A stretch of DNA of 64,000 bases from Porphyrobacter sp. LM 6 (lineage in GTDB: Bacteria; Pseudomonadota; Alphaproteobacteria; Sphingomonadales; Sphingomonadaceae), in the NCBI RefSeq assembly GCF_001720465.1, contig NZ_CP017113.1, positions 372,001-436,000 on the forward strand, given 5' to 3'. The notes beneath the pieces were generated by a model that made no database searches, was not told where the DNA came from, and saw only the letters and a program-made list of their open reading frames with translations. Positions 1-64,000 of the stretch are shown in pieces (the first letter of the stretch is position 1; each line of letters begins with the position of its first letter). The position numbers were made by a program, and so were the translations under genes.

Positions 1-1
1 G

Positions 2-1198
2 GCCCACGGCTCGGTCTTCTGGCACCCCAAGGGCTACCGCATCTGGCGCGAGCTCGAAGCCTATATGCGCCGCAAGATGGACGGCAGCGGGTACCGCGAG
101 ATCAAGACCCCGCAGCTGATGGACGTGCGCCAGTGGACCCAGTCGGGTCACTGGGGGAAGTACGCGCAAAACATGTTCGCCGTCCCCGACATCGTCCCCG
201 ATGTGGACGAGGAGAGCGGCGTCGCCTCGCCCAAGGTGGCTGACGATGCCGCGTGGATGGCGATCAAGCCGATGAACTGCCCCGCGCACGTGATGGTGTT
301 CAAGCAGGGCATCACCTCCTACCGCGATCTCCCCATCCGCCTCGGCGAAATGGGCTGCTGCCACCGCAACGAGCCGCACGGCGCGCTCCACGGGCTGATG
401 CGCGTGCGCCAGTTCACGCAGGACGATGCGCACATCTTCTGCACCGAGGGGCAGGTGGTGAGCGAAGTGCAGGCTTTCATCGCGCTGGCCGATAGCGTCT
501 ATCGCGACTTCGGCTTCACCTATGACATCAAGCTCGCCCTGCGCCCCGAAAAGCGCTTCGGCAGCGACGCTGATTGGGACAAGGCCGAGCAGGAACTGCG
601 CGATGCGGTGGCGGCCAACGGCCTCGAATGCGAGGAACTGCCGGGCGAAGGCGCATTCTATGCGCCCAAGCTCGAATGGCACCTGACCGACGCGATCGGG
701 CGCACCTGGCAGGTCGGCACGATCCAGTCGGACCGCGTGCTGCCCGAGCGGCTCGACGCGCATTACATCGGCGAGGATGGCGAAAAGCACCGCCCGGTGA
801 TGCTCCACCGCGCGATCTTCGGCTCCTATGAGCGCTTCATCGGCATCCTGATCGAACACTTCGCTGGCAAGCTGCCCGCGTGGCTCGCCCCGGTGCAAGC
901 GGTGGTGGCGACGATCGTGTCGGATGCCGACCCCTATGCCGAGGATGTCGCCGCCCAGCTGCGCGCGGCGGGCATCCGGGTGGAGACCGACACCCGCAAC
1001 GAGAAGATCAACTACAAGGTGCGCGAACATTCGCTCGCCAAGGTCCCGCATCTGCTGGTGGTCGGCAAGCGCGAGGCCGAGGAAGGCACCGTCGCCGTCC
1101 GCACGCTGGGCGCCGAGCACCAGAAGGTGATGCCGCTCGCCGAAGCGATCGCGATGCTACGGAGCGAAGCCACCCCGCCCGATCTCACCGTCAGCTGA
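2..1198 (+). CDS. thrS: threonine--tRNA ligase, C-terminal part (5' end outside window)
   Basis: Threonyl-tRNA synthetase charges tRNA-Thr with threonine in the cytoplasm. The frame is open from the window edge, so only the last 398 residues of a roughly 650-residue enzyme are present. It begins inside class II motif 1 ([15 protein letters not shown]). It then shows the zinc-site region MNCPAHV, motif 2 ([23 protein letters not shown] region), motif 3 ([14 protein letters not shown]) and the C-terminal anticodon-binding domain. The TGS and editing domains lie upstream of the window. A TauE/SafE permease gene follows 11 nt after the stop, so the two may share a transcript. Confidence 0.97.
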
Positions 1199-1209
1199 CG
1201 CCAGAGGCG

Positions 1210-1953
1210 GTGGAACTCCCCGGCGGCTTTACCGCGCTCCAAGTCGCGGTGGCGCTTGGCGCGGCATTGGGCTCCGCCTTCGTGCGCGGGCTGACCGGGT
1301 TCGGCATGGCGATCCTGCTGGTGCCGATCCTCGCGCTGGCCCTGCCGCCGGTCGAAGCCGTGGTGCTGACCAATGCGCTGGCGCTGATGATCGGCGCGAG
1401 CGAGGTGCGACAGCTGGCGCGCGAGGCGGAAGGCACGGCTTGGGCGATCGGCGGCCTCGTCGTTCTGACCACCCCGATCGGTCTCTATGCCCTGTCGCTA
1501 ACCGGCGTGGATGTGGCGCGGCTGGTGATCGCGCTGATCGCCGTCAGTGCCTTCATAGCGATCCTTCTGCCCCGGCGCGGGGCGGGGGTGCCGGGCCGCG
1601 GGGTGACCGGCGCGGTGGGGGTGATGAGCGGGCTGATGACAGGCTATGCCGGAATGCCCGGGCCGCCGGTGGTGCCCTATTACACCGGTCGCGATCTGCC
1701 GCGCGCCACCGCCAAGGCCTCGATGCAGCTGATCTTCACCATCGCCGCGAGCACCGGCCTCGTCACCGCGACATGGCTCGGGATTCTGCGCTGGGAACTG
1801 CTGCTGTTTGCGGTCCTGTTGCTGCCTGCCGTGCTGATCGGCAACCGGCTGGGCGCCAAGGTTTCGGGACGGATCAGCGACCCGGTCTGGCGCGCAGCCG
1901 TCGGACTAGCGCTAGGCGGCGCTGCGCTGGGGGCGCTGCTGAAGGTGCTTTAG
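1210..1953 (+). CDS. TauE/SafE family sulfite/sulfonate-type membrane permease
   Basis: A 247-residue hydrophobic protein with two similar halves, typical of the TauE/SafE (DUF81) permeases that export or import small anions such as sulfite or organosulfonates. The N-terminal half carries RGLTGFGMAILLVPILAL. The C-terminal half carries MTGYAGMPGPPVVPYY. I count about seven to eight membrane segments. No ATG lies near the expected N-terminus. GTG at 1210, just after an AGAGG, fits the family length of about 250 residues; GTG at 1249 is an alternative. The substrate cannot be told from sequence. It converges with the DUF1223 gene, and the two stops overlap by 4 nt. Confidence 0.8.
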   Translation: MELPGGFTALQVAVALGAALGSAFVRGLTGFGMAILLVPILALALPPVEAVVLTNALALMIGASEVRQLAREAEGTAWAIGGLVVLTTPIGLYALSLTGVDVARLVIALIAVSAFIAILLPRRGAGVPGRGVTGAVGVMSGLMTGYAGMPGPPVVPYYTGRDLPRATAKASMQLIFTIAASTGLVTATWLGILRWELLLFAVLLLPAVLIGNRLGAKVSGRISDPVWRAAVGLALGGAALGALLKVL

Positions 1954-2720
1954 GCGACCCAGCGCGCGGCGAGCACCTTGCCGCCGTTCGGCTGGCGCAG
2001 CACCAGCGCATAGCGATCCGCGCCCGCCACCTTGAGCTGGTTGGCGCCTAGCGTCAGGCTCGCCTTTCCGCCATTCCAGTCGGCCACCTTGCTTTCGGCA
2101 CGCAGGACGTTGGGATATGTGACCTTGCGCCCGCCGTTTTCGCCGCTGCCGATGCCGACAACGACCTTGCGGGTGACCGCGAGCAGCACCAGCTCGGCCT
2201 TGCCCGCGCCCGCGCCCGAAAGGTTCACGGCATAGCCCCCGCTCGCGCTTGGGGTGACGCGGATCGCAGCGTCGCTCTTGCCGCCATATTGCCTGACGCC
2301 CGGAGCGACTTCGGTGGCATGCGAACCGACCAAGCCATAGGCCCCGTTGATCACGAGCTGCGGGGTATAGACCCCGTTGCGGCCCACGAGCCCGCGGCTG
2401 GCATAGCTCTGCTGGAGCGCGGTGTTGCTCTCCTTGCCCAGCGTGTCCTTCCATCCCAGGCGATCCCAATAGGTCACATTCCGGGAAATGACGACGAGAT
2501 CGGGGTTCGCCGCCAGCTTTTCCGCCAGCGCATCGGCGGGCGGGCAGGACGAACAACCCTGACTGGTAAAGAGTTCGAGCAGCACCGGCTCACCCGAAAC
2601 AGCCACAGTGGAGGTCTTGGTCGCAGGCGCGGCAGGCGCGCCGTGCGGCATTCCCAGAAGCGCGGCACCAGCGACAACGACAGCGCCGAACATGGCGACA
2701 AGGGGACGGTTCACAGTCAT
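1950..2720 (-). CDS. DUF1223 family secreted thioredoxin-like protein
   Basis: A 256-residue protein with an N-terminal signal peptide (hydrophobic FGAVVVAGAALLGM, alanine-rich cleavage region near residue 30). It then has the family hallmark LLELFTSQGCSSCPPADALA, a CxxC-bearing thioredoxin-like segment at about residues 48-66. DUF1223 proteins are periplasmic and of unknown biochemical role; the CSSC pair suggests thiol-disulfide chemistry, which is inference. The ATG at 2720 is preceded by AGGATAA. It is transcribed towards the TauE/SafE gene. Confidence 0.85.
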   Translation of the reverse strand: MTVNRPLVAMFGAVVVAGAALLGMPHGAPAAPATKTSTVAVSGEPVLLELFTSQGCSSCPPADALAEKLAANPDLVVISRNVTYWDRLGWKDTLGKESNTALQQSYASRGLVGRNGVYTPQLVINGAYGLVGSHATEVAPGVRQYGGKSDAAIRVTPSASGGYAVNLSGAGAGKAELVLLAVTRKVVVGIGSGENGGRKVTYPNVLRAESKVADWNGGKASLTLGANQLKVAGADRYALVLRQPNGGKVLAARWVA

Positions 2721-2790
2721 CGGGGTTATCCTCGCACTTCCGCGTCGAGGATGCTTTCGCGTTATACCTGCAACAGGTTACGCGAAGCGA

Positions 2791-2925
2791 TCAGAGCGGG
2801 AGCGATTTCCCGGCGAGGATCAGCGCCGCAGCGCAGCCGAGCACGATCATGCGGCGGGCAAGCTCCAGCGCATCGATGCGGGTCGCAGCGGCAAGCGGCA
2901 GGGCACGGGCGAGAGCGCGGGTCAT
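2791..2925 (-). CDS. possible small membrane protein (44 aa), unknown
   Basis: A short open frame between the DUF1223 and agmatine deiminase genes, starting MTRALARALPLAAATRIDA. It has one hydrophobic segment (MIVLGCAAALILAG) near the C-terminus, so it could be a single-pass membrane peptide. The upstream region has no strong Shine-Dalgarno motif and I recognise no family. It is the only frame that fills the 240-bp gap between its neighbours. Treat it as a candidate only. Confidence 0.3.
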   Translation of the reverse strand: MTRALARALPLAAATRIDALELARRMIVLGCAAALILAGKSLPL

Positions 2926-2960
2926 AAGCCGCAGTCTCGCGCCAATGTCCTAACAAAGTC

Positions 2961-3938
2961 TTAAGCGGGCATCTGCTGGCTGGCGCAATGGAAGCCCCCG
3001 CCGCCTGCAAGCACCGCCTCGCCCGGCAGGCCGACGGTGTCGCGATCTGGGAACAGCGCGGCAATCGCGGCGACGCCCTCGGCATCGTGCGGACTGCCGA
3101 AGGTCGGCACCACCACCAGATGCGAGGTGATCGCGAAGTTCACATAGCTCGCCGGTTCGATCACCCCGTCGCGTTCGATCCGCCCGGGCGAGGGGATGCG
3201 CACCACCTCGACCCCGGCCGCTTCCGCCCGCGCTGTCGCATCGGCATAGATGGCGGCGTTGGGATCATCCTTGCCGGTCGCCTCTGGCACCACCAGCCGG
3301 TTCGGCGCCACAAAGCGCGCAAGATTATCGACGTGCCCGTCGGTGTGATCGTTGATCAGCCCGTCGCCCAGCCACAGCACGCGGGTGAAGCCGAGCTGCG
3401 CGGCCAGTTCCGCCTCGATTGCCTCGCGGTTCAGATGCGGGTTGCGGTTGGGGTTGAGCAGGCATTGCTCGGTGGTTGCGACAAGGCCGGTGCCGTCGCC
3501 ATCCACCGCCCCGCCTTCAAGGATCATCGGCGTTTGCGTCACCGCCAGCCCCGCATCGCGCGCGATGGCCTCGCCGATCTCCTGATCGCCGGGCATCAGG
3601 TACTTCCCGCCCCAGCCGTTGAAGCCGAACCGCCGCGCGGTGCGCCTGCCATCGGCCTCGAACACCACCAGCGGGCCAGTATCGCGCAGCCAGACATCGC
3701 CATAGACCCGCCGTTCAAGCGTGACCTTGCTGCTCACCAGCTGGCGTGCGCGGGCCTCGTTGGCCTCGTCACGCACCAGCAGGCGCACCTCCTGCCCGCT
3801 TTCCGCCACAGCCGAGGCGAAGGCCGCCATCTGCACCTGCGCGGGTTCAAGCCAGCCGGGCCATTCCTCGGCCAAGTGCGGGAAGCCGATCCAGATCCAG
3901 TCCTGCGGCGCCCATTCGGGAGGCATGATCATCGTCAT
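2961..3938 (-). CDS. aguA: agmatine deiminase
   Basis: Hydrolyses agmatine to N-carbamoylputrescine and ammonia, a step from arginine to putrescine. The 325-residue protein has family signatures in order: MPPEWAPQDWIWIGFPH at the N-terminus, DVWLRDTGP, FNGWGGKY, EGGAVDGDGTG, INDHTDGHVDNLARF with the catalytic His, and the C-terminal GGGGFHCASQQMP with the nucleophilic Cys. I chose ATG 3938, 7 nt after the M28 peptidase stop; an in-frame upstream start at 3980 would overlap that gene. No carbamoylputrescine amidase gene is next to it. Known homologues are 340-370 residues. Confidence 0.9.
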   Translation of the reverse strand: MTMIMPPEWAPQDWIWIGFPHLAEEWPGWLEPAQVQMAAFASAVAESGQEVRLLVRDEANEARARQLVSSKVTLERRVYGDVWLRDTGPLVVFEADGRRTARRFGFNGWGGKYLMPGDQEIGEAIARDAGLAVTQTPMILEGGAVDGDGTGLVATTEQCLLNPNRNPHLNREAIEAELAAQLGFTRVLWLGDGLINDHTDGHVDNLARFVAPNRLVVPEATGKDDPNAAIYADATARAEAAGVEVVRIPSPGRIERDGVIEPASYVNFAITSHLVVVPTFGSPHDAEGVAAIAALFPDRDTVGLPGEAVLAGGGGFHCASQQMPA

Positions 3939-3945
3939 GGGGAGA

Positions 3946-5658
3946 TCAGCAGCCCTTTTCGCTCGCCTTGCAGCTGTCATCGCGGATGGCGCGGAATTCG
4001 TCGCCGTCGTTCCAGTTGGGCCAGCTGGTGCTCATCGCCATCATCCGGCCCAAGCGGTAATAGAGCTGGAGATCGGCCATCACGCCCGACCAGTCCCAGT
4101 TCTCGTCGAAGGCGTCCTTGGGGCCGTGGTAGCGGTTGTCGGTGTAATCCTGCGCCACCGCCTCGCCCGCGGCGCGGCCGCCGTCCACCAGATCCTGCCC
4201 GCCGTCGATATAGAGCATCGGCACACCGCGCTTGGCGAAGGCGAAGTGATCGGAGCGGTAGTAATAGCCGTTTTCGGGCTTGGGATCGGAGGTCACGCTG
4301 CGGCCATCGGCCTTGAGCGCGGCATCAAGGAAGCGGTCGAGCGCCGATTTGCCGAAGCCGACGGCGGTCACGTCCTTGGCGGGGCCGGCCATCTGCAAGG
4401 CATCCATGTTCACCCCGCCGACAGTCTGCGCCAGCGGGAAGACCGGATTGGCGGCATAGTAATCGGCACCCAGAAGGCCCGATTCCTCCGCCGTCACCGC
4501 GAGGAACACCATCGTCCGGCGCGCCGGGCCAGCCTTGGCCTGAGCCTCGGCCAGCGCGACCAGCGCAGCGGTGCCGGTGGCGTTATCGATCGCGCCGTTG
4601 CAGATGTCATCGCCATCGGGCGCAGGCGTGCAGCGCCCGAGGTGGTCCCAGTGCGCGGTGTGGAGCACGTATTCGTCCGGCGCCTCGCTGCCCGGCAGGA
4701 TGCCGATGACATTGTGCGAGGTGAAGCGTCGGAAGCTGCTGGCAAAGCTGGTCGACAGCGTCATGCCCAGCGGCACCGCCTTGAAGCCCTTCGCCTGCGC
4801 GGCCTTGGTCAGCGCGTCGAGATCCTGCCCGGCGGCCTTGAGCAGCTTGCGCGCGGCATCCTCGGTCACCCAGCCGTTCATCTGGGTGAGCGGCGGCGCA
4901 TCCTTCCCGCGCTGCGCATAGGCCTGCGGCCCGGTCCATGAGCTTTCGACCACGTTCCAGCCATAGGCGGCCGGCTCGGTCTGGTGGACGATCAGCGCAC
5001 CTGCCGCACCCTGCCGCGCTGCTTCTTCGAACTTGTAGGTCCAGCGCCCGTAATAGGTCATTGCCTTGCCGTTGAAGGGGCCTTCGAGCGCGGCGGTCTG
5101 CCAGTCGGGATCATTGACGAGGATCACCACCGTCTTACCCTTTACATCAAGGCCCGCATAATCGTTCCAGCCCTTTTCGGGGGCGTTGATGCCATAGCCG
5201 ACGAACACCAGCTCGCTGTCCTTGAGCGTGGTCTGCGCCTCTTCGCGGTAGGTCACCCCGACCCAGTCCTTGGCGAAATCGAACGCCAGCTTGCCGTTCT
5301 TGCCGGTGATCGCGAGCGGGCCGTAATCCTTGCCGGTGATCTCGATCAGCGGGACTTCCTGCACCCACGAACCATTGTTCCCCGGCTGGAGGCCCGCCGC
5401 CTTGAACCGCTCGGTCAGCAGCGCGATGGTCTTTTCCTCGCCCACAGTGCCGGGCATGCGGCCTTCGAACTCGTCGCTCGAAAGCTGGCGCACCACGTCC
5501 TTCATTGTCGTCTCGGAGATATCCCCCGCGGCGATCTCGGGGATGTCGAGCGCATCGCCCGCACCGCCAAGGCCCGGCAGGCTGTCGCACCCGGCGAGCG
5601 CCAGCGCCCCGGCGAGCACGGCGGCGAAGGCGCAATGTCTGATGGTTGTCACGATCAT
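3946..5658 (-). CDS. M28 family zinc aminopeptidase, lipoprotein
   Basis: A 570-residue exported peptidase. It begins with a lipoprotein signal peptide (lipobox ALAGC about 25 residues in), so it is probably anchored in the cell envelope. A protease-associated (PA) insert occupies roughly residues 130-300. The M28 catalytic core follows, with zinc ligands visible in TAHWDHLG, GAIDNATGTAALVALA, VTAEESGLLGADYY and SDHFAFAKRG. Members are usually zinc-dependent aminopeptidases of broad specificity. Start ATG 5658 is preceded by AGGAG. It is divergent from glnE (110 bp apart) and probably co-transcribed with aguA, 7 nt downstream. Confidence 0.92.
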   Translation of the reverse strand: MIVTTIRHCAFAAVLAGALALAGCDSLPGLGGAGDALDIPEIAAGDISETTMKDVVRQLSSDEFEGRMPGTVGEEKTIALLTERFKAAGLQPGNNGSWVQEVPLIEITGKDYGPLAITGKNGKLAFDFAKDWVGVTYREEAQTTLKDSELVFVGYGINAPEKGWNDYAGLDVKGKTVVILVNDPDWQTAALEGPFNGKAMTYYGRWTYKFEEAARQGAAGALIVHQTEPAAYGWNVVESSWTGPQAYAQRGKDAPPLTQMNGWVTEDAARKLLKAAGQDLDALTKAAQAKGFKAVPLGMTLSTSFASSFRRFTSHNVIGILPGSEAPDEYVLHTAHWDHLGRCTPAPDGDDICNGAIDNATGTAALVALAEAQAKAGPARRTMVFLAVTAEESGLLGADYYAANPVFPLAQTVGGVNMDALQMAGPAKDVTAVGFGKSALDRFLDAALKADGRSVTSDPKPENGYYYRSDHFAFAKRGVPMLYIDGGQDLVDGGRAAGEAVAQDYTDNRYHGPKDAFDENWDWSGVMADLQLYYRLGRMMAMSTSWPNWNDGDEFRAIRDDSCKASEKGC

Positions 5659-5768
5659 TTCTCCTGAGGCAGGCCTGTCCGAATGCGCCTCCCTTGCAGC
5701 AGCGTGCCACGCGGCGCAAGCGCGGCGCCTCTTGCAGGGCGGGCCCGCTCCCGCCACAGGTGCAGGTG

Positions 5769-8540
5769 ATGGGAGAGAACCGGCATCCGCCTGCTGTGGC
5801 CGACTGGGGCAGCGCACTGCACCGCGCCCGCACCCATGCGCCGTTTCTGGCGCGGGCGCTGGAACGCCAACCCGATCTTGCCGCCCTGCTCGCCGCCGGA
5901 GAGGCGCAAGCGGCGCTCGACTGGGCGCGCGCGCAGGGCCAGCACCCCGATGCCGAGATCGCTCTGCGACGCGAACGGCTGGCGCTCGCCGCCGCGCTGG
6001 CGGTGGGCGATCTGGCCGGCGCGTTCCCGCTGGCGCAGGTGGTCGGCGAGCTGACCGCCTTTGCCGACCGCGCGCTCGACCGCGCGATCCGCACCGCGAT
6101 CGCCGAACGCACAGGTGACGATTGCGCCGACGGCTTCATCGCGCTCGCGCTCGGCAAGCAGGGCGCGGGGGAACTCAACTATTCTTCCGACATCGACCCG
6201 ATCCTGCTGTTCGACCGCGACCGCCTGCCGCGCCGGGCGAGCGATGATCCGGGCGAGGCCGCGCAGCGTTATGCGCGCCGCGTGGTGGCGCTGCTCGCGT
6301 CCAATGATGCCGAGGGCTATGCGCTGCGGGTCGATCTGCGCCTGAGGCCCGCCAGCGAGGTCAGCCCGCTGTGCGTGCCGGTGGGTGCAGCGCTGTCGCA
6401 CTATCAGGGCGCGGCACTGGCGTGGGAGCGGGCAGCCTTTACCCGTGCGCGCGCCGCGGCGGGCGATATTGCCGCGGGCGAGCAATTCCTCAGCCAGATT
6501 CGCCCCTTCGTCTGGCGCGCCCAGCTCGATTTCGGCGCGATCCAGGAAATCCGCGCACTCACCCAGCGCATTCGTGACAGCCACGAAGGCCCGCCCGCCC
6601 CCGGCCCCGGCTTCGATGTGAAGCGCGGGCGCGGCGGGATCCGCGAGATCGAATTCTACGCCCAGACCCACCAGCTGATCCACGGCGGGCGTGACACCTC
6701 GCTGAGGGTGCGCGGGACACGCCATGCGCTCGATGCGCTCGCCGCCGCCGGATGGATTCCGCCCGAGCACGCGATCACGCTCGGCGAGGGCTATGACCGG
6801 CTGCGCGAGGTCGAACACCGCTTGCAGATGGTCCACGACCGCCAGACCCATGCGCTTCCCGAAGGCGCGGCGCTCGACAATGTCGCGCGGCTAGACGGCC
6901 TTGCCGATGGCGCGGCGCTGGTTGCCGAGCTGACCGAGCTTACCGACCGCACCGGCCGCATCTACGAAGAGCTGATCGGCGCACGCACCGCGACCGCTGT
7001 CCCCGTCGCCATGCCGGTCAGCGCATTGGCGCACAGCCTCGGCGCATGGGGCTTTGCCGAGCCCGATACCCTCGCCGAACGGATCGAGACCTGGCGCGAC
7101 GGGCGGCACGCCGCGATCCGTTCGCCGCAGGCGGTGGAGGCGTGGGACCGGCTCGCCCCGGCGCTGCTTCAGGCGATTGCCGCGAGCGATGATCCGATGC
7201 GCGCGATCACGCGGTGGGAACGCATTATCGAAAGCGCCCCGAGCCTCATCACCACCTTCCGCCTGCTCGACGCGCGGCCCGATCTGACGCAGCGGCTCGT
7301 CGCAGCCCTGACACTGGCGCCGGTGCTGTCAGACGAGTTGGCGCGCAAGCCCGAACGGCTCGACACGCTGGTCGATCGCGATGCGCTCGATCTGCCGGGG
7401 GACCGCGAAGCGATCATGGCGCGGATGCGCGGCGCGGCGGTGCGGGAGGATTACGAGGCGCTGCTCGATGCGATCCGCGTGATCACCGGCGAAATCCGCT
7501 TCGCGCTCGGTATCCAGCTGATCGAAGGGCTGGCCGATCCGCTCGATATCGCCCGCGCCCTCTCGCGCACAGCGGAAGCCGCACTGACGCTCGCCACCGA
7601 CGCCACCATCGCCGAATTCGCCGCCAAGCACGGGCACATCGCGGGCAGCGAATTGCTGATCCTCGGGCTCGGGCGGCTGGGCGGCGGGGCGCTGACCCAC
7701 GCCTCCGACCTCGATATCGTCTACCTCTTCACCGGCGATTTCGCCGCGCAATCGGATGGCATGCGGCCGCTGGGCGGGACAATCTATTACAACCGCCTGG
7801 CCAGCCGGGTTACCGCCGCCCTGTCGGTACCGACCGCGCAGGGCGCGCTTTACGAGGTCGACACGCGCCTGAGGCCGCAGGGCAATCAGGGGCCGATCGC
7901 GGTGAGCTGCGAGGCTTTCGGCAAGTACCAGCGCGAGGCGGCGTGGACGTGGGAGCACATGGCGCTCGCCCGCGCGCGGGTGCTCTATGGCTCGCCGCCT
8001 GCGCGAGCCGAGCTGGAAGCGGTGCTCGCCGAAGTGCTGCACGCCCCGCGCGACCGGCACGCGCTGCGCGAGGCCGTGCTGACCATGCGGGCCGAGATGG
8101 CGCGCCACAAGCAGCCCTCCGGCCCGGTCGATGCCAAGCTGGCGCGCGGCGGGCTCGTCGATATCGAGTTCCTCGTCCACTACCTGCAATTGAAGGGCGA
8201 AGCCGCTGACGGCACGCCGCTGGCGACCGCCGCGCCGCGCGCGCTCGATCCCGATCTGACCGTGGCGCTGGCGGGGCTGGCAGAGGCCGGACTGCTGCCT
8301 GCCGAACTCGCCCAGCCCCATGCGCTGATGAGCCGGATGCTGGTGGCAGGACGCCTGCTCGCCCCCGATGGCCGCGAACCCCCGCCCTCGGGCGCCCGCG
8401 CGCTGGCGCGGGCCTGCGGCTATGGCAGCTACGACGCGCTGCTCAGCGCCTTCGCCGCCGCGCGGCAGATGGTCGCTGCGGCGTGGAAACAAATCCTTGG
8501 GCCAGACATTCTCGCTTCCGAACAGGAGACCCGATCATGA
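5769..8540 (+). CDS. glnE: bifunctional glutamine synthetase adenylyltransferase/deadenylase
   Basis: Controls glutamine synthetase by adding or removing AMP in response to PII and glutamine. The 923-residue protein shows two nucleotidyltransferase domains. The N-terminal adenylyl-removing domain has GKQGAGELNYSSDIDPILLF near residue 130. The C-terminal adenylyltransferase domain has LGRLGGGALTHASDLDIVYLF near residue 630. Each ends its core with a VDLRLRP or VDTRLRPQG motif. ATG 5769 was chosen; an adjacent in-frame GTG at 5766 is possible. The stop overlaps the start of the peroxiredoxin gene (ATGA), suggesting translational coupling. Confidence 0.96.
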   Translation: MGENRHPPAVADWGSALHRARTHAPFLARALERQPDLAALLAAGEAQAALDWARAQGQHPDAEIALRRERLALAAALAVGDLAGAFPLAQVVGELTAFADRALDRAIRTAIAERTGDDCADGFIALALGKQGAGELNYSSDIDPILLFDRDRLPRRASDDPGEAAQRYARRVVALLASNDAEGYALRVDLRLRPASEVSPLCVPVGAALSHYQGAALAWERAAFTRARAAAGDIAAGEQFLSQIRPFVWRAQLDFGAIQEIRALTQRIRDSHEGPPAPGPGFDVKRGRGGIREIEFYAQTHQLIHGGRDTSLRVRGTRHALDALAAAGWIPPEHAITLGEGYDRLREVEHRLQMVHDRQTHALPEGAALDNVARLDGLADGAALVAELTELTDRTGRIYEELIGARTATAVPVAMPVSALAHSLGAWGFAEPDTLAERIETWRDGRHAAIRSPQAVEAWDRLAPALLQAIAASDDPMRAITRWERIIESAPSLITTFRLLDARPDLTQRLVAALTLAPVLSDELARKPERLDTLVDRDALDLPGDREAIMARMRGAAVREDYEALLDAIRVITGEIRFALGIQLIEGLADPLDIARALSRTAEAALTLATDATIAEFAAKHGHIAGSELLILGLGRLGGGALTHASDLDIVYLFTGDFAAQSDGMRPLGGTIYYNRLASRVTAALSVPTAQGALYEVDTRLRPQGNQGPIAVSCEAFGKYQREAAWTWEHMALARARVLYGSPPARAELEAVLAEVLHAPRDRHALREAVLTMRAEMARHKQPSGPVDAKLARGGLVDIEFLVHYLQLKGEAADGTPLATAAPRALDPDLTVALAGLAEAGLLPAELAQPHALMSRMLVAGRLLAPDGREPPPSGARALARACGYGSYDALLSAFAAARQMVAAAWKQILGPDILASEQETRS

Positions 8541-9010
8541 CCACTTTCCCCGGCGTCGGCGACGCCATCCCCGATATCGCGATGGAAACCCCCGAAGGCG
8601 GCAGCGTGAAGCCGTCCGACTTCGCCGGTTCCAAGCTGGTGATCTTCTTCTATCCCAAGGACGACACCCCCGGCTGCACCACCGAGAACAAGGATTTCTC
8701 CGCGCTCAAGGCCGATTTCGACGCGGCGGGCACCAAGCTGCTCGGTGTCAGCAAGGACCCGGCCAAGAAGCACGCCAAGTTCATCGCCAAGCACGGCCTC
8801 ACCGCCCCACTGGCAACCGATGCCGAAGAAGGCGGCCTGTCCGATGCGCTCGGCGTGTGGGCGGAAAAGCAGATGTACGGCAAGACCTACATGGGCATGG
8901 TCCGCGCCACCTATCTGATCGGTGCTGACGGCAAGATCGCGCGCATCTGGGACAAGGTGAAGGTCGCAGGCCACGCCGAGGAAGTGCTCGCGGCCGCCCG
9001 AGCCCTCTGA
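8537..9010 (+). CDS. bcp: thioredoxin-dependent peroxiredoxin (Bcp/PrxQ type)
   Basis: Reduces hydrogen peroxide and alkyl hydroperoxides using thioredoxin. The 157-residue protein carries FYPKDDTPGCTTENKDF, which holds the peroxidatic Cys. It lacks a second Cys five residues later, so it is of the type without the CxxxxC pair: the usual resolving Cys position is occupied by Asn/Lys. Start ATG 8537 overlaps the glnE stop, with an AGGAG 9 nt upstream. It is likely translated from the glnE message. Confidence 0.94.
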   Translation: MTTFPGVGDAIPDIAMETPEGGSVKPSDFAGSKLVIFFYPKDDTPGCTTENKDFSALKADFDAAGTKLLGVSKDPAKKHAKFIAKHGLTAPLATDAEEGGLSDALGVWAEKQMYGKTYMGMVRATYLIGADGKIARIWDKVKVAGHAEEVLAAARAL

Positions 9011-9034
9011 CACCGCTTCTCTGACGCTTACCCG

Positions 9035-9826
9035 ATGCAAACCGTCGCCTTGGCCATTCGCGCGGCGCTGCTGACCGCTGACCCGCGCGCCAAGTGCTTT
9101 GCGACGCGCAGCCTGGCGCGCAGCTGGCGCAAGGGCGCGCTGGCATGGCGGTTTGACGTCACCATGCCCGATTCGCCCGCCTGGCCTGCCGCGCCCGAGC
9201 TGCTCCCGCCGAATCGGATGCCCAAGCGCGGCAAAGGCGGGAGCGAGCGCGGGCGAATCGCCTTGTGGCACTCACTCGCGCACATCGAATTCGTCGCGAT
9301 CGACCTCGCGCTCGACATGGCCGGGCGATTCGGCGAGGCGATGGGCCGGGAGTTCGTGAGCGATTTCCTCGATGTCGCGGCGGACGAGGCGATGCATTTC
9401 GCACTGCTCGCAAGGAAGCTCGAAAGCCTCGGCTCCCACTATGGCGCGCTGCCCGCCCACGCCGGGCTGTGGGAGGCAGCGCACGCAACGCGGGGCGATG
9501 TCGCGGCGCGGCTCGCGGTGGTGCCGATGGTGCTCGAAGCGCGTGGTCTTGACGTCACGCCGTCTACACTCGAGCGGGTGAAGGCGGCGGGAGATGCGGG
9601 CGGCGCGAAGATTCTCGAACGCATCCTTGACGACGAAATCCGCCACGTCGCGTTTGGCACCAAGCACTTTCTGCGCTGCGCCGAACTGCGGCAGACGAAT
9701 CCCGAATCCCTCTGGCAAAGCCTCGTGAAACAGCACTTTCGCGGGGTCGTTAAGCCGCCGTTCAACGACTCAGCGCGTCTCGCAGCCGGTTTATCGCGCG
9801 AATTCTATGCAGCGATTGCGTATTAA
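9035..9826 (+). CDS. DUF455 family ferritin-like protein
   Basis: A 263-residue protein of the DUF455 family, predicted to have a ferritin-like four-helix fold. Metal-ligand candidates lie in helices with HSLAHIEFVAIDLALD, ADEAMHFALLARKLE and LDDEIRHVAFGTKHF, a pattern of paired Glu/His typical of di-iron proteins. The biochemical role is unknown. It follows bcp by 24 bp on the same strand and may belong to the glnE-bcp transcription unit. The start is not marked by a clear ribosome-binding site. Confidence 0.85.
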   Translation: MQTVALAIRAALLTADPRAKCFATRSLARSWRKGALAWRFDVTMPDSPAWPAAPELLPPNRMPKRGKGGSERGRIALWHSLAHIEFVAIDLALDMAGRFGEAMGREFVSDFLDVAADEAMHFALLARKLESLGSHYGALPAHAGLWEAAHATRGDVAARLAVVPMVLEARGLDVTPSTLERVKAAGDAGGAKILERILDDEIRHVAFGTKHFLRCAELRQTNPESLWQSLVKQHFRGVVKPPFNDSARLAAGLSREFYAAIAY

Positions 9827-9921
9827 CGACTCACCCGGATAACCAAACTCCAGCAAAGGCGCGCGATCGACGTGCCGGAATTTTCCAACGGCAAAAGCCG
9901 CAATCGGGAACCGGGTCAGTT

Positions 9922-10656
9922 ATGAAATCTGTCGTGCGCCACGTGATCAAGCTTGCTGCTTCGGCGGCCGCTGCGATCCTGGTTTCTGCCGCTTCGCCGG
10001 CCCTCGCCAACACCGCGAATTCCGCGTCGAGCGCCGACATTGTCGAGCCCGTGCGTGACGCGCAGGGCGATGCCGCCGCCAACAGCGACCAGCGCTTCAA
10101 GTCGCTGTTCTCCAGCTGGACCGCTCTCGAGCGCACCAGCCCGACGCTGGGCGCCGGCACCGACATTACCACCGCCTATTCCTCGCCGATCCCGCAGCGC
10201 GGTATTTCCGTGCCCTCGCGCATGCCGCTTGAAGGCGCAGCGCTGACCAGCGGCTTCGGGATGCGCGATCACCCCGTGCTCGGCGGCCGCCGCCAGCATC
10301 AGGGCATCGACCTCGCTGCGCCGACGGGCACCCCGGTTTACGCCACGGCTGACGGCGTTGTGGGCCGCGCGGACTGGTATTCGAGCTACGGGCTCTACAT
10401 CAGCATCAACCACGGTGCGTCGATGGAAACCCGCTACGCCCACCTGTCGCGCCTCGCGGTTGCCGCGGGCGACAACATCAAGAAGGGCGACCTCATCGGC
10501 TATGTCGGTTCGACCGGCCGTTCGACCGGCCCGCACCTTCATTACGAAGTCCGCGTTGAGGGTCTTGCAGTCAATCCGATTCCGTATATGGTGGAGAGCG
10601 AAGCACAGCTGGCTTACGCCCGCGATGCACGGCTCGACGGCCAGGGCGGCGAATAA
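9922..10656 (+). CDS. M23 family metallopeptidase (LytM-type cell-wall endopeptidase)
   Basis: Exported peptidoglycan endopeptidase or LytM-like divisome factor. The 244-residue protein starts with a signal peptide (LAASAAAAILVSAASPALA). The C-terminal LytM domain begins at about residue 108 with SGFGMRDHP. It carries zinc ligands in HQGIDLAAPTGTPVYA and the GPHLHYEVRVEG motif. These look intact, so it is likely catalytically active rather than a LytM activator. No coiled coil is evident in the N-terminal 100 residues. A structured region and strong terminator follow. Confidence 0.92.
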   Translation: MKSVVRHVIKLAASAAAAILVSAASPALANTANSASSADIVEPVRDAQGDAAANSDQRFKSLFSSWTALERTSPTLGAGTDITTAYSSPIPQRGISVPSRMPLEGAALTSGFGMRDHPVLGGRRQHQGIDLAAPTGTPVYATADGVVGRADWYSSYGLYISINHGASMETRYAHLSRLAVAAGDNIKKGDLIGYVGSTGRSTGPHLHYEVRVEGLAVNPIPYMVESEAQLAYARDARLDGQGGE

Positions 10657-10684
10657 CCCCCACGGCACAAGCCTGAAGAAATTG

Positions 10685-10720
10685 CCCGCTGTAAGCGGGC
10701 CGGACATTTGAGAGGGTGTC
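10685..10720 (+). other. two small hairpins preceding the terminator
   Basis: Two adjacent inverted repeats: CCCGCT-gta-AGCGGG (10685-10699), and GGACA paired with TGTCC (10702-10720) around a 9-nt loop. Together with the terminator just downstream they make three consecutive RNA hairpins after the M23 gene. They could stabilise the 3' end of the transcript or form a small structured RNA. No function is shown by sequence. Confidence 0.45.
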
Positions 10721-10727
10721 CGAACAT

Positions 10728-10755
10728 GGCGGCGGGTTATCCCGCCGCCTTTTTT
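10728..10755 (+). terminator. Rho-independent terminator after the M23 peptidase gene
   Basis: A perfect 9-bp GC stem, GGCGGCGGG and CCCGCCGCC, with a TTAT loop, followed directly by six T. It lies 72 bp after the M23 stop on the same strand. Confidence 0.92.
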
Positions 10756-10840
10756 CATGCTCGCACGCGCTCGCCCCCACACAAATGGGTAGCAATTCCC
10801 GTACGGATTTCGCTTGCGGGCCGCTGCTCTCCCGCTAGAT

Positions 10841-10855
10841 TTCTCTTCGAGAGAA
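10841..10855. promoter_or_regulatory. inverted repeat upstream of acyl-CoA synthetase gene, possible operator
   Basis: Perfect inverted repeat TTCTCT-TCG-AGAGAA, 50 bp before the ATG of the acyl-CoA synthetase-P450 unit. It could be a regulator-binding site or a leader hairpin. I could not identify a cognate regulator. Confidence 0.35.
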
Positions 10856-10904
10856 TGTCGGTATGCCCGCTTCCCGGCGGGCGCGGCCGCATGGGAGAGA
10901 AATC

Positions 10905-12452
10905 ATGTCGATGCACCCGATCGCGCACGCCGCGACCCGTCCCGATCATCCCGCCGTCATCATGACCGGATCGGGCAAGCAGATCACCTTCGGCGAGCTG
11001 GAGGCGGAATCGAACCGCTTTGCCCATCTGCTGCGCGCCCACGGAATCGGCAAGGGCGATGCCTTTGCGGTGCTGCTCGAAAACCGGATCGAGTATTTCA
11101 CCCTCATCTGGGGCTCGCAGCGCGCGGGCACGATGCTGGTGCCGATTTCCTCGCGCCTGACCGCGCCCGAGGCGGCCTACATCATCCGCGACGCGCAGGC
11201 GAAGCTGCTGATCACCAGCGGCTATTTCACCGGGATCCTCGGGGACATCCGCAAGGAATGCCCCGGAGTCGAAGTGCTCGTCATGGATTCGGGCGACGCG
11301 GAGGACTTTGCCGCCGCGCTGGCCGCGCAACCCTCCGACCCGATACCCGACCAGAGCGCCGGGATGGTGATGCTCTATTCCTCTGGCACCACGGGCCGAC
11401 CCAAGGGCATCCGCCCGGCCCCGCCCGAAGATCCCGATCCGCAGGCCCCCGTCCCGCTGCTCGGCCTTGCCACGATGGGCGCAGGCATGCCCGCCGATGG
11501 CAGCATGGTCTATCTCTCCCCCGCCCCGCTCTACCACGCCGCGCCGATCGGCTGGTGCTCGATCGCGCACCGGCTCGGCGGGACAGTGGTGATGATGGAG
11601 AAGTTCGATCCGGAAGAGGCGCTCAAGGCCATCGAACGCTACAAGGTGACCGATAGCCAGTGGGTGCCGACCCACTTCGTGCGCTTCCTCAAGCTCGATC
11701 CCGCCATCCGCACCAAGTATGATCTTTCCAGCCACAAACGCGCGCTGCACGCGGCCGCGCCCTGCCCGGTTCCGATCAAGCGCGAGATGATCGAATGGTG
11801 GGGGCCGATCATCAACGAATACTACGCCGGCTCCGAGATGATCGGGATGACGCTGGTGAAGTCCGAACACTGGCTGATGAAGCCCGGCACGGTCGGCGTC
11901 GCGGTGCATGGCAAGGTCCATGTCTGCGGGCCGGAGGGCGAGGAGCTTGGCCCCGATCAGGATGGCCTGATCTTCTTCGAGAACGTCAATCTGCCAACCT
12001 ATCACAACGATCCGGCCAAGACCGCCGAGGCGATGCACCCGCAAGGCTGGATGACGCTCGGCGACATCGGCCACCTCGACAAGGACGGCTTCCTGTTCCT
12101 GACCGACCGCAAGAGCCACATGATCATCAGCGGGGGCGTGAATATCTACCCGCAGGAGATCGAGAACCTGCTCGTCACGCATGAAAAGGTGATGGATGCC
12201 GCCGTGATCGGTGCGCCCTGCCCCGACCTCGGCGAAAAAGTCGTCGCGGTGGTGCAGCCCAAAGACATGGCCGATGCCGGCCCCGCGCTTGAGGCGGAGC
12301 TGCGCGACTTCCTCGCGCCGAGCCTCTCCAAGGTGAAGATGCCCAAACTGTTCGACTTCCGCCCCGATCTCCCGCGCGAGGCCAATGGCAAGCTCTACAA
12401 GCGCGAACTGCGCGACGAATACGCGGCCAAGGCCAAAGAAGGCGCAGCATGA
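10905..12452 (+). CDS. acyl-CoA synthetase (AMP-binding enzyme, ANL superfamily)
   Basis: A 515-residue adenylate-forming enzyme that activates a carboxylic acid with ATP and then transfers it to CoA. It shows the P-loop-like motif YSSGTTGRPKG (about residue 158), the core NEYYAGSEMIGM, GDIGHLDKDGFLFLTDR, and the C-terminal lysine in PREANGKLYKREL. Start ATG 10905 has GGGAGAG 5 nt upstream; a second in-frame ATG follows two codons later. Its stop overlaps the P450 start (ATGA), so the two products probably act on the same substrate, possibly a steroid or alicyclic acid. The substrate is inference only. Confidence 0.88.
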   Translation: MSMHPIAHAATRPDHPAVIMTGSGKQITFGELEAESNRFAHLLRAHGIGKGDAFAVLLENRIEYFTLIWGSQRAGTMLVPISSRLTAPEAAYIIRDAQAKLLITSGYFTGILGDIRKECPGVEVLVMDSGDAEDFAAALAAQPSDPIPDQSAGMVMLYSSGTTGRPKGIRPAPPEDPDPQAPVPLLGLATMGAGMPADGSMVYLSPAPLYHAAPIGWCSIAHRLGGTVVMMEKFDPEEALKAIERYKVTDSQWVPTHFVRFLKLDPAIRTKYDLSSHKRALHAAAPCPVPIKREMIEWWGPIINEYYAGSEMIGMTLVKSEHWLMKPGTVGVAVHGKVHVCGPEGEELGPDQDGLIFFENVNLPTYHNDPAKTAEAMHPQGWMTLGDIGHLDKDGFLFLTDRKSHMIISGGVNIYPQEIENLLVTHEKVMDAAVIGAPCPDLGEKVVAVVQPKDMADAGPALEAELRDFLAPSLSKVKMPKLFDFRPDLPREANGKLYKRELRDEYAAKAKEGAA

Positions 12453-13752
12453 GCGGCGAGGCAGTCCTGCCGGGCGATCTCGCCCGCCGCGTGATCGATC
12501 CCCACGCCTATGCCCAGTGGGACGGCCTGCTCGATACCTTCGACCACATCCGGGCAGAAACCCCGGTGGTAAAGGTGCAGCCTGATACGCCAGGGCTGTT
12601 CGATCCGTTCTGGCTCGTCACTCGCTACGACGACGTGATGCGGATCTCGAAGGACAACGCGACCTTCCTCAACAACCCGCGCCCGGTGGTGTTCAGCTTC
12701 AACCAGGCGATCGAATTCAGCCGCGCGGCCACCGGATCGAACATGCTGGTCGATTCGCTGGTGGTGTTCGACGCGCCGATCCATCCCAAGTATCGCAAGC
12801 TGACGCAGGAATGGTTCATGCCGCGCAATCTCGCGCGGCTGGAGGACGAACTGCGCGCGCTGGCCGCCCGCACGGTGGACCGGATGCTGGAGCAGGCCAA
12901 AACTTCGGGCGACGAGGTCGACTTCGTCAAGGAAGTCTCCGGCCCCTATCCCTTGCGGGTGGTGATGCAGATCCTCGGGGTGCCGCCGGAGGATGAATTC
13001 CGGATGCAGATGCTCACCCAGCAGCTGTTCGGCGGGCAGGACAAGGATCTGTCGGGCTCCGGCATGGACCAGATGACCCCCGAACAGGTGGTGCAGATCG
13101 TCGCGGGCGCGGTGAAAACCTTCGAGGACTACTTCGCCGGCATCGCCGAAGACCGCCGCAAGAACCCGACCGAGGATGTCGCCAGCGTGATCGCCAATGC
13201 GCTGGTCGATGGCCAGCCGCTCCCCCGCGCGACATGGCGGGATATTACATCATCGTTGCCACCGCCGGGCATGACACCACCTCGGCAAGCACCGCAGGCG
13301 CGATGCAGGCGCTCGCCGGCGACCCCGAACAATACGCCCGCGTCCGCGCCGATCGCTCGCTGCTTCCCGGCATTGTCGAGGAGGCGATCCGCTGGACCAG
13401 CCCCGTGCAGCACTTCATGCGCACCGCGGCCGAGGACGTCGAACTGGGCGGGCAGCAGGTGAAGAAGGGCGACTGGCTGATGATCAACTATGTCGCGGCG
13501 AATCACGACCCCGCGCAGTTCCCCGACGCGCGGCGGTTCGATGCGGCCCGCTCGCCCAATCGCCACCTCGCCTTCGGGGCAGGCGCGCACCAGTGCCTCG
13601 GCCTGCACCTTGCACGGCTGGAGATGAAGATCCTGTTCGAAGCGATCCTCGACCGCGTCGCCGCAGTCGAACCCGCAGGCGAGGCCAAGCGCGCCAGCAG
13701 CACCTTCGTCGGCGGATTGAAGACCCTGCCGCTAAAGGTGACGCCCGCCTGA
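12449..13752 (+). pseudogene. cytochrome P450, split by a frameshift near 13222-13226
   Basis: Haem-thiolate mono-oxygenase of the soluble bacterial type. The N-terminal frame (12449 onward) runs to DGQPLP at about residue 260. The rest continues in another frame from about 13227: I-helix AGHDTTS, ExxR-type EEAIRW, and the haem-binding FGAGAHQCLGLHLA at the C-terminus. All landmarks are present, so one base appears to be missing in the CCCCC run at 13222-13226. A sixth C would give an uninterrupted protein of about 434 residues. This may be a true mutation or a sequencing error; the reading is not otherwise degraded. It is coupled to the acyl-CoA synthetase gene by an ATGA overlap. Confidence 0.88.
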
Positions 13753-13756
13753 CGCG

Positions 13757-14635
13757 CTACTTCAACAGCTTCTCGGCAATCGCCCGCACCTCGGCGCCCA
13801 TGTCGGGCCGCGAGAGCGCGATCGCCAGCGTCGCTTCGACAAAGCCGACCTTGCTGCCGCAGTCATAGCGGTGGCCATCGAAGGTTACGGCGTGGAACGG
13901 CTGGGTGCCGATCATCTTCGCCATCGCGTCGGTCAGCTGGATTTCCCCGCCCGCGCCCTTTTCCTGCGCTTCCAGCACCCGCATCACTTCGGGCTGGAGG
14001 ATATAGCGGCCCGAGACGATCTTGTTCGAGGGCGCCTCGGCCACAGGCGGCTTTTCGACCAGCCCGCGCACTTCGGTCAGCGCGCCGTAACTCGTGCCCG
14101 GATCGATCACGCCATAGGACGAAACCTGCTCCTTGGGCACTTCGAGCACCGAAATCAGATTGCCGCCGACATTTTCGTAGGCTTCGACCATCTGCTTCAT
14201 GCAGCCCGTGCCGCCTTCCTTGGCGACCATCAACTCGTCAGGCAGGAAAATCGCAAAGGGCTCGTCCCCCACGATCGCGCGGGCGCACCAGATCGCATGG
14301 CCAAGGCCGAGCGGCACCTGCTGGCGCACGGCAATCACGTTGCCCGGCGTGGCGCGAGTGGGTTCGAGCACCGAGAGGTCCTTGCCCCGTTCGGACATGG
14401 TTTGCTCAAGCTCGAACGCGATGTCGAAATTCTCGACGATGCCGGTCTTGCCGCGCCCGGTGATGAAGATGAACTGGTCGATCCCGGCTTCGCGCGCCTC
14501 GTCAACGGCGTACTGGATCAGTGGGCGATCCACGATCGGCAGCAGCTCCTTGGGCACCACCTTGGTGGCCGGAAGGAAACGCGTGCCAAGGCCGGCGACG
14601 GGAAACACGGCCTTGCGGATCGGTTTGGGAGACAT
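13757..14635 (-). CDS. galU: UTP--glucose-1-phosphate uridylyltransferase
   Basis: Makes UDP-glucose from UTP and glucose-1-phosphate for polysaccharide and glycolipid synthesis. The 292-residue protein has the nucleotidyltransferase signature FPVAGLGTRFLPATKVVPKELLPIVDRP at the N-terminus. It also has FITGRGKTGIVENFD, and the late VTFDGHRYDCGSKVGFVEA motif. Length matches GalU (about 290). It is convergent with the P450 gene (4 bp between stops) and divergent from murA. Start ATG 14635 is preceded by GAGGGTG. Confidence 0.96.
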   Translation of the reverse strand: MSPKPIRKAVFPVAGLGTRFLPATKVVPKELLPIVDRPLIQYAVDEAREAGIDQFIFITGRGKTGIVENFDIAFELEQTMSERGKDLSVLEPTRATPGNVIAVRQQVPLGLGHAIWCARAIVGDEPFAIFLPDELMVAKEGGTGCMKQMVEAYENVGGNLISVLEVPKEQVSSYGVIDPGTSYGALTEVRGLVEKPPVAEAPSNKIVSGRYILQPEVMRVLEAQEKGAGGEIQLTDAMAKMIGTQPFHAVTFDGHRYDCGSKVGFVEATLAIALSRPDMGAEVRAIAEKLLK

Positions 14636-14793
14636 CTGGCACCCTCGCTTGAAAAAATCGGAAAGTCGCGCGCCCGTTTATTTTTCCGTGCCGTGCCGCG
14701 CTGTCACGGTAACGTCAATGATTGTTCGGCGCAGGCAGCATCGCCATGCGTCTGCGAGTTGCACGAAAAGCACTTTTCGCTAAGGCGTAGCAC

Positions 14794-16074
14794 ATGGACA
14801 AACTCATCATTCGTGGCGGCAACCGCCTTTCCGGCTCGATCCCGATTTCAGGCGCGAAGAATGCGGCGCTGACGCTCATTCCTTGCGCGCTTTTGACCGA
14901 GGAGCCTTTGACGCTGCGCAACCTGCCGCGGCTGGCGGATATCGACGGGTTCCAGCACCTGATGAACCAGTTCGGGGTGACGACGGTCATCCAGGGCACG
15001 CGGCCCGAGGATTTCGGCCGGGTGATGAGCCTCGAGGCGACCCGCATCACCTCCAACGTCGCGCCCTATGATCTGGTGCGCAAGATGCGCGCCTCGATCC
15101 TGGTGCTCGGCCCGATGCTGGCGCGCAGCGGCGAGGCGACCGTGTCGATGCCCGGTGGCTGCGCGATCGGCAACCGCCCGATCGACCTGCACCTCAAGGC
15201 GCTCGAGGCCTTTGGCGCGAAGGTCGAGCTGGCGGCCGGCTATGTCCGCGCGATCCAGCCCGATGGCGGGATGCCCGGCGGCGATTTCGATTTCCCGGTG
15301 GTGTCGGTCGGCGCGACCGAGAACGCGCTGATGGCGGCGGTGCTGGCAAACGGCACCAGCCGCTTGTTCAACGCCGCGCGCGAGCCGGAAATCGTCGATC
15401 TGTGCAATATGCTGGTGGCGATGGGCGCGGAGATCGAAGGGATCGGCACCTCCAACCTCACCATTCACGGCGTGAAGCGTCTGCACGGCGCGACCTACCG
15501 CGTTATGCCCGATCGCATCGAGGCCGGCTCCTATGCCTGCGCGGCGGCGATCACCGGCGGCGAGGTGCGGCTGGAAGGCGCGCGGGCGGACGAGATGATG
15601 GCGACGATCCATGCGCTTCAAGCCATCGGCTGCGACGTGTCGTGGGATGCCAAGAGCGTCACCGTCGGCGCGAGCGGGCCGCTGAAGGCCACCAACCTCA
15701 CCACCGCGCCCTATCCGGGCCTTGCCACCGACATGCAGGCGCAGCTGATGGCGCTTCTGTGCAAGGCCGAAGGCGCGAGCGTGCTCAAGGAAACGATCTT
15801 CGAAAACCGCTTCATGCACGTGCCGGAACTGGCGCGCATGGGGGCGGACATCACCACCGAAGGCCGCACCGCGATCGTCAAGGGTGTCGACCGCCTGACC
15901 GGCGCCGAAGTGATGGCGACCGACCTGCGCGCCTCGATGAGCCTCGTGATCGCCGCGCTGGCGGCCGAGGGCGAGACCACCGTGCGCCGCCTCTACCACC
16001 TCGACCGCGGTTACGAGCGGCTGGAAGAAAAGCTCCAGCTGGTGGGTGCAGATATCGAGCGGGTGGACGACTAG
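14794..16074 (+). CDS. murA: UDP-N-acetylglucosamine 1-carboxyvinyltransferase
   Basis: First committed step of peptidoglycan synthesis, transferring enolpyruvate from PEP to UDP-GlcNAc; target of fosfomycin. The 426-residue protein has the N-terminal [24 protein letters not shown]. The active-site loop [17 protein letters not shown] contains the catalytic Cys at residue 123, and the C-terminus has [20 protein letters not shown]. The catalytic Cys is present, so fosfomycin sensitivity at the target is not excluded. Start ATG 14794 has AAGGCG upstream. Confidence 0.97.
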
Positions 16075-16077
16075 GTC

Positions 16078-16112
16078 GGTCCAGACCCCCGTTAGGCCGG
16101 TCTAGACCCCCG
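16078..16112. repeat. tandem direct repeat, two 14-bp copies
   Basis: GGTCCAGACCCCCG (16078-16091) and GGTCTAGACCCCCG (16099-16112), one mismatch, spaced by 21 bp. They lie between the murA stop and the end of the RHH gene, next to a parS site. Function unknown. Confidence 0.5.
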
Positions 16113-16389
16113 CTTGCCCCGCTTCATGGCGATGTTCCACGTGGAACATTGCACTATCGTGATGCAGCACCAGCCACACGCGTATCGCGCTCGCCAGGCC
16201 GGGCGGGGTGGGGGATTTGATCCGTTCGGCATCGATGCGCGCAACCAGCGCGGCAATCGCCAACCCCTCGCGCGCGGCGGCGGCCTTGAGCATCTCCCAG
16301 AACAGCGGTTCAAGGCTGATCGAGGTCTGGTGGCCCGCAATCGTCAGCGAACGCTTGACCGGCGGGTGGTAGGGGGAGGGTGTCTCCAT
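16102..16389 (-). CDS. ribbon-helix-helix domain protein
   Basis: A 95-residue protein whose first 70 residues match the RHH_4-type ribbon-helix-helix family: KRSLTIAGHQTSISLEP strand, then WEMLKAAAAREGLAIAALV and LASAIRVWLVLHH helices. It is likely a small DNA-binding protein; no target is known. The C-terminal tail from residue 81 (MFHVEH) is the translation of a perfect parS palindrome, so the last 15 residues may exist to accommodate that site. ATG 16389 follows GGGGAG. It converges with murA. Confidence 0.78.
   Translation of the reverse strand: METPSPYHPPVKRSLTIAGHQTSISLEPLFWEMLKAAAAREGLAIAALVARIDAERIKSPTPPGLASAIRVWLVLHHDSAMFHVEHRHEAGQAGV
16133..16148. promoter_or_regulatory. parS: parS site (distal, left of oriC)
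   Basis: Perfect 16-bp palindrome TGTTCCACGTGGAACA, embedded in the 18-bp form with flanking A/T. It is identical to the clustered copies at 47.8-51.2 kb but 26 kb to the other side of the presumed origin. It encodes MFHVEH in the RHH gene. Confidence 0.88.
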
Positions 16390-16406
16390 AGACGCTCCCC
16401 TAGCAC

Positions 16407-16919
16407 CTATGCCGCTTCGAAGTCGTCCACATATTCGGGGTAGAACACCGGCTCGCGCGGCGACCAGCCGGGGGCGGTGGCGGCGGCTTCGGACAGCGAT
16501 TGCAGCAGCAGCTTGCGGCGTTCCGGGCGGATCACCGGTAGCGCGCTTGCCGCACAGAAGGCGGCAGGCAGATAGGGCCGCGCAGCCGCGCCGAGCAGCC
16601 GTTCGTAAAGGAAGCGGAATGCCGAAAAGCTCTCCAGCCGCTCCTGCTCCAGATCGAAGGCAGCACAGCGCACCAGCTTGCCAAGGAAGCGTTCGACCTC
16701 GTTGGGGTTGCCCTCCTGCGGCACCAGCGCGCGCAGGGCCTTCAGGTCCTGATAGGCGACATACTGGCGGCGGATCGCGACATTCTCGTCCTCGCTGCGG
16801 CCCCAGCGGCGGAAAGCGTCAGTGCGGGCAAGGCCGATATCGAGGCTGCGCTTGATGTAGCGCTGCTCGCACGGGGCAAACCCGGCAAATTCCCGCATCT
16901 CGGCAATCGGCATCATCAT
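16407..16919 (-). CDS. conserved-looking hypothetical protein (170 aa)
   Basis: I do not recognise the family. The 170-residue product has no signal peptide or membrane segment. It is rich in Arg, Glu and aromatic residues and predicted mostly helical (FLGKLVRCAAFDLEQERLES, AFRFLYERLLGAAARPYLP). It starts with three Met codons in a row at 16919, preceded by AAGGAG at a good distance, so it is very likely translated. Neighbours are the RHH gene downstream (17 bp) and thiSG, which is transcribed on the same strand upstream of it. No function can be assigned. Confidence 0.6.
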   Translation of the reverse strand: MMMPIAEMREFAGFAPCEQRYIKRSLDIGLARTDAFRRWGRSEDENVAIRRQYVAYQDLKALRALVPQEGNPNEVERFLGKLVRCAAFDLEQERLESFSAFRFLYERLLGAAARPYLPAAFCAASALPVIRPERRKLLLQSLSEAAATAPGWSPREPVFYPEYVDDFEAA

Positions 16920-16986
16920 CGCGCATCTCCTTCGGACAAGGAGAACGTCGCATCACATGGTTAATTTAAGGTTAGATGGTTTTAAC

Positions 16987-17964
16987 CTAGATCAACCCCG
17001 CCAGCGGGCTCGAGGGATCGGCATACATCCGCCGCGCCATGCGGCCCGCCAGATAGGCTTCGCGGCCCGCCTCCACGGCGAGCTTCATCGCGCGGGCCAT
17101 GCGGATCGGATCTTTCGCTTCGGCGATGGCAGTGTTCATCAGGATGCCGTCGCAGCCCAGTTCCATGCCAACCGCCGCATCCGAGGCCGTGCCCACGCCA
17201 GCATCGACCAGCACCGGCACCTTCGCGCCCTCGACAATCAGGCGGATCGTCACGCGGTTCTGGATGCCTAGCCCTGAGCCGATCGGCGCACCCAGCGGCA
17301 TGATCGCCACCGCGCCCGCGTCTTCCAGCTGCTTTGCCGCGATCGGATCGTCGGCACAGTAGACCATCGGGTGAAAGCCCTCCTTGGCCAGCACCTCGGT
17401 CGCGCGGATGGTTTCGACCATGTTCGGATAGAGCGTGCGCGCTTCGCCTAGAACCTCCAGCTTGACCAGATCCCAGCCGCCCGCCTCGCGCGCCAGCCGC
17501 AGCGTGCGGATCGCGTCCTCGGCGGTGAAGCAGCCTGCGGTGTTGGGGAGATAGGTGATTTTCTTGGGATCGATGAAGTCGGTCAGCATCGGCGCCTTGG
17601 GGTCGCTGACATTGACCCGCCGCACCGCAACCGTGACGATCTCCGCCCCGCTCGCCTCGACCGCTGCGGCGTTCTGCTCGAAACTCTTGTACTTGCCGGT
17701 ACCCACGATCAGGCGCGAGGTGAAAGTGCGGCCGGCAACGGTCCAGGTGTCTCTCACATGATCGCCCCCGCCGACGAAGTGCACGATCTCCAGCGCGTCA
17801 CCCTCGGCGAGCGGTGCATCCTCCAGGGTCGAGCGGGGGACGATCTCGCCATTGCGTTCGACCGCGACTTTCTCGGGCGTCAGTTCCAGCTCGCGTACCA
17901 GATCGGCGATGGTGGCGGCGGCCGAGCGATGCGGCGCGCCATTCAGGGTGATGCTCTTCGTCAT
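16987..17964 (-). CDS. thiG: ThiS-ThiG fusion: sulfur carrier protein and thiazole synthase
   Basis: Makes the thiazole phosphate moiety of thiamine from 1-deoxyxylulose 5-phosphate, dehydroglycine and ThiS thiocarboxylate. The 325-residue protein has a ubiquitin-like ThiS domain at residues 1-66 ending in VHFVGGG. The ThiG barrel follows: [38 protein letters not shown] with the Schiff-base Lys, and [17 protein letters not shown]. In the fusion the Gly-Gly end is internal, so it cannot be activated exactly as a free ThiS terminus. Start ATG 17964; an in-frame ATG lies 12 nt upstream. No thi-box riboswitch was seen upstream. Confidence 0.93.
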
Positions 17965-18019
17965 GGCGCGAGACATAGGCGCTCGCCCACAGGATGCAAC
18001 CACGAGTTTGAGGGGGTGC

Positions 18020-18409
18020 TCAGCGCGCGGCGCGCAGGTTGAGCAGGTGCGCGACAGAGACCAGCGCCACGCCGACAAGCGTGAGCAGGAATTCGTTGGT
18101 GCCGTGCGGGATCAGCAGCGCTGCGGCCATCAGTCCCAGGCCCGCAAGCGCGACCAGAAAGGGCAGCATCCGGCGGTGGCGCATCACGCCCCAGCCGATC
18201 GCCACAGCCGCCACGGCCAAGGCCAGCGCCAGACCGACGCGGTGGATGTTGTCGTCGAACAGGAAGTGTCCGCCGAAGCCGAGCGCCGAGATCACCACCA
18301 GAGTCGCAAGGCAATGCAGCGCGCACAGTCCAGCCAACCCGATTCCGAGATGATCGAGCATCCGACGCAGTGCGGCGCGATTCGCGGAAGGGAGTGCGTC
18401 GTGAGCCAT
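18020..18409 (-). CDS. MerC-domain membrane protein
   Basis: A 129-residue protein with about four membrane segments and the MerC family motif [16 protein letters not shown], which carries the conserved Cys pair near residue 30. MerC proteins can import mercuric ion. In alphaproteobacteria without a mer operon, members are often tied to zinc regulation. Here no mer genes are nearby and a Zur-like box lies just upstream, so a zinc-responsive role is more likely than mercury resistance; that is inference. It is divergent from ctaA (121 bp between starts). Confidence 0.8.
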
Positions 18410-18426
18410 GATTGCCCTTCGCCATA

Positions 18427-18441
18427 TGTTATGTTGTTACA
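18427..18441. promoter_or_regulatory. Zur-like operator between MerC-domain gene and ctaA
   Basis: TGTTATGTTGTTACA matches the alphaproteobacterial Zur consensus TGTTATRTTATAACA at 13 of 15 positions, within an ATGT...ACAT frame at 18426-18442. It sits 18 bp upstream of the MerC-domain start codon, where a repressor would block transcription of that gene. The match is by eye. Confidence 0.5.
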
Positions 18442-18530
18442 TTGAGCAAGCGAGACTTGCGCCTCTCGCACCGCGCTTTGCGGCAAACGGGCTTGCGCCG
18501 CGCGGCTGCGGGGCACAAAGAGCTGCCATT

Positions 18531-19616
18531 ATGGCCACGTCAGCCTCCGTTTCGAACCTGTTCGCCGGACAACCCGGCACCCGCGCGCGGCCGCTGGCGA
18601 TTGCCCGCTGGCTCGAAGCTGTTGCCCTTCTGGTGATCATGATCGTCGTGGTCGGCGGGATTACCCGGCTCACGGAAAGCGGCCTGTCGATCACCGAATG
18701 GAACGTCGTCAGCGGCATCCTCCCGCCGCTGAGCGAGGCGGCATGGCAGGCCGAATTCGCCAAATATCAGGCCACCGCCGAATACCGGATCGAAAGCGGC
18801 CCGGCGGGGATGGATCTGGCCGCGTTCAAGTTCATCTTCTTCTGGGAATGGTTCCACCGCATCCTTGGCCGGCTGATCGGGCTCGCTTTCCTGCTGCCGC
18901 TGATCGTGTTTGCGGTGCGCCGGATGATCCCCGCCGGATATGGTCTGCGACTGGCAGCGATGTTCGGGCTGATCTGCGGTCAGGGCGCGCTCGGTTGGTA
19001 CATGGTATCGTCCGGCGTCGGGAACACCGATCTCACCGATGTAAGCCATTTCCGCCTCTCGGCCCATTTGCTCACTGCGCTGTTTCTGCTGGCAGGCCTG
19101 GTTTGGACATCCCGCGATTTGCGGCGGCTCGCGCACGATCCCGCCGCACGGCCTGCCCCGCTCACCGCCGGTGCGGCACTGGTGGGCGGGGTGCTGTTCA
19201 TCCAGCTCTTGCTGGGCGCATGGGTGGCGGGGCTCAATGCCGGACACGCCGCTTATGACTGGCCGCTGATGAACGGCCAGTTCTTCCCTGAGGTCGACTG
19301 GTCGCAAGGCGTGATTTGGGCGCTGACCCATGATCCCTTCCTGATCCAGTTCATGCACCGCTGGTGGGCATGGGTCGCGGTGGCGGCGCTCGTGTGGCTG
19401 TCGCGCCGCGTGCGCAAGACCGACCGCTTCGCGAGTGTCGCCGTGCACACCGCCTTCGGCACGATGGTGCTGCTCGGCATCGCCACCGTGATGAGCGAAG
19501 TCTCGCTGTGGATCGCCGCCGCGCACCAGCTGGTCGGCGCGCTCACGGTCGCTGCGACAGTCCGCGCGATGCACAGCGACGGCGTGGCGCGGCAGGCGCC
19601 GAGGGCTGAAGCCTGA
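18531..19616 (+). CDS. ctaA: COX15/CtaA family haem A synthase
   Basis: Oxidises the C8 methyl of haem O to a formyl group, giving haem A for cytochrome aa3 oxidase. The 361-residue polytopic protein has about eight membrane segments in two homologous halves. Haem-ligand His motifs include WEWFHRILGRLIG, DVSHFRLSAHLL, FMHRWWAWV and AAAHQLVGAL. RLTESGLSITEWNVVSGILPP is the family signature of the longer alphaproteobacterial/mitochondrial type. Start ATG 18531 fits this length. The stop overlaps cutA by one base (TGATG). Confidence 0.93.
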   Translation: MATSASVSNLFAGQPGTRARPLAIARWLEAVALLVIMIVVVGGITRLTESGLSITEWNVVSGILPPLSEAAWQAEFAKYQATAEYRIESGPAGMDLAAFKFIFFWEWFHRILGRLIGLAFLLPLIVFAVRRMIPAGYGLRLAAMFGLICGQGALGWYMVSSGVGNTDLTDVSHFRLSAHLLTALFLLAGLVWTSRDLRRLAHDPAARPAPLTAGAALVGGVLFIQLLLGAWVAGLNAGHAAYDWPLMNGQFFPEVDWSQGVIWALTHDPFLIQFMHRWWAWVAVAALVWLSRRVRKTDRFASVAVHTAFGTMVLLGIATVMSEVSLWIAAAHQLVGALTVAATVRAMHSDGVARQAPRAEA

Positions 19617-19951
19617 TGCAGCAGGACGACACCGCCGCTGCGCTGGTGTGGTGCCCGTTCCCCGACGCCGAAAGCGCGCGGCTAATCGCCGGACAATTGC
19701 TCGACGAAGGTCTCATTGCCTGCGCCAACATCCTCGGCAGCATCGAATCCCACTTCGTGTGGGAAGGCGCCCGCATGAGCGGCAGCGAGACCGCCGTGCT
19801 GTTCAAGACCACATCGCGCCTGCTGGATGGGGTGGTTGCGCGTTTGGGCGCGCTCCATCCATATGATACACCGGCCATTATCGGTTGGCATTGCGACACC
19901 GTGCACCCGGCCACCGGGGCATGGCTGGCTGCGGTTTGCCGCGGGCCGTAA
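19616..19951 (+). CDS. cutA: divalent-cation tolerance protein CutA
   Basis: A small trimeric cytoplasmic protein linked to copper and other divalent metal tolerance; its exact role is unsettled. The 111 residues follow the family pattern: VWCPFPDAESARLIAGQLLD, ACANILGSIESHFVWEGA, FKTTSR and LHPYDTPAIIGW. Its start overlaps the ctaA stop by one base, so its translation is probably coupled to a haem A gene. The Zur-like box sits upstream of this pair. Confidence 0.93.
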   Translation: MQQDDTAAALVWCPFPDAESARLIAGQLLDEGLIACANILGSIESHFVWEGARMSGSETAVLFKTTSRLLDGVVARLGALHPYDTPAIIGWHCDTVHPATGAWLAAVCRGP

Positions 19952-20009
19952 AGGATCGGGCGGCAAGGCCCGGGGGTCCGCGCGGCGTTCGCATGGGGGG
20001 AGAGTGATC

Positions 20010-20759
20010 ATGAAGGCGACCACCCGGCGGGCTGTTCTGGGCACGATTGCGGGTTGCGCGGCAGCGGGCGGCCTCAGCGCCCTGATTGGCCCGCTGCGCG
20101 CCGCCCCGCCGGCATCGCTACGCCTTCCCGAAACCACGATGCGGCTCACCCGGGTGCTCGCGCGCGGGCTGGGAGAGACTGCTGTCATCACAGTGCGGCG
20201 CAGCTGGGACGTGCAGTTCGCACAGCAAGGGCGCGGGATCGTCGTGACCGGCCGCCAGGTCGCCGCCAGCGTCGATGCGCCGCCACACCTCGCCAGACTG
20301 GCGCAGCTTGAGGAGCAGCGCGATGCCAGCGCGATGTTGCCGATCATGCTGTCGGACGTGGGGATGATCATCTCGCCCGGCATCGAACCGGGCAGCGCGC
20401 TCGCTCCCTCCGATGCGGTCAGCGATGCACTGCGCGCGGCAGAGGCGATGATCGCACGCCAGCCCGTCCCGGCTGACGAGCGCGAGAAGTACCGCTTCTA
20501 TCTGGCGCAGGTCCACCAGTCCGGAGCGAGCCTGCTGGATTCCCTGCCCGATGACCTGTTCTTTCCCGCCGGAGCACCTGTAGCCCGCACCGAAAACATC
20601 TCGCTGCCCCACGGGCTCACCGGGCGCTTTGCCCTGCGCTACCGGAGCGAGCCGCAGGCCGATGCCCCGTGGCTGGCGCGGGCCGAACGGCAGATCGAAA
20701 CAGAGGTTGCCGGGCTCACCCGCAGCGCAAGCGAAAGCTGGACGCTCACCGCAGTCTAG
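20010..20759 (+). CDS. hypothetical exported protein with Tat-like signal
   Basis: A 249-residue protein of no family I recognise. Its N-terminus, [24 protein letters not shown], has a twin-arginine-like motif and hydrophobic core, so Tat export is likely. The mature part contains a predicted beta-strand region ([34 protein letters not shown]) and then helical segments. The start ATG 20010 is preceded by GGGGGGAGAG at suitable spacing. It lies 58 bp after cutA and upstream of the rplM leader. Function unknown. Confidence 0.65.
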
Positions 20760-20777
20760 GCACTTCCAGAAGGTCGC

Positions 20778-20811
20778 AAATCGATGCGGTATTATTTTAC
20801 CCTATCGATTT
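20778..20811. repeat. inverted repeat in the rplM upstream region
   Basis: Arms AAATCGAT (20778-20785) and ATCGATTT (20804-20811), perfect 8 bp, separated by 18 AT-rich bases. It may be an operator or the start of a leader structure; the arms contain the simple palindrome ATCGAT, which weakens the case. Confidence 0.3.
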
Positions 20812-20824
20812 TGCCCGCTTTTGC

Positions 20825-20853
20825 TTGACTTTTGGGGGGTCGAACGACATCTG
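20825..20853 (+). promoter_or_regulatory. likely promoter for rplM-rpsI
   Basis: A TTGACT -35 element at 20825-20830, followed after 17-18 bases by a weak -10 (CATCTG region). It leaves a leader of about 80 nt before rplM. The -35 is convincing; the -10 is not. Confidence 0.4.
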
Positions 20854-20941
20854 CGCCCCACTTGTCCCCCGGCTCGCTGGCCGAAGGGGCGATTCTCCGG
20901 GTCCCGCCCGGCAGATACAGTTGCAATCAAGGAACCAAGCC

Positions 20942-21421
20942 ATGAAGGCGCTCAGCAAGCAGACCCGGTCGATCAAGCCGGCCGAGGTCGAAAAGAACTG
21001 GCACATCATCGATGCCGATGGCCTCGTCGTCGGCCGTCTCGCCGCGATCGTCGCCAACATCCTGCGCGGCAAGCACAAGCCGACCTACACCCCGCACGTC
21101 GATTGCGGTGACCACGTCATCATCATCAATGCCGAGAAGGTGAAGTTCACCGGCAACAAGATGGGCGACAAGGTCTATTACAAGCACACCGGCCACCCGG
21201 GCGGCATCAAGGAAACCACCCCCGCCAAGGTGCTCGGCGGTCGTTTCCCCGAGCGCGTGCTCGAAAAGGCGGTGGAACGCATGATTCCGCGCGGCCCGCT
21301 CGGCCGTCAGCAGATGAAGGCGCTGCACCTCTATGCCGGCACCGAGCATCCGCATGACGGGCAGAAGCCCCAGGTGCTCGACGTCGCTTCCATGAACCGC
21401 AAGAACAAGGTGGCCGCATAA
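20942..21421 (+). CDS. rplM: 50S ribosomal protein L13
   Basis: Early-assembly protein of the large ribosomal subunit. The 159 residues include [56 protein letters not shown] and [14 protein letters not shown], all diagnostic. Start ATG 20942 is preceded by AAGGAA. It forms the standard rplM-rpsI operon, with the next gene starting on the last base of its stop (TAATG). Confidence 0.98.
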
Positions 21422-21936
21422 TGGCTGAAGAAACCACCACCGTGTCCGATCTCGCCGATCTGAAGGACATCGCCGCCGGCGCCCCGCAGGGTGATGCCGC
21501 CGAAATCGCCCGCACCGCCGCTCCGCTGCGCGACCGCGAAATCGATGCGCAGGGCCGTTCCTACGCCACCGGCCGCCGCAAGGATGCTGTTGCCCGCGTG
21601 TGGGTCAAGCCCGGCACCGGCAAGATCACCGTCAACGGCCGCGATCAGGAAGTGTACTTCGCACGTCCGACCCTGCGTCTGGTAATCAACCAGCCCTTCA
21701 CCGTCACCGACCGTGCCGGCCAGTACGACGTTATCGCCACCGTTCGCGGCGGCGGTCTGTCGGGCCAGGCGGGCGCCGTGAAGCACGGCATCGCCCAGGC
21801 GCTCAGCAAGTACGAGCCCGAACTGCGCTCGGCTGTGAAGGCGGAAGGCTTCCTCACCCGCGACAGCCGCGTGGTCGAGCGTAAGAAGTACGGCAAGGCC
21901 AAGGCCCGCCGCAGCTTCCAGTTCTCGAAGCGCTAA
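21421..21936 (+). CDS. rpsI: 30S ribosomal protein S9
   Basis: Small-subunit protein whose C-terminal tail contacts P-site tRNA. At 171 residues it is about 40 longer than the Escherichia coli protein. The extra acidic N-terminus ([20 protein letters not shown]) is typical of alphaproteobacteria. The conserved part starts at [19 protein letters not shown] and ends in [10 protein letters not shown]. It overlaps the rplM stop by one base. Confidence 0.98.
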
Positions 21937-21960
21937 GCTTTACAGCACACTGCAAACGTC

Positions 21961-21991
21961 AAGGGCGGCCCCGCGAGGGAGCCGCCCTTTT
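21961..21991 (+). terminator. Rho-independent terminator after rpsI
   Basis: Perfect 9-bp stem AAGGGCGGC / GCCGCCCTT with an 11-nt loop, followed by two more T, 24 bp after the rpsI stop. Confidence 0.8.
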
Positions 21992-22012
21992 CGTATGCTG
22001 CGCTGTGGGGTG

Positions 22013-22210
22013 TCAGCGTTGCAGCATCATGATCCCCCACGACAGGCCACTGCCTGACAGGAAGATCGGCCAAGACCAGTAGAATTTTGCCTGCGCGACC
22101 GGCACCAGATGGATGGCAAGCGGACCAGCGCTGGTCCCCTGCGACCCGATAACCAGAGCAATCGTCGCGGTCAGGATCGCACCAAGCGTCACCGCCTTGA
22201 TCATTTCCAT
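22013..22210 (-). CDS. small membrane protein (65 aa), unknown
   Basis: A 65-residue product starting MEMIKAVTLGAILTATIALVIG, with one clear N-terminal hydrophobic segment and a second weak one (FYWSWPIFLSGSGLSWGIMML) at the C-terminus. ATG 22210 has AGAGGGACGG upstream. It converges with rpsI across the terminator. No family recognised; two membrane passes are plausible. Confidence 0.55.
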   Translation of the reverse strand: MEMIKAVTLGAILTATIALVIGSQGTSAGPLAIHLVPVAQAKFYWSWPIFLSGSGLSWGIMMLQR

Positions 22211-22349
22211 CGTCCGTCCCTCTTGCAGTTCTGCCGCAAATGGCTGGTCGGTTGGACATTGTCCGGCAAAGCGCGGTGTTGGGCGACACAGCACCGGCCG
22301 GCGCTGCTATCCCAACAGCAAATCCTTAATTCGGACTCTACGGAAGTGG

Positions 22350-23108
22350 TTAAGCCGGAGGTACCTCGGCCCGCGCGAGGCGAACGCGGGTGGTGATCGC
22401 ACCGCCGGGACCGCAGGTGATCTCGCGCCAGGAGGGCGGGGCACCGTGGCGCAGGCGGGTGGACAGCGTGCCGGTGCCGATCGTACGGAGCGCGGCGCCC
22501 TCAATCGTGCGCACATCGTCAAACGGCACATGGACATGGCCGGAAATCACCGCGTGCGCGCGGGTGCGGGCGATCTGCGCGAAGGCTTCGTCACCCCCGA
22601 TAGTCGGATTGTGCGCCGCGCCTTGCGGACCGAGCAGCGGGTGGTGGGCGATCACGATGATGGTGCGGGGATCATCGCCGAGCGCGTCCAACTCAGCCAG
22701 CGTCGCCGCGAGCGCAGGCGGCTTGATCACCCCGTCCGACCATGGAAAGCGGGTCTGCGCCGCCACGGTCGTTCGCAGCGGCACCAGCACGACATCATCC
22801 GAGACAAGCGTTGTGCCAACTGCCGCATTGAGCCGGTTGTAGCGCCGGAATGGATCGCTGAAGCGCTCCCAAGGGTTGTAATAGGGCATGTCGTGATTGC
22901 CCGGCTCGAGCACCACCGGCACCCCCAGTGCCGCAAACCACTCGCGCGCGGCGGCATATTCGGAATGCTTGGCGCGCTGGGTCAGATCCCCGGTGCAGAC
23001 GACGGCATCGGGGCGTTCGCGCACCACGGCATCCACGAAGGATTCCAGCGCAGCGCGGTCCTCGACCCCGAAATGCACATCACTGATATGGAACAGGCGG
23101 GTGGTCAT
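22350..23108 (-). CDS. metallophosphoesterase (calcineurin-like)
   Basis: A 252-residue cytoplasmic phosphoesterase of the CpdA-like group. Metal-binding motifs appear in order: FHISDVHFG (DxH), VVCTGDLTQRA (GDx), LEPGNHDMPY (GNHD), VIAHHPL and ISGHVHVPF (GHxH). It could act on cyclic nucleotides or other phosphodiesters; the substrate is not determinable. It lies 10 bp after a small membrane-protein gene on the same strand and is probably co-transcribed with it. Confidence 0.88.
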   Translation of the reverse strand: MTTRLFHISDVHFGVEDRAALESFVDAVVRERPDAVVCTGDLTQRAKHSEYAAAREWFAALGVPVVLEPGNHDMPYYNPWERFSDPFRRYNRLNAAVGTTLVSDDVVLVPLRTTVAAQTRFPWSDGVIKPPALAATLAELDALGDDPRTIIVIAHHPLLGPQGAAHNPTIGGDEAFAQIARTRAHAVISGHVHVPFDDVRTIEGAALRTIGTGTLSTRLRHGAPPSWREITCGPGGAITTRVRLARAEVPPA

Positions 23109-23118
23109 CGCAGGGAGC

Positions 23119-23517
23119 CTATACTCTGCGGCTCATAATAAGCCATGCCGCACCTGCATTGAGCAGGGTGTAGCCCGCGTAGGCCCAGGCATAGCCCGGC
23201 CACCCCTGGGTGGAGAGCAGCAGCGCAAAGAACAGGACTGCGAATTCGCTGACCAAGGCCGCCATGCGCCCCAGCCGGCGACTGGTGGGCGGCAGACGAT
23301 CGAACAGCGGATGGCCGCTATCGAATACAGCCCGGTTGATCGCGAAATTGGCGACCCCGAGAATGAAGATCAGTGCCGTCGCCCATCCCATGCCCGTGAA
23401 TATGGCGATGCGCCGGTCGATTGAAAACCGCCATTTGTCCGCCGGCGCGCACCATTGGTCCCGCGACACCCTCTCCGGTCGGATTGCCACTGCGGGTTGG
23501 TCGAAGCGGAAATGCAT
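23119..23517 (-). CDS. hypothetical membrane protein (132 aa)
   Basis: No family recognised. The first 45 residues are soluble (MHFRFDQPAVAIRPERVSRD). Then come two to three hydrophobic segments: MGWATALIFILGVANFAI, ALVSEFAVLFFALLLS and YAGYTLLNAGAAWLIM. It ends in SRRV. The ATG at 23517 was chosen over upstream in-frame codons because the upstream translation is antisense to urcA and looks random. It precedes the metallophosphoesterase gene. Confidence 0.55.
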   Translation of the reverse strand: MHFRFDQPAVAIRPERVSRDQWCAPADKWRFSIDRRIAIFTGMGWATALIFILGVANFAINRAVFDSGHPLFDRLPPTSRRLGRMAALVSEFAVLFFALLLSTQGWPGYAWAYAGYTLLNAGAAWLIMSRRV

Positions 23518-23620
23518 GGCCCCGGGGAGGGGCGTATCAAAGGCTTCAGCAGGATGTCTGACCACCCCTGATCGGGACCCCGCCCGATCACAGGCGCCCT
23601 GCCGGAAGAGGAATAAGTCT

Positions 23621-23932
23621 ATGAAACCCCTTGCTATGACCCTTGCGGCGATCGGCCTTGCCGGCACCGCGATCAGCCCCGCCTTCGCCGGCAAGACTGA
23701 AACCATGACGATCCATGTCCCCACCGCCGACATCAATCTGGCCACCCCCGAAGGCCAGAAGCGGCTCGACCAGCGGCTCGAGAAGGCAGCGCGCACCGTG
23801 TGCCGCACCGACAGCTTGACCACCGGCTCGCGCATCCTCAGCCAGGAGTCTCGCGAATGCCTCGCCAAGGCGCGTTCGGATTCCAAGCAGCAGGTCGCGG
23901 CGCTGATGAACAACGAACAGCGCGGCGGTTGA
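23621..23932 (+). CDS. UrcA family protein
   Basis: A 103-residue exported protein with a signal peptide (MTLAAIGLAGTAISPAFA). It has the UrcA-family core VPTADINLATPEGQKRLDQR and two Cys (TVCRT and RECLAK) that could form a disulfide. The family is abundant in Sphingomonadales and Caulobacterales and has no known function. ATG 23621 follows AAGAGGAA. A strong terminator closes the gene. Confidence 0.82.
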   Translation: MKPLAMTLAAIGLAGTAISPAFAGKTETMTIHVPTADINLATPEGQKRLDQRLEKAARTVCRTDSLTTGSRILSQESRECLAKARSDSKQQVAALMNNEQRGG

Positions 23933-23974
23933 ACCGCGCCAGTCACCCTGCGCCTACCTCAACGCGCAGGCGAT

Positions 23975-24017
23975 ACGGCCCGAACCCTTCCAGTCCCTGG
24001 GGTTCGGGCCGTTTTTT
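23975..24017 (+). terminator. Rho-independent terminator after the UrcA gene
   Basis: Perfect 13-bp stem ACGGCCCGAACCC / GGGTTCGGGCCGT with a 12-nt loop and six T at the end (24012-24017). Confidence 0.93.
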
Positions 24018-24067
24018 GTTTGGGAGGCGGGACGGGTGGTCTGCATCGCGCCTCAGCGCGACTAAAA

Positions 24068-24832
24068 TCAGCGCCCGGCCATCGCTTTGACGCGCGCGAG
24101 ATAGGTTCGCCCGATCCGCAGCGCTTCGCCATTGACCAGTTCCGCCGACCACACGCCCAGACCATCGTGCCGCAGCCCGCGAATATTGTCCCGGCGCAGG
24201 ATAGTCGAACGGTGGATGCGGATGAACTGTTCGGGATCGAGCCGTTCCTCAAGGCCCGCAATGGTCTGGAGCAACAGGTAAGAACGGCCCGCGTCCGGCC
24301 CGCCGACATGCAGGCGCACATAATCGCGCTCGGCATCAATCTGGTGCACTTCGTTGACCGCGATCCGCAGCAATTCGGAACGATGCGGCACCCACAGCTC
24401 GTCGAGGAAGCGGCTGGCCTTCTGCCGGCGCTGCCCGCGCCGTGCCACAGCGCGCTCGATCGCCCGTTCGAGCCGCTCGGCCGAGACCGGCTTGAGGACA
24501 TAATCGACCGCTTCGAGATCGAAAGCCTCGACTGCGAAGTGATCGTGCGCGGTGACGAAAATGACCACCGGTGCCTGTTCCTGCGCGGCGAAGTGCTGCG
24601 CCACGCCCAGCCCATCAAGTTCGGGCATGGTCATGTCGAGCAACACAAGATCGGGCTCCAGCTTCTCGGCCAGGCGCAGGGCGGCGGCGCCATCGCTGGC
24701 GGTACCGACCACGCTCACAGCTGGCAGCTCGGCGCAGATGACCTGCACGCGTTCCACGGCCAGCGGTTCATCGTCGACAATCAGGGTGCGCAAGGGGGTC
24801 TGTTCGGTCGGGGTTTCAGGCATGGCAGTCAT
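24068..24832 (-). CDS. LytTR family response regulator
   Basis: A two-component regulator of 254 residues. The receiver domain has TLIVDDEPLAVERV, phospho-acceptor Asp in LVLLDMTMPELDG, FVTAHD and VDYVLKPV. The C-terminal LytTR DNA-binding domain has the ERDYVRLHVGG strand region and FIRIHRSTILRRDNIRGL. It overlaps the end of the sensor kinase gene by 17 nt and is surely co-expressed with it. Start could be 24832 or 24823. Targets are unknown; LytTR proteins bind direct repeats near promoters. Confidence 0.93.
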   Translation of the reverse strand: MTAMPETPTEQTPLRTLIVDDEPLAVERVQVICAELPAVSVVGTASDGAAALRLAEKLEPDLVLLDMTMPELDGLGVAQHFAAQEQAPVVIFVTAHDHFAVEAFDLEAVDYVLKPVSAERLERAIERAVARRGQRRQKASRFLDELWVPHRSELLRIAVNEVHQIDAERDYVRLHVGGPDAGRSYLLLQTIAGLEERLDPEQFIRIHRSTILRRDNIRGLRHDGLGVWSAELVNGEALRIGRTYLARVKAMAGR

Positions 24833-26108
24833 TCGCGCGGTTCACTGGTCGTGAAAGAGGAATGCGGATCTCGGTGCGGTAACCGCCGGGGACGGGCGCC
24901 GAGGTGAAAGCGATATCGGGGCCGAAGCGCGCCTCCAGCCGGTCACGCACATTGGCGAGCCCGATGCCGAAGCCGTGGTTCGCACCCTGCGGAACGCCTG
25001 GCCCGTCATCGCTGACGGTGATCACCAGCCGGTCGAATTCCTCGCGCGCGGCGAGCGTCACCGTCACCTCGCGAGACACCGGCGAGACCGCATACTTCAC
25101 CGAATTCTCGACCAGCGGTTGCAGGATCATCCCCGGCACGCGCGCTTCTTCGAGATCGGCAGGGAGATCGAACTTCGTTACCAGTCGAGTCGGGAAACGC
25201 ACCGCCTCGATATCGAGATAGAGCTTCTGCAGATCGAACTCGTCACGCAGCGCGACGTCCGACGTCGGCTCGTTGGCGAGCGAATGGCGGTAGAAGCGGC
25301 TGATTGTCTGGATCATCATTTCCGCCCGTTCGCCTTTGCCGGTCATCACCAGCGCCGACAGCGAGTTCAGCGTATTGAACAGGAAGTGCGGGTTGACCTG
25401 ATAGCGCAGCGAGCGCAGCTCGGCCGCCTTGGCGGCGGAGCGGAATTGCTCTTCACGACGTTGTGCGGCCTGCGCCTGCACCCCGGCCAGCAAGGCGAAA
25501 TAGGTCGCCGCCCAGGCCAGCAACAGGAAATAGCGCCCGAGTGCGATGTCGAGCAGCTTGCGCCAGAAATCGGCATAGGTTTCGGCCGGCGCAATGATCA
25601 CGGCTTCGGATTCGAGCGCGCCATCATCCCGCGTCGCTTCGTCGCCGGCGTCAGCTTCGGGATCGGCCGGGCCGACCCGGCGTACCGGCACATCAACCAG
25701 CAGGTTGCCGGACTCATCGCGGCGCAGGTTGATGTTGTATTTCTGCGCGTAGGCCTGTTCCTGCGCGGTCTCCATGTCCTTGAACACGAGATAGTTGACC
25801 TGCCCGATCCCGAGCGCGACCGGCAAGGCCAGGGCGATCGCAGCGGAAATCTTGATCCACAACGGACGGGAATCGAACAGGCGCAGCAGCAGCCAGAGCA
25901 CGATGGTGAGGCCAATGCCGATCAGCGTGACCGCCAGGCGGCGCCAACCGAGTTCGAACTGCAGCCCGAAATCCATCACAAGGCTGCGGAAGGTGGTGAG
26001 GACGAAATAGGTCGCCCACAGCACTACCATCGAGAACAGCACCGTGCGGAACGGCACAGATGCAGTTGGCGGGGCGAGGCTCGCTTCGCTGTGTCGGGAC
26101 ATCAACAT
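24816..26108 (-). CDS. LytS-type sensor histidine kinase
   Basis: Membrane kinase partner of the LytTR regulator. The roughly 430-residue protein has four hydrophobic segments (three before residue 110, one near residue 190). A charged, probably periplasmic or cytoplasmic loop between the third and fourth is rich in Asp and Glu (PADPEADAGDEATRDDG). The his_kinase domain has NPHFLFNTLNSL with the phospho-His, the N box LQPLVENSVKYA, and a G box region ending GFGIGLANVRDRLEARFG. Start choice is uncertain: TTG 26123, ATG 26108 or ATG 26102. Confidence 0.9.
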   Translation of the reverse strand: MLMSRHSEASLAPPTASVPFRTVLFSMVVLWATYFVLTTFRSLVMDFGLQFELGWRRLAVTLIGIGLTIVLWLLLRLFDSRPLWIKISAAIALALPVALGIGQVNYLVFKDMETAQEQAYAQKYNINLRRDESGNLLVDVPVRRVGPADPEADAGDEATRDDGALESEAVIIAPAETYADFWRKLLDIALGRYFLLLAWAATYFALLAGVQAQAAQRREEQFRSAAKAAELRSLRYQVNPHFLFNTLNSLSALVMTGKGERAEMMIQTISRFYRHSLANEPTSDVALRDEFDLQKLYLDIEAVRFPTRLVTKFDLPADLEEARVPGMILQPLVENSVKYAVSPVSREVTVTLAAREEFDRLVITVSDDGPGVPQGANHGFGIGLANVRDRLEARFGPDIAFTSAPVPGGYRTEIRIPLSRPVNRANDCHA

Positions 26109-26232
26109 TATGTCCAAGGGCAATAACGCCGCCGCGCGCCAAGCGCCACTGGCGAGGGCGCTTGTCGTCGGGCAGACTCAGACCTTGGTCGAATTATGAA
26201 CGGCTGTTCAGGCTCGACGAACAGTGTTGGCG

Positions 26233-26336
26233 GCCATCTATGATGGCGCAGACCTCCCACCCCGCCTCCCCACCCGGCCACCAAGAATACCATTAGGGTA
26301 TGGTGGCCGGGTGGGGAGGCGGGGTGGGAGGTCTGC
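26233..26336. repeat. long perfect inverted repeat (36-bp arms) with adjacent small hairpin
   Basis: Arms 26248-26283 and 26301-26336 are exact reverse complements over 36 bp, separated by 17 bases. TACC/GGTA can extend the stem inside, with a 4-nt bulge. A second inverted repeat, GCCATC-tat-GATGGC (26233-26247), abuts the left arm. The element lies between the fumC stop (26367, minus strand) and the sensor kinase start. No T-tract follows on either strand, so it is not a standard terminator. Confidence 0.85.
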
Positions 26337-26366
26337 CCGCGCGTGAGCGCGGCGAGAGCAACGCAA

Positions 26367-27782
26367 TCAATCCCGCGGGCGGATCATATCCGCCGGGACC
26401 ACCCAGGCCGCGAACTGCTCTTCGGTGAGCAGGCCCAGCTCCAGCGCCGCAGCCTTGAGCGTCGTGCCTTCGGCGTGAGCCTTCTTCGCGATCTTGGCCG
26501 CGTTGTCATAACCGATATGCGGGTTGAGCGCAGTCACCAGCATCAGGCTTTCGTTGAGCAGCTGGTTGATGCGGGTCTGGTTCGCTTCGATCCCGACCAC
26601 GCAATTGTCGGTGAAGGCGTGGCTCGCATCGCCGATCAGCTTGATCGACTGGAGCACGTTATAGATGATTACGGGCTTGAACACGTTCAGCTCAAGGTGG
26701 CCGTGCGAACCGGCAACGGTCACCGCCATGTGATTGCCCATCACCTGCGCGCAGACCATCGTCATCGCTTCGCACTGGGTCGGGTTGACCTTGCCCGGCA
26801 TGATCGAGGAGCCCGGCTCGTTGGCGGGCAGCGACAGCTCGCCAAGGCCCGAGCGCGGGCCGGAGCCGAGCAGGCGGATGTCGTTGGCGATCTTCATCAG
26901 GCTGACCGCGAGCGTGTTGAGCGCGCCCGACAGCTCCACCATCGCATCATGCGCGGCGAGCGCTTCGAACTTGTTGGGCGCGGTGACGAAGGCATGGCCG
27001 GTCTCGGCGGCGACTTCGGCAGCGAAGGCGACATCGAATCCGACCTTGGCATTGATCCCGGTGCCGACGGCCGTGCCGCCCTGCGCCAGTTCGAGCACGC
27101 GCGGCAGCGCTGCTTCGACGCGCTTGATCCCGTAACCGATCTGCGCGGCGTAGCCCGAGAACTCCTGCCCCAGCGTCATCGGGGTCGCATCCTGCAAGTG
27201 GGTGCGGCCGATCTTGACGATATCGGCGAATTCCTGCGCCTTGGCATCGAGCGCGCCGTGGAGCTTCTTCAATGCGGGGATCAGGTGATCGGCCGCTTCG
27301 ACCGCCGCGGCAATGTGCATCGCGGTCGGGAAGGTGTCGTTCGACGACTGGCCCATGTTGCAGTGATCGTTGGGGTGGACCGGCGACTTGCCGCCCTTCT
27401 TGCCGGTGAGGATCTCGTTCGCGCGGCTGGTGATCACCTCGTTGGCATTCATGTTCGACTGGGTGCCCGAACCGGTCTGCCAAACAACCAGCGGGAACTG
27501 GTCGGCGAGCGTCCCGTCGATCACTTCGCGCGCGGCGGTGACGATCGCCTCGCCGATGCCGGCATCGAGAACGCCGAGCTTCATGTTGGCCTTGGCGGCG
27601 GAGAGCTTCTGGATCCCCAGCGCACGCACCAGCGCGGGCGGCATCTTTTCGCCGCCGATCGGGAAGTTGACGATCGATCGCTGGGTCTGCGCGCCCCAGT
27701 GAACGTGTGCCGGAACCGCCACTTCGCCCAGCGAATCGGTCTCGATCCGCACATCCTGCCCACCCGTCACCATGTCACTCAT
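26367..27782 (-). CDS. fumC: class II fumarate hydratase
   Basis: Iron-independent fumarase of the citric acid cycle, converting fumarate to malate in the cytoplasm. The 471 residues match FumC throughout: [42 protein letters not shown], and the superfamily signature [11 protein letters not shown]. Start ATG 27782 has AGGGATAG upstream and fits family length (about 463); a second ATG is at 27773. It is divergent from pcm-tolC. Confidence 0.96.
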
Positions 27783-27953
27783 CGAAGCTATCCCTGCGTA
27801 AGTCGAATTGAATCCCGTCGGCTTGCGCGCCCCCCTAAGCATTTGCGGCAAGCAAGGTCAAAGCCCGAAATTGCGGAGGTGCAACGCCGCCGCAAGGGAG
27901 GGCAAAGGCCTTGGAACGCGGCCCCACCCCAGCTAAGGCGGGCGCAGCCAGAC

Positions 27954-27984
27954 TTGACGGACTGTATTGTTACCTTAATACAGT
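27954..27984 (+). promoter_or_regulatory. promoter with overlapping palindromic operator for pcm-tolC
   Basis: TTGACG (27954-27959) and TAATAC (27976-27981) with a 16-bp spacer form a sigma-70-type promoter 27 bp before the pcm start. The perfect inverted repeat ACTGTATT-N8-AATACAGT (27961-27968 and 27977-27984) covers the spacer and the -10 element, as expected for a repressor site of the TetR type. The repressor is not encoded next to it. Confidence 0.6.
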
Positions 27985-28007
27985 CTTCGGAGCCACAAAG
28001 AACCATT

Positions 28008-28613
28008 ATGACCACGACCCTTGCCCAACCCGCCACCGCCACCGCACGCCGAGCGATGATCGACAGCCAGCTGCGCACCAGCGGCGTCAACGAGGAATAT
28101 GTGCTGGCGCGGATGCTCACTGTCCCGCGCGAGGATTTCCTGCCTGCCGACAAGGCCTCGGTCGCCTATATCGACCGCGCGATCATCTTGGGCGAACAGG
28201 GTCACCTCGCCGCGCCGCTGTTCTATGGCAAGCTGCTGCTCGAAGCCGCGCCGCTGCCGGCCGACCGGGTGCTCGTGGTCGAAGGCGGCACCGGCTACCT
28301 CGCCGAACTGCTGCGCCCGCTGGTGGCCGAGCTTGTGACCCTTCCGGCGGCCGAGGCGGCCAAGGCCAAGAAGGTGAAGGGCGCCCCGTTCTCGCTGATC
28401 CTGATCGACGGCGCCATCGAACAGCTTCCCGATGGCCTCGCCGCCGCGCTGGCGGATGATGGCCGCATCGTTACCGGCCTGCTGCTGCGACAGGTCACCC
28501 GGCTGGCATCCGGCCGCAAGATCGCCGGGCAGGTGAACCTCCAGCCGATCGAGGATCTCGGCATCCCCGTGCTCCACGCCTTCGACGCGCCGCGGGGCTG
28601 GACCTTCGCGTGA
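28008..28613 (+). CDS. protein-L-isoaspartate O-methyltransferase-like protein, shortened
   Basis: Resembles Pcm, which repairs isoaspartyl residues using S-adenosylmethionine. The N-terminal region is typical (MIDSQLRTSGVNEEYVLARM, VPREDFLPADKASVAYID, GEQGHLAAPLFYGKLLEA-like). The SAM-binding motif reads VVEGGTGYLAELL instead of the usual EIGTGSGY. The strand-helix-strand segment between it and ILIDGAIEQLP is only about 25 residues. At 201 residues it is compact, so catalytic activity is doubtful. Its stop overlaps tolC (GTGA), and this pairing recurs in Sphingomonadales. Confidence 0.8.
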   Translation: MTTTLAQPATATARRAMIDSQLRTSGVNEEYVLARMLTVPREDFLPADKASVAYIDRAIILGEQGHLAAPLFYGKLLLEAAPLPADRVLVVEGGTGYLAELLRPLVAELVTLPAAEAAKAKKVKGAPFSLILIDGAIEQLPDGLAAALADDGRIVTGLLLRQVTRLASGRKIAGQVNLQPIEDLGIPVLHAFDAPRGWTFA

Positions 28614-30076
28614 GCCGCAGCCGCGCCCTTGGCCGTTTGGCAGTGGCCGCCAGCGTGCTGGCACTCACCGCGCCCGCGCAGGCCGATACCCTGCGCGAGG
28701 CGCTGGCGAACGCTTACACCACCAACCCGACGCTCGAAGCGGCCCGCGCCAACCAGCGTGCAACCGATGAAGGCGTGGCGATCCAGCGGGCGCAAGGGCT
28801 GCCTTCGGCCAACCTGACCGCGACCCATATCGAATTCGTCCAGCAATCGGCCAACGCCTTCACCGCGCCCGAACGCAACCTCGGGGTCAATGCCCAGTTG
28901 CTGGTGCCGGTCTATTCTGGCGGATCGATCCGCAACGGGATCAATGCCGCCAAGCAGCGGGTCGAGGCCGGACAGGCCGACCTGCGCAACACCGAAAGTG
29001 CGGTGTTCAGCCAGGTTGTCGCCGCCTACATGGACGTGCTGCGGACCGAGGCGCTGGTCGCGCTGGCGGGCAACAATGTCGCGGTCCTGCGCACCAATCT
29101 CGAGGCGACCGGCGACCGCTTCCAGATCGGCGATCTCACCATCACCGATGTGGCCCAATCGCGTTCGCGCCTCGCGGTGGCGGAGGGCAATCTCCAGCAG
29201 GCCGAAGCCAACCTGATCGACGCGCGCGAAACCTATATCCGGCTCGTCGGTAGCGCGCCCGATGCGCTTGAGGCGCCGCCGCCGCTGCCCGGCCTGCCCG
29301 ACGGCGTCGGCGAGGCGATTGTCGCTGCGCTAGAGAACAACCCGAACCTGATCGCCGCCAAGCAGCGCGCCGAAGCGGCCGGCTTCGATACGAAGGTGGC
29401 GGGCGCCGGCCGTCTGCCGACAGTCGGCGTGTTCGTGAACGGCGATTATAGCGACTTCTACGGAACGCTGGGCGGGCCGATCTCGGCCAATTTCGCACAG
29501 AGTGAAAAGACCGCCAATGCCGGGGTGCGGATCACCATTCCGCTGTTCCAGGGCGGCGAGCCCGCTGCCCGCCAGCGTCAGGCCGGAGCACGCGAATCCG
29601 CCGCACTCGAGGACGTGATCGCTTCCGAGCGCAGCGTGATCGCCGAAACCCGTTCGACCTATTCCAACTGGCAGGCCGCCAACGCGGTGATCAAGAGCGC
29701 GCAGACCGCGGTCGAGGCAGCCGAGCTCAGCCTTGAAGGCGTGCGCGCGGAAAATTCGATCGGCAACCGCACGGTGCTCGATGTGCTCGATGCCGAACAG
29801 GAACTGGTCAACGCCCGCGCCCAGCTGGTGACGGCACGGCGCAACGCCTATGTCGCCGGCTTCACCTTGCTGGCGCTGATGGGCCGCGCCGAAGCGCGCG
29901 ACCTGAACCTCGATACGGGCGGCGTGCTTTACGATCCGGCGGTCAATTACGAGCGCGTCCATGACAGGCTGTGGGACTGGGATCGCGATCCCGAGCCCGA
30001 AGCGAAATCGACCAGAACCGTTGACATTCCGGCAGCTAACGCAACAATCGGCCCGCAATTGTCGCCTGGCGAGTGA
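28610..30076 (+). CDS. tolC: TolC family outer-membrane efflux protein
   Basis: Outer-membrane channel for type I secretion and multidrug efflux. The 488-residue precursor has a signal peptide (LAVAASVLALTAPAQA) and starts with the family motif DTLREALANAYTTNPTLEAARANQR. It contains two outer-membrane efflux repeats with long coiled-coil helices. The second ends in NRTVLDVLDAEQELVNARAQLVTARRN. It starts with GTG at 28610, overlapping the pcm stop. The C-terminal 50 residues are Asp/Pro-rich. The transporter partner is not nearby. Confidence 0.94.
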   Translation: MSRSRALGRLAVAASVLALTAPAQADTLREALANAYTTNPTLEAARANQRATDEGVAIQRAQGLPSANLTATHIEFVQQSANAFTAPERNLGVNAQLLVPVYSGGSIRNGINAAKQRVEAGQADLRNTESAVFSQVVAAYMDVLRTEALVALAGNNVAVLRTNLEATGDRFQIGDLTITDVAQSRSRLAVAEGNLQQAEANLIDARETYIRLVGSAPDALEAPPPLPGLPDGVGEAIVAALENNPNLIAAKQRAEAAGFDTKVAGAGRLPTVGVFVNGDYSDFYGTLGGPISANFAQSEKTANAGVRITIPLFQGGEPAARQRQAGARESAALEDVIASERSVIAETRSTYSNWQAANAVIKSAQTAVEAAELSLEGVRAENSIGNRTVLDVLDAEQELVNARAQLVTARRNAYVAGFTLLALMGRAEARDLNLDTGGVLYDPAVNYERVHDRLWDWDRDPEPEAKSTRTVDIPAANATIGPQLSPGE

Positions 30077-30139
30077 TCCTTGTCCCGATTCGGGACTTGG
30101 CTCCGCCTCTGATGCGACGACCGATTTTGGGGGCATGAC

Positions 30140-30622
30140 ATGGCGCAGGATGGCGAAGCTTCGGTCGAGGAAATCCTCGAATCCATCAAGAAGGTGATCG
30201 CCCGCGACAACCGCGCGGGCGCGATGGAAGCCCGCCGGCGGCGCGATGTGTCGCTCGAGGCGGAATCGCCCGTCGTCGCTCCGGTGCACGTGGTGCGCGA
30301 CGAAGAAGAAGTGCTCGATCTCGCCGACATGGAATTCACTCCCGATGGCGTGGCTACCCCTGCGCCGGTATCGGACGAGGATGCGCCGCTGATCGCCGAA
30401 ACCGTACGCGATGCGATGCAGGAAAATCTCGCTGCGCTGGCGATGCTGGCCGAGCCGCCGGCACGCCCGCAGATCGTGCGTTCGGGCGAAACCTCGCTCG
30501 AAGGGCTGACCCGCGAGTTGCTGCGCCCGATGCTGGCCGAATGGCTCGAAGCGAACCTTCCTTCGATGGTCGAAAGCCTGGTGCAGGCCGAAATCGCCCG
30601 GATCGTCGGCAAGCGTCCCTGA
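30140..30622 (+). CDS. popZ: PopZ-like polar organising protein (DUF2497)
   Basis: PopZ forms a polymeric matrix at the cell pole that anchors ParB-parS in Caulobacter. The 160-residue protein shows the diagnostic layout. The N-terminal short helix VEEILESIKKVIA binds partners. A Pro/Asp/Glu-rich linker occupies roughly residues 40-110. C-terminal assembly helices follow (LEGLTRELLRPMLAEWLEAN, LPSMVESLVQAEIARIVG). The linker is acidic but modest in length. Placement after tolC and the presence of parS sites in this window fit a segregation role. Function is inferred from family. Confidence 0.85.
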   Translation: MAQDGEASVEEILESIKKVIARDNRAGAMEARRRRDVSLEAESPVVAPVHVVRDEEEVLDLADMEFTPDGVATPAPVSDEDAPLIAETVRDAMQENLAALAMLAEPPARPQIVRSGETSLEGLTRELLRPMLAEWLEANLPSMVESLVQAEIARIVGKRP

Positions 30623-30674
30623 GATTGGCCTGACATCTGGCGCAAGGCCGCCCGGCAGGCTAATCCTGCCCGCC

Positions 30675-32822
30675 ATGAGTATTCTTGCTGCTTCCGGCGC
30701 TTTCGCCGCCGCCCTGCTCTCCGCGCCGCTGGCTGCCGAGACTGCCCAAACCGTCCCCGGTGTGACCGCGCCGCCGATGAGTGCGCACGATCTGGTGACG
30801 ATGCCGCGCCTCGGCGCTCCGGCAGTCAACCGCGCCGGGACATTGGCGGTTTATGGGGTCACCACAACCAACCCTGAAAGCCTGACGCGCAGCACCACCT
30901 ATTATGTGCATGATCTGGGCAAACCCGAAGCAGCGCCCGTTGCGCTCGATTTCGGGATCAAGGCGTCCGATCCGGTGTTCGGTGCGGACGGACAGCTCTA
31001 TTTCCTCAGCAGCGCCCATCCCGATAAAGCAGCGCCTTCGCGCAGCCGGGTGTGGCGCGTGGCGATCAGTGCCGAGGGCGTCAGCGGCACACCCCAGCCG
31101 GTCGCCGATTTCGATGGAGCCGACATCGCCGGCTTCAAGCTCTCGCCCGATGGCAAGCGTATTGCCGTGTGGGCCGAAGTGCCGCGCGATTGCCCGCGCA
31201 TCGCCTGTCCCGATACGAAGCCCGCTTACCTTCCCGGTCCCGGCACCGGGCGGCTGTATGACGGGGCCGACGGGTTCTACCGCCACTGGGACCGCTGGGC
31301 GACCCCCGGGCTGCACAACCGCATCTTCGTCTTCCCGCTGGCGGGCGGTGTAGCGCAGGGCGAAGGCGCGCCGGTTGACGGGCGCGATCCCGCCACCGGC
31401 ATCACGGCGGACACCCCGACCATGCCCTTCGGCGGGGTCGAGGAAATCGCCTTCTCTCCCGATGGCAAGACGCTCTACTTCACCGCGCGGCTCGCCGATG
31501 GCGCTGAGCCGGGATCGACCAATCTCGATATCTATGCCTCCGACCTTTCGGGCGCGGCGCCGATCCTGCTGACCGCGAACAACGCCGCGACCGACACCGC
31601 CCCGACACCCTCGCCCGATGGCCGCTATATCGCATGGCTGGCGATGGCGCGGCCGACCTACGAGGCCGACAAGCTGGCGGTGCACCTGCTCGACCTCAAG
31701 ACCGGCAAGGCGCGCAACCTGACCGAAGCGACCGACCTCAGCTTTGCCACGCTGGCGTGGAGCGCAGATGGCAAAAGCCTGATCGCCACGGCCGAAAAGG
31801 TGCTCGACACGCCCGCCTTCCGGATCGATCCGCAGACCGGCGCGGTGACCGAACTGAACCTGATGGCCGGGAACGAGGCGCATATCGCCAATGTCGTTCC
31901 GCTCGCGGGCGGGCGGGCGCTGTTCACCCGCGATTCGCTCGGCAATCCGGCTGAACTTTTCCTGTCGGACGGCATGGGGCAAGCACGCCCACTGACCGAT
32001 GTGGCGACGACCCGCATGGGCGGCCTCGCCAATATCGTTACCCGCCGCTTCAGCTTTGCTGGTGCCAATGGTGACACAGTGTGGGGCCAGATCACACGCC
32101 TTGCCGACCAGACCGGCCCGATCCCGGCGATCCTCTACATCCACGGCGGGCCGCAGGGTTCGTTCAACGATAGCTGGTCGAGCCGCTGGAACCCGCGCGT
32201 CGTCGCCAGCCAGGGCTATGCGGTCATCTCGGTCGATTTCCACGGCAGCACCGGATACGGGCAAGCCTTCACCGATGCGATACGCACCGACTGGGGCGGC
32301 AAGCCGTTTGAAGACCTACAGAAGGGCCTCGCCGCCGCACTCGCGCTCGACAGCCAGATCGACGGCTCGCGCGCCTGCGCGATGGGGGCGAGCTATGGCG
32401 GCTACATGGTCAACTGGATCGCCGGAAACTGGCCAGACCGCTTCAAGTGCATCGTCCAGCATGACGGCATCTTCGATATGCGCTCGATGTATTATTCGAC
32501 CGAGGAGCTGTGGTTCCCGCGCTGGGATTTCGAAGGCTCCTACGAACAGGCGCGCGAGACCTACGAGAAGTGGAATCCCGCGAACCATGTCGGCAAGTGG
32601 AAGACGCCGATGCTGGTCGTTACCGGCCAACAGGATTTCCGCGTCCCCTATTCGCAGGGCTTGATGAGCTTCACCGCCTTGCAGGAACGCGGGATCCCCT
32701 CACAACTGCTGGTGTTCCCGGACGAAAACCACTGGGTGCTGAAGCCGAAGAACTCGCTGCAATGGCATAACACGGTGTTCGCGTGGTTGAACCGCTGGCT
32801 GAAACCGGAGCAGGGCAAGTGA
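30675..32822 (+). CDS. S9 family peptidase (prolyl oligopeptidase type)
   Basis: A 715-residue exported serine peptidase of the dipeptidyl-peptidase/acylaminoacyl-peptidase group. A short signal peptide (AASGAFAAALLSAPLAA) precedes an N-terminal beta-propeller of WD40-like repeats (several SPDGK motifs between residues 150 and 380). The C-terminal alpha/beta hydrolase follows: YIHGGPQGSF oxyanion region, nucleophile in MGASYGGYMVNW (Ser573) and DENHWVLKPKNSLQWHN near the C-terminus with the catalytic His. Start ATG 30675; its stop overlaps the ferredoxin gene start (GTGA). Confidence 0.92.
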   Translation: MSILAASGAFAAALLSAPLAAETAQTVPGVTAPPMSAHDLVTMPRLGAPAVNRAGTLAVYGVTTTNPESLTRSTTYYVHDLGKPEAAPVALDFGIKASDPVFGADGQLYFLSSAHPDKAAPSRSRVWRVAISAEGVSGTPQPVADFDGADIAGFKLSPDGKRIAVWAEVPRDCPRIACPDTKPAYLPGPGTGRLYDGADGFYRHWDRWATPGLHNRIFVFPLAGGVAQGEGAPVDGRDPATGITADTPTMPFGGVEEIAFSPDGKTLYFTARLADGAEPGSTNLDIYASDLSGAAPILLTANNAATDTAPTPSPDGRYIAWLAMARPTYEADKLAVHLLDLKTGKARNLTEATDLSFATLAWSADGKSLIATAEKVLDTPAFRIDPQTGAVTELNLMAGNEAHIANVVPLAGGRALFTRDSLGNPAELFLSDGMGQARPLTDVATTRMGGLANIVTRRFSFAGANGDTVWGQITRLADQTGPIPAILYIHGGPQGSFNDSWSSRWNPRVVASQGYAVISVDFHGSTGYGQAFTDAIRTDWGGKPFEDLQKGLAAALALDSQIDGSRACAMGASYGGYMVNWIAGNWPDRFKCIVQHDGIFDMRSMYYSTEELWFPRWDFEGSYEQARETYEKWNPANHVGKWKTPMLVVTGQQDFRVPYSQGLMSFTALQERGIPSQLLVFPDENHWVLKPKNSLQWHNTVFAWLNRWLKPEQGK

Positions 32823-33229
32823 ACCGCGAAGAACTGCTCTGCGCGCAGAACTCGCTCGCCAAGCATTACGGCGACGCTGCCAAAGGCACCGCGATCCAGC
32901 GCCACATCATGCTGTGCGCGCTGTCGGAAAAGCAGAAGTGCTGCTCGCGCGAGGCTGGCGAGGAGTCTTGGGGCTTCCTCAAGACGCGGCTCAAGGAGCT
33001 GGGTCTCGTCGGCCCGCTGCGCGACGCGAACAGCCCGCGCGGCGCAGGCGGCGGGGTGCAGCGCACTAAGGCGGATTGCCTGCAGATCTGCGCCGCCGGG
33101 CCGGTCGCGGTCGTGTGGCCTGACGGGGTGTGGTACCACTCGTGCTCGCCGCAAGTGCTCGAGCGGATCATCCAGGAACATCTGATCGGCGGCGAGCCGG
33201 TCGAAGACTTCCGGCTTACGCCGGCTTAG
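32819..33229 (+). CDS. (2Fe-2S) ferredoxin domain protein
   Basis: A 136-residue thioredoxin-like [2Fe-2S] ferredoxin of the type related to cyanobacterial and NuoE-like proteins. Cluster Cys candidates are in HIMLCALSEKQKCC, DCLQICAAGPV and YHSCSP. Other diagnostic segments are SWGFLKTRLKELGL and VAVVWPDGVWY. It starts with GTG at 32819, overlapping the S9 peptidase stop, and GGAGCAGGG lies upstream. Electron partners are unknown. It is convergent with the next gene (4-nt stop overlap). Confidence 0.88.
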   Translation: MNREELLCAQNSLAKHYGDAAKGTAIQRHIMLCALSEKQKCCSREAGEESWGFLKTRLKELGLVGPLRDANSPRGAGGGVQRTKADCLQICAAGPVAVVWPDGVWYHSCSPQVLERIIQEHLIGGEPVEDFRLTPA

Positions 33230-33537
33230 TCTTCAGGCGGGCTCCACAGCTCGTCGCGGCTCGGCATGTGGTTGTCGACCGATTCGTCGTGGCCGGTGCC
33301 GTTGCTGAGGAACACGAGCCCCATCAGCCCGCCGCCCAGCAACATCGTCAGGCTGATGCCGAGCGCCACCGCGATGTAGAAATGCACGGAAATCATGCCG
33401 TTATAGGCAAACAGGATCGCCAGCGCGAAGCCGACCGTGAAAATCGTCGCGATCATCAACAGGCGCATGATCCGGCGATAGCGCGCCCAGGCATGGGCGG
33501 CATTCACAGGATCATCGAGCGGGGATTTGCGAGCCAT
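33226..33537 (-). CDS. hypothetical two-pass membrane protein
   Basis: A 103-residue protein with an Arg-rich N-terminus (ARYRRIMRLLM), two membrane segments (IATIFTVGFALAILFAY and FYIAVALGISLTMLLGGGLMGLVFLS) and an acidic C-terminal tail. This layout is common among small proteins of Sphingomonadales annotated only as hypothetical. Start ATG 33537 gives a natural N-terminus; an upstream in-frame ATG at 33549 is possible. Function unknown. Confidence 0.65.
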   Translation of the reverse strand: MARKSPLDDPVNAAHAWARYRRIMRLLMIATIFTVGFALAILFAYNGMISVHFYIAVALGISLTMLLGGGLMGLVFLSNGTGHDESVDNHMPSRDELWSPPED

Positions 33538-33683
33538 GGTGAGCGACATGGCGCGCGGAGCTGCGCTTGGCAACGCGCAAAGGCTGCAAGCGCCGGTTCG
33601 CGTGGTGCAAGCCCGGTCACAACCGGATTCGCTTTTTGCCCGGACTCATGGCACCTTTCGCTGGTGGAGAGAGGGAGTCTGCC

Positions 33684-34115
33684 ATGACCATTGCTCGAAT
33701 CATCGCCCAGCGGGGCTCATCCGACATCATCGCCTGCGACGTCACCACTCCGGTTTCCGAGGTGGTCCGCACGCTCGCAACCAAGCGCATCGGCGCCTTG
33801 CCGGTCCTACGCGATGGCAAGGTGGTGGGGATCGTATCCGAACGCGACGTGATCTACCGCCTCGCGGACAAGGGGGCGATCTGTCTGGAACAACCGGTCG
33901 AAGCAATCATGACCTCGCCTGCGATCACCGTCGAACCGGCGACCACGGTGGATGAAACGCTGGCCATGATGACCCGGCGGCGCTTCCGCCACTTCCCGGT
34001 GGTCGAAAACGGTGCGCTGATCGGCTTCATTTCGATCGGCGACCTCGTGAAGCACAAGATGGACGAGGTCCAGCACGAGGCCGAGGCACTGCGCAGCTAC
34101 ATTCAGGCGGTCTGA
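33684..34115 (+). CDS. CBS-domain protein
   Basis: A 143-residue protein made of a tandem CBS pair, a regulatory fold that binds adenine nucleotides or SAM. CBS1 runs from IIACDVTTPVSEVVRTL to VGIVSERDVIYRLAD. CBS2 runs from IMTSPAITVEPATTVDETLAMM to LIGFISIGDLVKH. It has no attached catalytic domain. Start ATG 33684 is preceded by GAGGGAG. It stands alone between divergent and Fe-S genes; its partner is unknown. Confidence 0.92.
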   Translation: MTIARIIAQRGSSDIIACDVTTPVSEVVRTLATKRIGALPVLRDGKVVGIVSERDVIYRLADKGAICLEQPVEAIMTSPAITVEPATTVDETLAMMTRRRFRHFPVVENGALIGFISIGDLVKHKMDEVQHEAEALRSYIQAV

Positions 34116-34154
34116 CCGCTTGAGGATACGCCCGCCGCGCCCTATCTGTGCAGT

Positions 34155-34487
34155 ATGAGTGCCGAGCCCCTGATCCTGACCCCTGCCGCCGCCAAGCGGG
34201 TGGCCTTCATCGCGCAGAAGCAATCGCGCCCGGCGATCCTGCGCCTGGCGGTCGAAGGCGGGGGCTGTTCGGGCTTCCAGTACAAGTTCGATCTCGCCGA
34301 TGGCGCCGAGGCGGATGACAGCATCAGCGAGACCGACGGGGTCAAGCTGGTGGTCGATCCCATGAGCCTCGATCTGATCGCGGGCAGCACGGTCGATTTC
34401 GTCGAATCGCTGGGCGGCGCGGCCTTCAAGGTCGAAAACCCGCAGGCCGCCGCCGGCTGCGGCTGCGGGGCGAGCTTCGGGATTTAG
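34155..34487 (+). CDS. erpA: iron-sulfur cluster insertion protein ErpA/IscA type
   Basis: A-type carrier that delivers Fe-S clusters to apoproteins. The 110 residues contain the three conserved Cys: C38 in EGGGCSGFQYKF, and C102 and C104 in GCGCGASFGI. Whether it is ErpA, IscA or SufA cannot be told confidently; no suf genes are in the window. It lies 39 bp upstream of xth on the same strand. Confidence 0.93.
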   Translation: MSAEPLILTPAAAKRVAFIAQKQSRPAILRLAVEGGGCSGFQYKFDLADGAEADDSISETDGVKLVVDPMSLDLIAGSTVDFVESLGGAAFKVENPQAAAGCGCGASFGI

Positions 34488-34525
34488 GTTAGACCCGGCG
34501 CACGCTTTGAGGCATCAGAGCGCGC

Positions 34526-35320
34526 ATGAAAATAGCCACCTTCAACATCAACGGCATCAAGGCACGCCTGCCGCGCCTGCTCGAATGGCTCGAAGAAACC
34601 CGGCCTGCGGTCGCGTGTCTGCAAGAGATCAAGACGCAGGACGATGGCTTCCCCGCCGCCGACTTCGAAGCGCTGGGCTACAGCGCGATCTGGCACGGGC
34701 AGAAAAGCTTCAACGGTGTGGCCATCCTCGTCGATACCCGGGCCGGATACACGCTGACCGAAGTGCGCCGCGGGCTCGGCATTCCCGGCCCGAACGAAGG
34801 GGACGAAGAACAGGCGCGCTACCTCGAAGCCAATGTCTCGGGCGTGCGGATCGCGTGTCTCTACCTGCCCAACGGCAACCCGCATCCGGGGCCGAAGTTC
34901 AGCTACAAGCTCGCGTGGATGGAGCGATTGCGCGCGCGCATGGCGGAAATCTGGGCCGAGGAAGTGCCGGCGGTGGTGCTCGGCGATTTCAACGTCATTC
35001 CCGAGGACGACGATGTCTGGTCGGTCAAGGCCATGGCTGACGATGCGCTGATGCAGCCCGAATCCCGCGCCGCCTATGCGCAGCTGCTCAATGACGGCTG
35101 GACCGATGCTGTGCGCACCCACAACCCGCGCGGGGGCGTGTGGACCTATTGGGACTATCAGGCGGGCGCATGGCAACGCGACCACGGGTTCCGGATCGAT
35201 CACATCCTGCTCTCGCCCGAATGTGCCGACCGGCTCGAAGCGGTCGTGGTCGACAAGCCCTATCGCGGGCGGGAAAAGGCCAGCGACCACACGCCGGTTT
35301 GGGCACGCCTGAAGGCGTAA
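34526..35320 (+). CDS. xth: exodeoxyribonuclease III
   Basis: AP endonuclease and 3' exonuclease of base-excision repair. The 264-residue enzyme has MKIATFNINGIKARLPRLLEWL, CLQEIKTQDDGFP with the metal-binding Glu, YLPNGNPHPGPKFSYKL, VVLGDFNVIPEDDDVW, TYWDYQAGAWQRDHGFRIDHIL and the catalytic His at SDHTPVW. It is 38 bp after erpA. Confidence 0.96.
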   Translation: MKIATFNINGIKARLPRLLEWLEETRPAVACLQEIKTQDDGFPAADFEALGYSAIWHGQKSFNGVAILVDTRAGYTLTEVRRGLGIPGPNEGDEEQARYLEANVSGVRIACLYLPNGNPHPGPKFSYKLAWMERLRARMAEIWAEEVPAVVLGDFNVIPEDDDVWSVKAMADDALMQPESRAAYAQLLNDGWTDAVRTHNPRGGVWTYWDYQAGAWQRDHGFRIDHILLSPECADRLEAVVVDKPYRGREKASDHTPVWARLKA

Positions 35321-35450
35321 TCCTCACCGCGTTCTTGCCGCTCTACCCGTTGCGCTACTTGAGCGCGGTGATTGGCCCAAGGGGCCGCAAGCCCGAACGG
35401 GCGCCCGCAGCCGCTCGCCCGAAGGGCGAAACGGCGGCGAGGATCAACGA

Positions 35451-36092
35451 TCAACGATAGAAGATATGCGTGTCGATCTGGGCGAGCTTCGTCTTGCGCT
35501 GGCTCCAGCCGGGACGGACATATTTGGCGTGGAAGAACACCGCCTCGCCCGCTTCGGACTGCCACAGGCCCTTGTGCGCGATTTCGGCGATCGCCACGGC
35601 GCGCGTCCAGGCTGCTGATCCGGTGCGGATCGCAGGCATCTGCTTGCCGCGCATGAACGAGAACTGCCCCGGCTGCGACACGACGCCGCAATAGCTCTTG
35701 GGGAAGCGGCCGTCTTCTGTGCGGTTGATGATCACCTGCGCCACGGCGAGCTGCCCGGCGAGCGCTTCGCCGCGCGCCTCGAAATAGACCGCGCCGGCAA
35801 GACACTGCATTTCGGCGTTGAGGGCGCGCGCGGTATCCACGCGTCCGACCAGATCGGACAGCGAGGCAGCATCCTGCGACGAAGCATCGGCGTGCAGCGG
35901 CTGCACGACGGGCTCGGACACATAGGTGATCGGGGTTTCAGAACCCAGCTCTGCGGCATCGACCGGATCGGTCAGCGGGAGCTGGACATTGGCCGCCTGG
36001 GCCAGAGCAACGGCACTATTGCCGCTGGGAAACAACGTGGTTGCAATTGCCACAGCGGCAATCGCGGTCAGGGAAACGGTCTTGCGACTCAT
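35451..36092 (-). CDS. SleB-like cell-wall hydrolase (Hydrolase_2)
   Basis: An exported 213-residue protein. It has a signal peptide (LTAIAAVAIATTLFPSG), a linker to about residue 85, and a C-terminal SleB/CwlJ-like lytic transglycosylase domain: EMQCLAGAVYFEARGE with the putative catalytic Glu, QLAVAQVIINRTEDGRFPKSYCGVV and AVFFHAKYVRPGW. In non-spore-formers such proteins remodel peptidoglycan. ATG 36092 is preferred over GTG 36098. It is the first (terminus-side) of ten consecutive minus-strand genes. Confidence 0.86.
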   Translation of the reverse strand: MSRKTVSLTAIAAVAIATTLFPSGNSAVALAQAANVQLPLTDPVDAAELGSETPITYVSEPVVQPLHADASSQDAASLSDLVGRVDTARALNAEMQCLAGAVYFEARGEALAGQLAVAQVIINRTEDGRFPKSYCGVVSQPGQFSFMRGKQMPAIRTGSAAWTRAVAIAEIAHKGLWQSEAGEAVFFHAKYVRPGWSQRKTKLAQIDTHIFYR

Positions 36093-36287
36093 GAACACTA
36101 CAAATCGGGCGGTGAGCGCGCTCCGACGCAGGCGAGAACCATATCCAGATCACAGCGGATGAGGGGGTTCGACAAAGCCTGCCGGCCGCTCCCCGTCTGC
36201 GTGCTGGACGATACGGCCGAATTGCCGCCATGCCAGCCTGCGCGAGGAATTGGGCGGGCCCTTAGCCGTCGGAGGCAGGGGGTCAAG

Positions 36288-36623
36288 TTAATCGGGCAAT
36301 TCTGCGACGAAGCGTTCGGGATCCGCGATATTAACCTCGATTAGCCACAAATCCGCGTCCTGGCGCCGCCTTCGCTCCAGATATTCGGAAAATTCCTGCG
36401 GATTTTCAGGATTTTCCCGCTTTGCGGCAACAAAAGTGCGCGAACCATCAAGTCCGGGCATCCTTTCGTAAAGCACCGCACCTTCACCATGACACAGGGT
36501 TACCATTAGGATCGTGCCCGCGTCGCGTTCACCCTTGGCGAGTACCGCGCCAAAGCCGCCCCGCGATTCGGCGAGGCGCAGGATCGCCGAGACTTCGAGA
36601 TGTGCGGGCAGCCGGCCGTCCAT
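36288..36623 (-). CDS. DUF1491 family protein
   Basis: A 111-residue cytoplasmic protein. The family pattern is visible in LPAHLEVSAILRLAE, GGFGAVLAKGERDAGTILMV, LYERMPGLDGSRTF and the C-terminal DLWLIEVNIADPERFVAELP. DUF1491 is widespread in alphaproteobacteria and uncharacterised. It begins 2 bp after the thioesterase gene and is probably co-transcribed with it. Confidence 0.85.
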   Translation of the reverse strand: MDGRLPAHLEVSAILRLAESRGGFGAVLAKGERDAGTILMVTLCHGEGAVLYERMPGLDGSRTFVAAKRENPENPQEFSEYLERRRRQDADLWLIEVNIADPERFVAELPD

Positions 36624-36625
36624 TG

Positions 36626-37138
36626 CTACAGCCCCGAAGGGCCGTCCGCTGCATAGCCGGGAAGGCTCGACAGGGCGATGCGCGAGCGCATGAACGTCCC
36701 GGTGCCGCGCCCGATTTCCTCGCCCTCGGCATCGACCAACCGCGCTTCGGCAACGAACACCCGGCGCTTGCCGGTGACCCAGCGGCCCTCGGCGGTGACA
36801 GTGCCTTCGCGCACCGGCTTGGTGAAGTGAAGGTTGAAGCTGGTGGTCAACAGGAAACGGTCGGTCGCCAGCGTGTTCGCGGCATAGAACGCCGCGTCAT
36901 CGAGCATCTTGAAATAGATCGTCCCGTGCGCCGCGCCGGCCGCGTGGTAATCGTCGGGGGTGACAGTGAAGGTCAGCCGCGAGAGCCCCTCGCCCGGAAT
37001 GTGCAGCGATGAGGCAAACTTGTGATTGATCGGCGCCGAGGAATAGAGCCGCTCAAGCGCGCGGTAGTGCCGCTGTGCGCCCGTCTCCGGCAGTGATTCC
37101 AGCCCGGGCGTGGCGGTGTGATCGTCAGGTCCGGGCAT
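36626..37138 (-). CDS. PaaI family hotdog-fold thioesterase
   Basis: A 170-residue acyl-CoA thioesterase-like protein. The hotdog core has DDYHAAGAAHGTIYFKMLDDAAFYAAN, where the family normally has HG and an acidic residue in the catalytic helix, and TTSFNLHFTKPVREGTVTAEGRWV. The substrate is unknown. It lies between ptsN (16 bp upstream on the strand) and DUF1491 (2 bp downstream). Confidence 0.82.
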   Translation of the reverse strand: MPGPDDHTATPGLESLPETGAQRHYRALERLYSSAPINHKFASSLHIPGEGLSRLTFTVTPDDYHAAGAAHGTIYFKMLDDAAFYAANTLATDRFLLTTSFNLHFTKPVREGTVTAEGRWVTGKRRVFVAEARLVDAEGEEIGRGTGTFMRSRIALSSLPGYAADGPSGL

Positions 37139-37154
37139 TACATCTCAGGCAGGA

Positions 37155-37616
37155 TCAGGCGGCGTCGCGCACGAGCTGGTTGGTCAGCAGTGCATAGACC
37201 GCCTCGGTTGTCGGGGCATCGGCGAGCATCTGCAACGTCGTCTCGTCACGCGTCAACCGCGAGATCGCGGCGAGCGCATGAAGATGGGTTGCGCCCGCAT
37301 TCTCGGGCGAGACCAGGCCGCACACCAGCGTCACCGGACGGGCATCAGCCGCGCCATATTCGATCGGTGCTTCAAGCCGGATCAGCGCCAGCGACGGGCG
37401 GCGCACATCCTTGCTGCGACAGTGCGGGATCGCGACCCCGCGACCAAAGCCGGTGCTCCCCAGCGCTTCGCGCGCTTCAAGGTTTTCCAGCACTTCACCG
37501 GCATCGAGACCATAGGCATCGGCGAGCAACTGCGCGGTCTGCGCCAGCACCTTGGCCTTGGTATCTATACGGGCAAACGCAATCGCCTGCGGAGAAAGAG
37601 CGAGATTGACGTCCAT
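37155..37616 (-). CDS. ptsN: PTS IIA-like nitrogen regulatory protein
   Basis: EIIA-Ntr, the phosphoryl acceptor of the regulatory PTS, linking nitrogen and potassium status to gene control. The 153-residue protein has the phospho-His in STGFGRGVAIPHCRSKDV (His65) and the HLHALAAISRLTRD region. It follows hpf on the same strand, 164 bp apart, as in the usual rpoN-hpf-ptsN neighbourhood; rpoN itself is not here. Confidence 0.94.
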   Translation of the reverse strand: MDVNLALSPQAIAFARIDTKAKVLAQTAQLLADAYGLDAGEVLENLEAREALGSTGFGRGVAIPHCRSKDVRRPSLALIRLEAPIEYGAADARPVTLVCGLVSPENAGATHLHALAAISRLTRDETTLQMLADAPTTEAVYALLTNQLVRDAA

Positions 37617-37780
37617 GATGAAATTGATCCCGATTTCTTATTGCGCCCCCAATGTGGCGAATATCCGGTCCATCCGTGCTGTCAGAAGCACCTCCGGTCC
37701 GGGGCGGAGCCCCTCCTGCTACCGCCGCCTGAACCTTCGGAAGTTCGTCTGTCCTGACAGGAAAGAGACGGTTCCGGGCC

Positions 37781-38347
37781 CTATCTCGGCTCGACCCAAC
37801 CGATCGAGCCATCGGCACGTCGGTAAACCATATTATGCCGTCCGGTGCCAGCGTTTTTGAAAAACAGCGCGGTCGTGTTCCGCAGATCCATCATCATCAC
37901 CGCGTCGGCCACGCTGGCGGTGGGGATGTCGACGCGGGTCTCGGCGATCACCAGCGGGGCATCGGCGACAACCTCTTCCTCCTCGTCCTCCTCGACTGCA
38001 AAGATGGTGTAGGCGGCCTCTTCCTCGCCGCGCGCGTGGTCGGCCTGCTGATTGCGCGCGGTCAGGCGGCGCTTGTAGCGGCGCAGCTGCTTGTCGATCT
38101 TCTCTGCAGCATTATCGAGCGCGACATGCGCATCATGCGCGCTGCCTTGCGCCTTGAGGATCAAGCCCTGCATCACGTGGGTGATGATATCGCAGGTGAA
38201 CGCGCCCGCAGGGGCCTTGCCGAAGGTAACGTGAGAGGACAGTGCGCGGTCGAAATACTTGTCGACGATCGTACCGAGCCGGTCTGCCGCATGTTCCTGC
38301 AGCGCCGCGCCGGTTGCCATCTGGTGGCCAGAAATCCGAATGTCCAT
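37781..38347 (-). CDS. hpf: ribosome hibernation-promoting factor, long form
   Basis: Stabilises inactive 70S/100S ribosomes in slow growth. The 188-residue long form has the N-terminal S30AE fold (MDIRISGHQMATGAALQEHA, HVMQGLILKAQGSAHDAHVALDNAAEKIDKQLRRYKRRL). A Glu-rich linker and a C-terminal dimerisation domain follow (MMMDLRNTTALFFKNAGTGRHNMVYRRADGSIGWVEP). ATG 38347 has a strong GGGAGGA upstream. Confidence 0.96.
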   Translation of the reverse strand: MDIRISGHQMATGAALQEHAADRLGTIVDKYFDRALSSHVTFGKAPAGAFTCDIITHVMQGLILKAQGSAHDAHVALDNAAEKIDKQLRRYKRRLTARNQQADHARGEEEAAYTIFAVEEDEEEEVVADAPLVIAETRVDIPTASVADAVMMMDLRNTTALFFKNAGTGRHNMVYRRADGSIGWVEPR

Positions 38348-38411
38348 GTGCTTTAGTCCTCCCGTCTCGTGATGAGGATCCCGATACTTTGTTCCGGACC
38401 CCGCATGACTT

Positions 38412-39125
38412 TCAGCGGGTCCAGATCGCGTTATCGATTCCGGCAATAAAGGCTTTGTGGCGTTCCAGCTCCTCCGCGCTGGCAACATGGGGGCGAGGTT
38501 CGCGCCGTGGACGATCGCCTGACGGGCGATGCCACGGGGCATTGGGTGTGAAGGTGGTGACGTTGCTGTCAGGCCCGGCGCCGGCATCGTCGCCGACCAG
38601 CCCCAGTCCGATCTGCCGACCGCCCGTCAGTTCGACATAGACCTGCGCGAGCAGTTCGGCATCGAGCAGCGCGCCGTGCTTGACCCGGTGGCTGCGATCG
38701 ATCCCGTAGCGGGTGCACAGCGCATCGAGGCTGAGCTTGGAGCCCGGATGCTTCTTGCGCGCGATGGCGACGGTATCGACCATCCGCTCCATCGCGATCG
38801 CCTCGCGGCCGATCAGTTGCAGCTCGTTGTTGAGGAAACCGAAGTCGAACCCGGCATTGTGCGCGACCAGCGGGGCATCGCCCAGAAAGTCGAGCAGTTC
38901 GTCGACTGTTTCGGCAAAGCGCGGCTTGGTGGCGAGGAATGCGGCGCTGAGGCCGTGCACGCGCTCCGCCTCGATCGGCATATCGCGTTCGGGATTGAAA
39001 TAGGCGTGGAACGTGCGGCCTGTTTCGACCCGACCGATCATTTCGACGCATCCGATTTCCACCATCCGATCCCCCGTCTTGGGATCGAGTCCGGTGGTTT
39101 CAGTGTCGAAAATCACTTCACGCAT
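38412..39125 (-). CDS. dnaQ: DNA polymerase III epsilon subunit
   Basis: The 3'-5' proofreading exonuclease of the replicative polymerase. The 237-residue protein shows the DEDDh motifs: FDTETTGLDPKTGD (Exo I), HNAGFDFGFLNNEL (Exo II) and HGALLDAELLAQVYVELTGG (Exo III). The C-terminal polymerase-binding tail is Arg/Pro-rich. It belongs to the maf-aroE-coaE-dnaQ cluster, which in alphaproteobacteria flanks the origin. Confidence 0.95.
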   Translation of the reverse strand: MREVIFDTETTGLDPKTGDRMVEIGCVEMIGRVETGRTFHAYFNPERDMPIEAERVHGLSAAFLATKPRFAETVDELLDFLGDAPLVAHNAGFDFGFLNNELQLIGREAIAMERMVDTVAIARKKHPGSKLSLDALCTRYGIDRSHRVKHGALLDAELLAQVYVELTGGRQIGLGLVGDDAGAGPDSNVTTFTPNAPWHRPSGDRPRREPRPHVASAEELERHKAFIAGIDNAIWTR

Positions 39126-39187
39126 TTGCGGCACTATCTGCCCATGCCGCGAGTCTTGCAAGAGGTGCTTGAATCAATCTGGCCTAA

Positions 39188-39772
39188 TCAAAGTGTCGCA
39201 ATCAATTCCGCCACCTGCGCGCGGGTTTGATCGAGGCTGGTGCCGGTATCGATCACATGATCGGCCCGTGCGCGCTTTTCCGAATCGTGCAGTTGCAGAC
39301 CGTAGATGTGCTCGAATTTTTCGACCGTCATGCCCGAGCGGGCGAGCACGCGGGCGCGCTGCACCGCTTCCGGCGCGGAGACGACCACGATGCGATCGAC
39401 CGATTCGTGCCCGCCGCGTTCGAACAGCAGCGGAATGTCGAACACCACCGCGCGCTTGTCGTGATGGCGTTCGAGGAAAGCGGCGCGCTTTGCCGCCACT
39501 GCGGGGTGAACGATCGCTTCGAGTCGCGCCAGCGCCGCCTTGTCGGCAAACACCTGGTGGCCGAGCCGGTCGCGGTCGACCCCATTGGGGCCGGTCGATC
39601 CGGGGAAGGCCGCCTCGATCGCGGGCACGAGCTCGCCGCCCGGCCCCTGCATCGCGCGCACTTCGGCATCGGCGTCAAACACCGGGATTCCGGCTTCCGC
39701 AAACATCGCGGCGACAGTCGATTTGCCCATGCCGATGGAGCCGGTGAGGCCGATGATGGTGGGACGGGTCAT
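39188..39772 (-). CDS. coaE: dephospho-CoA kinase
   Basis: Last step of coenzyme A synthesis. The 194 residues have the P-loop IGLTGSIGMGKSTVAAMF, VFDADAEVRAM, and VFDIPLLFERGGHESVDRIVVVSAP. Its start overlaps the aroE stop by 4 nt, so translation is coupled. Confidence 0.96.
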   Translation of the reverse strand: MTRPTIIGLTGSIGMGKSTVAAMFAEAGIPVFDADAEVRAMQGPGGELVPAIEAAFPGSTGPNGVDRDRLGHQVFADKAALARLEAIVHPAVAAKRAAFLERHHDKRAVVFDIPLLFERGGHESVDRIVVVSAPEAVQRARVLARSGMTVEKFEHIYGLQLHDSEKRARADHVIDTGTSLDQTRAQVAELIATL

Positions 39773-40626
39773 TGAGTCAAAATCCGGCGTAGTTCAGCAT
39801 CGTGCTCGCGCGGGGCGGGCTGGCCGAAGAACCGCTCGAAAGCGACCGCCGCCTGCCCGATCAGCATCGAAAGCCCGTCGATGGTGTGGTGGCCTGCCGC
39901 GCGTGCCGCCTGAAGCAGGGGGGTCTCGAGCGGATGGGTCACGATATCATAGGCGATTGCGCGCGGCGGGGCATGGCTCCAGTCGAACACCAACGGCGGC
40001 TGCCCCGCCATCCCGAGCGAGGTGGCGTTGACGACGAGATCGCAGCACCCTTCGCGGTCATCGAAGGGAAAGTCGGTCGGGTCGGCAAAATGCGCGAGGT
40101 TGATCGCGTGGTGTTCGCCCTTGGGCGCGAGCTCATCGAGCAGAGCGCGCGCCTTGTCCGGATCGCGCCCGGCGACAACCAGCGTGAAGCCCTGTCCAGC
40201 CAGCGCGGTGATGATCGCCCGCGCCGCGCCGCCGGTGCCGATGATCCGTGCCATGCGGAAGTAATGGGTCTGAGCGAGCTCTTGCGTAAGCGGTTCGAGG
40301 AAGCCTGCGGCATCGGTGTTGGTCCCCGCCAGCGTGCCGTCACCCTGCGCCATGACCGTGTTGACCGCGCCGATCACATCGGCGGGGGCTTCGATCCGGT
40401 CTACCAGCGCCATCACCGCCTGCTTGTGCGGCATGGTGACATTGCACCCGCGCCACAACGGATCGGCGCGCCGCGCGGCGATGTAGTCGGCAAGGTTTTC
40501 CGGCCGGACATGATGGGCGCGGTAGTCGGCATCGATCCCGAGTTTTGCGAGCCAGAAGCCGTGAATCGCGGGCGACTTCGATTGCGCGATGGGATCGCCG
40601 ATCACTTCGGCATAGGGGCGGGTCAT
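39769..40626 (-). CDS. aroE: shikimate dehydrogenase
   Basis: NADPH-dependent reduction of 3-dehydroshikimate in aromatic amino-acid synthesis. The 285 residues include the substrate site GDPIAQSKSPAIHGFWLAKL, NVTMPHKQAVMALVDR with the catalytic Lys, GTNTDAAGFLE, the nucleotide-binding IGTGGAARAIITAL and VNATSLGMAGQPPL. It overlaps maf and coaE by 4 nt at each end. Confidence 0.96.
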   Translation of the reverse strand: MTRPYAEVIGDPIAQSKSPAIHGFWLAKLGIDADYRAHHVRPENLADYIAARRADPLWRGCNVTMPHKQAVMALVDRIEAPADVIGAVNTVMAQGDGTLAGTNTDAAGFLEPLTQELAQTHYFRMARIIGTGGAARAIITALAGQGFTLVVAGRDPDKARALLDELAPKGEHHAINLAHFADPTDFPFDDREGCCDLVVNATSLGMAGQPPLVFDWSHAPPRAIAYDIVTHPLETPLLQAARAAGHHTIDGLSMLIGQAAVAFERFFGQPAPREHDAELRRILTQ

Positions 40627-41222
40627 GCGATCAGCACCCCCTCCTCGCGCAACGCGCCGAGCAGCGGCAGCAGCGGCATCCCGAGCACGGTGAACTGGTC
40701 ACCCTCAATGGAAGAGAACAACTGCACCCCCAGCCCCTCGATCCGGAACGCGCCGACGGTGTAGCCGATCTCGGGCCATTCAAGGTCGAGATAGTGAGCG
40801 ATGAAATCTTCCGACAATTCGCGCACGTGCAGGCGGGCGAGGCTCATGTGGCTCCATTCGCACCCGCCGTCTTTCACCAGCGCAGCGGCGGAGTGGAGCT
40901 CCATCACCTTGCCGGAGAAGAACCGCAGATGCTCGCCCGCTTCCTCGCGCGAACGCGGCTTGTCGAAGCGCCGCCCGCCCGCGACCACCAGCGAATCCGA
41001 ACCCAGCACTAGCGCTTGCGGGTTGAGCGCAGCGACCGCTGCCGCTTTGGCCACGGCGAGCGCCTCGGCAATCTCGGCCGGAGTCGCGCCCGCCAGCCCG
41101 GCCTCAACCGCACGCTCGTCGATATCGGCAGGGATGCTCTCGTAAGCCACACCCGCCGCATCGAGCATCGCCCGGCGCGAGGCGGATTTGCTGGCGAGGA
41201 TCAAGCGAACGGGCGCGCTCAT
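40623..41222 (-). CDS. maf: Maf family nucleotide pyrophosphatase
   Basis: House-cleaning nucleoside triphosphate pyrophosphatase. The 199-residue protein starts LILASKSASRRAMLDAAGV (family SxSxRR). It has LVLGSDSLVVAGGRRFDKPRS, where the general base Asp sits, and ends in a typical IEGLGVQLFSSIEGDQFTVLGMP segment. It may belong to the YceF-like subgroup. Translationally coupled to aroE and preceded by ppsR with a 4-nt overlap. Confidence 0.93.
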   Translation of the reverse strand: MSAPVRLILASKSASRRAMLDAAGVAYESIPADIDERAVEAGLAGATPAEIAEALAVAKAAAVAALNPQALVLGSDSLVVAGGRRFDKPRSREEAGEHLRFFSGKVMELHSAAALVKDGGCEWSHMSLARLHVRELSEDFIAHYLDLEWPEIGYTVGAFRIEGLGVQLFSSIEGDQFTVLGMPLLPLLGALREEGVLIA

Positions 41223-42064
41223 ATCGGCTGTCCGACACCACCTTCGCTCGCGGGCTTGCGGTCGCGTTCCTGCGCGAGGCGGATGATCGCTGCGGCGGTT
41301 TCCTCGATCGAGCGGCGGGTCACGTCGATCACCGGCCAGCCATTATCGGCAAACATCCGGCGGGCGAATTGCAGCTCGGCCTTCACGCGGTCGTTATCGA
41401 CATAGGCGGTCTCGGTCGCCTCGTTCAGCGAGAGCAGGCGGTTACGGCGGATTTGCACCAGCCGTTCGGGGCTCGTCGTCAGGCCCACCACCAGCGGGTG
41501 CCGCAGTCTGAACAGCACCGAAGGCGGCGGGCTTTCGACCACCAGCGGGATATTGGCGGTCTTGTAGCCGCGGTTGGCGAGATAGATGCTCGTCGGCGTC
41601 TTGGACGAACGCGACACGCCGACAAGGATGATGTCGGCCTGTTCCCAGTCCTCGTATCCCACCCCGTCATCATGTGCGATGGTGTACTGGATCGCCTCGA
41701 CCCGCTTGAAATAGCTCTCATCCATCATGTGCTGGCGGCCGGGGCGGCCATGCGCCACCTGACCCAGCTGCGCCTCGAGCGCCGCAGTGACCTGATCGAG
41801 CACCGGCACGGCAGGCAGGCCGAGATGCCGACAGTGCTCTTCCAGCCGCTGGCGGGTTTCGGGGTTCACCAGCGTGTAGAGCACGAGGCCCGGATGCGCG
41901 GCGAGATCGGTGACGATGCGGTCGAGATGCTGGAGCGAGCGCACCATCGGCCAGAAGTGGCGATTGACCGCCGGATCGTCGAACTGCGCGAGCGCCGCCT
42001 TGGCGATCATTTCCAGCGTCTCGCCGGTCGAATCCGATACAAGGTGCAGGTTGAGTCGGTTCAT
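41219..42064 (-). CDS. ppsR: pyruvate, water dikinase / PPDK regulatory protein (DUF299)
   Basis: Bifunctional serine/threonine kinase and phosphotransferase that switches pyruvate phosphate dikinase or PEP synthetase off and on. The 281 residues begin NRLNLHLVSDSTGETLEMIAKAA, have the P-loop GVSRSSKTPTSIYLANRGYK, and end in VIDVTRRSIEETAAAII. ATG 42064 opens a cluster running leftward to dnaQ. In Caulobacter the homologous gene (RP001) borders the origin opposite hemE, exactly as here. Confidence 0.93.
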   Translation of the reverse strand: MNRLNLHLVSDSTGETLEMIAKAALAQFDDPAVNRHFWPMVRSLQHLDRIVTDLAAHPGLVLYTLVNPETRQRLEEHCRHLGLPAVPVLDQVTAALEAQLGQVAHGRPGRQHMMDESYFKRVEAIQYTIAHDDGVGYEDWEQADIILVGVSRSSKTPTSIYLANRGYKTANIPLVVESPPPSVLFRLRHPLVVGLTTSPERLVQIRRNRLLSLNEATETAYVDNDRVKAELQFARRMFADNGWPVIDVTRRSIEETAAAIIRLAQERDRKPASEGGVGQPI

Positions 42065-42396
42065 GCAGATTCGCGCTCGCAGTCCGCTCGGGCTGTGGAC
42101 AGATGGGGGCATAAACCACGGGAGGCAGATGCGGACAAGCAGGGGAGCAATTTTCATGCCCGCTGACAGCCATTTCCTCGGGGTATTTGCCCACACGGGA
42201 CAAGTGTTGTCGACAGGCTGGGAATAGTGGGGATAAAGCTGGCTTGACGTCCAATCCGTGCGGATTCGCTGGGGGGTGATTGGGCCTGTTAGGGTTGGGG
42301 GTAATCCGGCAAGGGCTGGTAATTCCCGCTTTCCACAGGGCCAACAGACTCCATCAGTCCTTTTATAATTTGAATTGTTTTGTCTAAAGGAACCCT
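42065..42396. other. oriC: candidate chromosomal replication origin (oriC)
   Basis: The 332-bp gap between divergent ppsR and hemE, the location of Cori in Caulobacter. DnaA-box-like 9-mers: TGGGGATAA (42228-42236, one mismatch to TGTGGATAA), TGTGGACAG (42094-42102), TTGCCCACA (42187-42195) and CTTTCCACA (42329-42337), the last three with two mismatches. GANTC methylation sites are at 42068, 42263 and 42347. An AT-rich tract lies at 42360-42387. Ten genes to the left run leftward, and the first four to the right run rightward. No perfect DnaA box was seen, so this rests on synteny plus weak motifs. Confidence 0.65.
42364..42369 (+). promoter_or_regulatory. -10 element of hemE promoter
   Basis: A perfect TATAAT 27 bp before the hemE ATG, within the AT-rich part of the candidate origin. 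The -35 position (about 42341) has only a weak match. A promoter inside the origin is also found at Caulobacter Cori. Confidence 0.5.
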
Positions 42397-43413
42397 ATGC
42401 CCGGTCCGCTTCTCGATACGCTCAAAGGTGTCCGTCAGGACCGTGCCCCCGTTTGGCTGATGCGCCAGGCCGGGCGTTATCTGCCCGAATATCGCGAACT
42501 GCGCGCCGAAAAGGGTGGGTTTCTCGAACTCGTCTATGACAGCGAGGCCGCGGCCGAGATCACCGTGCAGCCGCTGCGGCGCTTCGGGTTTGATGGCGCG
42601 ATCCTGTTTTCGGATATCCTGATCGTGCCGCACGCGATGGGGCAGGGCTTGCAGTTCCTCGCTGGGGAAGGCCCGCACCTCTCGCCGACGCTGCTGGAAG
42701 TCGGGCTGGACAGTTTCACCCTCGCTTTCGAGCGGTTCGAGCCGGTTTACGAAACCGTGCGCCTCACCCGCTCGATGATCGGGCCGGAAGTGACGATGCT
42801 CGGCTTTGCGGGTAGCCCCTGGACGGTCGCGACCTACATGATTGCAGGCGAAGGTTCGAAGGATCAGGGCCCGGCGCGGCTGCTGGCCTATCGCGATCCG
42901 GCGCATCTTCAGGCAATTATCGACGCGATCGTCGATGTCTCGGTGACCTATCTGCGCGGCCAGATCGATGCCGGCGCCGAAGCGGTGCAGCTGTTCGATA
43001 GCTGGGCCGGAAGCCTAGCGCCCGACCAGTTTGAAAAGTGGGTTGTGGCGCCCAACGCGGCGATCACGGCGAAGCTAAAGGAAACCCATCCCGATACCCC
43101 GGTGATCGGTTTCCCCAAGGGCGCGGGCGCGAAGCTGCCGGCCTATGCGCGCGAGACGGGCGTGGACGCAGTCGGCCTCGACGAGACGCTCGATCCTGCC
43201 TGGGCGCACGCGAGCCTGCCGGAAGGCATGCCGGTGCAGGGCAATCTTGATCCGCTGCTGGTCGAAGCCGGCGGTCCGGCGCTGCCCGAGCGCGTCAAGA
43301 CGATCATCCGGGCCTTCGAGGATCGTCCGCATGTCTTCAATCTCGGCCACGGAATCGGCCAGCACACGCCGATTTCCCACGTCGAGGATCTGCTCGCCGC
43401 GCTCAGGGGCTAA
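42397..43413 (+). CDS. hemE: uroporphyrinogen decarboxylase
   Basis: Decarboxylates uroporphyrinogen III to coproporphyrinogen III in haem synthesis. The 338-residue enzyme has the N-terminal signature PVWLMRQAGRYLPEYRE, ILFSDILIVPHAMGQGL with the catalytic Asp, GFAGSPWTVATYMI and VFNLGHGIGQHTP. Start ATG 42397 follows AAAGGAA. hemJ starts 5 bp after its stop. Confidence 0.97.
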   Translation: MPGPLLDTLKGVRQDRAPVWLMRQAGRYLPEYRELRAEKGGFLELVYDSEAAAEITVQPLRRFGFDGAILFSDILIVPHAMGQGLQFLAGEGPHLSPTLLEVGLDSFTLAFERFEPVYETVRLTRSMIGPEVTMLGFAGSPWTVATYMIAGEGSKDQGPARLLAYRDPAHLQAIIDAIVDVSVTYLRGQIDAGAEAVQLFDSWAGSLAPDQFEKWVVAPNAAITAKLKETHPDTPVIGFPKGAGAKLPAYARETGVDAVGLDETLDPAWAHASLPEGMPVQGNLDPLLVEAGGPALPERVKTIIRAFEDRPHVFNLGHGIGQHTPISHVEDLLAALRG

Positions 43414-43418
43414 GCGAC

Positions 43419-43862
43419 ATGCAGGAGCTGCTCTCGTCGATCTACCTGTTCCTCAAATCAGGGCACGTGATCTTCATGGTGTTCTGGATGGCGGGGCTGT
43501 TCATGCTCCCGCGCCAGTGCATCTACATGCTCGATCACGTACCGGGATCGGCGGGCGAGGCGAAGTGGGCGACCCGCATGGGCAAGCTGCGCAAGATCAT
43601 TCTTACGCCTTCGCTGATCATCGTCTGGACGCTGGGCCTCAGCATGGCCTGGTCGGGCGGCTGGTTCACCTCGGGCTGGTTCCATGCCAAGCTGACTTTT
43701 GTTCTGGCGATGACCGGCTATCACGGCTGGCTGGTCGCGCAGACCAAAAAGATGGCCCGCGGCGAGCGGCCGCTCACCGAAAAGCAGCTGCGCATGATTG
43801 GTGAAGTGCCGGGTTTGCTGCTGGTGCTGATTGTGGTGCTGGTTTACCTCAAGCCGTTCTGA
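43419..43862 (+). CDS. hemJ: protoporphyrinogen oxidase HemJ
   Basis: Membrane enzyme that oxidises protoporphyrinogen IX in bacteria lacking HemG/HemY. The 147 residues form four membrane segments with KSGHVIFMVFWMAGLFMLPR at the start, carrying the conserved His. TPSLIIVWTLGLSMAW and WFHAKLTFVLAMTGYHGW also match, and it ends in YLKPF. The hemE-hemJ pairing and 5-bp spacing support co-transcription. Confidence 0.93.
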   Translation: MQELLSSIYLFLKSGHVIFMVFWMAGLFMLPRQCIYMLDHVPGSAGEAKWATRMGKLRKIILTPSLIIVWTLGLSMAWSGGWFTSGWFHAKLTFVLAMTGYHGWLVAQTKKMARGERPLTEKQLRMIGEVPGLLLVLIVVLVYLKPF

Positions 43863-43884
43863 CGCCCGCGCCTGCAATCGCTGA

Positions 43885-43913
43885 TTGACCTTGCGCCCGC
43901 GCGCTCCTAATTC
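43885..43913 (+). promoter_or_regulatory. promoter of rho
   Basis: TTGACC (43885-43890) and TAATTC (43908-43913) separated by exactly 17 bp, 23 bp after hemJ. This implies a leader of about 135 nt for rho. Confidence 0.6.
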
Positions 43914-43934
43914 GGCATCACCTATCCGGGTACC

Positions 43935-43952
43935 GGAGCGCAGCAGCGCTCC
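43935..43952 (+). promoter_or_regulatory. hairpin in the rho leader
   Basis: Perfect 7-bp stem GGAGCGC-agca-GCGCTCC about 105 nt before the rho start. A second potential stem, CCGCC/GGCGG, follows near 43998-44014. Long leaders with Rho autoregulation are known for rho; any such role here is inference. Confidence 0.4.
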
Positions 43953-44057
43953 AGCACGGTCTGCTTTCTCCAAGCCCAGCCCCTGATCCATGGGGCACCG
44001 CCTTCCCACGGCGGCACTGACCATCCGGCCACTCCTGACTTTCGGAAATACAAAGAC

Positions 44058-45323
<1,266 letters not shown>

Positions 45324-45384
45324 GAATCGCCGCGCGCTCTGGCTTCGGGATCGGTCAGGGCGTCGTGTGGGAGGATCACACGAA

Positions 45385-45777
45385 GTGCTCAGTCAGTATC
45401 TCTATATCAGCACCGCGCCGACGTTGCCGCGCGAGGAGGTGGACTCGATCCTGGCCACCAGCGCGCGCAACAATCCGGCGCGCGGCATCACCGGCCTGCT
45501 GCTGTTCAACGGTCGCAATTTCCTCCAGCTGCTCGAAGGCGAGGATAGCGAGGTGTCTGCGCTGATGGAGACGATCACCGCCGATCCGCGCCATTCGGGC
45601 GTATCGGTGCTCGATCGCCGGGCGATTCCGGCCCGCGCCTGCCCTGATTGGGCGATGAAGCGGGTAATGATCGCCGAAAGCATCGCCAACCGCCGCGAAA
45701 TGCTCGAACGCGATCTGCCGCAGGACCTCGATCCCGAGATCCGCAAGATGATCGTCAACTTCGCGGTGCTGAACTAG
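45385..45777 (+). CDS. short BLUF-domain blue-light photoreceptor
   Basis: A 130-residue stand-alone BLUF protein that should bind FAD and sense blue light. Key elements are the flavin-contacting Tyr in YLYIST (Tyr7), the Asn-containing ARNNPARGITGLLLFN (Asn30), Gln48 in NFLQLLEG, and ITADPRHSGVSVLDRRAIPAR. A C-terminal helix follows the domain. GTG 45385 is chosen because GGGAGGAT lies 10 nt upstream. It sits 61 bp after rho and may read through from it. No effector domain is attached, so it must act through a partner. Confidence 0.87.
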   Translation: MLSQYLYISTAPTLPREEVDSILATSARNNPARGITGLLLFNGRNFLQLLEGEDSEVSALMETITADPRHSGVSVLDRRAIPARACPDWAMKRVMIAESIANRREMLERDLPQDLDPEIRKMIVNFAVLN

Positions 45778-45781
45778 CCGC

Positions 45782-46183
45782 TCAGCCCTTCGCTGCGGCG
45801 AGCTGGGCGCCCATCATTTCCCAGACCTTGTTGATCGCCTTCAGCGGGCGCACCATCACTTTGAAATCGATGATTTTCCCTTCGGAATTGAAGCGGATGA
45901 TGTCGATCCCGTTGATGCTGATCCCGTCCAGCTCGGTGACGAATTCGAGCATCATCTCGTCGCCGTCCACCAGTTCGCGGACATAGTGGAAGCTGTCGTT
46001 CCCCAGCACTTTTGCGGCGGCGAGGAGGTAGGCCATCACCACCGGCTTGCCCGCCTGCGGGGTGTGCACCACGGGCGAATGGAACACGCAATCATCCGCG
46101 ATCAGCGCCGAAAGCTGCGCCGGATCGCCTTCGCTTTCCATATAGGCGTGCCAGCGGGCGAGGCCGGGGTGCACCGCGCTCAT
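45782..46183 (-). CDS. SnoaL-like/NTF2-fold protein
   Basis: A 133-residue protein of the nuclear transport factor 2 / SnoaL-like fold (HPGLARWHAYMESEGDPAQLSALIADDCVFHSPVV, FVTELDGISINGIDIIRFNSEGKIIDFKVMVRP). Members are ketosteroid-isomerase-like small enzymes or ligand binders; activity is unknown. It overlaps the dienelactone hydrolase gene upstream on the strand by 4 nt, so the two are coupled. Confidence 0.82.
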   Translation of the reverse strand: MSAVHPGLARWHAYMESEGDPAQLSALIADDCVFHSPVVHTPQAGKPVVMAYLLAAAKVLGNDSFHYVRELVDGDEMMLEFVTELDGISINGIDIIRFNSEGKIIDFKVMVRPLKAINKVWEMMGAQLAAAKG

Positions 46184-46878
46184 CCCAGATGCTCGGCGAA
46201 GAAGGCCGCAGTGCGGCTGTCGGCGAGGTTGGCGGCTTCCTCGTGGCGGCGCTTGCCGGTTTCGGTCGCAAAGCCGTGGTCGAGCCCTTCGTAATCGTGG
46301 AGCGTCACCTTGGGGTGATCATCGAGCCCGGCATGCATCGCTTCCTGTGTTTCACGTGGAACAAAGCCGTCAGCCGTGGGGATGTGCAGCATCAGCGGAT
46401 GCGCGATCGCGTGCTTTTCGCCCAGCAGCCCGTCGATCCCGACCCCGTAATAGCCCACGCTTGCGTCGATATCGGTGCGCGCGGCGGTCATGAACGCCAG
46501 ACGACCGCCGAGGCAGTATCCCACGCAGCCGACCTTGGCGACGCCGAGCGTGCGGCGGATGTGGTGGATGGTTGCCTCGATATCGCGGATGCCGGCGTCT
46601 TGGTTGAACTTGCCCATCAGATCGAGCGCCTGGGTAAACTCCGCCTCGACATCGGGATCGAGCGAGGTTGCCGGCTGCAAGCGCCAGAACAGGTCTGGCG
46701 CGACCGCCAGATAGCCCTCGGCGGCCAGCTTGTCGCACTTCTGGCGGATGCCGGGGTTCACCCCGAAGATCTCCTGAATGACGATAATCGCCCCGCGCGC
46801 GGTTCCGGCGGGCTGCGCGACATAGGCGCCGAAGCTGGCATCACCTTCGAGCGTGGGGATCGTCGTGTTGAGGCTCAT
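46180..46878 (-). CDS. dienelactone hydrolase family protein
   Basis: A 232-residue alpha/beta hydrolase. The nucleophile elbow VGCVGYCLGGRLAF has Cys, as in dienelactone hydrolase, together with IVIQEIFGVNPGIRQKCDKLA and GLDHGFA with the catalytic His. The DNA encoding residues about 172-177 (PRET region) contains a parS-like palindrome. No chlorocatechol pathway genes are near, so a general carboxyl-esterase role is more likely. Confidence 0.9.
   Translation of the reverse strand: MSLNTTIPTLEGDASFGAYVAQPAGTARGAIIVIQEIFGVNPGIRQKCDKLAAEGYLAVAPDLFWRLQPATSLDPDVEAEFTQALDLMGKFNQDAGIRDIEATIHHIRRTLGVAKVGCVGYCLGGRLAFMTAARTDIDASVGYYGVGIDGLLGEKHAIAHPLMLHIPTADGFVPRETQEAMHAGLDDHPKVTLHDYEGLDHGFATETGKRRHEEAANLADSRTAAFFAEHLG
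46348..46363. promoter_or_regulatory. parS: variant parS site inside dienelactone hydrolase gene
   Basis: TGTTTCACGTGGAACA, one base from the perfect palindrome of the cluster. It is a hybrid of the two common parS forms (TGTTTCAC... and ...GTGGAACA). The flanking A/T of the other copies is absent. Confidence 0.65.
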
Positions 46879-46989
46879 GGCGGGGACTCTCTCTCATGGG
46901 TTTCGTGGTCGCGTGCGGTCTATCTCTTGCCTTGCCCGCCTGCCAAGCGCAAATGAACGGGTCACAGGCGGGACAGGAGAGGCACGCCC

Positions 46990-47244
46990 ATGAAGATCAC
47001 CATCGAAGTCGATTGCACCCCCGAAGAAGCGCGCAACTTCCTCGGCCTGCCCGACGTGTCAGCGGCCAATTCGATCTATGTCGACAATATCGCCAAGGCG
47101 ATGCGCGGCGTCTCAAATCCCGAACAATTACAACAATATGCGTCGGCCTTGGCGCCGATGGGGCAGGTTGGCCTGAAGATGTTCCAGAGCTTTGTCGAAA
47201 GCGGGATGAAGGCGGCTTCGGGCGCAGGCAAGAAGAGCGACTAA
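46990..47244 (+). CDS. DUF6489-like small protein
   Basis: An 84-residue soluble protein beginning MKITIEVDCTPEEARNFLGLPDV, the pattern of a small family (DUF6489) found next to mnmE in Sphingomonadales. The remainder is helical (LKMFQSFVESGMKAASGAG). No function known. It lies 9 bp upstream of mnmE. Confidence 0.72.
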   Translation: MKITIEVDCTPEEARNFLGLPDVSAANSIYVDNIAKAMRGVSNPEQLQQYASALAPMGQVGLKMFQSFVESGMKAASGAGKKSD

Positions 47245-47253
47245 ACGCTTTCG

Positions 47254-48549
47254 ATGACGCTTGCCCCGACCATTTTCGCGCTGTCGAGCGGTGCGCCGCC
47301 GGCCGGGATCGGGGTGATCCGGATCTCTGGAGCCGGAGCGGGGGCGGCGCTGGCGGCGCTCGCCGGGCGCCTGCCCGAACCGCGGCGCGCTTCGCTGGCG
47401 CGGCTGCGCGATGCGGAGGGGGCGCTGCTCGACGAGGCGCTGGTGCTGTGGTTCCCCGGGCCGAATACCGCGACGGGCGAGGACCTCGCTGAATTGCACT
47501 GCCATGGCGGCCGCGCGGTGATCGCTGCGGTGGAGGCCGCGCTTGCCGCGGTGCCCGACACCCGCCGCGCCGAACCGGGGGAGTTCACCCGCCGCGCCTT
47601 CGCCAATGGCCGGATCGACCTCGCCGAAGCCGAGGGGCTGGGCGACCTGCTCTCCGCAGAGACCGAGCTGCAACGCGCCGCCGCGCTCGCCAATGCGGGC
47701 GGGGCGCTCTCGCGGCAGGTGGAGCGTTGGCGTGATGAGGTGCTGCGCCTCTCGGCCGAAGTCGAAGCCGCGCTCGACTTCTCCGACGAGGAAGATGCCG
47801 CCGATCTCGAAAAATGTTCCACGTGGAACATTTTGCCGCTGGCGAGTGAATTGGTGGAGTGGCTCGCCCGTCCGCGTTCGGAGCGGTTGGGGGAGGGGGT
47901 CCGCATCGTGCTGGCCGGGCCGCCCAATGCCGGGAAATCGACACTGTTCAACGCTCTGGTCGAGAGCGAGGCGGCTATCACTTCGCCCATCGCCGGGACG
48001 ACCCGCGATGTGATCGAACGCTCGGTCGCGATTGCCGGGGTGCCGTTCACCTTCGTTGATACGGCGGGGCTGAGGGAGGTCGAGGACGGGTCTAGCGGCG
48101 ACCAAATCGAGGCTATCGGCATTGATCGCGCCAAGACCGAGCTCGCCCGCGCCGATGTGGTGTTGTGGCTCGGGCCAGAGGGCGAGGGACCGGCGGATGC
48201 CTGGGAAATCGCCGCGCAGGCCGACCGGGCGGACTTCGCGCCCAAGCAGGCGGCGCGGTTTACGCTCTCGGCGGTGACGGGGGTGGGGGTTGCGGAACTC
48301 AAGCACGCGCTGGCCGATGCGGCCCGTGCGGCGCTCCCCAAGCCGGGCGAGGCGGCGCTCAACGCCCGGCAGCACGCGCGGCTCTGCGAAGCGGCTGAGG
48401 CCCTGGAGGCGGCGCAGGCCTTGCGCGACCCGCTGCTCGTCGCGGAGGAACTCCGCCGTGCGCGGCTCGCCTTCGACCGGCTGATCGGCCGCGCCACCAC
48501 CGAGGATATGCTCGACGCGCTGTTCGGCCGGTTCTGCATCGGTAAGTGA
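47254..48549 (+). CDS. mnmE: tRNA modification GTPase MnmE
   Basis: With MnmG it installs the cmnm5 group on U34 of certain tRNAs. The 431-residue protein has the N-terminal formyl-THF-binding domain (TIFALSSGAPPAGIGVIRISG, ELHCHGGRAVI). A helical domain is interrupted by the GTPase: G1 GPPNAGKSTLFN at residues 222-233, G2 GTTRDV and G3 DTAGLRE. It ends with the C-terminal FCIGK. Residues 188-193 (CSTWNI), in the linker before the G domain, are encoded by a parS palindrome. Confidence 0.96.
   Translation: MTLAPTIFALSSGAPPAGIGVIRISGAGAGAALAALAGRLPEPRRASLARLRDAEGALLDEALVLWFPGPNTATGEDLAELHCHGGRAVIAAVEAALAAVPDTRRAEPGEFTRRAFANGRIDLAEAEGLGDLLSAETELQRAAALANAGGALSRQVERWRDEVLRLSAEVEAALDFSDEEDAADLEKCSTWNILPLASELVEWLARPRSERLGEGVRIVLAGPPNAGKSTLFNALVESEAAITSPIAGTTRDVIERSVAIAGVPFTFVDTAGLREVEDGSSGDQIEAIGIDRAKTELARADVVLWLGPEGEGPADAWEIAAQADRADFAPKQAARFTLSAVTGVGVAELKHALADAARAALPKPGEAALNARQHARLCEAAEALEAAQALRDPLLVAEELRRARLAFDRLIGRATTEDMLDALFGRFCIGK
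47815..47830. promoter_or_regulatory. parS: parS site inside mnmE
   Basis: Perfect TGTTCCACGTGGAACA, flanked by AAAA and TTTT, read in mnmE as CSTWNI. Low GC flanks stand out from the surrounding coding sequence. Confidence 0.92.
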
Positions 48550-48577
48550 GTGGGGCAAGTGAGCAAATCGCCAAAAA

Positions 48578-48593
48578 TGTTCCACGTGGAACA
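48578..48593. promoter_or_regulatory. parS: parS site, mnmE-mnmG intergenic, copy 1
   Basis: Perfect TGTTCCACGTGGAACA, 28 bp after the mnmE stop. First of three sites in the 181-bp gap before mnmG. Confidence 0.93.
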
Positions 48594-48615
48594 TTAGTTT
48601 CAAATCGCATACCAA

Positions 48616-48631
48616 TGTTCCACGTGGAACA
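48616..48631. promoter_or_regulatory. parS: parS site, mnmE-mnmG intergenic, copy 2
   Basis: Perfect palindrome, start 38 bp after the start of copy 1, within CAATG...CATTG flanks that extend the symmetry. Confidence 0.93.
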
Positions 48632-48669
48632 TTGGTTCACAAATCAGGACTGATTTTGCCCCGCCGGAA

Positions 48670-48685
48670 TGTTCCACGTGGAACA
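48670..48685. promoter_or_regulatory. parS: parS site, mnmE-mnmG intergenic, copy 3
   Basis: Perfect palindrome, 54 bp after copy 2 and 45 bp before the mnmG start codon. Confidence 0.93.
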
Positions 48686-48730
48686 TTTTGGATGACGCAG
48701 CGCCGCGCGCACCCTATTTGCGGCCCCATC

Positions 48731-50581
48731 ATGCACCTGTTCGATGTCCTCGTTATCGGCGGCGGTCACGCCGGGGTCGAAGCCGCTTGTGCTTCGGCGC
48801 GGATGGGTGCGCGCACGGCGCTGGTGAGTTTTGACCTCGACGCTATCGGCGCGATGAGCTGCAATCCGGCCATCGGGGGCCTCGGCAAGGGCCATCTGGT
48901 GCGCGAGGTCGATGCGCTCGATGGGGTAATCGGCCGCGCTGCCGATGCGGGCGCAATCCATTACCGGATGCTCAACCGCTCCAAGGGCAGCGCCGTGTGG
49001 GGCCCGCGTGTGCAGGCCGACCGGGTACGCTTCAAGGCGGCGGTGCAGGCGATGGTCCGCGCACAGCCCAATCTGACGCTGGTGCAGGGCGAGGCGGCGG
49101 CGCTGAAGCTCGAAGGCGGCAAGGTCGCGGGTCTCGAATTGGCTGACGGCACACTGCTCGAAGCATCACGCGTGGTGCTCTGCACCGGGACATTCCTGGG
49201 CGGGGTGCTGTTCCGCGGGGAGGAGCGCTTCGAAGGCGGGCGCATCGGCGAGAATGCTGCCAAGCGCCTCGCCCAGCAGTTGCGCGGGGCCGACCTGCCA
49301 ATGGCGCGCCTCAAGACCGGCACGCCCCCGCGGCTTGACGGGCGCACGATCAACTGGGCGGTGCTCGAAGAGCAGTCGTCGGACGGTGAGGCGTGGACCA
49401 TGTCCCCGTTGACGCCCGCCCGCGTCAATCCCCAGGTCTTTTGCGCCATCACCCGCACCACCCAGGCGGGCCACGATGCGATCCGCGCCAATCTCCACCG
49501 CTCACCGCTGTTCTCCGGCGCGATTGCGGCGGCGGGGCCGCGCTATTGCCCCTCGATCGAGGACAAGATCCACCGCTTCGGCGACCGCGAGGGCCATCAG
49601 GTCTTTCTCGAACCCGAAGGGCTGGATTCGCACCTCGTCTATCCCAACGGCATCAGCACCTCGCTCCCTGTCGATGTGCAGGAGACCGTCGTGCGGACCA
49701 TGCCGGGCTGCGAGCGCGTGGTGATCGTGCAGCCGGGCTATGCGGTGGAATATGACCATATCGATCCGCGCGCGCTGACGCCGGATTTGCAGGTGCGCGC
49801 GATCCCGGGCCTCTATTGCGCGGGGCAGATCAACGGCACCACCGGATACGAGGAAGCCGCCGCGCAGGGTCTTGTCGCGGGGCTGGAAGCGGCGGCAGCG
49901 GCGCTCGGCACGGCTGCGCCCGCGCTTGACCGTGCGAACAGCTACATTGCGGTGATGGTGGACGATCTGACGCTTCAGGGCGTGTCGGAGCCTTACCGGA
50001 TGCTCACCGCCCGCGCCGAATACCGCCTGCGCCTGCGCGCCAATAATGCGGCGACGCGTCTTACCGGCCTCGGCGTCGAAGCGGGCTGCATCGGTGCGGA
50101 GCGTCGCGCCTGGTGGGAACGCCGCGAAGAGACGCGCAAAATGTTCCACGTGGAACATTCTCGGAAGGTCCACGCCCGCGAGCTTGCCGATCTCGGTCTG
50201 CCGGTGCGACGCGATCACGGCGAAAAGTCGATCGCCGAGTGGCTGCGCTATGACGGGGTGACCCCCGAGGCGCTCGCCCCGTGGCTGGCTGAAGTGACCG
50301 CGCGCGATCCGCTGCTCGCCGAGGAAATGGCCGAGGATGCTGCCTACGCGCCCTATCTCGCGCGGCAGGATGCCGAGCTGCGCGATCTGCGCGCGAGCGA
50401 GGCGCTGCCGCTGACGGCGGACTTCCCCTATAGCGAGGTTCCGGGCCTCTCTAACGAGATGGTCGAACGCCTGACCAAGGCTGCACCGGGCACGCTTGCG
50501 GCGGCGGGGCGGGTGCCGGGTGTCACGCCGGCGGCGCTTTCGGCGCTGCTGGTCCACGCACGGCGCAGGATCGCGGCATGA
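48731..50581 (+). CDS. mnmG: tRNA uridine-5-carboxymethylaminomethyl modification enzyme MnmG
   Basis: FAD- and NADH-dependent partner of MnmE. The 616 residues start with the dinucleotide-binding [23 protein letters not shown]. They contain [61 protein letters not shown] and [18 protein letters not shown], and the C-terminal GidA-associated domain. Residues 471-476 (MFHVEH) are a translated parS site between the FAD and C-terminal regions. No good Shine-Dalgarno precedes ATG 48731, but family alignment supports it. Confidence 0.96.
50142..50157. promoter_or_regulatory. parS: parS site inside mnmG
   Basis: Perfect TGTTCCACGTGGAACA, encoded as MFHVEH at residues 471-476 of MnmG. Confidence 0.92.
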
Positions 50582-51204
50582 TCACGACCGAAGACGAAGC
50601 CCGCGCCTATGTCGCCGGGCTGACCGATGTGGAGGGCATGGCGCGGCTTGAGGCCTTTGCCGCGCTGGTGCTGGAGGAGAACCAGCAGCAAAACCTCATC
50701 GCCAAGGCGACCGAGCCGCATATCTGGCAGCGCCACATCGCTGATTCGGCGCAGCTCACGCAAAATGTTCCACGTGGAACATTTTCGGCGAATGCGGGCG
50801 GGCCGTGGCTCGATCTCGGCAGCGGGCCGGGCTTTCCCGGGCTGGTGATCGCGGCGCTCCATCCGAATATGCCGGTGGTGCTGGTCGAATCGCGGGCGCG
50901 GCGCGTGGAGTTCCTCAACCGCTGCATCGCCGCGCTCGATCTGCGTAAATGCCGCGTGGAAGGCCAGCGGCTGGAGCGGGTTGCGCCCTTTGCCGCCCGC
51001 GCCATTTCGGCACGCGCTTTTGCTCCGCTTCCAAAACTCCTCGCCTTGTCCGCACCCTTCTCCACAAGGCAGACCGTCTATGTCTTGCCCAAGGGCCGCT
51101 CTGCGGCGCAGGAATTGGGGGAGCTAAAGCCTTCGATTCGAGAAATGTTCCACGTGGAACATTCCTTGACCGATCCCGAGGCGGGGATCATTGTGAAGGC
51201 CTGA
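50578..51204 (+). CDS. rsmG: 16S rRNA (guanine-527 N7) methyltransferase RsmG
   Basis: Methylates G527 of 16S rRNA; its loss gives low-level streptomycin resistance. The 208-residue protein has [26 protein letters not shown], the SAM motif [32 protein letters not shown] and [13 protein letters not shown]. Two parS palindromes are inside the gene: residues 63-69 (NVPRGTF), just before the SAM motif, and 190-195 (MFHVEH) near the C-terminus. Start overlaps the mnmG stop by 4 nt. Confidence 0.95.
50766..50781. promoter_or_regulatory. parS: parS site inside rsmG, 5' copy
   Basis: Perfect palindrome, read in the third frame as NVPRGTF, flanked by AAAA and TTTT. Confidence 0.92.
51146..51161. promoter_or_regulatory. 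parS: parS site inside rsmG, 3' copy
   Basis: Perfect palindrome, read as MFHVEH. It is 101 bp upstream of the parA start codon, the closest copy to parAB. Confidence 0.92.
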
Positions 51205-51261
51205 CACGCGAAACACGCTCGGATTTCATGCGAATCCGGCTGCGGGAAGGACGAAACCTCC

Positions 51262-52038
51262 ATGCTGACCATCGCGATCGCCAACCAGAAGGGCGGAGTG
51301 GGCAAGACCACCACCGCGATCAACATCGCCACCGCGATGGCCGCAACCGGCTGGCGCACGCTGCTGATCGACCTCGATCCGCAGGGCAATGCTTCGACCG
51401 GGCTGGGCGTGCATTCCTCGGCGCGCGAGGTTTCGAGCTATGATCTGCTGGTCGACGAGGTGTCGCTCGATTCGGCAATCGTGCCGACCGCGATTCCGCG
51501 CCTCGATATCATTCCGGCGACAGTCGATCTCTCGGGCGCCGAGGTCGAGCTGGTTGCGGTCGAGGGCCGCACCCACCGTCTGCACAAGGCGCTGTCGGCG
51601 CATGGCGGGCATGATATCTGCTTCATCGATTGCCCGCCGTCGCTCGGGCTGCTGACGCTGAACGCGCTGTGCGCCGCCGATACGCTGCTGGTGCCGCTCC
51701 AGTGCGAGTTTTTCGCGCTCGAAGGGCTGAGCCAGCTGCTTCAGACGGTCGATCAGGTGCAGCAGCGCTTCAACCCGCAGCTCGGCATCATTGGCGTGGC
51801 GCTGACCATGTTCGATCGTCGCAACCGCCTGACCGATCAGGTCTCGGACGACGTGCGCGATTGCCTGGGCAAGCTGGTGTTCGATACGGTGATCCCGCGC
51901 AACGTGCGCCTGTCCGAAGCGCCGAGCCACGGGCTTCCGGCGCTGATCTATGACCAGCATTGCACCGGCAGCCGCGCCTATATGGCGCTGGCCCGCGAGC
52001 TGATCGGGCGCTTTCCCGCAGAAAGACAGGCGGCATGA
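51262..52038 (+). CDS. parA: chromosome partitioning ATPase ParA
   Basis: Walker-type ATPase that forms a DNA-bound gradient and drives ParB-parS segregation. The 258 residues start LTIAIANQKGGVGKTTTAINIATAM (deviant Walker A with the signature Lys). They have LLIDLDPQGNASTGLG, FIDCPPSLGLLTLNAL (Walker B) and the C-terminal IPRNVRLSEAPSHGLPALIYD typical of chromosomal ParA. ATG 51262 follows GGAAGGA. parB overlaps its stop (ATGA). Confidence 0.97.
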   Translation: MLTIAIANQKGGVGKTTTAINIATAMAATGWRTLLIDLDPQGNASTGLGVHSSAREVSSYDLLVDEVSLDSAIVPTAIPRLDIIPATVDLSGAEVELVAVEGRTHRLHKALSAHGGHDICFIDCPPSLGLLTLNALCAADTLLVPLQCEFFALEGLSQLLQTVDQVQQRFNPQLGIIGVALTMFDRRNRLTDQVSDDVRDCLGKLVFDTVIPRNVRLSEAPSHGLPALIYDQHCTGSRAYMALARELIGRFPAERQAA

Positions 52039-53012
52039 CCGATAATTCAACGCAACCGATTGATATTACGAATATTTCTCGCGGCGGCGAGGATAAGCCG
52101 CGGCGTCTGGGCCGGGGGCTTGGTGCCTTGCTGGGTGAGACCCGCCGCGAAGAACCGCTGGTGCGGCGCGAAGAGCCGGCGGCCGAAAGCGCGCCTGCTG
52201 CGCCCGGTGCATCGCCCCTGCGGATGCTGGCGCTCGCAAGCATCAGGCCGCTGCCGGGCAACCCGCGCAAGCATTTCGACGATGCCGCGCTGGACGAGCT
52301 TGCCTCGTCGATTTCTGCGCGCGGGGTGATCCAGCCGATCATCGTCCGCCCGCACCCGGAAGGCACGGGATATCAACTGGTTGCCGGTGAACGCCGGTGG
52401 CGCGCGGCGCAGCGGGCACGGCTGCATGAAATCCCCGCGCTGGTCCGCAACCTTTCCGAACGCGAGGTGATGGCGCTGGCGCTGATCGAGAACCTCCAGC
52501 GCGAGGATCTCAACCCCGTCGAAGAAGCGCGCGCCTATCACCGCCTGGCCGATACCGAGGGCATGACCCAGGTCGAGATCGCCAAGCTGGTCGACAAGTC
52601 GCGCAGCCACATCGCCAATATGCACCGGCTGATGAGCCTGCCCGAGCCGGTGCTCGAGCTGGTCGAGCAGGGCAAGCTCTCCTTCGGTCACGCCAAGACG
52701 CTGATCGGCCATGAAGACGCCCGCCAACTCGCCGAAATCGCGGTTAGCGAAGGGCTTTCGGTGCGCGATCTCGAAACGCTGACGCGCAAGCCGATCGTGC
52801 GCGAGGCCAAGCCGGTGACCGGCGCGACCTACACGCAAGGCACGGAAAATGCAGACATTGTCGCCGTGCAGCAGCACCTCGAGGAGTTCCTCGGGCTGGG
52901 GGTGAAGATCAAGCCCGAAGCCGATCCGCGCAAGGGCACGATCACGATCCGCTACACCACGCTCGATCAGCTCGATCTGCTGTGCCAGCGCCTGACCGGC
53001 GGCGAATTCTGA
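52035..53012 (+). CDS. parB: chromosome partitioning protein ParB
   Basis: CTP-binding clamp that loads at parS and spreads along DNA. The 325 residues begin with a variable N-terminus and a basic RRLGRGLGALLGE, the typical ParA-interacting motif. The CTP-binding N-domain contains LPGNPRKHFDD, GVIQPIIVRP, LVAGERRWRAAQRA and ENLQREDLNPVEEA. The helix-turn-helix follows (TQVEIAKLVDKSRSHIANMHRLM), then the C-terminal dimerisation domain. The eight parS sites upstream within 6 kb are its expected targets. Confidence 0.97.
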   Translation: MTDNSTQPIDITNISRGGEDKPRRLGRGLGALLGETRREEPLVRREEPAAESAPAAPGASPLRMLALASIRPLPGNPRKHFDDAALDELASSISARGVIQPIIVRPHPEGTGYQLVAGERRWRAAQRARLHEIPALVRNLSEREVMALALIENLQREDLNPVEEARAYHRLADTEGMTQVEIAKLVDKSRSHIANMHRLMSLPEPVLELVEQGKLSFGHAKTLIGHEDARQLAEIAVSEGLSVRDLETLTRKPIVREAKPVTGATYTQGTENADIVAVQQHLEEFLGLGVKIKPEADPRKGTITIRYTTLDQLDLLCQRLTGGEF

Positions 53013-53021
53013 GATTGCAGG

Positions 53022-53049
53022 CGGGAGTCGCGCGGCGCGACTCCCGTTT
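53022..53049 (+). terminator. probable terminator after parB
   Basis: Perfect 11-bp stem CGGGAGTCGCG-cgg-CGCGACTCCCG followed by TTTA, 10 bp after the parB stop. The T-tract is short. Confidence 0.65.
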
Positions 53050-53057
53050 AGAGCGCC

Positions 53058-53924
53058 TTACCGGCCACCCTTGATCATCTTGGGCGAGGGCTTGGGCGGC
53101 AGCGGAATCTCGCGCGCAGCACCCGGCACCATATAGCGTTCCTCACGCACGGTTTCGCGCACAACGGCTTGCTGCTGCACTTCGGTACGCACCGGCACCA
53201 GCACCATCTGCGGCGGCGGGGCGTAGCTGTAGCCATAGGCCATCGGATAGCCATAGCCCTGATAGGCATAGGGCGCGGGATAGGCGATTGTGCGGCTGGC
53301 GATGCGCTCGCCCGCGGGCACGGCGGTTTGCGACAGGTAGCTGTCGAGCGCGCCTTCGCAGTCGTAGCGGTTGTCGTCGTCGTCGCCATCGAACAGGCTG
53401 CCGAGGAGGCCGCCGATCAACCCGCCGCCGCCCACGCCGAGCACCGAGCCGAGCACGCGGTCGCCCGCGCCGGCAATTCCATAGCCCGCGACGCCGCCAA
53501 CCAGCGCGCCGAGCAAGCCGCCGATGATCACGCCGTCATCGTCATCCTCACGCATGTCGACGCGGCGGCGGCATTCGGCGAGCCACTGCTCGCGCTCGAA
53601 CACGACAGGAGCGTAGGCGGGCGCATAGCCCATCGCCGGAAAAGCATGCGGCGCGGCGTGCGGCGCAGCCGGCCGCGCGTGCGGATGATCGATCCGGCGT
53701 GTGCGGGTGATGGTTTCGACCCCGTTTTCAACCGTCACGGTCTCTTCGACCACGGCCATCACCGGTGCGGTGCGATATTCGGGCGGCAGCGCCTGCACCT
53801 CGGCCTTGCTCATCGGTGCGAGCGGCGGCAAGCCGCTGTAATCCTGAGCATTTGCAAGCGATGACAGGCCCAGAACAGGCAAGATCACGCCAAGGCTGGT
53901 AAGCGTGCGGAGCGGCAGGCGCAT
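53058..53924 (-). CDS. exported protein with glycine-zipper domain
   Basis: A 288-residue envelope protein. It has a signal peptide (LTSLGVILPVLGLSSLANA), a His/Pro/Ala-rich stretch, then a glycine-zipper segment (GVIIGGLLGALVGGVAGYGIAG and GSVLGVGGGGLIGGLLGSLFDG, residues about 135-185) bounded by Asp runs. The C-terminal half is rich in Tyr/Pro/Gly. Glycine-zipper proteins often insert in the outer membrane. It is similar in layout to RcnB/OmpA-associated small proteins but I assign no function. ATG 53924 has AAGGGGGAT upstream. Confidence 0.72.
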   Translation of the reverse strand: MRLPLRTLTSLGVILPVLGLSSLANAQDYSGLPPLAPMSKAEVQALPPEYRTAPVMAVVEETVTVENGVETITRTRRIDHPHARPAAPHAAPHAFPAMGYAPAYAPVVFEREQWLAECRRRVDMREDDDDGVIIGGLLGALVGGVAGYGIAGAGDRVLGSVLGVGGGGLIGGLLGSLFDGDDDDNRYDCEGALDSYLSQTAVPAGERIASRTIAYPAPYAYQGYGYPMAYGYSYAPPPQMVLVPVRTEVQQQAVVRETVREERYMVPGAAREIPLPPKPSPKMIKGGR

Positions 53925-54031
53925 GGTAATCCCCCTTGTCGCCGCAGGTGCGGCTATGGTTAGCATGGGGTTTACCACCGACTCCCCGCCGCGCCCAAGC
54001 GGGCTATGCGCGCTGTCCCGTTTCGGGCCGA

Positions 54032-54532
54032 TCAGATGCGCGTGGACAGCAGCGCCGCGAGCGCCTCTATCCCGGCCGCGTCCGCCTGGGTGAAGCGCGC
54101 GGGGCGGGGGCTGTCGAGATCGATCACCGCGATCACCGCGCCATCGCGCAGCACCGGCACCACCAGTTCCGATTGGCTCGCGGCATCACAGGCGATGTGG
54201 CCGGGGAAGGCATGAACGTCCTCGACAAGTTGCGTGGCGCGACTTTGCGCCGCGGTGCCGCACACGCCGGTGCCGAAGGGGATGCGGATGCACGCCGGAC
54301 GCCCGACGAACGGGCCGAGCACCAGCTCGTCCGCCCCGCCCGACTTGGCGGGGCCGACGCGGTAGAACCCGGCCCAGTTGAGATCGGGCAGGTAATCCCA
54401 CAGCAGCGCCGCGACATTGGCCATATTGGCGACCGTGTCGGGTTCGCCCCCCGTCAGGGCATCGGCCGCACCGAGCAGTTCGCGGTAGCGCTCTTCCGGC
54501 GCGAGCGCCGCATCGGGCTTGAAATCATACAT
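54032..54532 (-). CDS. msrC: free methionine-(R)-sulfoxide reductase (GAF domain)
   Basis: Reduces free methionine-R-sulfoxide with thioredoxin. The 166-residue GAF protein matches the fRMsr family: LPDLNWAGFYRV, LVLGPFVGRPACIRIPFGTGVCGTAA and DVHAFPGHIACDAASQSELVVP. The three Cys (residues 81, 91, 115) are all present, so it should be active. Divergent from the PQQ-type dehydrogenase gene, 63 bp apart. Confidence 0.93.
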   Translation of the reverse strand: MYDFKPDAALAPEERYRELLGAADALTGGEPDTVANMANVAALLWDYLPDLNWAGFYRVGPAKSGGADELVLGPFVGRPACIRIPFGTGVCGTAAQSRATQLVEDVHAFPGHIACDAASQSELVVPVLRDGAVIAVIDLDSPRPARFTQADAAGIEALAALLSTRI

Positions 54533-54595
54533 CGCAATGGTGCTTTCAACGCTTGTGTGTTGCCGCCGGGGCGAGCCGGTTCTATCCACGCCCAC

Positions 54596-56074
54596 ATGGC
54601 CATTTCTCGCAAATTCGCAATCACCCTCGGGATCATTCTTTTGCTCGGCGCGGGGGGCTTCTGGTTCCTCACCCGTGGAGACACCGCCGAACTTTCGGTG
54701 GAAGAGGTCGCCGGCACCGATCCGGTGCTGAAGGAGGGCGATCCGCAAAGCGTCCCCACGGTGCAGATCGCCGAGCCGGTGGGCTGGGCCAAAGGTGAAG
54801 CCCCGACGGCGGCCAAGGGCCTCGAAGTGGCGCGCTTTGCCGAGGGGCTGGAGCATCCGCGCACGCTCTATGCGCTGCCCAATGGCGATATTCTGGTTTC
54901 GCTCACCCGCGCTCCGGCACAGGACGGTGAAGGCGGCGGGATCATGGACAAGATCCAGGGATGGATTGCCGAAAAGATGCTGACCAAGGCGGGCGCGACG
55001 GGCGAATCCCCCAACCAGATCGTGCTGCTGCGCGATGCCGACGGCAACGGCTCGGCGGAGGTGAAGCAGGTGATCCTTGCCGAAGGTCTCGATTCGCCCT
55101 CGGGCCTCAGCTGGAAGGACGGGACGCTCTACGTTGCCAATCACAACGCCGTGCTGGCCTTCCCCTATGCGCTCGGCAGCGACAAGGTCACCGGCGCCCC
55201 GCGCAAGCTGATGGACCTGCCGGGCGGCGGCGGGCACTGGATGCGGAACCTCGAACTCTCGCCCGATGGCAACAGCCTCTATGTCGCGGTCGGCTCGGTC
55301 AGCAATATCGGCGAATCGGGCATGAAGATCGAGGAAGGCCGGGCGATGATCTGGGAATATGATCTGGTCAAAGGTCGCCAGCGCCAGTTCGGTGTGGGCC
55401 TGCGCAACCCCAACGGGATGGACTTCAGCCCGTGGACGGGTGAGCTGTGGACCACGGTGAACGAGCGCGACATGCTCGGTTCGGACCTTGTGCCCGATTA
55501 CCTCACCAACGTGCCGGTGGGCGCGCAGTACGGCTGGCCTTGGGTCTATTACAAGTCCAACATCGATCGCCGGGTGAAGGAGCCGATGCCGCGCTTCCTG
55601 ATGGAATATGTCCGTAAGCCCGAATTCGCGCTCGGCCCGCACGTCGCGGCGCTGGGGCTGGTGTTCAGCAAGGAAGGCGACCGGATGGGCGAAGGTTTCG
55701 CCAGCGGGGCCTTCATCGCGCGGCACGGATCGTGGAACCGCAAGCCGCCTTCGGGCTATGATGTGGTGTTCGTCGATTTCGATGATCGCGGCAATCCGGT
55801 GGGCAAGCCCAAGCCGGTGCTGACCGGGTTCCTCAAGGCGGATGGCACCACGCGCGGCCGCCCGACCTGGGTCGAATGGGCGGGTGACGGCGCGCTGCTG
55901 GTGTCGGACGATACCGCCGGGATCATCTGGCGCGTGCGTGCTCCTGCGGCGGCTCCGGCGCCCGCGATCGGCCGTCTGCAAGGCGAGCGGATGCCTGCCC
56001 GCGCGCTGAAGGACCCCCGCGCGGCCTTCCAGGCGGATTATCTGCGCCAGCAGGCGGGGCAGAAGGTCAACTAA
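54596..56074 (+). CDS. PQQ-dependent sugar dehydrogenase-like protein (sorbosone dehydrogenase family)
   Basis: A 492-residue exported or membrane-anchored beta-propeller dehydrogenase. It has one N-terminal hydrophobic helix (FAITLGIILLLGAGGFWFL). Propeller motifs follow: GLEHPRTLYALPNGDILVS, HWMRNLELSPDGNSLYVAVG, GLRNPNGMDFSPWTGELWTTVNERD and ARHGSWNRKPPSGYDVVFV. The family binds PQQ in the known glucose and sorbosone enzymes. The substrate here is unknown, and no PQQ biosynthesis genes are in view. The stop overlaps the DUF815 gene's stop (convergent, 4 nt). Confidence 0.88.
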   Translation: MAISRKFAITLGIILLLGAGGFWFLTRGDTAELSVEEVAGTDPVLKEGDPQSVPTVQIAEPVGWAKGEAPTAAKGLEVARFAEGLEHPRTLYALPNGDILVSLTRAPAQDGEGGGIMDKIQGWIAEKMLTKAGATGESPNQIVLLRDADGNGSAEVKQVILAEGLDSPSGLSWKDGTLYVANHNAVLAFPYALGSDKVTGAPRKLMDLPGGGGHWMRNLELSPDGNSLYVAVGSVSNIGESGMKIEEGRAMIWEYDLVKGRQRQFGVGLRNPNGMDFSPWTGELWTTVNERDMLGSDLVPDYLTNVPVGAQYGWPWVYYKSNIDRRVKEPMPRFLMEYVRKPEFALGPHVAALGLVFSKEGDRMGEGFASGAFIARHGSWNRKPPSGYDVVFVDFDDRGNPVGKPKPVLTGFLKADGTTRGRPTWVEWAGDGALLVSDDTAGIIWRVRAPAAAPAPAIGRLQGERMPARALKDPRAAFQADYLRQQAGQKVN

Positions 56075-56886
56075 AGGCGTTTTCCCGCGCGCCCGGCGAG
56101 TTCGGTCGCGAATTGCAGCGCGGTCCGTCCCGAGCGGTTGCCGCGCTGGATTGCGTAGGCCATCGCTTCCTCGGCATCGAAGCTGAGGCCGAGCGGCGCG
56201 GTGTAGCTTGCGAGGATGGCGAGGTAGGTGTCCTTGTCCGCCGGGTGGAAGCCCAGCGTCAGCCCGAAGCGATCGGCCAGCGCCAGCGCATCGTCGCGCT
56301 CGTCGCGCTCGTGGAGTGCGGCGGAGGTATCCTCGCGTTCGACAATGCTGCGGCGGTTGGCGGTGACGATGATGCGGATATGCGCCGGACGCGGGGCGAC
56401 CCCGCCGTCGAGCAGGCTCCGCAATGCCAGCATTTCCGTGCGTCCGTCGTCTCCGAAGCCGAGATCGTCGATGAACAGCAGGAAGGCGCGCGATTGCTGC
56501 GCCAGCTCGGCAACCAGCGCAGGGAAACTGGCGAGTGTGCCGGGGGCGAGCTGGACGAGGGCGAGGCCGTCCGTCTCTCGCTGCACGTCCGCCACGCAGG
56601 CGCGCACTAGCGCCGATTTGCCCATCCCGCGCGCGCCCCACAGCAGCACGTCATGCGCCGCCGCGCCGCCGGCAAGCCGGGCGCAATTGTCGCGCAGCGC
56701 GACTTTCTGAGCATCGATGCCGTGCAGTGCTTCGAGCGGCAACGCATCCATCACCGGAACGCTGCGCGCCCGCTCGCCCTCCCACACATAGGCGGGGGCG
56801 GCCAGCCAATCGGTCGGCGGCGGAGGCGGGGGCGCGAGCCGCTCAAGCGCGGCAGCGATCCGGGCGAGTTCCCCGCCGGTCTCCAC
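56071..56886 (-). CDS. DUF815 family AAA-type ATPase
   Basis: A 271-residue ATP-binding protein. Walker A WGARGMGKSALVRA is at residues 83-96, Walker B AFLLFIDDLGFGD near 135, and sensor-like RIIVTANRRSIVERED follows. The N-terminus carries a proline run (PPPPPPT). DUF815 members are uncharacterised AAA-like ATPases. It lies 1 bp after the acyl-CoA dehydrogenase gene and may be expressed with it, though no functional link is evident. Confidence 0.86.
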   Translation of the reverse strand: METGGELARIAAALERLAPPPPPPTDWLAAPAYVWEGERARSVPVMDALPLEALHGIDAQKVALRDNCARLAGGAAAHDVLLWGARGMGKSALVRACVADVQRETDGLALVQLAPGTLASFPALVAELAQQSRAFLLFIDDLGFGDDGRTEMLALRSLLDGGVAPRPAHIRIIVTANRRSIVEREDTSAALHERDERDDALALADRFGLTLGFHPADKDTYLAILASYTAPLGLSFDAEEAMAYAIQRGNRSGRTALQFATELAGRAGKRL

Positions 56887-56887
56887 C

Positions 56888-58630
56888 TCAGCCGACCAGC
56901 GCTTCGGCGGGGAGGGCGTAGAGCAGATCCGCGCCCGCCGTGGCCCCGGCCTTGAGACCTGCGGCTTCAGGCACGATCCGGTCGAGGAAGAAGCGCACCG
57001 TCACCGGCTTGGTCGCCGCGAGCTCCGGCGCTGCGCCGGCTGCCACGGCCTGCGCCTGCTTCATCAACTGCCATCCGGCCACCGCCACGGCCGCCATCGT
57101 GCAGAAGGGCACGCTTCCGGCGAGGCGATCATCGAGGCTCGCATCGTCGCGCATCCAGCGCGCCACATTGGCGCAATCGCGCGCAAGGGCCGAAAGCGCG
57201 AATTCCTCGTCCGCCTCGCGGGCGATGGTTTCGAACAGCGTCACCAGCGCCTCGCCGCCTTCCAGCCCGAGCTTGCGGGTGACAAGGTCGGCCGCCTGGA
57301 TCCCGTTGGTGCCTTCGTAGATCGGGGCGATGCGCGAATCGCGCCAGTGCTGCGCCGCGCCGGTTTCCTCGACAAAGCCCATCCCGCCGTGGATCTGGAT
57401 GCCAAGGCCGGAGACTTCCACCCCGACATCGGTGCCCCACGCCTTGAGCATGGGCACCACGATCTCGCCCCGGGCCTTCGCCGCTTCGTCGCCCAGATTG
57501 CCGCGATCGACCTGCCCCGCACAGTAGTAGAGCAGCGCGCGCACGCCTTCGGTCAGCGCCTTCATGCGCAGGATCATGCGGCGCACGTCGGGATGCTCGA
57601 TGATCGCCACCGGGTTCTTGTCGGGCGAGCCGGCGCGGGCGGACTGCACCCGGTCACGCGCATAGGCGAGCGCCTGCTGGGTCGCCCGCTCGGCGATCTG
57701 TGCGCCCTGGTTGCCGACATTGATGCGCGCGTTGTTCATCATCGTGAACATCGCCGCGAGCCCCTTGTTGGGCTGGCCGACGAGTTCGCCGATGCATTCG
57801 CCATTGTCGCCATAGCTCATCACGCAGGTGGGCGAGGCGTTGATCCCGAGCTTGTGTTCGAGGCTGACGCAGCGAAGGTCATTGTGCGGGCCGAGGCTGC
57901 CATCGGCGTTCACGTGATACTTCGGCACCACGAACAGGCTGATCCCGCGCGATCCTTCGGGCGCACCCGGCAGGCGGGCGAGCACGAGGTGGATGATGTT
58001 GGAGGCGAGATCATGTTCGCCCCAGGTGATGTAGATCTTCTGGCCGGTGATGCGGTATTTGCCCGCATGGGGGCCGCTTTCGATCGGCTCGGCGGTGCTC
58101 CGAAGCGCGCCGACATCGCTTCCGGCGGCGGGTTCGGTGAGGTTCATGGTGCCCGACCATTCGCCGCTCACCAGCTTGGGCAGGTACATCGCCTGCTGAT
58201 CCTTGCTGCCGTGATGCTCCAGCGCCTCGATCGCGCCGACCGACAGCATCGGCAGCAGGGTGAAGGCCATGTTGGCCGCGCCGAGGTTCTCGAGCACGTT
58301 GCAGGCGAGGGTGAAGGGCAGGCCTTGTCCGCCGTGGGCTGCTGGAGAGGCAATCGCGTTCCAGCCCTGCTCGACATAGGCCTTGTAGGCGCTGTCGAAC
58401 CCGTCGGGCAGGCGGACACGGCCGTTCTCGAGGCGCGCGCCTTCCAGATCGCCCTTGCGGTTGAGCGGTGCGAATTCTCCGGCCGCGAACTGCCCCACGC
58501 CTTCCACTATCGCTTCGACCAGATCGGCTTCGGCATGGGCAAAACGTTCGGTCGCCGCCAGCTCTTCGATCCCGGCGTTGACGCGGATGGCGAGCAGCTG
58601 GTCGGCGGTCGGCGGAGTAAAGGGGGTCAC
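56888..58630 (-). CDS. acyl-CoA dehydrogenase
   Basis: A 580-residue flavin dehydrogenase of the larger, C-terminally extended type that introduces a 2,3-double bond in acyl-CoAs. Family signatures: GWNAIASPAAHGGQGLPF, GTMNLTEPAAGSDVGALRSTA, YRITGQKIYITWGEHDLASNIIHLVLAR, LGIQIHGGMGFVEETGAAQHWRDSRI and IYEGTNGIQAADLVTRKL. The substrate is not determined; the class includes long-chain and 3-methylthiopropanoyl-CoA enzymes. Start GTG 58630 has AAGGAT upstream. Divergent from tsaC. Confidence 0.93.
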   Translation of the reverse strand: MTPFTPPTADQLLAIRVNAGIEELAATERFAHAEADLVEAIVEGVGQFAAGEFAPLNRKGDLEGARLENGRVRLPDGFDSAYKAYVEQGWNAIASPAAHGGQGLPFTLACNVLENLGAANMAFTLLPMLSVGAIEALEHHGSKDQQAMYLPKLVSGEWSGTMNLTEPAAGSDVGALRSTAEPIESGPHAGKYRITGQKIYITWGEHDLASNIIHLVLARLPGAPEGSRGISLFVVPKYHVNADGSLGPHNDLRCVSLEHKLGINASPTCVMSYGDNGECIGELVGQPNKGLAAMFTMMNNARINVGNQGAQIAERATQQALAYARDRVQSARAGSPDKNPVAIIEHPDVRRMILRMKALTEGVRALLYYCAGQVDRGNLGDEAAKARGEIVVPMLKAWGTDVGVEVSGLGIQIHGGMGFVEETGAAQHWRDSRIAPIYEGTNGIQAADLVTRKLGLEGGEALVTLFETIAREADEEFALSALARDCANVARWMRDDASLDDRLAGSVPFCTMAAVAVAGWQLMKQAQAVAAGAAPELAATKPVTVRFFLDRIVPEAAGLKAGATAGADLLYALPAEALVG

Positions 58631-58704
58631 TTCGGGGGCATCCTTCGGAGGTGTAAAGCGGCCCTGCTCTTGGCAGGGCGGGCAAACGAATATAGCGCCG
58701 GGGC

Positions 58705-59622
58705 ATGAGCGGCAAGAACGTTACGGAAGTGCGGCTGGCAGGGCCTGAGGGGATCGCGGCAGCGGCGCTTTGCCTCGAATCGGGCGGGCTTGTCGCGGTG
58801 CCGACCGAGACGGTCTACGGCCTCGCCGCGCGGGCTGACAGCGCCGAGGCGGTGGCGAAGATCTATGCCGCGAAGGGTCGCCCCGATTTCAACCCGCTGA
58901 TCGTCCACGTCGCCGGCGTGGCGCAGGCCGAGCGCTATGCCGAGTTCTCTCCCCAAGCCCGCGCGCTGGCCGAGGCGCATTGGCCCGGCCCGCTGACGCT
59001 GGTGCTGCCGCGCCGCGCCAATGCCGGGCTGGCCGAAGCGGTGACAGCGGGCCTGCCGACCGTCGCCCTGCGCGCGCCCGCGCACCCGGCGATGCGCGCC
59101 TTGCTCGAGCGGCTCGACTTTCCGCTCGCCGCCCCTTCGGCCAACCGTTCGGGCTTCATCAGCCCGACCACGCCAGCCCACGTACTCGCCTCGCTCGACG
59201 GCCGGATCGACATGGTGCTCGACGGCGGGGCGACCAGCGCGGGGGTGGAATCGACCATCGTTGCGGTGCGCGCCGACGGGAGCATCGAGGAACTGCGCCC
59301 TGGCCCGCTCCAGCTCGGCACGCGGGGGCAAGGCAAGAGCATTGAGGCTCCCGGACAACTCGCCAGCCACTATGCGCCGGGCAAACCGGTGCGGCTTGGT
59401 GCGGTGGAGGCCGAAGCGGACGAATTCCTGATCGGGTTCGGAGCGGTAGCGGGCGATGTGACGCTCTCGACCAGCGGCGATCTTGGGGAAGCGGCCTCCC
59501 GCCTTTATGCCTGCCTGCACGAAGCGGCCAATGCCCCGCAGCCGCGCATCGCGGTCGCCCCTGTGCCGGAGGAAGGCGTGGGCCGCGCGATCAACGACCG
59601 CTTGCGGCGGGCTGCGGCCTAA
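58705..59622 (+). CDS. tsaC: L-threonylcarbamoyladenylate synthase (Sua5 type)
   Basis: Makes threonylcarbamoyl-AMP for the t6A37 modification of ANN-decoding tRNAs. The 305-residue protein has the YrdC domain (SGGLVAVPTETVYGLAARADS, IYAAKGRPDFNPLIVHV, GPLTLVLPRRANAGL, FPLAAPSANRSGFISPT) and the C-terminal Sua5 domain (SPGQLASHYAPG-like PGQLASHYAPGKPVRLG). It is the longer Sua5 form rather than short TsaC. Convergent with a lipoprotein gene, stops overlapping by 4 nt. Confidence 0.95.
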   Translation: MSGKNVTEVRLAGPEGIAAAALCLESGGLVAVPTETVYGLAARADSAEAVAKIYAAKGRPDFNPLIVHVAGVAQAERYAEFSPQARALAEAHWPGPLTLVLPRRANAGLAEAVTAGLPTVALRAPAHPAMRALLERLDFPLAAPSANRSGFISPTTPAHVLASLDGRIDMVLDGGATSAGVESTIVAVRADGSIEELRPGPLQLGTRGQGKSIEAPGQLASHYAPGKPVRLGAVEAEADEFLIGFGAVAGDVTLSTSGDLGEAASRLYACLHEAANAPQPRIAVAPVPEEGVGRAINDRLRRAAA

Positions 59623-59951
59623 TCGCGCTCGGGCTCGACCGGGATTCCGGGCAGCAGCGCTTTCATCTCGGCGCGGATCGCCTGGGCGCGGTCGCAGGCC
59701 TCGTCATCGCCGTCGCCGCAACGCTCCATCGCCTTGCCATATTCGCGTTCGAGCTGGCCCATCCGCTCCTCGCGCTTGCGGATCGCGCGGCCGCGGTCCT
59801 CGTCGGCTTCGGTCTGGGTGGTGGTCGCGGCATCGAAGCCCGCCTCGGCCGCACGCACGGGCAGCGTCACAACGCTCGCCACGGCCTTGGCGACGCAGCC
59901 TTGCAGGGCGACGGCAGCGAGGATCAGCAGGGCAAGGTTAGGCGCGCGCAT
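59619..59951 (-). CDS. small lipoprotein
   Basis: A 110-residue protein with a lipoprotein signal (MRAPNLALLILAAVALQGC, lipobox LQGC). A charged region predicted as coiled coil follows (TQTEADEDRGRAIRKREERMGQLEREYGKAMERC), with two Cys near CGDGDDEACDRA. No family recognised. ATG 59951 was chosen because the signal begins there. Confidence 0.7.
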   Translation of the reverse strand: MRAPNLALLILAAVALQGCVAKAVASVVTLPVRAAEAGFDAATTTQTEADEDRGRAIRKREERMGQLEREYGKAMERCGDGDDEACDRAQAIRAEMKALLPGIPVEPERD

Positions 59952-59991
59952 GCACGCATTATGTCGCGCGCACCTTACCGGATTGCAAACG

Positions 59992-60843
59992 CTATTGCGC
60001 GGGTTTGGCCGCAACCGGGGCAGCCGGTGCCTTGGGTGCGGCAGGCGCGGTGGGCGCTGCGACCTGATCGGGCGCCGGGATTGCGGCCGAAGTGCCTGCG
60101 CTGGTCGGGGTGCAGTTCAGCGTGCCCGAACCGAAAGCGTTGACGGTGCATTTGGCGTTGCCCGCTACGTTGATATCGCCTGCGCCGGCAATGGTGGCTT
60201 CAACCTCTCCATCCGAGGCAAAGGCGATATCGCCCGCACCGCCGATCGTCACCTCGGCCTTGTCGGCTTTGAGCCCGGGCATTTCGACATCGCCGTTGCC
60301 GCCGATCGTGATTTCGAGCGACTTGACCGTGCCCGCACCCTTGATCGTGCCGTTACCGCCGATGTTGATACCGAGCTTTTCGGCGGCGATTGTGCCGAAA
60401 GTGACGTCGCCGGTGCCGCCGATCGAAACATCGGATTCGGTGGCGAGCGATTGCGCCTGAATCGTGCCCGCGCCGGCGATCACGACATTCTTGGGCGGCG
60501 GCATCGTGATGCGGATGGTGGCGTTGTTCGGGCCGTCCCAGCCTTCCTCGCGCATGATGCCGATGGTGCGTTCGTCACGCACGAAGCGCAAGGAATCGGT
60601 GTTCGGCCCTTCGACCGTGATGGCGAAGGTATCGCCATCCTTGACGATCACCGTGTCACCCGATGCGAGGACGATCTCGCTCGGCGGGGGGCCGGCGATT
60701 TCGATTTCGGACAGCGGCACGCCGTCCTGATCATTGATCTGCATGCTCGATCCATCGCAGCCTGCCAGCGCGGTTCCGAGCAGCAGCAGCGCAGCCGGTG
60801 CCATGCGGGTAAGGAGTGGACGCGTGAGGATGGGCTGGGTCAT
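59992..60843 (-). CDS. DUF2807 (auto-transporter adhesin head-like) lipoprotein
   Basis: A 283-residue lipoprotein (signal MAPAALLLLGTALAGC). Most of its length, residues about 90-245, is a repeating beta-helix with GxGT/GGxGD steps: VVIAGAGTIQAQ, VSIGGTGDVTFG, INIGGNGTIKGAG, ITIGGNGDVEMPG, VTIGGAGDIAFA and TIAGAGDINVAG. This is the DUF2807/head-GIN fold. The C-terminus is Ala/Pro-rich. Function unknown, probably surface or periplasmic. ATG 60843 has AGAGAG upstream. Confidence 0.83.
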   Translation of the reverse strand: MTQPILTRPLLTRMAPAALLLLGTALAGCDGSSMQINDQDGVPLSEIEIAGPPPSEIVLASGDTVIVKDGDTFAITVEGPNTDSLRFVRDERTIGIMREEGWDGPNNATIRITMPPPKNVVIAGAGTIQAQSLATESDVSIGGTGDVTFGTIAAEKLGINIGGNGTIKGAGTVKSLEITIGGNGDVEMPGLKADKAEVTIGGAGDIAFASDGEVEATIAGAGDINVAGNAKCTVNAFGSGTLNCTPTSAGTSAAIPAPDQVAAPTAPAAPKAPAAPVAAKPAQ

Positions 60844-60903
60844 GCAATCTCTCTCTGGAAGCCTACGGCGTATTGCTGATATAATACACCCCGCAGTCCG
60901 ACA

Positions 60904-60939
60904 CAAACAAAAAGGGCCGCCCCGGCGGGGGCAGCCCTT
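60904..60939 (-). terminator. Rho-independent terminator of carD
   Basis: On the minus strand, AAGGGC-T-GCCCC pairs with GGGGC-G-GCCCTT around a CGCC loop (one mismatch), followed by TTTTTGTTTGT. It is 25 bp after the carD stop. Confidence 0.88.
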
Positions 60940-60963
60940 GATGTCTTGCGAAACGCAGAAGCC

Positions 60964-61497
60964 TCAGGCTTCCTCGGCGCTTTCGTAATACTGGGGCGCG
61001 TGCTCGCGCAGCACCTGGAGGATCTTGCCGAGCGCGGTCTGCTCGTCGGTCTCTTCCATCGCCGCGAGTTCGCGGGCGAGTCGGCTCGAGGCGGCTTCGA
61101 AGATCTGGCGCTCCGAATAGCTCTGCTCGGGCTGGTCTTCGGGGCGGAACAGATCGCGGGTCACTTCGGCGATCGACACGAGGTCGCCCGAGTTGATCTT
61201 CGCTTCGTATTCCTGCGCGCGGCGCGACCACATGGTGCGCTTCACCTTGGGCTTGCCCTTGAGCGTTTCCATGGCCTGCTTGAGCGTCTTGTCGGACGAC
61301 AGCTTGCGCATCCCGATCGCTTCGACCTTGTTGACCGGCACCCGCAGGGTCATGCGCTCTTTTTCAAAGCGCAGAACATAGAGCTCCAGCTGCATGCCGG
61401 CGATTTCCTCGCTCTGCAGCTCGACCACACGGCCCACGCCGTGCTTCGGGTAGACAACGTAATCGCCGACAGTGAATGCGTTTGCGGTGCTTGCCAT
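60964..61497 (-). CDS. carD: CarD family transcriptional regulator
   Basis: CarD/CdnL-type protein that binds RNA polymerase beta and stabilises open promoter complexes, notably at rRNA promoters. The 177-residue protein has the N-terminal RID domain (FTVGDYVVYPKHGVGRVVELQSEEIAG, LYVLRFEKERMTLRVPVNKV) and the helical C-terminal DNA-binding domain (MWSRRAQEYEAKINSGDLVSIAEVTRDL). ATG 61497 follows GGAAGGAA. Confidence 0.95.
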   Translation of the reverse strand: MASTANAFTVGDYVVYPKHGVGRVVELQSEEIAGMQLELYVLRFEKERMTLRVPVNKVEAIGMRKLSSDKTLKQAMETLKGKPKVKRTMWSRRAQEYEAKINSGDLVSIAEVTRDLFRPEDQPEQSYSERQIFEAASSRLARELAAMEETDEQTALGKILQVLREHAPQYYESAEEA

Positions 61498-61689
61498 GCA
61501 AGTTCCTTCCTTTGGCCATTCCGAAGGCTTGGTCCCAGCGGGAGAGCGGACAATCATCCCGGCGGCGCGACCCTGCCTTGCAATAAGGCGAAGCGCCGGG
61601 AGCGGATCATCCGGTTTAGGGGGTTGCTGGTGGTGCGGCCTTCCTGGTTTTTATCGCCTGCGCCGGCCTCAGCCCTGCGCGGTTCGCAT

Positions 61690-61695
61690 ATTATA
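61690..61695 (-). promoter_or_regulatory. -10 element upstream of carD
   Basis: TATAAT on the minus strand within an AT-rich tract, 193 bp before the carD start. No strong -35 at 16-18 bp spacing. It suggests carD has its own promoter besides read-through from fdxA. Confidence 0.4.
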
Positions 61696-61747
61696 TAGCA
61701 CACCCGCAACAATATTGCGAGTCGGCATTGCAAACGATTTGCGTATT

Positions 61748-61763
61748 CCTGCAGATATGCAGG
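61748..61763 (-). other. inverted repeat after fdxA
   Basis: CCTGCA-gata-TGCAGG, a perfect 6-bp arm hairpin 13 bp past the fdxA stop. No T-tract follows, so it may protect the transcript end or be a regulator site in the 278-bp fdxA-carD gap. Confidence 0.35.
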
Positions 61764-61775
61764 GACGCAGCAAAA

Positions 61776-62114
61776 TCAGTCGCCTTCGCCCGGTTCCGTG
61801 CTGAAATACTTCTCGAACTTGCCCTTTTCGCCCTTGTGCGCGTCGGCATCTTCGGGCGGCGCCTTCTGGCTGGTGATGTTGGGCCACACCGCCGAATACT
61901 GGGTGTTGAGCTCGAGCCACTTCTCAAGACCGTCTTCGGTATCGGGGAGAATCGCCTCGGCCGGGCATTCGGGTTCGCACACGCCGCAATCGATGCATTC
62001 GCTGGGATTGATCACCAGCATGTTCTCGCCTTCGTAGAAACAATCGACCGGGCACACTTCCACGCAATCGGTGTATTTGCACTTGATGCAGTCTTCGGTG
62101 ACGACGTAGGTCAT
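61776..62114 (-). CDS. fdxA: seven-iron ferredoxin FdxA
   Basis: A 112-residue [3Fe-4S][4Fe-4S] ferredoxin of the FdxA family. Cys motifs: [21 protein letters not shown] near the N-terminus, and [18 protein letters not shown] (residues 40-50). A roughly 50-residue C-terminal extension ([19 protein letters not shown]) is typical of the family. Its ATG overlaps the stop of the S4 protein gene (TAATG), so translation is coupled. Confidence 0.96.
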
Positions 62115-62500
62115 TACAGCTCTTTCAGATGCGAATTGTCGGAATCGTCGGACTTTTGGCCCCGGGCATGAGGCGACGCTGCTATGGTCATTTGCCCTTT
62201 AGGGTCAAGACCCGAGCCGTCAACCTCGCGATAATGGGAACGCGCAGCCTCGGGTGAGCCGCGCCGGTCGGGCAGGGCGATCACCTCGATCACGCGGATG
62301 CCCTGCCCGAGCGCGATCGTCAGCACATCGCCGATCCGCACCGGTTCCGACCCGCGCAGCACATGCTGGCGGTTGCGGCGAACCGCACGGCCTTCGATCA
62401 GTGCCAGAGCGGCGCTGCGGGTGCGGGCGAAGCGCAGGCAGACCAGAAGGCGGTCGATGCGGAGCGACCCCGATGCCGGCACCGCTGCGCTTTCAATCAT
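62114..62500 (-). CDS. S4-domain RNA-binding protein (Hsp15-like)
   Basis: A 128-residue protein with an S4 fold: [32 protein letters not shown] and [20 protein letters not shown]. It resembles the heat-shock protein Hsp15, which binds stalled 50S subunits with nascent tRNA. The C-terminal 50 residues are polar. It sits between the helicase gene (4-nt overlap) and fdxA. Confidence 0.88.
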
Positions 62501-64000
62501 CGCTTGAGCAGGTCCGCCAGCTTGTCGAAGGCACCGCCAGCGCGGGCCGGGCCGGTGTATACCGGGGGTCGAGGCGGGGTCTGGGCGGGTCTAGGGCCAC
62601 GCTGCGCGCCCTCACGCGGGGGCTTGCGCTTGTCGCCGGGCTTACCTGACCCCCGCTTTGGCCCGCGATCATCCTTGCGTTCAGGCCCGCGCTGTTGCCG
62701 CCGCGCGTCTTTTTCTTCGGGACGACGCGGACGCCAGAACCAGCGATCGGGTGCGGGCGGGCCGAAAGCGCCTTCGGGCAGGGCGCGGGCGCGGTCGCAG
62801 CGGAAGCCTGCGCTGCCAAGCAGCCGCCGCGCGTTCTCCGCCTCGAGCCCGACCGACACCGCGAGCGCGAGATCGAGCCGGAACGGGCGATTGCGCTCCT
62901 TGGGATGGGCGGCGAGCACAGCCCCGCGCGCTTCAAACGCGGCGCGGAAGATCTTCTCGGCCAGATCGACGCGGATCGCCTGGCTGCCGGCATAGCGGTA
63001 TCCGGCGGGCAGGCGGCCCTTGGCCCAGCTACCCTCGGCCAGCACCGGCTGCATGGCCTCTTGCACCGCGCGGGGATCAAGCCCCAGCGCGTGCAGCAAG
63101 CGCCGCGGTGCGGGCTTCAGCAGCGGCGCATCGAAAATGTCGAGCGCACCGAAAGTCACCCCCAGCTTGCGCAGATAGGGGCGCATTTCCTTGGGCAGGT
63201 GTTCGAGCCCGGCATCCTCGCGGCTGATCACCCCGCGCGCTTCGATGAGGGTGATGACCAGCGCGCGCGCTTCCGATCCGGCAGCGGGATCGCGCGCCGC
63301 CTCGGCCAGCTTGCGCAGCGGTTCGAGCGGTTCGAGCTGCTTGTCCAGCCACGCGGCAAGGCCCGCCTCGAGCTTCGCCTTCGCCGCATCGGGCAACAGC
63401 ACGACATCGCGGGTCAGCGTCAGCCGCGGCGTGCCGAAGTGACCTGCGCCCGGATGACCGGGGAAGGCGATTTCGGCCAGCGCACGACCCTGCCAGCGGA
63501 TCGCACCGCCGACGATTTCCAGCTCAGCAATGCCCTGCGACAGCAGCCATTCGGCGCGGCTTTCGAGCAGCGCGGGCAGCGCCTTTTCGCCCGCCGCGAG
63601 CAGCATCCGCCGGTCGGCGACGCCCGCATTGGGATCGACGATGAAGCGGAAGCCCTCAAGCCGTCCGATGCTCTCGCCCTCCACCGTCAGATGGCCGTCG
63701 GGTTCAAGTGTGACGGGCAGCGCACTGGCATCCTGTCCCAGCGATTTCATCAAGAGTGTCGTCCTCCGGTTGACGAAGCGTTCGGTCAGCCGCGCGTGCA
63801 GCGCATCCGAAAGCTTCGCCTCGACCGCGCGGGCCCGCGCGGCCATTTCGTCGCGTGCCAGCACCCAATCGGGCCGCTGGCAGATGTAAGCCCAGCTGCG
63901 AATCGCCGCGATCCGCCCTTGCAGCGTGTCGATGTCGCCCTGCATCCGGTCAAGCTCGGCGATGCGTGCGGCAACAAAATCGGCGGCGAGATAGCCGCCC
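62497..64000 (-). CDS. helicase-related protein, C-terminal part (5' end outside window)
   Basis: The last 501 residues of a larger protein read off the window edge. The region matches the long C-terminal part of SUV3/MgpS-like alphaproteobacterial helicases: TLLMKSLGQDASALPVTLE, GHLTVEGESIGRLEGFRF, LVITLIEARGVISREDAGL and LPKEMRPYLRKLGVTFGALDIF. The helicase core lies beyond the window. The final 100 residues are highly basic and Pro/Arg-rich (KDDRGPKRGSGKPGDKRKPP), suiting RNA binding. Operon order is helicase, S4, fdxA, carD. Confidence 0.85.
   Translation of the reverse strand, partial: GGYLAADFVAARIAELDRMQGDIDTLQGRIAAIRSWAYICQRPDWVLARDEMAARARAVEAKLSDALHARLTERFVNRRTTLLMKSLGQDASALPVTLEPDGHLTVEGESIGRLEGFRFIVDPNAGVADRRMLLAAGEKALPALLESRAEWLLSQGIAELEIVGGAIRWQGRALAEIAFPGHPGAGHFGTPRLTLTRDVVLLPDAAKAKLEAGLAAWLDKQLEPLEPLRKLAEAARDPAAGSEARALVITLIEARGVISREDAGLEHLPKEMRPYLRKLGVTFGALDIFDAPLLKPAPRRLLHALGLDPRAVQEAMQPVLAEGSWAKGRLPAGYRYAGSQAIRVDLAEKIFRAAFEARGAVLAAHPKERNRPFRLDLALAVSVGLEAENARRLLGSAGFRCDRARALPEGAFGPPAPDRWFWRPRRPEEKDARRQQRGPERKDDRGPKRGSGKPGDKRKPPREGAQRGPRPAQTPPRPPVYTGPARAGGAFDKLADLLKR

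Follow-up and report, generated by a model that had tools for sequence, protein, structure and literature searches.

A cluster of eight parS-type sites lies beside parAB

The window analysed is a 64,000-bp stretch (G000:C1:372001-436000) of the single 2,979,257-bp contig of Porphyrobacter sp. LM 6. It carries, all on the + strand, hemE (42397..43413), mnmE (47254..48549), mnmG (48731..50581, start picked by eye), rsmG (gidB; 50578..51204), parA (51262..52038) and parB (52035..53012), the last encoding a 325-aa protein with ParB_N, HTH_ParB and ParB_C domains. The initial annotation described a dense cluster of parS-type palindromes next to parAB, and all eight of its positions are correct: between 46348 and 51161 there are seven perfect copies of TGTTCCACGTGGAACA and one copy with a single mismatch, and parA and then parB (51262-52038, 52035-53012) follow directly, as it had said. 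The imperfect copy, TGTTTCACGTGGAACA (46348..46363; one mismatch to the CC/GG form), lies inside a dienelactone-hydrolase-family gene (46180-46878, - strand), and the related genome G003 has TGTTTCACGTGAAACA at 954949, at equivalent spacing. Three perfect copies fall in the mnmE-mnmG gap (48578..48593, 48616..48631 and 48670..48685). The other four are read in frame: within mnmE as the peptide CSTWNI (47815..47830), within mnmG as MFHVEH (50142..50157), and twice within rsmG, as NVPRGT (50766..50781; counterpart NVSRET in G003, G109 and G011) and as MFHVEH (51146..51161; counterpart MFHVKH in G003, G109, G011 and G034). The proposed extended 18-bp form, ATGTTCCACGTGGAACAT, holds for seven of the seven perfect cluster copies, and an outer A/T is present in 86 of the 104 arms of all 52 perfect copies in the genome.

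The cluster resembles known chromosomal ParABS systems in its 16-bp consensus palindrome, in the parA-parB pair adjoining the sites and in the placement of sites within the genes and gaps of mnmE-mnmG-rsmG. Judged by eye from spacing rather than by alignment, G003 has a near-identical eight-site layout, and G109 has eight sites near parAB with one placed differently. Because the layout is repeated in these two genomes, the initial suggestion that ParB has a loading hub here is reasonable, and by its sequence the cluster is the usual origin-proximal centromere, with about eight candidate parS sites.

At up to three mismatches the window holds nine matches, compared with a mean of 0.11 in 100 shuffles. 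The ninth, overlooked in the initial annotation, is a perfect copy at 16133..16148. It lies within the 3'-terminal part of a small gene of the ribbon-helix-helix kind, which is convergent with a murA-like gene of the EPSP synthase family (14794..16074, + strand). The ribbon-helix-helix (RHH_4) open reading frame, delimited by eye (16102..16389, - strand), crosses the parS with its final codons (AMFHVEHRHEAGQAGV) and, again by eye, has its TAG stop within a one-sided array of 11-bp units on the - strand (16072..16122, limits approximate and by eye), whose G-rich strand reads away from the parS. The same place is occupied by a site in G003 (L188).

About sixty parS-type sites extend over the whole chromosome

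The initial annotation had proposed counting the motif over the complete genome. This count gives 52 perfect copies and none of the reversed pattern; at up to three mismatches there are 68 matches, versus 16 for the reversed pattern. Seven of the 52 perfect copies are in the cluster and 45 are elsewhere on the chromosome, accompanied by nine variant or decayed sites with one or two mismatches (L066-L074), which we group with the 45 as a scattered class. As judged from these matches, the cluster belongs to a set of about sixty parS-type sites that spans the whole chromosome. Its density is eight sites in 4.8 kb, versus one per ~65 kb for the 45 others.

The start of hemE, a gene used as an origin marker (PMC6650430), was taken by synteny as the assumed origin from which distances were measured. 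Divided into fifths from this origin to the far side, the 45 scattered sites number 12, 10, 7, 8 and 8 (Kolmogorov-Smirnov p = 0.64 against a uniform distribution), and the 46 scattered sites of G003, whose genome length was rounded, number 13, 9, 10, 9 and 5 (p = 0.31). The parS cluster beside parAB thus stands, while the idea of a hub has to be amended: an evenly scattered motif, the outcome that the initial annotation had named as a refutation, is also observed in the 45 further perfect copies. The hub is where a set spanning the chromosome becomes dense, close to the origin. Spacing among the scattered sites is also more even than chance, both in the smallest gap (11,564 bp, P = 0.0005) and in the coefficient of variation of the gaps (0.71, P = 0.007; 10,000 random draws each).

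The vast majority of known parS sites are described as lying in the origin domain, which makes up 20% of the chromosome (PMC7022226), and up to 22 near-origin sites are reported, in Streptomyces coelicolor and Listeria innocua (PMC5815017). Here, unlike in those systems, 45 of 52 perfect sites lie outside the cluster, across the whole chromosome as measured from the assumed origin at hemE. By position, these putative parS sites depart from the usual rule of staying near the replication origin.

With crude gene calls, convergent genes flank 24 of the 45 scattered sites, while 12 of the window's 57 gene pairs are convergent (Fisher p = 1.2e-4). The same crude ORF caller finds 3 convergent pairs among 33 located away from sites in the loci examined; it assigns the remaining scattered sites to tandem pairs (13), divergent pairs (3) or an ORF (4) and leaves one unresolved.

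An 11-bp array flanks most scattered sites on one side

Outward from the core, 39 of the 45 scattered sites are followed within 114 bp by two or more 11-bp repeat units (GGGGTCTARR type), on one side only; none of the 45 has an array on both sides. All eight cluster sites lack the array. Six scattered sites have no array within this distance (L033, L041, L045, L046, L059 and L063), of which L045 and L063 have clear units some 200-260 bp away, and five of the nine variant or decayed sites have at least three units. Some arrays, for example near 967,900 and 2,315,500, have no core near them among the 3-mismatch cores listed.

The units carry a C[AT][AG] step in helical phase. Around 44 sites of this genome, C[AT][AG] triplets recur 84 times at a spacing of 11 bp and no more than four times at each of the other spacings between 7 and 15. 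The corresponding counts in relatives are 69 in G003 (at most 3 at other spacings), 8 in G034 (1), 5 in G109 (2) and 1 in G066 (0). A phased triplet is present at 49 of 54 sites here, 36 of 46 in G003, 5 of 10 in G034, 4 of 14 in G109, 1 of 4 in G066, 2 of 3 in G024 and 2 of 3 in G065, and in 7 of 320 control stretches. By eye, the unit varies among species, being of the GGGGTCTGRA type in G003, of the GCGGGCAAAGC type in G034 and of other types elsewhere, and the arrays of G109 are not C-rich. A narrow pattern such as GGGGTCTA, used as a test for the array, overlooks species with other units.

In 33 of 40 resolved loci (variant sites included; nine loci called 'in' and five with no assigned side left out) the gene on the array side points toward the array. 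Array side has no link with replication fork direction (22 ahead and 18 behind, of 40). In the array, parS appears to have a conserved partner. In the part of the matches viewed from the open-licence literature searched, nothing resembling a parS with an 11-bp array is named, and in that literature we found no description of dispersed or convergent-gene parS in Erythrobacter, Porphyrobacter or Sphingomonadales.

Related species carry many sites at the same places

Counts of TGTTNCACGTGNAACA divide the 114 genomes of the genus (this one included) into 65 with 0-5 copies, one with 6 and 48 with 7-69; the reversed pattern is found in none of the 114. At up to two mismatches the array pattern has at least two matches in 30 of the 48 high-count genomes and fewer in 18, and two matches in one of the 66 others and fewer in 65. 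On a FastTree phylogeny of ParA and ParB, which covers 70 of the 114 genomes as 70 species and leaves out 40 of the 66 low-count ones, all 44 high-count species form one clade (support 0.90); G036, with three sites, adjoins it, and the two together have support 1.0. The high-count genomes absent from the tree are G080, G007 and G022, whose ParB matches are weak, and G105, whose ParB is in pieces.

Among 272 genomes sampled from other genera of the order, 270 have 0-5 copies of TGTTNCACGTGNAACA and the other two have 7 and 10. The expectation that most alphaproteobacteria have a handful of sites is borne out in the class beyond the family, where 367 of the 381 genomes sampled have 0-6; the other 14 have at least seven. 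Two genomes with very many sites, G760 (156) and G578 (79), were considered as bearers of the same system and rejected, since the ten loci examined are a longer repeat in tight groups. An exact-composite scan of named genomes gave 44 loci, in Porphyrobacter, in MAGs of Erythrobacteraceae and in MAGs labelled only as Sphingomonadales or Alphaproteobacteria, and 27 of the 44 have a flank in common with a locus of this genome. The exact composite has no match in viral_contigs, on which ground a viral origin for it was rejected.

For a comparison of positions we used 80 sites of relatives, a partial sample made up of all 46 scattered sites of G003 together with 14 of G109 (drawn from the first 25 of its 34), 10 of G034, 4 of G066, 3 of G024 and 3 of G065. 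Of these, 57 lie within 250 bp of the place predicted from one of our 54 sites and 23 do not; the matches comprise 29 of 46 in G003, 10 of 14 in G109, 10 of 10 in G034, 3 of 4 in G066, 2 of 3 in G024 and 3 of 3 in G065. Seen from this genome, 39 of the 54 sites are matched at least once and 15 have no partner. In matched pairs the core is 88% identical and the ungapped 20-bp flanks are 41% identical (32% in random pairs). The side of the array is the same in all 29 pairs that could be scored, the other 28 of the 57 being unscorable.

Core letters and ParB residues differ in this species

In this genome the core carries CC/GG letters at 52 of 56 sites, in the cluster and the scattered class alike. 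The 80 sampled sites of other species read TT/AA in 69 cases, mixed in 10 and CC/GG in one; TT/AA is found at 45 of 46 sites in G003, and mixed cores at 7 of 10 in G034, 1 of 3 in G024 and 1 of 3 in G065, so some species use more than one set of letters. Peptides encoded across the sites track the core, reading NVPRGT and MFHVEH here; the other high-count species, as scanned in the parAB region, have NVSRET and MFHVKH. By these comparisons, the switch of core letters is species-wide.

ParB of this species has H197, K221 and T222, none of which occurs in 69 aligned relatives; at position 221 it alone of 70 has K and the other 69 have R. CC/GG sites are also used by Pseudomonas ParB, so K221 stands only as a correlate of the core letters. 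With a constant offset of 17 to Caulobacter numbering, our own mapping (K171-S172-R173 = K188-S189-R190; G201 = G218), K221 falls at the putative equivalent of Caulobacter R204, which is described as a conserved parS contact (PMC7383237). In this clade, ParB and about 50 sites provide a natural example of joint change.

A predicted role for ParB along the chromosome arms

The presence of the scattered sites, their spacing, their conservation at the same places, their fixed polarity, their restriction to one clade and the switch in core letters are established at the level of sequence. As to what they do, we predict a second, chromosome-wide class of parS that would load ParB along the arms, and give this reading of binding and function a probability of roughly 55%. 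The host ParB would bind the scattered sites and load as CTP clamps all along the chromosome, where it could load or hold a partner along the arms, most likely SMC-ScpAB, whose ScpB is retained. The loading places would be promoter-free and positively supercoiled, and the phased array may bend DNA or bind a second protein, giving each site a direction. In E. coli and yeast, positive supercoils are described as accumulating where genes converge (PMC8360656), which may be why many sites are placed there; the likeness to cohesin and positive supercoils between convergent genes in that work is one of placement and an analogy only. Several observations count against loading along the arms: about half of the sites of this genome are not between convergent genes, 23 of the 80 sampled sites and 15 of our 54 have no partner, array side is not linked to fork direction, and the GGGGTCTA form of the array has fewer than two matches in 18 of the 48 high-count genomes, with a phased array in other letters at only 5 of 10, 1 of 4 and 4 of 14 sampled sites in three of those 18. 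The fitness cost of extra parS in Caulobacter and the presence of ScpB in high- and low-count species alike, both set out below, also weigh against it.

The scattered sites might instead serve division control, with ParB keeping the division machinery off unsegregated DNA in a Noc-like manner, a state that would precede the duplication into ParB and Noc. Noc sites in Bacillus cover the whole chromosome, Noc is related to ParB, and both systems have many sites for a ParB-family protein. The genome has six places with ParB_N; of the five besides ParB, two are RepB-type beside recombinase genes, one is a DNA methylase and the last two adjoin RepB pairs, so that no dedicated Noc-like protein is seen among the three of five classed by family, as a pre-duplication state would have it. 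Division control nevertheless seems unlikely to us: sites are not depleted on the far side from the assumed origin (the outer fifth has 8 of 45), ParB retains residues of the ParB type at R190 and G218 (173 and 201 in Caulobacter), and the cores read TGTTNCACGTGNAACA and thus have parS letters, unlike the NBS of Bacillus, which is described as differing from parS at positions 1 and 6 (PMC7383237). Another DNA-binding protein with the same palindrome could occupy the sites, given that the parAB cluster lacks the array and that ParB at the scattered sites is our prediction; we consider it improbable, in view of the CC/GG letters common to both classes and of a ParB that, among 70, is altered at a parS contact only in this species. 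Binding of Pseudomonas ParB at many chromosomal places is described for half-parS (PMC7022226), but those are 7-mers, unlike the full 16-mers here, which are conserved in place between species and have an array.

Two further readings were considered. In one, the element is a terminator for converging genes, the C-rich array being a Rho loading stretch, the palindrome a hairpin and the parS letters incidental. The convergent placement and the array-side gene pointing at the array both suit it, as does pairing of the arms beyond the core, which is reached by only 29 of 2000 shuffles for the loci of this genome, 8 for G109 and 9 for the named genomes. A hairpin, however, would not preserve 16 exact letters, the G109 arrays do not look C-rich, and arm pairing in G003 and G034 does not exceed that of shuffles (1034 and 1325 of 2000 reach it, respectively), so hairpin arms round the core are not a general trait; we hold termination to be a poor prospect. 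The other reading, a functionless mobile or copied palindromic repeat of the REP/RPE kind, draws on array units and some spacers common to the copies in this genome and on the longer palindromic repeats with a parS core in G760. It is very improbable: positions and polarity are kept from species to species, with flanks that are near random, and viral contigs do not contain the exact composite. Beside the core, the copies in this genome have just one or two bases in common.

Arm loading of ParB could be taken further, to a point centromere that became a diffuse one in this clade, with a whole-chromosome set of directional bipartite parS elements loading ParB, and SMC with it, along both arms, while in one lineage the letters of ParB and of its sites would have changed jointly; this we offer tentatively, as a possibility with the odds somewhat against it. 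Extra parS clusters on the arms are described as lowering fitness in Caulobacter (PMC5815017), so the clade should differ in its use of ParB or SMC. Loss of condensin as the reason why the sites are tolerated was rejected: ScpB is found in 109 of the 114 genus genomes (no match in G083, G093, G096, G105 and G117), and its presence does not separate high- from low-count species. With at least 44 species carrying 7-69 sites, many of them at fixed places chromosome-wide, the origin-proximity rule can be tested by comparison.

parS-type sites within genes and RepB-type ParB_N genes

Several copies of the 16-bp parS-type palindrome lie in frame within coding sequence: two in rsmG (window positions 50766 and 51146) and, at scattered sites of the same chromosome, one in a levansucrase-family gene (positions 2001-2016 of fetched locus L041) and one in an aminotransferase class V gene (positions 2001-2016 of L045). 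The residues that the in-frame site encodes in the enzyme genes vary with the parS letters of the species, the differences being E/K, and P and G versus S and E. Elsewhere in this genome, RepB-type ParB_N genes occur in two regions, around 1.13 and 1.82 Mb (L017, L018, L020 and L021); in each they adjoin recombinase genes and are neighbored by a second ORF that matches ParB_N.

Arrays and repeats

In this genome, arrays of the 11-bp unit near 967,900, 878,610, 2,285,930 and 2,315,500 have no parS-type core nearby among the matches listed at up to 3 mismatches. The 1.8-Mb genome G578 holds 79 parS-type copies, frequently in tight groups (fetched loci L269, L271, L273, L275 and L277), and the listed copies include some separated by a steady 37-bp step. 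G760, an alphaproteobacterial genome of 0.9 Mb, has 156 parS-type 16-mers; in three of the five fetched loci (the five being L270, L272, L274, L276 and L278), the core is enclosed by a longer palindrome of the CAAACATAAA..TTTATGTTTG type, a layout that resembles a parS-cored repeat family.
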